DNA of 34,748 bases, taken from contig CACJED010000009.1 in NCBI GenBank assembly GCA_902592285.1, positions 1 to 34,748 of the forward strand. The letters run 5' to 3'. The DNA is from an uncultured Pelagibacteraceae bacterium (GTDB lineage: Bacteria; Pseudomonadota; Alphaproteobacteria; Pelagibacterales; Pelagibacteraceae). Position numbers and translations under genes: made by a program. The notes beneath the pieces were generated by a model. It worked only from the letters and a program-made list of their open reading frames with translations, had not been told where the DNA came from and ran no database searches. Below are positions 1-34,748 of this stretch, one piece after another (within the stretch, counting starts at the first letter, position 1; each line of letters begins with the position of its first letter).

Positions 1-758
1 TTTTTTTTAAAAAATTGAAAAGGTTTGATTTTAAACTTATAATTTTAATTGAGGTCTTTTTAGTATTGCTCATTCCTCATTTCATTTGGTTAAATGATAA
101 CAATTTTATAACTTTCATGTATGGTTTAAAAAGGTCTGGCATAGAAAACTCAAATATATTTGATCATCTGCTGTTTCCAATTATATTTTTATTTAAACAA
201 CTTGTATTATTAATTCCTTTCTTTTTGATTTTAAAATTGTTGATTAAAAAAATTAAATTTCAGATCAATTTTAAAGATAAAAAATTTTTGTTTTTATTTT
301 TTGTTAATATAGTCCCAATAACACTAATATTGATTACTTCAATAATTACTGGTTCTAGAATAAGAACAATGTGGATGACGCCATTCTATATATCTTTTGG
401 TATTTTTTTTATTTATATTTTTAAATCCCAAATTAATTTGAAAAAAATTAATTCATTTTTATATGGATTTATTTTTTTATTTTTTTTATCACCAATATTA
501 TATTCTATTATCTCTATAAATCAGATTGATAAAAGAACAGATTATCCTGGAAAAGAAATAGCTATAAAGGTTCAATATGCATGGGATCAACAATTTGATA
601 ATCCAATTACAGTCGTTTTAGGCAATGAATGGAATGCTGGTAATTTATCATATCATCTTAAATCTAGGCCGACTTGGATTGGACTTGTTGATCAAAATAA
701 AATAAATGAATTAAGAGAACATATGTGCATTGATAATGTGTGTGTAGGATTTAAATAA
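1..758 (+). CDS. C-terminal part of a multi-TM glycosyltransferase (GT39/ArnT-like), probably truncated by the left edge
   Basis: Frame is open to the window edge (TTT TTT AAA AAA TTG...). Several hydrophobic segments followed by a soluble tail (VVLGNEWNAGNLSYHLKSRP) typical of PMT-type glycosyltransferases. Confidence 0.55.
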   Translation, partial: FFKKLKRFDFKLIILIEVFLVLLIPHFIWLNDNNFITFMYGLKRSGIENSNIFDHLLFPIIFLFKQLVLLIPFFLILKLLIKKIKFQINFKDKKFLFLFFVNIVPITLILITSIITGSRIRTMWMTPFYISFGIFFIYIFKSQINLKKINSFLYGFIFLFFLSPILYSIISINQIDKRTDYPGKEIAIKVQYAWDQQFDNPITVVLGNEWNAGNLSYHLKSRPTWIGLVDQNKINELREHMCIDNVCVGFK

Positions 759-760
759 TT

Positions 761-1633
761 ATGAAAAAAATAAAAATTTTAATACCTGTTTATAATGATT
801 GGAAATCGCTATCTAAACTTCTAAATAACATTGATGGAGAGATAGAAGGTTTAGATTATAACATATCTATAGCAATAATTGATGATGCATCAACTTTTGA
901 TCGTGATTTAGATATAAATGATTTATCGAATATTAAATCTATTAAAGTTTTTTCAATGAAAGAAAATAAGGGACATGCAAGATGTATTGCTGCAGGTTTG
1001 AAATATATTCTTGAGAGAGAGGATTTTGATTATGTAATACCCATGGATGGAGATGGAGAGGATAGACCTGAGGAGATACATAATTTTTTAAATCACATAA
1101 AAAATTCTAATGGCAAACCTATTGTTGGAGAAAGAGTAAAAAGATCTGAAAATCTTTTATTTAAAGTTTGTTATCAATTACACAAACTAATAACTTTAAC
1201 TTTCACTGGAAAATCAATTAAATTTGGAAATTACACTTGTCTACCAAAAACAACTGTAGAAAAAATGGTAGGTGATAAGGCTACTTGGAACAGTTTTTCA
1301 GGAGCTTTAAAAAAAGTAGAAAAAGATCTGATTTCTATACCCTCAATTAGAGGAAATAGATATTTTGGACCATCTAAAATGAGCTTTTATAATTTGATTA
1401 AACATTCTCTTTCAATAATAAGTGTTTTTAGAAAAATATTTTTAATTAGATCTGCCCTATTCATAATTTTTTATATTTTATTAATAAAGAGCAATGCATC
1501 TGTCATCACCGCTCTACCATTGATGTTATTGTTAATAGCTGTATATGCAATTTCAAATTTATCTTTAAGAGAAAATATGGATGAATTTGATAAAGCTCTG
1601 TCTAATATAAATAATATAGATCAAATTAAATGA
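761..1633 (+). CDS. Glycosyltransferase family 2 (dolichyl/polyprenyl-phosphate sugar synthase-like)
   Basis: N-term KIKILIPVYNDWKSL, IIDDAS, PMDGDGEDRPEEI (GT-A/GT2 motifs); C-terminal TM segments; ATGA overlap with the next gene. Confidence 0.8.
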   Translation: MKKIKILIPVYNDWKSLSKLLNNIDGEIEGLDYNISIAIIDDASTFDRDLDINDLSNIKSIKVFSMKENKGHARCIAAGLKYILEREDFDYVIPMDGDGEDRPEEIHNFLNHIKNSNGKPIVGERVKRSENLLFKVCYQLHKLITLTFTGKSIKFGNYTCLPKTTVEKMVGDKATWNSFSGALKKVEKDLISIPSIRGNRYFGPSKMSFYNLIKHSLSIISVFRKIFLIRSALFIIFYILLIKSNASVITALPLMLLLIAVYAISNLSLRENMDEFDKALSNINNIDQIK

Positions 1634-2823
1634 AAAAATTTTACATATTTTTTATTTTAATATTTTTTTATTCAATTATTGCTAATGCTGATTTTAAAAA
1701 AATAAAAAAGAAAGCTGTAGTAAATAATCCTGAAATTATTTTTCCAATTCCTAAAAATTTAGATAAATGTATTACTGACATGTATGTGAATAAGGAGAAT
1801 AATCCAGTTTTACCAGTAATAAAAGTTGAAGCTCCATCTGGTTATGGTCTGGATAATAGATTTATGTATGCTTTAAATAAGTTTGAAAATTTTAAACGTC
1901 CTTGTGGTGGTGGAAATATTGAAGCATGTAAAAATGTTAAAAGAGTTATTTTAGATTGGGCAAAAGCAGATGCAGCTCAAAGAAAAGGACCATCTGATCA
2001 TGAAGCAAAACATTGGAATGATACTTTAACAGTTAATCTTTGGATTGCATCTCCAATGATGGCTGGATATTCATTTGTTAAACAGAAAATAACGGTGCCT
2101 GAAGAAGAAGATAAAATTATAAAAGATTGGTTTAAAAAAATTGTCAAAAGAAATCAGCACCTCATGTATGAGTTAAAGACATACAAACAAGGCACACAAG
2201 CAGTTGGTGTTCCAAGAAGTGCACATAATCATGCATTATCTTCAGCGATTAGTCATATGCAGTTAGGTATTTTACTTAATGATAACAAATTATTTAGAAA
2301 AGTTTTTAGAAATTATGAGAATGCAATTAGATATCAAAGAAAAGATGGGAGCATGCCAATTGAAACTAGAAGAGGTGGTAGAGCAATGTTTTACCAAGGA
2401 AGAGCTATGACTGCATTAACTGCGATAGCAGTTATAGCAGAAAATCAAGGCTACAACATTTGGGATTATGAATATAAAGGAAAGAATTTTCATAATATTG
2501 TTAAATTTTTTATAGATTTTACTGAAAATAATGAAATTGTTTTTAAGTATGCAAAAGAAATGAAAGCTCCAGGTCCAGCCAAAAATTATAAAAGACAAGA
2601 TCTTGATGGTAGTTCTAGTAGTCATTGGGGTTGGCTTTATGCATATGCAACACGATATCCAAATCACGAAAATATTAAAAAACTTAAACAATGGTCTATT
2701 AATTATAAAGATTTAAATAACTATCAAAGAAAAATAATTTCTAATTTTGATAATATTTTAAAAAGAAATGCAGGAACATCCTCATGGACAGTAGTTGAGC
2801 CCAGATGTCATTTCACTAAATAA
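1630..2823 (+). CDS. Secreted alginate-lyase-like (PL5-type alpha/alpha toroid) protein
   Basis: Signal peptide (MKKFYIFFILIFFYSIIANA); AHNHALSSAISHMQLGILLND and DGSMPIETRRGGRAMFYQGRAM resemble the AlgL/A1-III active-site region (NH ... R-x6-Y). Confidence 0.65.
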   Translation: MKKFYIFFILIFFYSIIANADFKKIKKKAVVNNPEIIFPIPKNLDKCITDMYVNKENNPVLPVIKVEAPSGYGLDNRFMYALNKFENFKRPCGGGNIEACKNVKRVILDWAKADAAQRKGPSDHEAKHWNDTLTVNLWIASPMMAGYSFVKQKITVPEEEDKIIKDWFKKIVKRNQHLMYELKTYKQGTQAVGVPRSAHNHALSSAISHMQLGILLNDNKLFRKVFRNYENAIRYQRKDGSMPIETRRGGRAMFYQGRAMTALTAIAVIAENQGYNIWDYEYKGKNFHNIVKFFIDFTENNEIVFKYAKEMKAPGPAKNYKRQDLDGSSSSHWGWLYAYATRYPNHENIKKLKQWSINYKDLNNYQRKIISNFDNILKRNAGTSSWTVVEPRCHFTK

Positions 2824-2866
2824 TGGATAAACCAATTCTTAAAAAATCAAAGGCTATTTCAATTTT

Positions 2867-4042
2867 TTGGTTTTTGCTTTAGGTTATTTTATTTCAACAT
2901 TACTTAGAGCTATAACAGCAACAATTTCACCTGAATTAGTAAATGAATTTGATTTATCTGCTGGTGAATTGGGTCTTTTGGGAGGAGGATATTTTTTGGG
3001 ATTTGCAAGTGTCCAAATTCCTTTGGGATATTTGTTAGATTTAAAAGGCCCAAGAAAAATAGTTTCGTATTTTTTATCTTTAGCAATAATAGGTTTAATA
3101 TTATTTGCTCTAGCACAAAATTTTTTAACGCTTTTAATTTCTAGAGTGATAATTGGAATAGGAGTTGGAGCTTGTTTAATGGGCCCTTTGACTGCTTATA
3201 GAGTTTGGTATCAGGATGAAACTCAACAAAGGTCAAATTCATGGATGTTGATGGTTGGAGCTATTGGAATGCTTTCATCAAGTTTGCCAGTACAATATTT
3301 TCTCCCAACAATTGGTTGGAGAGGGATTTTTATTAATTTAGCAATTTTAACTTTAATTTGTATTATTTTAATAATTATCTTTATTCCTAAGTGGAATGTT
3401 GAGACATTAGACGAAAGTAAAAATAACGGAAAATTAGAGGAAATTTGGAGAAATGATTTATTTAAAAGTTTAGTTCCAATGGGACTATTTAATTACGGTG
3501 GCCTATTTGCAATTCAAACTTTATGGGCAGGTCCATGGATGATTAGAGTTTCAGGTTATACACCAGAGGAAAGTGCTCAAGGTCTTTTTTTAATTTATCT
3601 TTTGATGCTTATATCGTTTTTATTTTGGGGATATTTTATTCCAAAAATTTCGAAAAATGTGAATGATGCAATTAAATTACTAAAATTCGGAGCTCCTTTA
3701 AATTTAATTGTTCTTGCAATTATTATTTATCTTGGTCCTGATGCAGGTGCATTACATTGGTCGTTATTTGTAGTTGCATCAATATTTTTATCTTTATCTC
3801 AACCAGCTGTCGGTATGGCTTTTTCATTAACAAATGCAGGAAAAGCTCTAACATCTTTTAATCTGTTATTATTTGTTGGAGCATTTTTCATACAATGGAT
3901 AATTGGCATAATCATTGATTTTGGTATAAATTTAAATTTCTCTGAAATTAATTCTTTTAAATTTGCAATGATATTTGTTTTAGTTAGCTCTCTTATTTCA
4001 TACCTATATTTTTTATTTAAAAATATTAATCCAACTAATTAA
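2867..4042 (+). CDS. MFS transporter; natural start probably ATG 2823 with a 1-nt frameshift in the T6 run at 2863-2868
   Basis: 12-TM-like hydrophobic profile, MFS loop LGYLLDLKGPRKI. ATG 2823 reads MDKPILKKSKAISIF, then goes out of frame; adding one T restores ...ISIFLVFALGYFIST. Confidence 0.8.
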   Translation: MVFALGYFISTLLRAITATISPELVNEFDLSAGELGLLGGGYFLGFASVQIPLGYLLDLKGPRKIVSYFLSLAIIGLILFALAQNFLTLLISRVIIGIGVGACLMGPLTAYRVWYQDETQQRSNSWMLMVGAIGMLSSSLPVQYFLPTIGWRGIFINLAILTLICIILIIIFIPKWNVETLDESKNNGKLEEIWRNDLFKSLVPMGLFNYGGLFAIQTLWAGPWMIRVSGYTPEESAQGLFLIYLLMLISFLFWGYFIPKISKNVNDAIKLLKFGAPLNLIVLAIIIYLGPDAGALHWSLFVVASIFLSLSQPAVGMAFSLTNAGKALTSFNLLLFVGAFFIQWIIGIIIDFGINLNFSEINSFKFAMIFVLVSSLISYLYFLFKNINPTN

Positions 4043-5123
4043 GATGCTTGTAAATTGTATTTCTGGACACTCCTAATTTTCTAGAAACTGCTGAAATATT
4101 TTTCATTTTGTTAAATGTAGATTTAATTAATACACATTGTTCTTTTTTAATTCTCGAGTCCTCACAATTTTTACAAGGCGATATTTTATTATTATCATTT
4201 AATTTTTTATATTTGGAATCTTTATAATTTTGACTTTTAACAATAAACACAGAGGATCCTAAGTGATCAGTTATTTTTAATGTTTTATTATTTAAAAGAT
4301 CTGAAGCAACAGAAGAAAAAGAACTAGTAAAAATTTTATTAAAATTTTCATTTTTTAAATCAACTAAACCATTAAGCATTATTTTTGCATTATTATTAGC
4401 ACCTACAATTAAACCATCACCGTTTATAGCTAAAAGCCCAACACTTGTTGTAGACAAGTATTCCTGTCTTGGATGAAAGGATAGGATTAATTCATTTTCA
4501 AATTTTTTAATAAACAATTTGGTTTCAATACTTCTTGTTGCAAGTTTTACTAAAATCAAAGTATGCTGTTCTCTTGACATTGAGTCAGTAGATGCATCAA
4601 TAATTCCTATCGTTTTTCCGTCATAATTAATTATTGGGCTCGCAAAGCACGATATATTTTCATGTGCTAAAAAAAAATGTTCCTTACCTGATACTATGGT
4701 TGGTTTTTTTAATTCCACAGATAATCCCAATCCATTTGTTCCACAAATTTTTTCTGTCCAAATAGAACCTGGTATAACATTTTTACCTACATCAGTTTTT
4801 AGGCAAGCTTTGTCATAAATAGTATCTAAAACTAACCCATTCTCATCTGAATAAGCAACCATAAAATTTGTACCAGCTATCTGAGAATACAAAAGCTCAA
4901 GTTCTGGAAGAATTATTTTTCTTAATGACTCATTTTTTTCTTTTATCTCTTCTAATTCAATTGATGAAATTACACTGTGCTTGGGACCCTTAAATGGATC
5001 TAGTCCCTCATTAATACATCTAGCCCAGCTATCTGAAATATCTCTTCCCATGTCATAGGAAGTCATTCCCCTTTTTTTTAAAATATTTTTTAGCTCATTT
5101 TTGGCTAATGTAAGATTTGTCAT
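4035..5123 (-). CDS. GAF-domain transcriptional regulator with C-terminal Fis-type HTH (AcoR-like, without the AAA+ domain)
   Basis: SDSWARCINEGLDP N-term, GAF-like GSIWTEKICGTNGLGLSVELKKPTIVSGKEHFF and CFASPIINYDGKTIGIIDAST, C-terminal AVSRKLGVSRNTIYKHL helix-turn-helix. Confidence 0.8.
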   Translation of the reverse strand: MTNLTLAKNELKNILKKRGMTSYDMGRDISDSWARCINEGLDPFKGPKHSVISSIELEEIKEKNESLRKIILPELELLYSQIAGTNFMVAYSDENGLVLDTIYDKACLKTDVGKNVIPGSIWTEKICGTNGLGLSVELKKPTIVSGKEHFFLAHENISCFASPIINYDGKTIGIIDASTDSMSREQHTLILVKLATRSIETKLFIKKFENELILSFHPRQEYLSTTSVGLLAINGDGLIVGANNNAKIMLNGLVDLKNENFNKIFTSSFSSVASDLLNNKTLKITDHLGSSVFIVKSQNYKDSKYKKLNDNNKISPCKNCEDSRIKKEQCVLIKSTFNKMKNISAVSRKLGVSRNTIYKHLN

Positions 5124-5154
5124 GAAAGTAGATTATTTAAAAAATACTATCTCA

Positions 5155-5173
5155 ACAACCAATCACAGGTTGT
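5155..5173. promoter_or_regulatory. Inverted repeat ACAACC-N7-GGTTGT in the divergent regulator/ADH intergenic region; candidate operator
   Basis: acaacc aatcaca ggttgt lies between the divergent starts at 5123 and 5267. Confidence 0.35.
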
Positions 5174-5266
5174 ATTTTGTTAACTTTTTGAACACTTAAA
5201 AGCGATATTGACTCCATGGCTTGTCGATTTTTTAATAAGATTTTTAAAAAAAAAAGGGAGAAAATT

Positions 5267-6266
5267 ATGAAAGCACAGGTGCTACGAAAGTACGATCCAG
5301 AAATGAAAGAAGGTGTCTGGGTAGCAAATGAAGAATTGCCAAATCCAAAAATTGAAAAGGCTTCAGATGTGATTGTTAAGATTGGTGCTGCAGGTGTTTG
5401 TAGAACTGACCTTCATATCATTGAAGGTGTTTGGAAACATATTCAAGATCCTGAAGGAAAATTATTACCATGTGTAATGGGACATGAAAATGCTGGATGG
5501 ATTGAAGATGTAGGAAAAGATGTAACAGAATTTAAGAAAGGTGATCCAGTAATTCTACATCCACTTATCTCAGGTACTGACGGAACATGTTTAGATTGTA
5601 GAAGAGGAAATGACATGCATGCAGCTGCCGGAGCTTTTCCTGGGTTAAGTATTAAAGAGGGAGGTTACTCAGAACTATTAAAGACAAGTGTTAGAAATTT
5701 AATAAAACTTCCAAAAGTTTTAGCTCCGAAAGATGTTGCACCTTTTTCAGATGCAGGATTAACGGCTTACAGAGTTGTTAAAAAAGCTACAAGACATTTA
5801 CTTCCTGGTCAAAGCTGTACAATTATTGGCGCTGGAGGTTTAGGACACATAGCTATTCAATGTTTGAAAGCAATGTGTGCTGCAGATATTATAATTGTAG
5901 AAAAATCTGAAAAAGCTTTAAAACATGCAATGGAACTTGGTGGTGATCACGGAGTTTTAATTGATGGAAATGAAATCGAAAAGATACAAGAACTTACAAA
6001 GGGAAAGGGTTCTGAAGCTGTTATTGATTTCGTAGGTGAAAAAGGATCTACTGCCATGGGAATTCAAATGACTTCTAATGGCGGTTTTTACTACAATTGT
6101 AGGAAATTTAGTGGGAACGTGGTCTGAATTATATGAACTAATGGAATTAGCTGATAGAGGAAAAGTTAAGCTTTCCATGCAAGAGTATAAATTAGATGAT
6201 GCTAACAAAGCGCTTCATGATCTTAATGATGGAAAAGTCAAAGGTCGTGCAGTGTTAGTTCCATAA
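5267..6266 (+). pseudogene. Zinc-dependent MDR alcohol dehydrogenase disrupted by an internal deletion and frameshift near 6086-6104
   Basis: ATG 5267 with GGGAG upstream. GHENAGWIEDVG and GAGGLGHIAIQ motifs. Frame is lost after GGFYY; the C-terminus (IVGNLVGTWSELYELMELADRGKV...GRAVLVP) continues in ORF 6078-6266 in another frame. Confidence 0.8.
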
Positions 6267-6289
6267 TTAACAACAAGGAGAGGAAAAAA

Positions 6290-7825
6290 ATGAAGACAAT
6301 AAAAACTTGCGTTACAGCACTAATATCAGCTTTATTGGTATTTAGTCCTGTTGCGTATGCTGATAAGTGGAGTGATCAATTTCCACATATCAAGGCAACT
6401 GGGGATATTCCTGGTGAGTGCTCTTACGAGGCTATGTCTAAGAAGAATTATAAAGGCAAGACTCTTAAGATTAATACTCATGCTGTTCCAGTTATGGGAG
6501 AGCCAACAGCTCTTCATGCTGAACAGTTTGCAAAACTAACTGGAGCTAAAGTTGATGTAACACATACACCAGCTGGAGATTTGTATGCTAAAGCTATGGT
6601 TCCTTTTCAAGCGGGTCAAGCACCTTACGATATAGTATTTGGATTTTCTAATTTCATTAATGATTGGAAAAGATACCTGGAACCAGTTCCAAAGAAATAT
6701 GTTGAAATGAAACAAATGAAAGATGTTACTCCATCACATATTGCTATAGCTTCTTGGGATGGTGTTATGTATCAATTTCCAGTTGATGGAGATAGACACT
6801 ATCTAAAATATAGAAAAGATGTAATTGATAATCCGGAATATCAAAAAAAGTATAAAGCCGACACTGGTAAAGAGTTAAGAGTTCCAAGAACTTGGAAGGA
6901 ATATGGAGAAATAGCTGCATATTTCAACGGCTGGGACTGGGACGGTGATGGTGAGAAGGAATATGGTTCAGCAGAAGTTATGAAGAAAGATGACTTAATG
7001 TATGCTGCATTTTATTCAAGATCAGCTGCCTACTCGAAAAATCCAAAAACTCCAGGTGGTTTTTTCTTTGATTTGAAGACTATGAAACCATTAATTAACA
7101 ATCCAGGTTTTGTTGAAGCATTAACTGATTGGGTTGCTGCAACCAAATATGTTCCTCCAGGAGGAATTAATTTTGGTCTTGGTGATGAAATTGGATCATT
7201 TGGTGGGGGACAAACTTTATTTAGTTTCTCATGGGATGATGCATTTGTTGCAGCTATGCAACCAGATAGCCCTATAAATAACAAAGTGGGTACTGCACAA
7301 TTACCAGGAGCAATGAAAGTTTGGAACAGATCATCTAACTCTTGGGATGAAGGCTTTAACCAAGCACCTTTCTTCGTATGGGGATGGGCAGTTGGAGTGG
7401 CTAAGAAAAGTAAAGAAAAAGAGATGGCATTCGATTATTTATGTTTCTTTGCTAACGAGGCCAACCATCAAGCTGACATTGGAATTGGAAGATTTGGTGT
7501 TAATCCATTTAGAGATGCAGATTTTAAAGTTGATGTATGGACACAAATCGGTTGGGACAAAGATATAGCTCAATCATATGTAGATACCTTAGCGGAAATG
7601 GAAAAAAGTAAGAATAGAGTATTTCCACTAAGAGTTCCTGGAACTTTCGAGTTTAATGCTGCACTTGCTACTGCTGCTGCTAAAGCTTTAGCTGGTCAAT
7701 TATCTCCACAAGCTGCTTTAGACGAGGCTGCTAAACAGTGGGAAGATATACTTAACAGAGTAGGAAAAGATAATGTAAGAAAAGCTTATTCTGTTGGAGT
7801 AGCAATGGAAGATAACAAGTTATAA
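6290..7825 (+). CDS. ABC transporter extracellular solute-binding protein (family 1; sugar/polyol type, GlpV-like context)
   Basis: Signal peptide MKTIKTCVTALISALLVFSPVAYA; AGQAPYDIVFGF; followed by two permeases and two ATPases; SD aaggagagg upstream. Confidence 0.85.
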   Translation: MKTIKTCVTALISALLVFSPVAYADKWSDQFPHIKATGDIPGECSYEAMSKKNYKGKTLKINTHAVPVMGEPTALHAEQFAKLTGAKVDVTHTPAGDLYAKAMVPFQAGQAPYDIVFGFSNFINDWKRYLEPVPKKYVEMKQMKDVTPSHIAIASWDGVMYQFPVDGDRHYLKYRKDVIDNPEYQKKYKADTGKELRVPRTWKEYGEIAAYFNGWDWDGDGEKEYGSAEVMKKDDLMYAAFYSRSAAYSKNPKTPGGFFFDLKTMKPLINNPGFVEALTDWVAATKYVPPGGINFGLGDEIGSFGGGQTLFSFSWDDAFVAAMQPDSPINNKVGTAQLPGAMKVWNRSSNSWDEGFNQAPFFVWGWAVGVAKKSKEKEMAFDYLCFFANEANHQADIGIGRFGVNPFRDADFKVDVWTQIGWDKDIAQSYVDTLAEMEKSKNRVFPLRVPGTFEFNAALATAAAKALAGQLSPQAALDEAAKQWEDILNRVGKDNVRKAYSVGVAMEDNKL

Positions 7826-7834
7826 GAATACTTA

Positions 7835-7859
7835 TGTGGCCGTCAAATCGACGGCCACA
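7835..7859 (+). other. Intercistronic stem-loop (10-bp perfect stem, 5-nt loop) between the binding-protein and permease genes
   Basis: tgtggccgtc-aaatc-gacggccaca. No downstream U-tract, so more consistent with mRNA stabilisation or attenuation than full termination. Confidence 0.8.
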
Positions 7860-7886
7860 GATTAATAATTCCTAACAAATATATTT

Positions 7887-8753
7887 ATGAATTTTAGGCA
7901 CAAATTTGTTTTTTTATTTCCCGGTTTATTTGTGCTTATAGGGATATTGATTTTCCCAATAATATTTACAATAAGATTAAGCTTATCTGGCTGGAATAGT
8001 TATACCCCTGAAATGAATTTTATAGGTATAACAAATTATATTAGGCTTTTTACTGACGACCCAAGATTTTGGGAGTCATTTTTTAGATTAAGCTTTCTGT
8101 CAGTTTCAACGGTAGTACTCCAGTATATAATTGGTTTTGCGTTAGCTTTAATGGTTTGGAGAGAAATAAAATTTAAAAGATTTTTTAGAGTAATATTTTT
8201 AATACCAATGATGACAACTCCAGTCATAATGACAGTAATTTGGAGAACGTTTTTCCATGAGTCCTTAGGTCCTTTAAATGACCTGTTAGGACGCGTAGGA
8301 GTAGAACCTATATTGTGGCTTAGTGATCCAGTAATTGCGAAATTCACAGTGATAATTGTTGAGGTTTGGCAATGGACACCATTTATGTTTTTATTGTTAT
8401 TAGCGGGATTACTTTCACTACCTAAGGAACCATTTCTTGCAGCTGCTATTGATGGCGCAAGCTCGTTTAGAAAATTTGTTTATGTTACATTTCCTTTGAT
8501 GGCACCAATATCTATTGGAGCAATTATTATAAGACTTATTGAGGCTTCAAAGATAATGGATACAGTTTTTGTTCTTACGTCAGGTGGCCCTGGTACAGCT
8601 ACAGAAACTTCAAGTTTTTATATTTACATAAAAGGGTTAAGAGAATTTCAAATGGGTTATGCAGCAACACTTTCTTTTACCTATCTTGTTATAATGATTA
8701 TAAGCCTAACAATTATAGCTAAGGTATTAACTAAGTTGATGATTAAGGAGTAA
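7887..8753 (+). CDS. ABC sugar/polyol transporter permease (MalF/UgpA-type)
   Basis: 6-TM profile; EAA motif AAAIDGASSFRKFVYVTFPLMAPI. Confidence 0.88.
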   Translation: MNFRHKFVFLFPGLFVLIGILIFPIIFTIRLSLSGWNSYTPEMNFIGITNYIRLFTDDPRFWESFFRLSFLSVSTVVLQYIIGFALALMVWREIKFKRFFRVIFLIPMMTTPVIMTVIWRTFFHESLGPLNDLLGRVGVEPILWLSDPVIAKFTVIIVEVWQWTPFMFLLLLAGLLSLPKEPFLAAAIDGASSFRKFVYVTFPLMAPISIGAIIIRLIEASKIMDTVFVLTSGGPGTATETSSFYIYIKGLREFQMGYAATLSFTYLVIMIISLTIIAKVLTKLMIKE

Positions 8754-8754
8754 T

Positions 8755-9603
8755 ATGAATAAATTTTATATAATATTAAAATATTCATTTATTACTCTTT
8801 GGACAGTATTTATTGTTGCACCTTTTTTATGGGCTGTTTCTACTTCTTTTAAAGATTTTCAATCAGTTAATAGCAAAGTAACTTATATTCCCTGGTTAGA
8901 TTTTGAACCAACCCTAGAAGGTTGGAAAGTTTTGATAAAATCACCTGCTAGAGGAGGTGTCGATATTGTTGAACCATATTTTAATAGTATTTTTGTTACT
9001 TGTACCGCAAGTTTAATAAGTATTGTTTTAGGAACATTAGCTGCATACGCTCTATCAAGATTTACATTTAAAGTAGGTTTTGTAAGAAATAACGATATTA
9101 CATTCTTTTTTATATCCCAAAGAATTATGCCTCCAATTGTTTTGTCCATTCCATTCTTTATATTCTTAAGTACAATTGGCTTATTGGACAGTTTGATAGG
9201 TTTAGTGGTAGTTTATATTGTATTGTTAATGCCAATTGCAGTTTGGATTATGGTAGACTTTTTTAATCGTGTTCCAAAAGAATTAGATGAAACTGCATTA
9301 ATTGATGGCTGTAATCCTTATCAAGCATTTTATAAGGTAGTATTACCAAATTCTATACCTGGATTAATTGTTGCAGGCATGTTTTGTATAATATTTGGTT
9401 GGATAGATTTTTTCTTTGCATTTATTTTAACCTTTACAGAAGTACAATTATTACCTGTAAAAGTTGTTGCTCTGAATTCATCAATAACACCATGGTGGAG
9501 CCTGTCAGCTTCTGCCTTAGTGTCTGTTGCTCCATTAATTATTGTTGCTTTTGTAGTCGAGCGATATCTGTCGAAAGGTAATTTATCTGGAGCTTTAAAA
9601 TAA
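8755..9603 (+). CDS. ABC sugar/polyol transporter permease (MalG/UgpE-type)
   Basis: 6-TM profile; EAA motif ETALIDGCNPYQAFYKVVLPNSIPG. Confidence 0.88.
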   Translation: MNKFYIILKYSFITLWTVFIVAPFLWAVSTSFKDFQSVNSKVTYIPWLDFEPTLEGWKVLIKSPARGGVDIVEPYFNSIFVTCTASLISIVLGTLAAYALSRFTFKVGFVRNNDITFFFISQRIMPPIVLSIPFFIFLSTIGLLDSLIGLVVVYIVLLMPIAVWIMVDFFNRVPKELDETALIDGCNPYQAFYKVVLPNSIPGLIVAGMFCIIFGWIDFFFAFILTFTEVQLLPVKVVALNSSITPWWSLSASALVSVAPLIIVAFVVERYLSKGNLSGALK

Positions 9604-10682
9604 TGAATTTAATTGGTGAAAATATTTCTTACAAACCAGATAATGAATATCATTTAAATAATATTTCATTTAATTTTAAGAAAGGTAATTTATATACTAT
9701 TTTAGGCAGAACTTTATCTGGAAAAACAACTCTTTTAAAAACTATCGCTGGCCTTATAAATCCTAATAGCGGCTCAATGCATTTTGAAGATAAAAATTTT
9801 TCTGAAATTCCAGTTTGGGAGAGAAATGTTGCAATGGTGTATCAGCAATTTATCAATTACCCCCATATGAATGTTTATGAAAATATAGTTTTTCCTTTAA
9901 AACAAAGAAAAGTAAGTGATGAACAAATAAAAAAAGATGTCAATGAAGCACTAAACACTGTTGGTTTAGTTGGTTTTGAAAATCGTAAGATTCAAGAGCT
10001 ATCAGGTGGTCAGCAGCAAAGAGTTGCTTTAGCAAGATCTTTAGCTAAAAAAGCAAAAATCTTACTTCTTGATGAACCTTTGGTAAATTTAGATTACAAG
10101 CTTAGAGAACAACTTAGAGAAGAGTTTAAGAGAATTTTTTCAGAAGGTTTCTCACAAGAAACTATTCTTATTTATTCAACTACTGACCCCCAAGAAGTAA
10201 TGGAGTTAAATGGTGAAGTGATTGTATTAGACGAAGGTAAAATTCTCCAAAAGGGGCCAGCAAAAGAAATATTTGAAAATCCTTTAAATTTAAAAGTTGC
10301 AGAAATCTCTAATGACCCACCAATGAATATTATAAAAGGATTGAAAGTTTCAACTAAAATAAATTTTGATAATATTTCAATAGGTCTACCTTCGCATTTA
10401 AATAATTTGACAGATGAGGCTTACAACTTTGGAATTAGAGCATCAGAAGTAAAATTAGATGAGAACGGTGAAGAATTTGAAATTGAACTTGCAGAAATAA
10501 GTGGTTCAGAAACTTTATTGCATTTAAAAAAAGGAGATACAAAAATTATTGCATTGATTGAAGAAGTAATGAACTTCAAAATTCATGAAAAAATAAAAAT
10601 TAATTTTAACAATAATAAGTTTTATGCTTTTGATTTAAATGGAAATTTAGTTTCATCACCGTATGGAGCAATTAATGGCTAA
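9603..10682 (+). CDS. ABC transporter ATPase, GlpS-like
   Basis: LSGGQQQRVALARSL and LLLDEPLVNLD; altered Walker A GRTLSGKTT and no H-loop His (YSTTDPQEV); NVAMVYQQFINYP. Confidence 0.88.
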   Translation: MNLIGENISYKPDNEYHLNNISFNFKKGNLYTILGRTLSGKTTLLKTIAGLINPNSGSMHFEDKNFSEIPVWERNVAMVYQQFINYPHMNVYENIVFPLKQRKVSDEQIKKDVNEALNTVGLVGFENRKIQELSGGQQQRVALARSLAKKAKILLLDEPLVNLDYKLREQLREEFKRIFSEGFSQETILIYSTTDPQEVMELNGEVIVLDEGKILQKGPAKEIFENPLNLKVAEISNDPPMNIIKGLKVSTKINFDNISIGLPSHLNNLTDEAYNFGIRASEVKLDENGEEFEIELAEISGSETLLHLKKGDTKIIALIEEVMNFKIHEKIKINFNNNKFYAFDLNGNLVSSPYGAING

Positions 10683-11748
10683 AATTGAATTATCAAATAT
10701 TTCTCATTCGTACAATCCAAATGAGACTAATCCAATCTACGCTCTTAATCCTTTTTCTATGACTTGGGAGAATGGAAAAAGATATGCAATTCTCGGACCA
10801 TCTGGGTGCGGAAAAACAACAATGCTTAATATTGTTTCAGGTTTAGTAAAACCCACTAAAGGAAAAATTTTATTTGATGATATCGAAGTAACTAATTTAA
10901 TAACTGAGCAAAGAAATATCGCTCAAGTATTCCAATTTCCAGTAATTTATAACACAATGACTGTTTATGATAATTTGGCATTTCCACTGAAATGTAGAAA
11001 TTTTTCAAAAGATAAAATAGAAGAAAGAGTTAATTCAGTTTCAGATACTTTGAAACTTTCTTCTTTTTTAAATTCTCCAGCCAGAAAATTAACAGCAGAC
11101 CAAAAACAACTTATTTCTCTTGGTCGAGGATTAGTTCGTGAAGATGTAGCTGGTGTTTTAATGGACGAACCTTTAACTGTAATAGATCCTGATTTAAAAT
11201 TTAGACTTAGAAGAAGTTTAAAAGAAATTAACGAGCAATATAAAACAACATTAGTTTATGTTACACATGATCAAAATGAAGCAATGACATTTGCTGACAA
11301 TATAATAGTTATGGATCAGGGTGAAATTGTACAAGTTGGATTGCCAAAAGACTTATTTGAAAGGCCCAAAACTACATTTGTTGGCTATTTTATTGGTTCT
11401 CCAGCAATGAACTTATTTGAAACAGAAATTGCATCATCAAATGAAGTAAATATAGGATCTATAAAGATCAAAACAAATACTGATCTATCTAAAGTCAAAA
11501 ATAAAAATGTAAAATTAGGTATAAGATCGGAGTTTATTGATATTGCAGATAATCAAAGCACCAATACAGTCAAAGTTAAAATCAATAGAATTGAAGATTT
11601 TGGTAATTTTAAATTGCTCACATCTACTTTAGAAAACAAAATGATTAAATCTAAAATTGATCGTGAAAAACCGATCTCTGAAGGTGAAGTAAATCTTTAT
11701 ATACCTCCTGAAAAATGTTGTGTTTATGTTGATGAAAAACTTATCTAA
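10675..11748 (+). CDS. ABC transporter ATPase, GlpT-like
   Basis: Canonical Walker A GPSGCGKTT and H-loop YVTHDQNEAM; degenerate signature LTADQKQLISLGRGL; SD GGAG at 10665 favours ATG 10675 over 10663. Confidence 0.88.
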   Translation: MAKIELSNISHSYNPNETNPIYALNPFSMTWENGKRYAILGPSGCGKTTMLNIVSGLVKPTKGKILFDDIEVTNLITEQRNIAQVFQFPVIYNTMTVYDNLAFPLKCRNFSKDKIEERVNSVSDTLKLSSFLNSPARKLTADQKQLISLGRGLVREDVAGVLMDEPLTVIDPDLKFRLRRSLKEINEQYKTTLVYVTHDQNEAMTFADNIIVMDQGEIVQVGLPKDLFERPKTTFVGYFIGSPAMNLFETEIASSNEVNIGSIKIKTNTDLSKVKNKNVKLGIRSEFIDIADNQSTNTVKVKINRIEDFGNFKLLTSTLENKMIKSKIDREKPISEGEVNLYIPPEKCCVYVDEKLI

Positions 11749-13025
11749 TTAGTTTTTATTGTAGGTAAACAATAGAAGTCAGCAGTATCTATTTTAGAAG
11801 AGTATTGTCTTCGCATATTCCATTTTTTATGTACCCCAGCACTTGCAAGACTTAAAGTTGATCTTCCATATCTATAATTAGTATTATCCATTGACTGCAT
11901 TAAACTTTTTATCTTTTCATCTTTTTCAGATGAAAATAGATTTTTTCTTCCATCATCATTACGTAATCCTGTAAGCATGACACCTGCTTTTTGATATCGA
12001 TATCCATTTTTGAAAATACTTTCTAAGATTGAAACTGCAGTTTTAACAGTTTCAATACTATTATTTGTTGCAATTGGAAAATCAATCGTCTTTGCATTTG
12101 AATAATAACCGTAGTCTCTTTGAAAAGGACTAGTTCTGACAAAAACTGTAATTGCTTTTGCAACTAAAGACTCTGATCTAATTTTTTCAGATGCATTTAA
12201 ACAATAATTTGCAACTGCTTCTTTTAATTCTTGAAACTTTTCAATTCTTTTTCCAAATGATCTTGAAACAACACAGCTTTTTCTTTTTGTTTGTGTTGTT
12301 TCTAAATCTATGCATGGTACTCCTCTAAGTTCCATTGCAGTTCTAGAGCTCAAAACATTTGAAGATTTTTTGATCCATGTATTAGATTTATTTTTAAGTT
12401 GTTTTGCATTATAAATACCATTTTTTCGATAAAACTTCGTAAGCTGTCTTCCAACACCCCAAACATCATTAATTTCAACTTTTTCTAAGATAGGATCTAA
12501 ATTTTCTATTCCAATTAAGCTTGTTACCCCTGATTGTTTTTTCTTTGCAATGTGATTTGCAACTTTACTTAAAGTTTTAGTTTTAGCGATACCAATGCTA
12601 GTTGGAATACCAGTCCATTGTAGAACTGTTTGTCTAATTTCTCTTCCAACTTTTTCAACCTCTGAGTCTGGAAAATTAGATAAATCTATAAATGCTTCAT
12701 CAATTGAATACACCTCTATTTCAGTGTTAAACCTTTTCAGAGTTCTCATTACTCTTCTAGATAGATCTCCATATAAAGAATAATTAGATGAAAAAACTTC
12801 AACTTTATTTTTAATAATAATATCTTTTGCTTTAAAATAAGGTTCACCCATTTTGATCCCTAATGCTTTTGCTTCATTGGATCTAGAAATAATACAACCA
12901 TCATTATTAGATAAAACCACAACAGGTTTTTTTCTTATTTTTGGATTGAATAATCTTTCACAAGAAACATAGAAAGAATTACAATCAACTAAGCCTATTT
13001 TTTTAGTACGTAGAATGGATGACAT
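11745..13025 (-). CDS. umuC: Translesion DNA polymerase V catalytic subunit UmuC
   Basis: GLVDCNSFYVSCERLFNP, VLSNNDGCIISRSNEAKALGI, VYSIDEAFIDLS: Y-family polymerase motifs; overlaps umuD. Confidence 0.93.
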   Translation of the reverse strand: MSSILRTKKIGLVDCNSFYVSCERLFNPKIRKKPVVVLSNNDGCIISRSNEAKALGIKMGEPYFKAKDIIIKNKVEVFSSNYSLYGDLSRRVMRTLKRFNTEIEVYSIDEAFIDLSNFPDSEVEKVGREIRQTVLQWTGIPTSIGIAKTKTLSKVANHIAKKKQSGVTSLIGIENLDPILEKVEINDVWGVGRQLTKFYRKNGIYNAKQLKNKSNTWIKKSSNVLSSRTAMELRGVPCIDLETTQTKRKSCVVSRSFGKRIEKFQELKEAVANYCLNASEKIRSESLVAKAITVFVRTSPFQRDYGYYSNAKTIDFPIATNNSIETVKTAVSILESIFKNGYRYQKAGVMLTGLRNDDGRKNLFSSEKDEKIKSLMQSMDNTNYRYGRSTLSLASAGVHKKWNMRRQYSSKIDTADFYCLPTIKTN

Positions 13026-13398
13026 AAGTCACAACCCCCCAAATGAAAATATCTTCTTCTTCATTGATTAAAATTCTGTCTGAAAAATTTTTAGATCCAG
13101 ATGATAAAAATTTTTTATCTCTTTCTTGAACTAAAGTTTTAACCACAAGTTCATCATGAACATTTGCAATAACAGTTGAAAAGTTTTTTGGTTTTAAACT
13201 TTTATCGACAACCAATAAATCTCCATCGTTAATCCCAACATCAACCATGGATTTTCCTTGTACCCTTATAATGAAAGTTGCTGGAACATTTCTGATTAAA
13301 TGCATGTTTAAATCGATATCTTCTTCGATATAATCAGTTGCAGGTGAGGGGAAACCAGCACCAGCTTTATGTAGATAATAGGGAATAGTTAGTTTCAT
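13003..13398 (-). CDS. umuD: UmuD, LexA-like S24 self-cleaving protein
   Basis: AGAGFPSPATDYIEEDIDLN (Ala-Gly cleavage site), GKSMVDVGINDGDLLVVD, ELVVKTL (Ser/Lys dyad). Confidence 0.92.
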   Translation of the reverse strand: MKLTIPYYLHKAGAGFPSPATDYIEEDIDLNMHLIRNVPATFIIRVQGKSMVDVGINDGDLLVVDKSLKPKNFSTVIANVHDELVVKTLVQERDKKFLSSGSKNFSDRILINEEEDIFIWGVVTYVIHSTY

Positions 13399-13413
13399 GT
13401 TCTTGTTTTGTTC
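13399..13413 (-). promoter_or_regulatory. LexA/SOS box, GTTC-N7-GTTC
   Basis: gttc ttgtttt gttc on + (GAACAAAACAAGAAC on -), directly abutting the umuD ATG. Confidence 0.8.
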
Positions 13414-13416
13414 TAA

Positions 13417-13445
13417 TTTATAGCCGATTTATACAATGCACGCAA
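13417..13445 (-). promoter_or_regulatory. Candidate sigma70 promoter for umuDC
   Basis: On the minus strand TTGCGT - 17 nt - TATAAA, directly upstream of the SOS box. Confidence 0.5.
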
Positions 13446-13555
13446 GAGGTTGTATTTTGAGTCCGTAATTGAATCAAAAGTGAATCAAAACGTGAACATC
13501 GAAACTACATTTTGTATGCTTGTGGATAACTTCAACCAAGGATAGTTTATTTAAT

Positions 13556-13888
13556 ATGAAGACAAGAATTTTGATTAAGTTTTTTGTTATTTACTCATTC
13601 AGTTTAACTTTTGCAAACTCATTTTGTTATGCACCATCAGCTCCATCCATATGGAGCAAACCTACAAAACCAACGAAACCATTTGTTCCATTTTGTGTAA
13701 ATGAATTTAGCAATACCCATACATGTGATGAATGGACTATAAATAGTTATAATAGTGAAGTTAATTATTATAATAGCCAGTTACAAAGTTATAGTTATGA
13801 GATAGATGATTATATAAGAAAATTACAAAATTATGTAAATGATGCTCAAGATTATGCAAATTGTGAAATAAGGAGTTTAGATTATTAA
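13556..13888 (+). CDS. Small secreted Asn/Tyr-rich protein of unknown function
   Basis: Signal-peptide-like MKTRILIKFFVIYSFSLTFANS, Pro-rich linker, then NSYNSEVNYYNSQLQSYSYEIDDYIRKLQNYVNDAQDYANC helix-like repeat. Confidence 0.6.
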   Translation: MKTRILIKFFVIYSFSLTFANSFCYAPSAPSIWSKPTKPTKPFVPFCVNEFSNTHTCDEWTINSYNSEVNYYNSQLQSYSYEIDDYIRKLQNYVNDAQDYANCEIRSLDY

Positions 13889-13905
13889 AGTATAATCAAA
13901 CTAAT

Positions 13906-14268
13906 ATGAAAAAATTAAAATGTCATTGTGGAGCTGTAGAAGCAGAAATTAACTTAGATGGAGATCTAGCTAAAGTAATAAAATGTAATTGTTCTATTTG
14001 TAAAAGAAAAGGAGCAATTATGTCGATGGTAAAAAATGAGGATTTTAAAATTGTCAAAGGCGAAGATAAATTAAAACTTTATCAATTTCATTCAAAAGTT
14101 GCCAAACATTACTTTTGCTCAGATTGTGGAATTTATACCCATCACAACCCAAGAATAAATCCAGCGATGACAGGATTTAATGTTGGGTGTATTGATGAAA
14201 TAAATACTTTTGATATGAAAGAAGTTCCAATAAACGATGGTCAAAATCATCCTTTAGACAAAAAATAA
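13906..14268 (+). CDS. GFA-family (glutathione-dependent formaldehyde-activating enzyme-like) zinc protein
   Basis: KCHCGAVE, KCNCSICKRKG, YFCSDCGIYTHH: GFA cysteine pattern. Confidence 0.85.
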   Translation: MKKLKCHCGAVEAEINLDGDLAKVIKCNCSICKRKGAIMSMVKNEDFKIVKGEDKLKLYQFHSKVAKHYFCSDCGIYTHHNPRINPAMTGFNVGCIDEINTFDMKEVPINDGQNHPLDKK

Positions 14269-14273
14269 ATTTC

Positions 14274-15197
14274 ATGCAACAATTTAGTTTATGCTTCGGT
14301 AAGGTAAAAAAAGACTGTTTAAAGTTCATTAAATCTCAAGAGACAAAAGCTGATAAATTTAAAAATAAAGAAAGAATGATTAAATCTTTCTTAATTCCTT
14401 TATGTTTTTGGATTAGTAAAAAAGTTGATAAAAAAAAACCATATTTTTTAGGTTTAGCAGGAGGCCAGGGAACAGGTAAAACTACAATCAGTTCTCTAAT
14501 CAGAATTATATTAACAAAATATTTTAAATTAAATGTTTTTAGAATTTCAATAGATGACTTCTATAAAACAAGAAAAGAGCGAATAAATCTATCAAAAAAA
14601 GTACATCCTATGCTTTTAACTAGAGGTGTGCCAGGAACACATGACATTAATATGATGTTGAATTTTTTTAAAAAGTCAAAAAGTAAGAAATTTAATAGAT
14701 TAAAATTACCAACATTTAATAAAGCTATCGATGACAGGTATAATAAAAAAAAATGGTACGATTTAAAGAAGAGGCCAGATGTAATTATTTTTGAAGGGTG
14801 GTGTGTTGGTGCAAAATCAGAAAAAAATAATACTTTAAAGAAAACAATTAATTCATTGGAAAAGGAAAAAGATCAAAAACAGATTTGGAGAAAATATGTT
14901 AACAACCAATTAAAATCAAAATATAAAAATTTATATTCACAATTAAATTGTTTGGTTTACCTAAAAGCAAAAAATTTTAGCTTGTTACAAAAATGGAGAT
15001 TAAAACAAGAAAGAAAACTTTGGGTTCAAAGTAAAGTTAAATCAAGAATAATGAGTAGAGGAGATGTATTAAATTTTATGCAAACTTACCAAAGAATTAC
15101 TCAAAACATGTTTAGAAATATGCCAAAATATGCATCAGTTATATTCAATTTAAATAGTAACCATCAAATTAAATCTGCTGTATATAAAAAGAAATGA
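14274..15197 (+). CDS. D-glycerate 3-kinase-like P-loop kinase
   Basis: GLAGGQGTGKTT Walker A, ISIDDFY, RGVPGTHD, IFEGWCVG: GLYK-type glycerate kinase motifs. Confidence 0.78.
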   Translation: MQQFSLCFGKVKKDCLKFIKSQETKADKFKNKERMIKSFLIPLCFWISKKVDKKKPYFLGLAGGQGTGKTTISSLIRIILTKYFKLNVFRISIDDFYKTRKERINLSKKVHPMLLTRGVPGTHDINMMLNFFKKSKSKKFNRLKLPTFNKAIDDRYNKKKWYDLKKRPDVIIFEGWCVGAKSEKNNTLKKTINSLEKEKDQKQIWRKYVNNQLKSKYKNLYSQLNCLVYLKAKNFSLLQKWRLKQERKLWVQSKVKSRIMSRGDVLNFMQTYQRITQNMFRNMPKYASVIFNLNSNHQIKSAVYKKK

Positions 15198-16489
15198 TTA
15201 GAGTTTTATTTATAATTACAAGTTTTATATTTTTATTAAATAATGCTAATGCAGAAACTTTTTCTACAGCTTTATCAAAAGCATATAAAAATAATTCTGA
15301 ACTTAATGCTGAGAGAGAAAATATAATTATTTCTGAGCAAGAATTAAAAATTTCACAGGGAAATTATTTACCAACTGTCACTTTATCTGGATCAAAAAGT
15401 CAAGAAGATACAAATAAACTTACAAACCAATCAGGTGGTAATGCCACTGTGAACGATGTAGATCCATTTACAAGATCTATTTCTATTTCACAGACATTAA
15501 TTGATTTCGGACGAGGTGCGGAGTTATCAAAAAGTAGAATTGGTCTAGATTTAGCAAAAGCAAAACTTTTAAAAAAAGAACAAAATATTTTATTTAAATC
15601 GACAGAAGCTTACACTGGTTTAGTTTTAGCAGACGAAAAATTAAAAATTAATAGAGATAATGTTGAATTATTAAGTAGACAAGTAGAAACGGATCAAATT
15701 CGTGTTGAAAGAGGACAAATTACTTTATCTGATGTATCTCAATCAGAATCATCACTAGCTGAAGCACAAGCAAAATTAATTCAAGCCGAAAATGAACTTT
15801 TAACTAGCAAGCTCAATTATGAGAATGTTATTGGCTCTTTAGCTGATGCAAGATCTCTAGATAAAAAATCAATAAAAGAATATCCCTTGCCAGATAATCT
15901 TAATTCAGCGATAGAACTTTCTAAAAAAAATAATCCTGATCTAATCATTGCAAAATTAGAATATGAGCAAGCCAAAAAAGATAAAACTATTGCAAAATCA
16001 AATCTTGCTCCAACAGCAAATTTGTCTTTAGAAAGATCTTACACAGATGATTTCAGCACAACATACGATGAAAGAGAAAAAGACACCCTTAAAGCAACTA
16101 TTACATGGCCATTTTATTCTGGAGGAAAAAATTTAGCCTCATTAAATAAAAGCTCAAGTTTAGAAACAAGATCTAGATTACTTTTAGATAGTGTTACAAA
16201 ACAAAACCTAACAAACGTAGCCAGTGCTTGGTCTAGCTATCAATCTAATCAAAGTTTATTAAAGTCTGTCCAGGCTCAAGTTAGAGCGGCAGAGATTGCA
16301 AATGAAGGTATCACTGCAGAATACAATAGTGGGGCTGGCAGAACTACTTTGGAGGTAATCCAATCAAATTCACTTCTTCTTAATGCACAGATTTCACTAG
16401 CTAATTCGGAAAGAAATTTTATTCTTTCTCAATTCAATCTCTTAAAATCAGTAGGTTTGCTGAATAGCGAATATCTAAAAATTAACTAA
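15194..16489 (+). CDS. TolC-family outer membrane efflux protein
   Basis: Signal peptide; duplicated helical-repeat pattern; DPFTRSISISQTLIDFGRG, TATITWPFYSGGKN-like, EYNSGAGRTTLEVIQSNSLLLNAQ. Confidence 0.87.
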   Translation: MIRVLFIITSFIFLLNNANAETFSTALSKAYKNNSELNAERENIIISEQELKISQGNYLPTVTLSGSKSQEDTNKLTNQSGGNATVNDVDPFTRSISISQTLIDFGRGAELSKSRIGLDLAKAKLLKKEQNILFKSTEAYTGLVLADEKLKINRDNVELLSRQVETDQIRVERGQITLSDVSQSESSLAEAQAKLIQAENELLTSKLNYENVIGSLADARSLDKKSIKEYPLPDNLNSAIELSKKNNPDLIIAKLEYEQAKKDKTIAKSNLAPTANLSLERSYTDDFSTTYDEREKDTLKATITWPFYSGGKNLASLNKSSSLETRSRLLLDSVTKQNLTNVASAWSSYQSNQSLLKSVQAQVRAAEIANEGITAEYNSGAGRTTLEVIQSNSLLLNAQISLANSERNFILSQFNLLKSVGLLNSEYLKIN

Positions 16490-16532
16490 ATATCTCTTTT
16501 TTTAAGCCAAAACAGATTATTCTTGCTAATGA

Positions 16533-16547
16533 GAACAAAATGTGTAC
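16533..16547 (+). promoter_or_regulatory. Near-consensus SOS box upstream of recA: GAAC-N7-GTAC
   Basis: gaac aaaatgt gtac, one mismatch from GAAC-N7-GAAC; lies between TTGCTA (16523) and TACATT (16545), a plausible -35/-10 pair. Confidence 0.6.
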
Positions 16548-16596
16548 ATTTATTCTGTGATTCGATTGTTAAAAAAAGCAAGAAAAGAGGCAAAAA

Positions 16597-17751
16597 ATGA
16601 CAAAAAATAATTTAAAGGTAGTTAAATCTACAAAAGATCAAGAAATGGATATTAAAGAAAAAAACAAAGCATTAGATGCTGCGATAAGCCAAATAACTGA
16701 CAATTTCGGAAAAGGTTCAGTTATGAAGCTTGGCGAAAAAAGAGCTATGGATATCGAGTCGATATCTACAGGTTCTTTAAGTTTAGATTTAGCTTTAGGA
16801 ATAGGTGGATTACCTAAAGGAAGAATTATTGAAGTTTATGGACCAGAGTCTTCTGGAAAAACGACATTAGCTTTGCAGGTAGTTGCTGAAGCTCAAAAGG
16901 CTGGTGGAATTTGTGCATTCGTTGATGCAGAGCATGCTTTAGATCCAGTTTATGCAAAAAAATTAGGAGTAAATACTGAGGAGCTTTTAATCTCTCAACC
17001 AGACGCTGGTGAACAAGCTCTAGAAATAGCTGATACGTTAGTAAAATCAGGTTCTATTTCAGTTATCGTAATTGACTCAGTTGCAGCATTAACACCAAAA
17101 GCTGAAATTGAAGGTGAAATGGGAGATCATCATGTTGGTCTTCAGTCAAGATTAATGAGTCAGGCTTTAAGAAAATTAACTGGTTCAATTTCAAATACAA
17201 ACACAATGATGATTTTTATTAACCAAATTAGAATGAAAATTGGAGTAATGTTTGGAAGTCCTGAAACAACATCAGGTGGAAATGCGTTGAAGTTTTATTC
17301 ATCTGTAAGAATGGACATTAGAAGAATTGGTGCTATCAAAGATAAAGATGAAATTATTGGTAACTCTACAAGAGTAAAAGTAGTTAAGAATAAAGTTGCA
17401 CCACCGTTTAAAGTTGTTGAGTTTGACTTAATGTACGGAAAAGGGATTAGCAAGATGGGTGAACTAGTCGATCTTGGTTCTAAAGCAGATATAATTGAAA
17501 AATCAGGTGCATGGTATGCTTATAAAGGTGAGAAGATTGGTCAAGGTAGAGAAAATGCCAAGACTTATCTAGCTCAAAATCCTAAAGTTGCTGCAGAAAT
17601 TGAAATGGCAATTAGAGAGAAAGCTGGTGTGATTTCAAAAAAGATTGAGGGAAATCCATTAAGTCCCGAAAAGATTGAAAAAGAGAAAAAAGTAGCTGAA
17701 AAAGAAGAAGCTGAAAAAGCAGAAGCTACTCCTCCATCTAAAAAGAATTGA
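16597..17751 (+). CDS. recA: Recombinase RecA
   Basis: [52 protein letters not shown]. Confidence 0.98.
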
Positions 17752-17774
17752 TTTTTAGGTCATCTTTAAATTAT

Positions 17775-17800
17775 AGGGGTACTTAATTTGAAGTACCCTT
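17775..17800. terminator. Stem-loop between convergent recA and GT2 gene; probable bidirectional terminator
   Basis: aggggtactt-aatttg-aagtaccctt (10-bp stem including one G-U), then a T-rich stretch. Confidence 0.65.
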
Positions 17801-17805
17801 GTAAT

Positions 17806-18813
17806 TTATTTATTATTTCTAGATTTTAAATAAATTTTTCTATTGAATAGATTTTTTAAAAGAGTGAATTGGAATATATTTCCAATAACATAAGCGATAT
17901 TAGCTAAATTAACAATTATTAGAACTGAAATTATTTTTTTTAAACTTTTGATATACTTGACTAGATTAGCCAAAATTATAATTTGAATGAATGAAACAAA
18001 AATAATGAGTAGCTTTATTTTAAGGTTATAATCAACGATTAAAAACAACATTGAGATAAAAATTAAAAATGTAATAAGAGGAAGTAATGGCTGAAAAGAA
18101 TTTATCTTATTATTAAAATTAGTAATATTGTAAAGATCTGCTCCAAAAACCATTCTTTGTATTAAAAATTTTATTAAACTTCTTTCTTTATGATAAATAA
18201 ATAATTTTGGAGTATAAAAAACTTTTATAAAAGGATTTTTTTTCCTAAATCTTTCTATAAATTCTTTATCTTCACCTACATAAATATTTTCATTCATGCC
18301 TCCAAATTTTAAAAATAAGGTCCTATTCATCATTAAATTACACGACTCAAGCCAATCACAATATCTACTTTTTGCCTTATACTTTCTAAAATTAAGATAA
18401 CCAGTAACAAAATACGATCTTTTGGCATAATGACACATCATTTCTTCAAATGATTGATTAGGAAAAGGAATACTTGGTCCTCCAATAATTTCATTATTTT
18501 TTTTGGATAAAATATTTAGTCCATTTGTAAGCCAGTTTTTATCTGCATAAGCATCACTATCAATAAATGCTATAAAATCAGATCTAAATTTTTTAACAGC
18601 ATAATTTCTTTTGTAAGACATTGTTCTCTTTCCAACTATTAAAATGTTTAATTTATAATTTAATTTGGGAATTTTTTTTTTATTTGAATAATCTAAAACA
18701 ATAGTAACAAAAAAATTTCTGTATTTTTGGTTATTAAACTTTAAAAGACAATTAATAAGTTCAGAACTAAGTGTTAATGATGGTATGACAATATTAAAAA
18801 ATTTTTTTTTCAT
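17806..18813 (-). CDS. Glycosyltransferase family 2 with C-terminal TM helices
   Basis: FNIVIPSLTLSSELINCLLKF, FIAFIDSDAYADKNWL, VGEDKEFIERFRK. Confidence 0.83.
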   Translation of the reverse strand: MKKKFFNIVIPSLTLSSELINCLLKFNNQKYRNFFVTIVLDYSNKKKIPKLNYKLNILIVGKRTMSYKRNYAVKKFRSDFIAFIDSDAYADKNWLTNGLNILSKKNNEIIGGPSIPFPNQSFEEMMCHYAKRSYFVTGYLNFRKYKAKSRYCDWLESCNLMMNRTLFLKFGGMNENIYVGEDKEFIERFRKKNPFIKVFYTPKLFIYHKERSLIKFLIQRMVFGADLYNITNFNNKINSFQPLLPLITFLIFISMLFLIVDYNLKIKLLIIFVSFIQIIILANLVKYIKSLKKIISVLIIVNLANIAYVIGNIFQFTLLKNLFNRKIYLKSRNNK

Positions 18814-18826
18814 CAGTTTTTTAGAT

Positions 18827-19930
18827 TTAATCTAAATTGAACATGGATGAAGCTAAACTTGCTTGATATCTCCAGTTACCCAAAATATTATATGACAACG
18901 CACACTCATAAGTACAATTACACTTTGATTTTAATATATAATCCCTAGTATCTTTAGTATTTTTATCATTCCAAATTTTCATAAAATTCATTTCATTATC
19001 TCTTAGATTTCCTAAAAGTTTGTCTTCTAAAATTTCACAAGGATAAACTTTTCCATTAGAGGTGATAATTCCAAACAAACTTCCCGCATGGCAAGGGCTA
19101 ATATATTTTGGATGCATATACATCTTTTTTATCATTTCCCATGATAAAATATCTTTTTTCTGATGAACTCTTCCTTGAATTGAACTGATATTATAATTTC
19201 TTATTTTTTTTAACTTAATATTTTTTTTAATTTCACTAGTAAGCCAATCATAAGCTTGTAGTATTTTCTTTTTTTTTTCATAAGGTGTTTTATAAACACC
19301 TTCATCTCTTACAATTGTACATTTCATTGAGTCTATTCCACATTCTACATGTAAATAGTTAAAAATTTCTTTTATATTATCGCAATTTTCATGGGTAACA
19401 GTAATACTTACAACAGGATTAATATTGTCACCCATATTTTTTAAAATCTTATATGTTTCTATACAACTCGAAAATAGGTTTTTAACTTTTCTTACTTCAT
19501 TATGTCTTTCTGGAAAATCATCGATCGAAATTTGAAATGTAAGTTCTATACCTTCTTTAAATTTAGAAACTTCTTCTGCAAATTTTTTTACTCTATCTGG
19601 TAGACTTGCATTAGTAGTTATGTAGATAGATTGGATAGTAGTATTTGTGAGATATTTTTTTGCGATTTCAATTAAATCTTTTCTAGCGAAAGGTTCACCT
19701 CCAGTGATATTGACATTTAATAAAGATTTTCCGAGATTTTTAGTTAATGTATCAATTTCATCCATTGTGAGTTCACCAGCAAAAGTTTTAGGATCATCGA
19801 AATCAATAAAACAAAATGAACATCTTGCATTACATCTATTCGTTACGAAATGAACAATGCTTACTGGCTCAGTCTTTTTAAACAAAATATTTTGAATTAC
19901 GTGAGAAGTGCTAGTATTTTTAATTAACAT
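18827..19930 (-). CDS. Radical SAM protein with SPASM/twitch-like C-terminus
   Basis: CNARCSFCF [4Fe-4S] motif, NITGGEPFARKDL, C-terminal GKVYPCEILEDKLLGNLRD and CNCTYEC. Confidence 0.88.
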   Translation of the reverse strand: MLIKNTSTSHVIQNILFKKTEPVSIVHFVTNRCNARCSFCFIDFDDPKTFAGELTMDEIDTLTKNLGKSLLNVNITGGEPFARKDLIEIAKKYLTNTTIQSIYITTNASLPDRVKKFAEEVSKFKEGIELTFQISIDDFPERHNEVRKVKNLFSSCIETYKILKNMGDNINPVVSITVTHENCDNIKEIFNYLHVECGIDSMKCTIVRDEGVYKTPYEKKKKILQAYDWLTSEIKKNIKLKKIRNYNISSIQGRVHQKKDILSWEMIKKMYMHPKYISPCHAGSLFGIITSNGKVYPCEILEDKLLGNLRDNEMNFMKIWNDKNTKDTRDYILKSKCNCTYECALSYNILGNWRYQASLASSMFNLD

Positions 19931-20001
19931 TTGAATTTAGTAAATATCCTTGATTTTACTTATATTGTGGTTTTTATAAAAAAGAAATAGAAAACTAAAT
20001 A

Positions 20002-20823
20002 ATGAGTAAAAAGAAAAACATTATAATTACTGGAGGTACAGATGGTATTGGATTAGCAGCAGTAAAACAGTTAATCGAGTATGATGATAATATTTATATA
20101 ATTTCAAAAAATGCTGAAAAAGGAAATAAAGTTTTAAATCAATTGAGCAGTCCAAATATTGATTTCTTTCAATGCGATCTAAGTGAAGATTCTCAATTAA
20201 AAATATTAATCAAAAAATTAAATAAATTACATAAAATTGATACATTGATAAATAACGCTGGAGCCTATTTTTTTAAAAGAGAGGTTAATAATGAAAATAT
20301 TGAAAAAACTTTTGCTTTAAATCACTTATCTTATTTTAAACTATCACTTGGCCTTCTAGATAAATTAGAAGAATCCGAGGATGGAAGAATCATAAATGTA
20401 GCGTCTAACGCTCATAAAAGGTTTGATCTAGATATTGACGACATTGAAAATAAAATTAATTATAATGGTTGGAAATCCTATTGTAGATCAAAGTTATTGA
20501 ATTTATTGTTTACTTATTCTTTTCAAAAAGAAATAAAAACTAAAGTTACATGTAATTGTCTTCACCCAGGATTTGTAAATTCTAATTTTGGCAATAATAA
20601 CAATAATATCTATCTAAAAACTTTTGCAAAAATTGTTAAAACTTTTCTTGCAATTTCTACTCAAAGAGGTGCTGAAACAATAACTTATTTAGCTAAATCT
20701 GATAAAGTTAAAAATATTAGTGGAAAATATTTTTATAAAAAAAAGGAAAAAAGAAGCTCTGCTTATTCATATAATGAAAAAATTGCTAAAATTATTTGGA
20801 AAAAAACACTTGAATATATGTAA
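20002..20823 (+). CDS. Short-chain dehydrogenase/reductase (retinol-dehydrogenase-like)
   Basis: ITGGTDGIGLAAV, LINNAGAYFF, YCRSK catalytic motif. Confidence 0.87.
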   Translation: MSKKKNIIITGGTDGIGLAAVKQLIEYDDNIYIISKNAEKGNKVLNQLSSPNIDFFQCDLSEDSQLKILIKKLNKLHKIDTLINNAGAYFFKREVNNENIEKTFALNHLSYFKLSLGLLDKLEESEDGRIINVASNAHKRFDLDIDDIENKINYNGWKSYCRSKLLNLLFTYSFQKEIKTKVTCNCLHPGFVNSNFGNNNNNIYLKTFAKIVKTFLAISTQRGAETITYLAKSDKVKNISGKYFYKKKEKRSSAYSYNEKIAKIIWKKTLEYM

Positions 20824-20927
20824 TAGCAATAACTAGAGTTTTATGTCAGCAAAAACTAGCCAATTTTTTTAATTTTTTAATTTTAATGTTATTAATTAGT
20901 AATAAAAAATAAAAATTATTTATCGAA

Positions 20928-23594
20928 ATGAATTCTAATACTTTAAATGAAATAAGAAATATATTTTTAAAATATTTCGAAAAGAATAATCATAAAATTA
21001 TTGAGTCTAGTAATTTAGTTCCAAATAATGATCCCACATTAATGTTCGCGAATTCTGGAATGGTTCAATTTAAAAACGTATTTACAGGCCTTGAAAAAAG
21101 AGATTATCAAAGAGCAACGACTTCTCAAAAATGCGTAAGAGCTGGAGGTAAACATAATGATTTAGAAAATGTAGGCTATACTCCTAGACATCATACATTT
21201 TTTGAAATGTTGGGAAATTTTTCATTTGGAGATTATTTTAAAGAAAAAGCGATTTATTACGCATGGGATTTAATTACCAAAGAATTTGGATTAAACAAAA
21301 AAAAACTTTATGTAACGGTTTTTCATGAAGACGATGAAGCATTTAATTTCTGGAAAAAAATAGCAGGTTTTAATGATGATCGAATTATAAGAATTTCAAC
21401 GTCTGATAATTTTTGGTCAATGGGTGAAACAGGTCCGTGTGGCCCATGTTCAGAAATATTTTACGATCATGGTGATCATTTGAAGGGTGGACTACCTGGC
21501 ACTAAAGACGAAGATGGAGACAGATTCATTGAAATTTGGAATTTAGTTTTCATGCAATATGAACAGGTAACAAAAGACGAGAGAATAAATCTCCCAAAAC
21601 CTTCGGTTGATACTGGGATGGGTTTAGAAAGAATAACTGCTTTATTACAGGGCACACATGATAACTATGAAACTGATCATTTTAAAAAATTAATTCAATC
21701 AACATCTGATATTGTTAAAAAAAAACCAAATCAACATAATCTTTCAAGTTTTAGAGTTATTGCTGATCACTTAAGAGCAAGTTCTTTTTTAATAGCTGAA
21801 GGAGTCTTACCCTCAAATGAGGGCAGAGGCTATGTTTTAAGAAGAATAATGAGAAGAGGAATGAGACACTCACATTTATTGGGATCAAAGAAGCCAGTTT
21901 TTTATAATTTATTCGAAACTCTTAAAAATGAGATGTCTAATAATTATCCAGAGTTAAAAAGAGCAGAGTCATTAATTAAAGAAACTTTAAAAATGGAAGA
22001 GGAGAAATTTTTAGATTTATTAGATCGAGGAATAAAAATATTAGATGATGAAATATCTAAAATAGATAAAGTTCTTCCAGGAAATGTTGCATTTAAATTA
22101 TATGATACATATGGATTTCCTTTAGATCTTACTGAAGATATATTAAGAAATAAATCACTATCAATCGATATAAATAAATTTAACTTATTGATGCAAGAAA
22201 GCAAAGAACTTGCAAAAAAAAATTGGAAAGGTTCAGGGGACTCTGTAGTAGAAGATATTTGGTTTGGAATTAGAGATAAATTAGGTGCTACTGAATTTTT
22301 GGGTTATGAAACAAACCAAGCAGAGGGTGTAGTTTTGTCATTGTTAAAAAATAATAAAGAGGTTGATAATTTAAAATTAGACGATGAAGGCATGATTATT
22401 ACTAATCAAACACCTTTTTATGGAGAGTCAGGGGGCCAAATTGGTGATACTGGAGAAATCATTTCTGGAGATTTCAAATTTGAGGTAAGTGATGTACAAA
22501 AAAAATTGGGTGATCTTTTTATTCATTATGGAAAAGTCGTAAATGGCACAATTAATATTAATGATAGTGTTGAAATGAAAATTAATGAAGAAAGAAGAAA
22601 TGATACCAGGGCCTATCACTCAGCAACTCATTTACTTCATGAGTCGTTAAGAAGAGTTTTAGGTACTCATGTTACTCAGAAAGGATCTTTAGTTGAACCG
22701 AGTAGATTGAGATTTGATTTTAGTCATATGAAGCCAATTTCTGATGAGGAAATCATTAAAATTGAGGAATTTGTAAACTCTATGGTTCTCAAAAAAACTG
22801 AAGTTAGGACCCGTTTAATGACTCCGAATGAGGCAGTTGAAAATGGAGCTTTAGCGCTATTTGGAGAAAAATATGGAGATGAGGTTAGGGTACTTTCAAT
22901 GGGCGATGATAATGGAAAGTATTTTTCTACAGAACTTTGTGGTGGAACTCATGTCAAAAATACTGGTGATATAGGTAAATTTAAAATTATAAGCCAATCA
23001 TCAATAGCTGCAGGCGTTAGGAGGATAGAGGCTTTAAGAGACAAACAATTAGATGATTATTTAAAAAATAAAGAAAAATTATCAAATTTATCTTCTGAAA
23101 AAAATGAAGAAGTGATTAAAGATTTGTCAAAACAAATTATCAGCTTAGGTGGTAAGCCATTAATTGAGCAATCAGATCAAAAAATATTAATTAAAAATTT
23201 AAGTAAACAATTAGATACCTTATTGGTCAAATCAATTTTAAATAATAAAAATAAAAATAAAATTATAGATGATGAAATTAAAGGTATTAAAATAAGATTT
23301 CAAAATGTTGATGGGTTAGCACCTAAAGAATTAAGAAAACTTGTGGATAATGGCAAAAAAGATTTAGGAGAAGGTATTGTTATAGTTTTTGCTAGTAAAG
23401 ATGACAAAGTTGGTGTTGCAGTTGGCATAACAAATAAGTTAACAGATAAATTTGATGCAGTAAAATTTGTCAAGCTAAGTTCTAAAATTATTGGTGGTCA
23501 AGGTGGAGGAGGAAGAAAAGATTTTGCTCAAGCAGGTGGTCAAGATAGAAATAAAATTTCTGAGGCTTTTGAAAAAATTAAATCCCTAATTTAA
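20928..23594 (+). CDS. alaS: Alanyl-tRNA synthetase
   Basis: [17 protein letters not shown]-type motif, [35 protein letters not shown]. Confidence 0.98.
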
Positions 23595-24800
23595 TCTTTT
23601 TTTTAATCTACCATCAATCTCATCTAAAAATTGACTTGTAGTTAAATATTTACTAGAAGGTCCAACTAGGATTGCTAAATCTTTTGTCATTGCGCCACTT
23701 TCAACACAATCTATACACACATTTTCAATTATATTTGCAAATTTAATTAATTCATTATTTGAGTCAAGTTTTCCCCTATGAGATAAACCTCTTGTCCATG
23801 CAAAAATTGATGCTATTGGATTAGTTGATGTTTCTTTTCCTTGTTGATGCATTCTGTAATGTCTAGTAACAGTTCCATGTGCAGCTTCAGCTTCCATAAC
23901 TTTACCATCAGGTGTTAATAGAGTGCTAGTCATAAGTCCCAGTGATCCATAACCTTGTGCCATAGTGTCTGATTGAACATCTCCATCATAATTTTTACAA
24001 GCCCAAATATATTTACCACTCCATTTCATTGCACATGCTACCATGTCATCAATTAATCTGTGTTCATAAGTTAATTTATGTTTTTTAAATTCTTCTTTGT
24101 ACTCTTTATCAAAGATTTCTTGGAATATATCTTTGAACCTGCCATCATATTGTTTTAAAATAGTATTTTTTGTAGACATGTAGACGGGCCATTTTTTTAT
24201 TAGGCCATAACTAAAACAAGATCTTGCAAAATCTTGAATAGATTTGTCTAGATTATACATCGAAAGTGCAATACCTGGACCAGTGAAATTAAATACTTCA
24301 TATTTAATTTCATCTTTTCCATCTTCTGATGTCCACTTTATTTCCATTTTTCCCTTACCAGGAACTTTAAAATCAGTAGCTCTATACTGATCACCAAACG
24401 CATGCCTTCCAATTATTACAGGATCTGTCCATGAGGGAACTAACTTTGGAATATTTTTGCAAATGATAGGCTCTCGAAATACTGTTCCTCCAATGATATT
24501 TCTAATTGTACCGTTAGGAGACCTCCACATTTTTTTAAGTTTGAACTCCTCCACTCTGGCCTCATCAGGAGTTATTGTTGCACATTTAATACCTACTCCA
24601 ATCTTTTTTATTGCATTTGCCGAGTCTATTGTAATTTGATCGTTGCTATTATCTCTACTTTCTATGCCTAGATCATAATATTTAATGCCCAAATCAAGAT
24701 AAGGTAAAATTAATTTATTTTTAATGAACTCCCAGATAATTCTAGTCATTTCGTCCCCATCTAGCTCTACAACAGGGTTTTTTACATTGATTTTTGTCAT
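23586..24800 (-). CDS. icd: NADP-dependent isocitrate dehydrogenase
   Basis: [55 protein letters not shown]. Confidence 0.96.
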
Positions 24801-24877
24801 TTAAATGAAATATATCTTATTAATTGAATTTCGTAGTTTTATATACATATTAATCAAAAATTATCAAATATTAGAAC

Positions 24878-25525
24878 ATGTTTAGTAAAATTTTTCCAAA
24901 ACTTCACCCAGAGGGCTATAAATTTATTGTAATCGCAGTTGTATTAACAATTATCTTATACATCTTCAGTGGAGCTTTAGGACTACTTGGATTTATCCTG
25001 AGTATTTGGGTTTATTATTTTTTTAGAGATCCAGAAAGAGTAATTATCGATGATGACAATTATTTAGTTAGTCCTGCAGATGGTGAAATAATTAAAGTAG
25101 AGGAGGTGGATGGCCCTAAAGAATTAAATCTAGAAAATAAAAAATTTAAAAAAATAAGTATTTTTATGAATGTTTTTGATTGTCATGTAAATAGAACACC
25201 GTGCAAAGGTCAAATAGAGGAAATTTTATATAAGCCAGGAAAATTTTTAAACGCATCTTTTGATAAAGCAAGTGAGGAAAATGAGAGAAATTATTACAAA
25301 ATTAAAGATGTTCATGGAAATGACATAATTGTTGTTCAAATTGCAGGCTTGATAGCGAGAAGAATTGTTTGTGAATCTAATAAAAATCAAAATTTAGCTC
25401 AAGGCGAAAGAATTGGTATGATCAGATTTGGCAGCAGAGCAGATGTCTATTACGAAAATTATCATCCACTTGTTAAGATTGGACAACGCTCAATTTCAGG
25501 GGAGACAATTCTGGCAAAGAAATAG
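24878..25525 (+). CDS. psd: Phosphatidylserine decarboxylase
   Basis: YYFFRDPER, SPADGEI, NVFDCHVNR, MIRFGSRADVYY (GS cleavage site). Confidence 0.94.
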   Translation: MFSKIFPKLHPEGYKFIVIAVVLTIILYIFSGALGLLGFILSIWVYYFFRDPERVIIDDDNYLVSPADGEIIKVEEVDGPKELNLENKKFKKISIFMNVFDCHVNRTPCKGQIEEILYKPGKFLNASFDKASEENERNYYKIKDVHGNDIIVVQIAGLIARRIVCESNKNQNLAQGERIGMIRFGSRADVYYENYHPLVKIGQRSISGETILAKK

Positions 25526-25527
25526 AT

Positions 25528-26334
25528 ATGGAACCACAAAAAAAAAATTTTACTGTAATAACTGATAAAAAAAAGGCAAGAATGCTTTTACCAAATATGC
25601 TTACTCTTTTTGGAGTTTGTATTGGTTTAACCTCAATCAGATTTGCTTTAGATGGTAAATTTGAATTTGCAATAATAGCAATAATATTTGCAGCTCTAAT
25701 AGATGGTTTAGATGGACGGATAGCTCGATTAATAAAAGGCACATCTAAAGTTGGTAAAGAACTAGACTCACTTACAGATATGATAAGTTTTGGTGTAGCC
25801 CCAGCATTTATTATGTATTTTTGGAAATTAAATACACTTGGAAAATTTGGCTGGCTACTTTGTTTAGTTTATGTAATTTGTGTTGCATTAAGACTTGCAA
25901 GATTTAATATAAATTCTGACAAAGAACCTTCTTGGAGAGATAATTTTTTTGAAGGAGTCCCATCTCCTGCAGGAGGAATTTTAGTTTTGACTCCTTTAAT
26001 TTTCAGTTTAAGTGGTTTAAGTGCTCTTCAAATAGATTATGATATTGTTGTTCCATTATTTTTTGTTTTCACTTCATTTTTGTTGATAAGTAAATTTCCA
26101 AGTTATTCATTTAAGAAAATTGTTATTCCAAGAAAAACCACTATTTTTTTATTATTTGGAATAGTTTTATTTTTTGGCTTATTGCTTATTTATACATTTA
26201 ATGTGATTGCAATAAGCTCATTAATTTACCTTACTTTACTGCCAATCAGTTTCTTTCATTATCAAAAGTTAAAAAAACAAAATCAAAATGAAAAAATTCA
26301 AGATAGTGATGATGATCTTGAAGATGTTCTTTAA
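25528..26334 (+). CDS. pssA: CDP-diacylglycerol--serine O-phosphatidyltransferase
   Basis: DGLDGRIARLIKGTSKVGKELDSLTDMISFG (CDP-alcohol phosphotransferase motif); follows psd. Confidence 0.93.
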   Translation: MEPQKKNFTVITDKKKARMLLPNMLTLFGVCIGLTSIRFALDGKFEFAIIAIIFAALIDGLDGRIARLIKGTSKVGKELDSLTDMISFGVAPAFIMYFWKLNTLGKFGWLLCLVYVICVALRLARFNINSDKEPSWRDNFFEGVPSPAGGILVLTPLIFSLSGLSALQIDYDIVVPLFFVFTSFLLISKFPSYSFKKIVIPRKTTIFLLFGIVLFFGLLLIYTFNVIAISSLIYLTLLPISFFHYQKLKKQNQNEKIQDSDDDLEDVL

Positions 26335-27245
26335 TGAAAAAAAATGTAATTGTTTCTCTAGCTGATGCTAATTATTATCCTTTATTAAATGAATTGGTAG
26401 ATTCTATTAAACAATTTAAAGAAAGTGAAAGCGTTGCAATTTGTATTTTAGATGCTGGTCTTGAGGAAAAACAAAAAGAAAAATTACTTAATAAAGTAGA
26501 TGAGATAAAAACTGCTAAATGGGATATTGAAGTTCCAGGACATAAAGTTAAAGATAAAGAATGGCTTAAAAGTCAGGTATCAAGGGCATTTTTACCTAAA
26601 TATTTTCCAAATTATAATAAGTATTTATGGATTGATTGTGATGCCTGGGTGAATGATTGGAAATCTGTAAATCTTTATTTTCAAGCATGCGAAAATGGTA
26701 AACTTGGAATTACCCAAACTATTGGACCAGGTTATAGAATTACTTCTAAAGTTAATTGGCTTTTTGGAAAACTTGCAATAATAAAATCTCAAAATTTTAA
26801 ACATGCAATTAAATCAAAAATTGGATATTCTAAAGCCCGTAAACTTGCTTTTGCTCCTCACATCAATATTGGAGTTTTCTCACTTGAAGCTAACTCACCT
26901 GGATGGTCCTCTTGGCAAACAAATTTATATGAAACATTAAAAGCTGGAAATATTTTTGGTTCTGAGGGATTAGCAATCAATATGTCTGTTTATATTGATG
27001 AATTGAAAACAGAATTTTTACCACTTAATTGTAATTGGATAACAAGCAATTTACTTCCAAAATTTGATGAAAATAGAGATACTTTTGTAGAACCTTTTTT
27101 ACCAAATCATAAGATAGGAATTATGCATCTTGCTGCAGGTATTTGGCAAGACGGCAAAGATATGAGAATGAACCCAGAAATTAAAGTAAAGATAGAAAAT
27201 CTTGAGGGTAAATTTTTAAAAAAAAGTTTGAGATTTAATAATTAA
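26334..27245 (+). CDS. GT8-like glycosyltransferase/nucleotide-sugar transferase
   Basis: YLWIDCDAWVND (DXD), HINIGVFSLE, NHKIGIMHLAAGIW; TAATG coupling with pssA. Confidence 0.6.
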   Translation: MKKNVIVSLADANYYPLLNELVDSIKQFKESESVAICILDAGLEEKQKEKLLNKVDEIKTAKWDIEVPGHKVKDKEWLKSQVSRAFLPKYFPNYNKYLWIDCDAWVNDWKSVNLYFQACENGKLGITQTIGPGYRITSKVNWLFGKLAIIKSQNFKHAIKSKIGYSKARKLAFAPHINIGVFSLEANSPGWSSWQTNLYETLKAGNIFGSEGLAINMSVYIDELKTEFLPLNCNWITSNLLPKFDENRDTFVEPFLPNHKIGIMHLAAGIWQDGKDMRMNPEIKVKIENLEGKFLKKSLRFNN

Positions 27246-27857
27246 TTGAAAAAAAATAAAATTTCAAAAAATTGGGTGAATAATCAAAGACGGGATATTT
27301 ATGTTCGTAAATCTAAAGTAGATGGATATAGAGCTAGATCAGCATATAAATTAATTGAAATTGATCAGAAATTTAAAATTTTTAAAGGAGGACTGACTAT
27401 AATTGATATTGGAGCAGCACCAGGTAGTTGGTCTCAATATGCATCAAGAGTTGTTAAAAATGGTAAAATCATTTCAATAGATTTAAAAGAGATTGAATCA
27501 ATTCCAAATACAATTCAAATTAAAGGAGATTTTACAGAGGATAATATTAAACAAAAAATAAAAGATCAATTGAAAACAAATGCTGATGTAGTTATGTCTG
27601 ACATGGCAGTGAATACAACTGGTATAAAGAATATTGACTCAATACAAACAGGTGAACTTTGTAAGGAGTCTTTAGTTTTTTCAAAAGAGGTAATTAAAAA
27701 ACAAGGTTATTTTATTTCAAAAATATTTATGGGAAGTACATTTAATGAAATTGTCGCACTAGGGAAAAAATTTTTTAAAGAAGTAAAGGTTTTTAAACCC
27801 AAATCTAGTCGAAAGGACTCCAAAGAAAGTTTCATAATCTGTAAAAATCTTAGATAG
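27246..27857 (+). CDS. rlmE: 23S rRNA 2'-O-ribose methyltransferase RlmE (FtsJ)
   Basis: YRARSAYKLIEIDQKFKIF, IIDIGAAPGSWSQYA, VMSDMAVNTTG, KPKSSRKDSKESFIICKN; TTG start. Confidence 0.93.
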   Translation: MKKNKISKNWVNNQRRDIYVRKSKVDGYRARSAYKLIEIDQKFKIFKGGLTIIDIGAAPGSWSQYASRVVKNGKIISIDLKEIESIPNTIQIKGDFTEDNIKQKIKDQLKTNADVVMSDMAVNTTGIKNIDSIQTGELCKESLVFSKEVIKKQGYFISKIFMGSTFNEIVALGKKFFKEVKVFKPKSSRKDSKESFIICKNLR

Positions 27858-27888
27858 ACTCTTTAAATTTAGAAGGAATCGTATATAA

Positions 27889-28971
27889 ATGATTATGGAT
27901 CCTATAAAAGAAGCTCTCACCTTTGATGATGTAACACTTGTACCTAAATATTCTGAAATATTACCTTCTGAAGTAGACACAAGCATTAAATTAACAGAGA
28001 CTTTAAAATTAAACATCCCACTTCTTTCATCTGCTATGGATACAGTTACCGAAAGTAAAATGGCAATAGCAATAGCTAAGGCTGGTGGTATTGGTGTTAT
28101 TCATAGAAATTTAGATGTTAAAAGCCAAATTAAAGAAATTAAAAAAGTAAAAAAAAAAAATTTTTTAGTTGGAGCAGCAGTAGGAGCTGGACCAAATGAA
28201 CTTAATAGAGCTAAACAAATTCTTAAAGAAAGAATAGATTTGATAGTTGTTGATACCGCCCATGGTCACACCAAAAAAGTATCTGAAATTATTAAATTTA
28301 TAAAAAGAATTAAGAATAAAAAAACAGCAATATGTGCTGGAAATATAGCAACCCCAGAAGCTGCCAAATTTCTACTTAATTTAGGAGTAGATATTATAAA
28401 AGTGGGCATTGGACCAGGCTCAATTTGTACAACACGATTGGTTGCAGGAATTGGTGTTCCACAATTGAGTGCAATTCTTTCTGTTAGAAATGGAATTAGA
28501 AATAAAAAAGTAAAAATAATTGCAGATGGAGGAATTAAATACTCTGGAGATTTAGCTAAAGCTTTTGCTGCTGGAGCAGACGCAGTAATGATAGGATCAT
28601 TATTTGCTGGAACAGATGAGGCGCCTGGAAAACTAATTAAAAGAAGAGGTAAATATTTTAAAAGTTTTAGAGGAATGGGATCAGTCGGTGCAATGAATAA
28701 AGGATCTGCAGATAGGTATTTTCAAACAAAACAAAAAGATATATCTAAATATGTGCCAGAAGGTGTAGAAGGATTTGCTAAATATAAAGGTGATGTTCGT
28801 AGTATTATTTACAAATTAGTAGGTGGATTAAGATCATCCATGGGCTACCTTGGCTCTAAACAAATTAAATATTTAAGAAATAAACCAAGATTTGTAAAAA
28901 TTACTAAAGCAGGTTTTTATGAGAGTATGGTTCATAATGTAGATATTGTAAAAAATGATATAAAATATTAA
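27889..28971 (+). CDS. guaB: Inosine-5'-monophosphate dehydrogenase lacking the CBS/Bateman domain
   Basis: [91 protein letters not shown] joins directly to [11 protein letters not shown]. Confidence 0.95.
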
Positions 28972-29408
28972 TGATAAAATTTTATAAAATATTTATTTTT
29001 TTAGTTTTCTTATTAAGTCTTTCAAATGTTGCTTTAAGTAAAGAAAATTTTTTTACTGAAGGAGTAAAATTGTTTGAAGCAAAAAAATATGATGATGCAA
29101 AATTTTTACTCGAAAGAAGTATAGTGTTTGACCCAAAACATGCTAATTCATATTTGTATTTAGCTAAAATTTATAAAGAAAAGGAAGATCAAAAAAAAGA
29201 AGAAAAAAATCTGGAGGCTACTTTATTAATCGATCCTAAAAATGAAGAGGCAATTCTTATGTTAATGCAAATTGGAATAAAAAAAACTAATTATTCTCAA
29301 GTTAAAGAGTTATCGGAAAGATTTGAAAAGGTTTGTAAAGATTTATGTAAAAAAAATGATGAGATTTTACAGGATTTAAAAAATTTAGAACCAAAAAATG
29401 AATCTTGA
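28971..29408 (+). CDS. Small exported TPR-repeat protein
   Basis: Signal peptide; [45 protein letters not shown] pattern. Confidence 0.75.
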
Positions 29409-30957
29409 TTTAAATCTAAACAAGATCCTAATTATTGATTTTGGTTCGCAATTTACTCAATTAATTGTTCGAAGAGTTAGAGAAGCTGGAGTTTATTCTG
29501 AATTAGTGAGTCACAAAAAAGTTAAAAGTTTTCATATAAAATCTAATACTAAAGGGATTATCCTATCAGGAGGACCCTTAAATGTTTATCAATTAAATGA
29601 TAATTTATTTGATAGAACAATTTTGAGACTAGGTGTTCCGATTTTAGGTATATGTTTTGGCCACCAAATTTTATCAAAATTTAATGGTGGAAAAGTTAAA
29701 CAATCAAAACATAGAGAATTTGGACTAGCAAACATTTATAAAAAGAATAACAGTTTATTAACCAAAGACTATTTTAATAAAAAATCTAAAAAGGTCTGGA
29801 TGAGTCATGCTGATCAAGTATATAAATTGCCAAAGAGTTTTAAAGTTATCGCATCAAGTGAAAATTCAAAATATGCAATAGTAGAATGTACGAGAGAAAA
29901 AATTTTTGGTGTTCAATTTCATCCAGAAGTAACTCACAGTGAAAATGGAAAAAAAATATTCAGTAACTTTATATTTAAAATTTGTAAAATTAAAAAAAAT
30001 TGGTCCCCTAAAGATCAAAAAATAAGATTAATTAAAGAAACAAGACAGCTAATTGGCTCTAACAAGGTCATTTGTGCTTTATCAGGTGGGGTTGATAGTA
30101 GTGTAGTGGCTCAACTTTTAAATAAAGCTATTGGTAAAAAGTTATATTGTATTTTTGTAAATACCGGTCTCTTAAGAAAAAATGAGGAAAAACAAGTTAT
30201 TCAAACATTTAAAAAAAGACTTAAAATTAATTTAATTTACGTGAATGCTGAAAAAGAATTTCTTAAAAAATTAAATAAAGTATCAGATCCTGAAAAGAAG
30301 AGAAAAATTATAGGAAATTTGTTTATCAAAATATTTGAACGTTACTCTAAGAAGATTAAAAATGTAAGATATTTGGCTCAAGGTACTCTTTATCCAGATT
30401 TAATTGAAAGTAAATCTGTAACTGGAAGTCAAACTTCAAAAATTAAGTCCCATCACAATGTTGGTGGATTGCCTAAAAGAATGAAGTTGAAATTAGTAGA
30501 GCCTTTAAAATATCTTTTTAAAGATGAAGTAAGAAAATTAGGCTTAGAATTAAATTTAAATAAAGAAATAATTTCCAGACATCCCTTTCCAGGTCCAGGT
30601 TTAGCAATAAGAATGCCGGGAATTATTACTAAAGAGAAAATTAATATTTTAAAAGAAGCTGATCATTATTTTATTCAAGCTTTGAGAGAACATGGACTAT
30701 ACAATAAAATTTGGCAAGCATATGCAGCTTTGCTTCCTGTTAAGACTGTTGGTGTGATGGGTGATAATAGAACTTATGAATATTTATGTTTGTTGAGAGC
30801 AATAACATCAGAGGATGGTATGACCGCAGATTTTTATGAATTTAAAAAACCATTTATTCAAAAAATTTCAAATAAAATTGTTAATAGTATTAAAGGAATT
30901 AATAGAGTAGTTTATGATATAACCTCAAAACCTCCTAGTACTATTGAGTTAGAGTAA
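29398..30957 (+). CDS. guaA: GMP synthase (glutamine-hydrolysing)
   Basis: [55 protein letters not shown]. Confidence 0.98.
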
Positions 30958-31737
30958 ATGAATAGAAAAATAAAAAAAGTTCTTAATAAAAAAAACAAAT
31001 CAAAAATTGTTTGCCTAACAGCCTATTCAAAAAATATTGCTAAAATCTTAGACAGACATTGCGATATTGTACTAGTTGGAGACTCATTAGGCTCAGTACT
31101 TTACAATTATAAATCTACCAAACAAGTGACTTTGCAAACAATGATAAATCATTCAAAAAGTGTCAGACTTGGGGTTGAAAAATCTTTAATGGTATTTGAT
31201 ATGCCTTACAACACGTATAGAAATCCAAAAGAGGCTTTAAAAAATGCAAAATTAGTTATGAAAGAGACTAAATGTGATGCGGTTAAGTTAGAAGGAGGAA
31301 AAAAAATAATTCCCATTGTTAAAAAATTAGTTGAAAATAAAATACCCGTCATGGGTCATGTTGGTATTTTACCTCAAACTGATAAAAAATTTAGGTTTAA
31401 GGGAAAGAAACGTAAGGAAAGTGAAAAAATTTTAAATGATACAAAACTTTTAGAAAATGCTGGAGTTTTTTCAATCGTATTAGAATGTATAGAAATAAAA
31501 TTATCAAAAAAAATAACAGCGCAAATAAAGGTACCAACGATTGGCATAGGTTCATCAGTAAACTGTGATGGCCAGGTATTAGTAATAGATGATTTAATTG
31601 GTTTGAGTCAAAGTAAATTCAAATTTGTTAAGAAATATATAAATATTACTAAAATTATTGAAGTTGCAGTTAAGAAATATAAATCAGAGGTGCTGAAAAA
31701 ACAATTTCCAAAAACCAAGCATTCTTTCAAAAATTAA
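30958..31737 (+). CDS. panB: 3-methyl-2-oxobutanoate hydroxymethyltransferase
   Basis: LTAYSKNIAKILDRHCDIVLVGDSLGSVLYNYKST, VKLEGG, MGHVGILPQ, IGIGSSVNCDGQVLVIDDLIG. Confidence 0.95.
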   Translation: MNRKIKKVLNKKNKSKIVCLTAYSKNIAKILDRHCDIVLVGDSLGSVLYNYKSTKQVTLQTMINHSKSVRLGVEKSLMVFDMPYNTYRNPKEALKNAKLVMKETKCDAVKLEGGKKIIPIVKKLVENKIPVMGHVGILPQTDKKFRFKGKKRKESEKILNDTKLLENAGVFSIVLECIEIKLSKKITAQIKVPTIGIGSSVNCDGQVLVIDDLIGLSQSKFKFVKKYINITKIIEVAVKKYKSEVLKKQFPKTKHSFKN

Positions 31738-31741
31738 ATTA

Positions 31742-33223
31742 TTATCCCATTGTAAAAGGATCGGTCATTGGTTTATCAGAGGAATTATACCATGTTGTTT
31801 TTATTCTAGTATATTCTTTAATAGACTCTATACCTGCTTCTTTTCCATAACCACTATCTTTTAGTCCACCAAATGGAGCCATAGGAGATATTAATCTATA
31901 TGTATTAATAAAAACTATTCCAGCTCTTATAGCTTTTGAAACTCTAAGTCCCCTAGCGAAATTAGATGTATAAACTCCAGAGGATAAACCATATTTATTA
32001 TCGTTCATTTTTTCTATTACCTCTTTTTCATTTTCAAATTTCATTACAGATAAAATTGGACCAAATAATTCATTTTCAGCAACTGGTAAGTTATGATTTT
32101 CACATTCAATTATTGTGGCTGGAAAATAATAGCCTTTATTTGAAATTGAGGATCTTTCACCTCCACATCTTATTTTTCCACCTTGTTCTATTGTGGTTTT
32201 AATATTTTTTTCAATATTTTCTAATTGTTTTAAACTATTGAGAGGTCCCATTTGAGAATCTTCCTCCATTGGGTCTCCTAATTTAATTTTTTTAGCTTTA
32301 TCAATTAATTTTTTTAAAAATTCATCATAAATTTTTACATGTAAGTAAAGTCTTGATCCAGCTATACAACTTTGTCCACTTGCTCCAAATATACCAGCGG
32401 TAATACCATTTAAAGCATTTTCTTGATCTGCATCATTAAAAACCACCACTGGGCTTTTGCCACCAAGTTCTAAACTTACTTGTGATAAATTTTCAGCAGA
32501 GTTTTTTACAATATGTTTCGCAGTTTCAGGTCCACCTGTAAAAGCAATTTTTTCTACAAGATTGTGAGTAGTGAGTGCTTTACCACATGGCTCACCCAGT
32601 CCTGTTACAATATTTATTACTCCTTTAGGTATTCCAGTCTTTTCAATTAGTTTTCCAAATTCTAGAAGGGTTACTGGTGCTAATTCTGAAGCTTTAATAA
32701 CAACTGTATTCCCCATTGCAAGAGCTGGTGCTAACTTTACTGCTGTTAAAAGCATTTGTGAATTCCAAGGTATAATTGCTGCTACAACACCAATAGGAAT
32801 TCTAGTTGTAGTTACTTGCATATCTGGTTTATCAATTGGAACTACAGTTCCCTCAACTTTGTCTGCTAATCCTGCAAAATAATCATAATATTCTGCTATA
32901 TAGTTTGCTTGAGTTTTGGTTTCTCTGTAAAGTTTTCCGGTATCAATCGTTTCAATTTTACCAAGATATTCAGCGTTTGCTCTTAATTGTTCTCCAATTA
33001 ATCTCAAGTATTTTGCTCTTTCTCTTGGGTGAAGTTTTGACCAATTGTTTTCAAACGCATTTTGAGCTGATTGAACCGCTTTATCTACATCTTTTTCATC
33101 AGCTTCAGGAACTGTTGCCCAAACTTCATTGTTTTCAGGATTTAATGACTCTATTTTTTTTCCTGATGATGAGGCTACCCACTCACCATTAATATACATT
33201 TTAAAATCTTGAATTTTTGACAT
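31742..33223 (-). CDS. NAD(P)-dependent aldehyde dehydrogenase
   Basis: IPWNSQML, FTGGPETAKHIV, LELGGKSPVVVFNDAD, GASGQSCIAGSRLYLH (catalytic Cys), ENELFGPILSVMKF. Confidence 0.95.
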   Translation of the reverse strand: MSKIQDFKMYINGEWVASSSGKKIESLNPENNEVWATVPEADEKDVDKAVQSAQNAFENNWSKLHPRERAKYLRLIGEQLRANAEYLGKIETIDTGKLYRETKTQANYIAEYYDYFAGLADKVEGTVVPIDKPDMQVTTTRIPIGVVAAIIPWNSQMLLTAVKLAPALAMGNTVVIKASELAPVTLLEFGKLIEKTGIPKGVINIVTGLGEPCGKALTTHNLVEKIAFTGGPETAKHIVKNSAENLSQVSLELGGKSPVVVFNDADQENALNGITAGIFGASGQSCIAGSRLYLHVKIYDEFLKKLIDKAKKIKLGDPMEEDSQMGPLNSLKQLENIEKNIKTTIEQGGKIRCGGERSSISNKGYYFPATIIECENHNLPVAENELFGPILSVMKFENEKEVIEKMNDNKYGLSSGVYTSNFARGLRVSKAIRAGIVFINTYRLISPMAPFGGLKDSGYGKEAGIESIKEYTRIKTTWYNSSDKPMTDPFTMG

Positions 33224-34006
33224 TTAGCTTTTAATAAAATTTCTTATATTCATATTAACATCATCTGCACACTCTATACTACAAAGATGTTTTCCATTTT
33301 TAATCTCAACATACCTTGAATTAGCTAAATCTTTTGTTAATTTTTTTGACATAGATGGCGTTGATCCTGAGTCATCAGAACCTGTCATAACTAGGGTATT
33401 TGAGGTTATATTTTGTATTACTTGAGTATTATCCTCATGATTAGCAAATAATTCATAAGCCTTCAAAAAATTTTTATGATCTTCAGAATTCTTATTTAAA
33501 ATATCTATGAATAAATCATATGTTTTTGGATTTTTCTTTAAATATTCATCTGTAAACCATCTTTTAAGGGCTTGTTTTGAAATTGGTTTGTTTAATTTTG
33601 CTTGGTTATATCTATCAAGAACAAGAGCTCTTTCTTCACTTGATCTTTTATAAGTTGTGCCAATCAATATTAGTTTATTAATTTTTTCTCTCAATTTTGA
33701 TGCAAAATCTAAAGCAATTAAAGATCCTAACGAAAAACCAACTAAATGAATTTTATCAATATTTAGGTATTCTAAAATTTCATTGAGTTGACTAGAAAAA
33801 TCCCCAAAGTTTAATTTCTCTTTTTTACATGGAGTTTTTCCATGGCCGAGTAAATCATAAGTTATAATTGAAAATTCATTCAAATTTTCTATTTGTGGCT
33901 TCCACATTTGATGATCAAGACCAACACCATGTATGAAAACTAATGGAATACTGTCTTTTTTTATATAGATATAGTGATTTTGATGAGTATCAAAATTATT
34001 AGACAT
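33224..34006 (-). CDS. Alpha/beta hydrolase
   Basis: VFIHGVGLDHQMWKPQ, LVGFSLGSLIALDFA nucleophile elbow, KNGKHLCSIE catalytic His region; ATG 34006 directly after a TTG. Confidence 0.9.
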   Translation of the reverse strand: MSNNFDTHQNHYIYIKKDSIPLVFIHGVGLDHQMWKPQIENLNEFSIITYDLLGHGKTPCKKEKLNFGDFSSQLNEILEYLNIDKIHLVGFSLGSLIALDFASKLREKINKLILIGTTYKRSSEERALVLDRYNQAKLNKPISKQALKRWFTDEYLKKNPKTYDLFIDILNKNSEDHKNFLKAYELFANHEDNTQVIQNITSNTLVMTGSDDSGSTPSMSKKLTKDLANSRYVEIKNGKHLCSIECADDVNMNIRNFIKS

Positions 34007-34010
34007 CAAA

Positions 34011-34598
34011 TTATTTTGGATCTAATCCCATCTCTTTCATATCTTGATAGCGATCTCCAGTTCTTGCGTGTGCTCTTCCACTTGAGGCCCCACCAATTGC
34101 AATAACGATTTCATCGTTGAAAGGAGCATCATGAATAGTGAACTCGTGCGTTAAATAATAAGGTCTTAAACCAGAATCTGTTTTGTGCATCATGGGTATA
34201 GATATTTTTGAACCTGCAGGACCTCTAGTATTAGTAAAACTTAGATAAGATGTCCCACCAACAGCATCTCTAAATTTGTTTCCAAATCTTAAAGTATGAA
34301 TAAATGCAGACGCATGTTCTATTTCACCATCTAAACCTACTGTTCCAGCTTTGCCATAAGCCAGTATTCTTTCTGGAGATCCAATTTCTTTAATAAGTTC
34401 TGGCACTAGAATGTCACCAAGCTTTGGAGCTAAATCTAAAATAATTGGTTTTAAATCATCTACAAATCCTTTGCCATGCCACGGATTTTTAAAAACTGCA
34501 GCAACGGAAACTAATAAAACAGGTTCTTTTGCTTTTTTTCCTCCTTCAATGAAAGTCTTATCTACAAATTTATTAAATTTTCTTATTTCAAGTTCCAT
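34011..34598 (-). CDS. 'Amino acid synthesis' family protein (PF06684/DUF1185-like)
   Basis: AAVFKNPWHGKGFVDDLKPIILDLAPKLG, AYGKAGTVGLDGEIEHASAFIHTLRFG, IAIGGASSGRAHARTGD; recalled family signature. Confidence 0.75.
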   Translation of the reverse strand: MELEIRKFNKFVDKTFIEGGKKAKEPVLLVSVAAVFKNPWHGKGFVDDLKPIILDLAPKLGDILVPELIKEIGSPERILAYGKAGTVGLDGEIEHASAFIHTLRFGNKFRDAVGGTSYLSFTNTRGPAGSKISIPMMHKTDSGLRPYYLTHEFTIHDAPFNDEIVIAIGGASSGRAHARTGDRYQDMKEMGLDPK

Positions 34599-34748
34599 TA
34601 ACTTGCTTTTTCTAGATTTGATGTATTAACATTTATTTTTGGAATAACTTCATCATTAAATAATTTGATACTTCTCATACAATCCTCATGGTCTATACCT
34701 GGAAAATTAGACCATACTTGAAGATTTTGTAAGTTCAGTTCTGATTGT
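34598..34748 (-). CDS. C-terminal fragment of an LLM-class (luciferase-like) flavin monooxygenase, running off the right edge
   Basis: Minus-strand frame open to the edge: QSELNLQNLQVWSNFPGIDHEDCMRSIKLFNDEVIPKINVNTSNLEKAS*. TAATG overlap with the PF06684-like gene. Confidence 0.6.
   Translation of the reverse strand, partial: QSELNLQNLQVWSNFPGIDHEDCMRSIKLFNDEVIPKINVNTSNLEKAS

Follow-up and report, generated by a model that had tools for sequence, protein, structure and literature searches.

A probable SAR11 ring-opening operon of the tgn kind and its candidate riboswitch leader

Introduction

SAR11 are the most abundant bacteria in the surface ocean. The locus considered here, at the end of a SAR11 contig, raises the question of which compound a compact set of four catabolic genes breaks down, and of how those genes are controlled. 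The earlier note on this DNA had compared the set with ring-cleavage systems such as the trigonelline (tgn) genes and, in part, the pyrimidine (Rut) genes. We address the question by way of the genes themselves, their counterparts in other genomes, and the DNA that lies upstream of the first gene in relatives.

Gene layout in the window

The window, by which we mean the whole 34,748-nucleotide stretch that was analysed, is a single contig (C9) of a SAR11 (Pelagibacteraceae) assembly that is 70% complete. The contig stops at base 34748, part of the way through the operon's first gene, which encodes an LLM-class flavin monooxygenase whose start lies about 1.0 kb beyond. The window thus contains only the 3' end of this gene (34598..34748, minus strand; 49 codons and a stop), followed on the same strand by genes for a 195-residue PF06684 (AA_synth, DUF1185) protein of a TgnF-like subfamily (34011..34598), for a PcaD/enol-lactonase-like alpha/beta hydrolase with the nucleophile elbow GFSLG (33224..34006), and for a 493-residue aldehyde dehydrogenase (ALDH) with intact catalytic motifs GQSC, ELGGK and PWN (31742..33223). 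Pfam scores are 213 bits for PF06684 (against a cut-off of 27), 99 bits for Abhydrolase_1 and 543 bits for Aldedh. The tight packing described earlier is borne out, with all four frames in place: the LLM stop overlaps the PF06684 start in a TAATG at 34600-34596, the ATG of the hydrolase is at 34006, and the hydrolase meets the ALDH in a TAAATG at 33226-33221.

At 49 codons the edge frame is below the length usable for Pfam, but it is 88% identical to residues 341-388 of a complete SAR11 LLM protein (L010:8835-10001), that is, to its C-terminal end, so the supposition that the frame belongs to an LLM enzyme was correct. The rest of the gene is on no other contig of the assembly.

Using the PF06684 protein as a query, we retrieved 80 SAR11 loci, nearly all of which have the order LLM-PF06684-hydrolase-ALDH. 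When the window's genes are compared with their relatives, dN/dS is 0.02-0.07 (PF06684 protein), 0.04-0.07 (ALDH) and 0.11-0.23 (hydrolase). Because the same order recurs in about 80 SAR11 loci and dN/dS stays between 0.02 and 0.23, the arrangement is not due to chance, and the four-gene operon is real.

The loci fall into two types. In type I (45 loci, and the type seen in the window) the stop codon of LLM and the start codon of PF06684 overlap, while in type II (35 loci) a gene for a ThDP-dependent enzyme lies between LLM and PF06684; the ThDP-containing version is also found in a second SAR11 family. The ThDP genes are acetolactate-synthase/Xsc-like (L022:8304-10004, L043:8304-10004, L136:9760-11457 and L173:7053-8921), and one other alphaproteobacterial operon has such a gene, 63% identical. 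A ThDP homologue on the Ruegeria pomeroyi megaplasmid was rejected as a relative of the operon, as it sits in an unrelated MttB/aminotransferase operon (L142:2351-11671) with genes for an MttB-family protein, a class III aminotransferase and two FAD oxidoreductases, which looks like a methylated-amine pathway.

The surroundings of the operon vary as well. The window's downstream neighbour is a convergent panB-guaA pair, and 15 type I loci share it, among them L003, whose PF06684 protein is 97% identical to that in the window. Upstream, 33 of the 45 type I loci have divergent EutA-like and DoeA-like genes and potA-D. In L022 (2611-7003), L038 and L045, the genes upstream of LLM encode Rieske oxygenase, glyoxalase-like, cupin-like and type III glutamine-synthetase-like proteins. 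Elsewhere in the window, an alcohol-dehydrogenase-like gene at 5216-6127 has an early stop and its C-terminal part runs on in another frame to about 6265, an apparent frameshift that is either an assembly error or a pseudogene.

Relatives of the operon outside SAR11

Three of the four proteins point to the same kind of operon. The SAR11 PF06684 protein has 52-58% identity to PF06684 proteins encoded in flavin-reductase/LLM operons of Rhizobium, Sinorhizobium, Chimaeribacter, Leisingera, Thioclava, Gemmobacter, Aquabacterium and Acinetobacter, where the usual order is GntR-PF06684-hydrolase-flavin reductase-LLM-ALDH or a close variant. In a draw of 399 genomes across the phylum, the close PF06684 subfamily occurred in 22 other proteobacterial genomes, and in 20 of these a partner gene (LLM, hydrolase, reductase or ALDH) was adjacent. 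When the SAR11 ALDH was compared with 10,784 plasmid ALDH places, the top matches were ALDHs of PF06684/LLM operons, at least eight of the best matches listed being seen to adjoin PF06684 or LLM genes. The hydrolase is more divergent, with 27-33% identity to the operon hydrolases, and its best plasmid matches likewise sit in LLM operons. Judged by similarity and gene context, all three proteins (PF06684, ALDH and hydrolase) have orthologues in tgn-type flavin-reductase/LLM operons, which hold their closest kin outside SAR11, and the membership of this operon among the ring-opening clusters proposed earlier is upheld to that extent. The family call made for the PF06684 protein also stands, although the protein is less of an orphan than was thought, because the trigonelline pathway has a PF06684 homologue of its own, TgnF (PMC7913881). 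Its relatives of solved structure are 2qtp and 3byq.

The oxygenase is another matter. SAR11 LLM proteins have 24-29% identity to tgn-type LLMs, for which an A. baumannii operon served as proxy, and at no more than 29% identity they are not orthologues of these. They cluster instead with LLMs of a few other alphaproteobacteria in a separate clade on a long, well-supported branch. An AlphaFold model of the SAR11 LLM was set aside, its mean pLDDT being 52. In one non-SAR11 genome (G211), genes for a flavin reductase, an LLM (55% identical), a PF06684 protein (63%), a hydrolase and an ALDH follow one another in the SAR11 order, and this operon bridges the SAR11-type and tgn-type operons. By these comparisons, the SAR11 operon has kept the downstream enzymes and has a different oxygenase, a combination compatible with a substrate other than trigonelline.

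Reductase, regulator and transporter

The earlier note had suggested looking past base 34748 for a flavin reductase, a regulator or a transporter. Relatives allow us to do so, and the outcome is mixed: the transporter is present in most type I loci as the divergent potABCD genes upstream, while the SAR11 operons examined have neither a flavin reductase nor a protein regulator. No PF01613 reductase was found in any searched genome of the window's genus, including the complete genome G396, which has the LLM gene; PF03358 reductases are encoded elsewhere in the window's genome.

PotABCD is a transporter of the polyamine/betaine type, and its PotD-like protein aligns along its length with the solved structure 8jv1 (603 bits). 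One SAR11 protein of the PotD type, SAR11_1336, reportedly takes up betaines, DMSP among them (PMC13310141), and we infer that 8jv1 or the PotD of the type I loci is this protein. The transporters adjoining related operons are of the POT-ABC, BCCT, ProXVW or cytosine-permease type. One related operon adjoins the methylamine genes gmaS and mgsABC, and no co-occurrence of LLM with MgsC (methylamine assimilation) was evident.

A structured leader RNA

Aligning the DNA upstream of the LLM start in relatives, where it can be read past the edge of the window, revealed a conserved block: a structured leader of about 65 nt with the consensus AARCGAU-ACAUAACUC-hairpin-AAGYGGGAUC-RGUCGUCUU, followed by a Shine-Dalgarno sequence and the ATG. 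All 75 SAR11 LLM genes whose upstream DNA can be read have the leader: 73 match a strict motif, and two deviate from it a little. A covariance model run over 101 SAR11 genomes found the RNA in 35 of the 36 that have LLM, the one exception being a genome in which LLM is cut by a contig end, and in none of the 65 that lack LLM. The leader is absent from the non-SAR11 operons examined. Each locus has one strong copy, directly before LLM, except in L024, with a partial second copy beside a EutA-like gene (8422-8463), and in G412, with a copy beside a EutA-like gene (L191:2882-2962, contig C38); these extra copies look like relics of an earlier position of the operon. Ten matches to the core pattern in viral contigs scored at most 20.6 bits, had no LLM operon nearby, and were taken as chance.

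RNAalifold gave a meaningless structure on the raw MAFFT alignment, because the hairpin loops vary in length, and we used a structure-fitted alignment with pair counts in its place. In this alignment, whose fitting favours the structure to which it was fitted, 95.4% of cells pair, and 6 of the 12 pairs show two-sided changes, in 22 cells. None of 500 shuffles did as well, and sliding the partners lowers pairing to 24-51%. Individual arms show the same compensation: CGAU/AUCG becomes UGAU/AUCA in L071, and an outer A-U pair becomes U-A. Single-sequence fold z-scores of the aptamer are weak, and the argument for the element is therefore built on covariation and gene linkage. Rfam 15 gave no match at the gathering threshold, and matches at E values up to 10 were at chance level. 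Measured against that collection, the leader is a previously uncatalogued element, and it is a more novel one than the operon that it precedes.

In each of the 38 distinct platforms, the sequence that forms the 3' arm of the closing stem (GUCGUCUUU) has an alternative partner, the Shine-Dalgarno region. This pairing is more stable than its shuffled versions by 1.3-3.3 standard deviations in the eleven leaders tested, and when the two states are compared, 60 of 61 leaders prefer the one with the hidden site, the mean difference being 4 kcal/mol. Without ligand, then, the 3' arm would pair with the Shine-Dalgarno sequence, and given this preference, a ligand that stabilises P1, as the closing stem is called, would free the site and turn translation on. 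This is the direction to be expected of a catabolic operon. We consider the leader a candidate translational ON riboswitch, with both its ligand and its direction inferred.

A protein-binding or autoregulatory mRNA element, in place of a small-molecule riboswitch, would also fit an element that is restricted to one operon and in which the covariation lies in two short helices only. Nevertheless, the internal loops that lie between the covarying stems have long invariant sequences (ACAUAACUC and AAGYGGGAU), and every distinct leader has the mutually exclusive Shine-Dalgarno-sequestering alternative. This is the usual layout of riboswitches, and the operon is catabolic. We think a protein-binding or autoregulatory element rather unlikely. 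The more specific proposal, that this is a new class of riboswitch confined to SAR11, which responds to a heterocyclic betaine plentiful in the sea (homarine or a direct breakdown product of it) and turns on translation of the degradation operon, replacing the GntR protein of most non-SAR11 relatives, is one that we put forward tentatively, aware that it could well be wrong. If the leader is a riboswitch, the identity of its ligand would name the pathway without culturing the host, and it is this RNA that would make the question of the substrate directly testable.

Substrate and pathway

Our preferred reading, held with moderate confidence, is that SAR11 use these genes, as a diverged catabolic operon of the tgn kind, for opening the ring of an N-heterocyclic betaine, with homarine (N-methylpicolinate) the likeliest substrate. 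A betaine-type transporter would bring the substrate in. The LLM enzyme, using FMNH2 from a reductase encoded elsewhere, would oxygenate and open the ring to an N-formyl-N-methyl semialdehyde, which the ALDH would oxidise. The hydrolase would then remove the formyl group or hydrolyse an enamine, leading to a product of the glutamate/2-oxoglutarate type plus methylamine or N-methylglutamate. The PF06684 protein may aid a dehydrogenase or an intermediate step, as reported for TgnF, and the leader RNA probably controls translation in place of a protein regulator. The ThDP-dependent enzyme of some SAR11 operons is not explained by this simple scheme.

Homarine is one of the nitrogenous metabolites measured at the highest levels in surface-ocean particles, where it was reported to reach 67 nM and to be about 100 times as abundant as trigonelline (PMC8269262); in a later correction, the authors called their homarine values overstated. 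The same paper considers TgnAB sterically unsuited to homarine. If SAR11 do use homarine through an operon whose oxygenase is of another lineage and which has no reductase of its own, this would matter for the flow of carbon and nitrogen. A homarine catabolic pathway was published in 2026 by Ferrer-Gonzalez et al. (10.1038/s41564-026-02313-7), as listed in PMC13390433 (reference 55).

Other betaines are possible substrates, as carnitine genes lie next to two related operons. The closest ALDHs come from operons of Parasedimentitalea (55%) and Aminobacter (53%), which hold genes for carnitinyl-CoA dehydratase/enoyl-CoA hydratase, a 3-hydroxyacyl-CoA dehydrogenase that on our reading is carnitine-dehydrogenase-like, and BKACE-like proteins, and the G211 operon adjoins a DAO oxidase and a Rieske oxygenase that, among proteins of solved structure, is most closely related to carnitine monooxygenase. 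These neighbours could mean that the substrate is carnitine, butyrobetaine, a cyclic amino-acid betaine or another quaternary ammonium compound, and that no pyridinium ring is opened. However, SAR11 and most of the related operons lack such neighbours, and the RidA, flavin reductase and riboflavin genes that adjoin related operons fit oxygenation of an N-ring, so that we regard this alternative as rather unlikely. In Parasedimentitalea and Aminobacter (L144 and L145), the PF06684/LLM/ALDH module is accompanied by carnitine-dehydrogenase-like, BKACE-like and RidA genes.

The divergent EutA-like, DoeA-like and potABCD genes of the 33 type I loci suggest another possibility, namely that the operon completes an ectoine-like compatible-solute pathway. 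This we consider improbable: these genes never occur with type II operons and are missing from a few type I loci (e.g. L012), EutA lies several genes away from the operon in the complete genome G396, the EutA and DoeA homologues score far under curated cut-offs, and the leader RNA follows LLM and not EutA. A Rut-like pyrimidine pathway, the other likeness drawn in the earlier note, shares with the operon an LLM oxygenase and a hydrolase with weak similarity to RutD (82 bits against a cut-off of 238), but it can be dismissed almost entirely, as the best solved relatives of the LLM are bacterial luciferases and a diketocamphane monooxygenase, with RutA not among its solved-structure matches, and the operon has no RutB, RutC or RutE genes.

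Comparison with known systems

The nearest named system is tgn of Acinetobacter baylyi ADP1, which, so far as it is described in the papers that cite Perchat et al. 2018 (PMC7913881, PMC8269262), likewise has an LLM enzyme, the PF06684 protein TgnF, an alpha/beta hydrolase and an ALDH in one operon. A cluster in A. baumannii (L129), with the order GntR, PF06684, hydrolase, reductase, LLM, ALDH, permease and second ALDH, looks like tgn on our reading, and its PF06684 protein and ALDH are 54% and 51% identical to those of SAR11. The SAR11 operon differs from tgn in that its LLM comes from another clade and that it lacks the flavin reductase (TgnA, PF01613), the GntR regulator, the permease and the SSADH; it has an RNA leader instead, and some versions add the ThDP enzyme. 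The coumarin genes hcdDEFG of Pseudomonas mandelii (PMC7913881) resemble it in that they serve ring catabolism and encode a PF06684 protein, HcdD, next to an FMN reductase in one operon, but they include no LLM enzyme and their substrate is coumarin.

The GntR-type operons of Rhizobium, Sinorhizobium, Leisingera, Thioclava and Gemmobacter share the protein families with the SAR11 operon, and often a betaine-type transporter, but differ in gene order, in the presence of a reductase and a regulator, and in the lineage of the LLM. A six-gene homarine operon, homABCDER, has reportedly been described, with SAR11 among its carriers, and that number of genes is consistent with the GntR-type operons.
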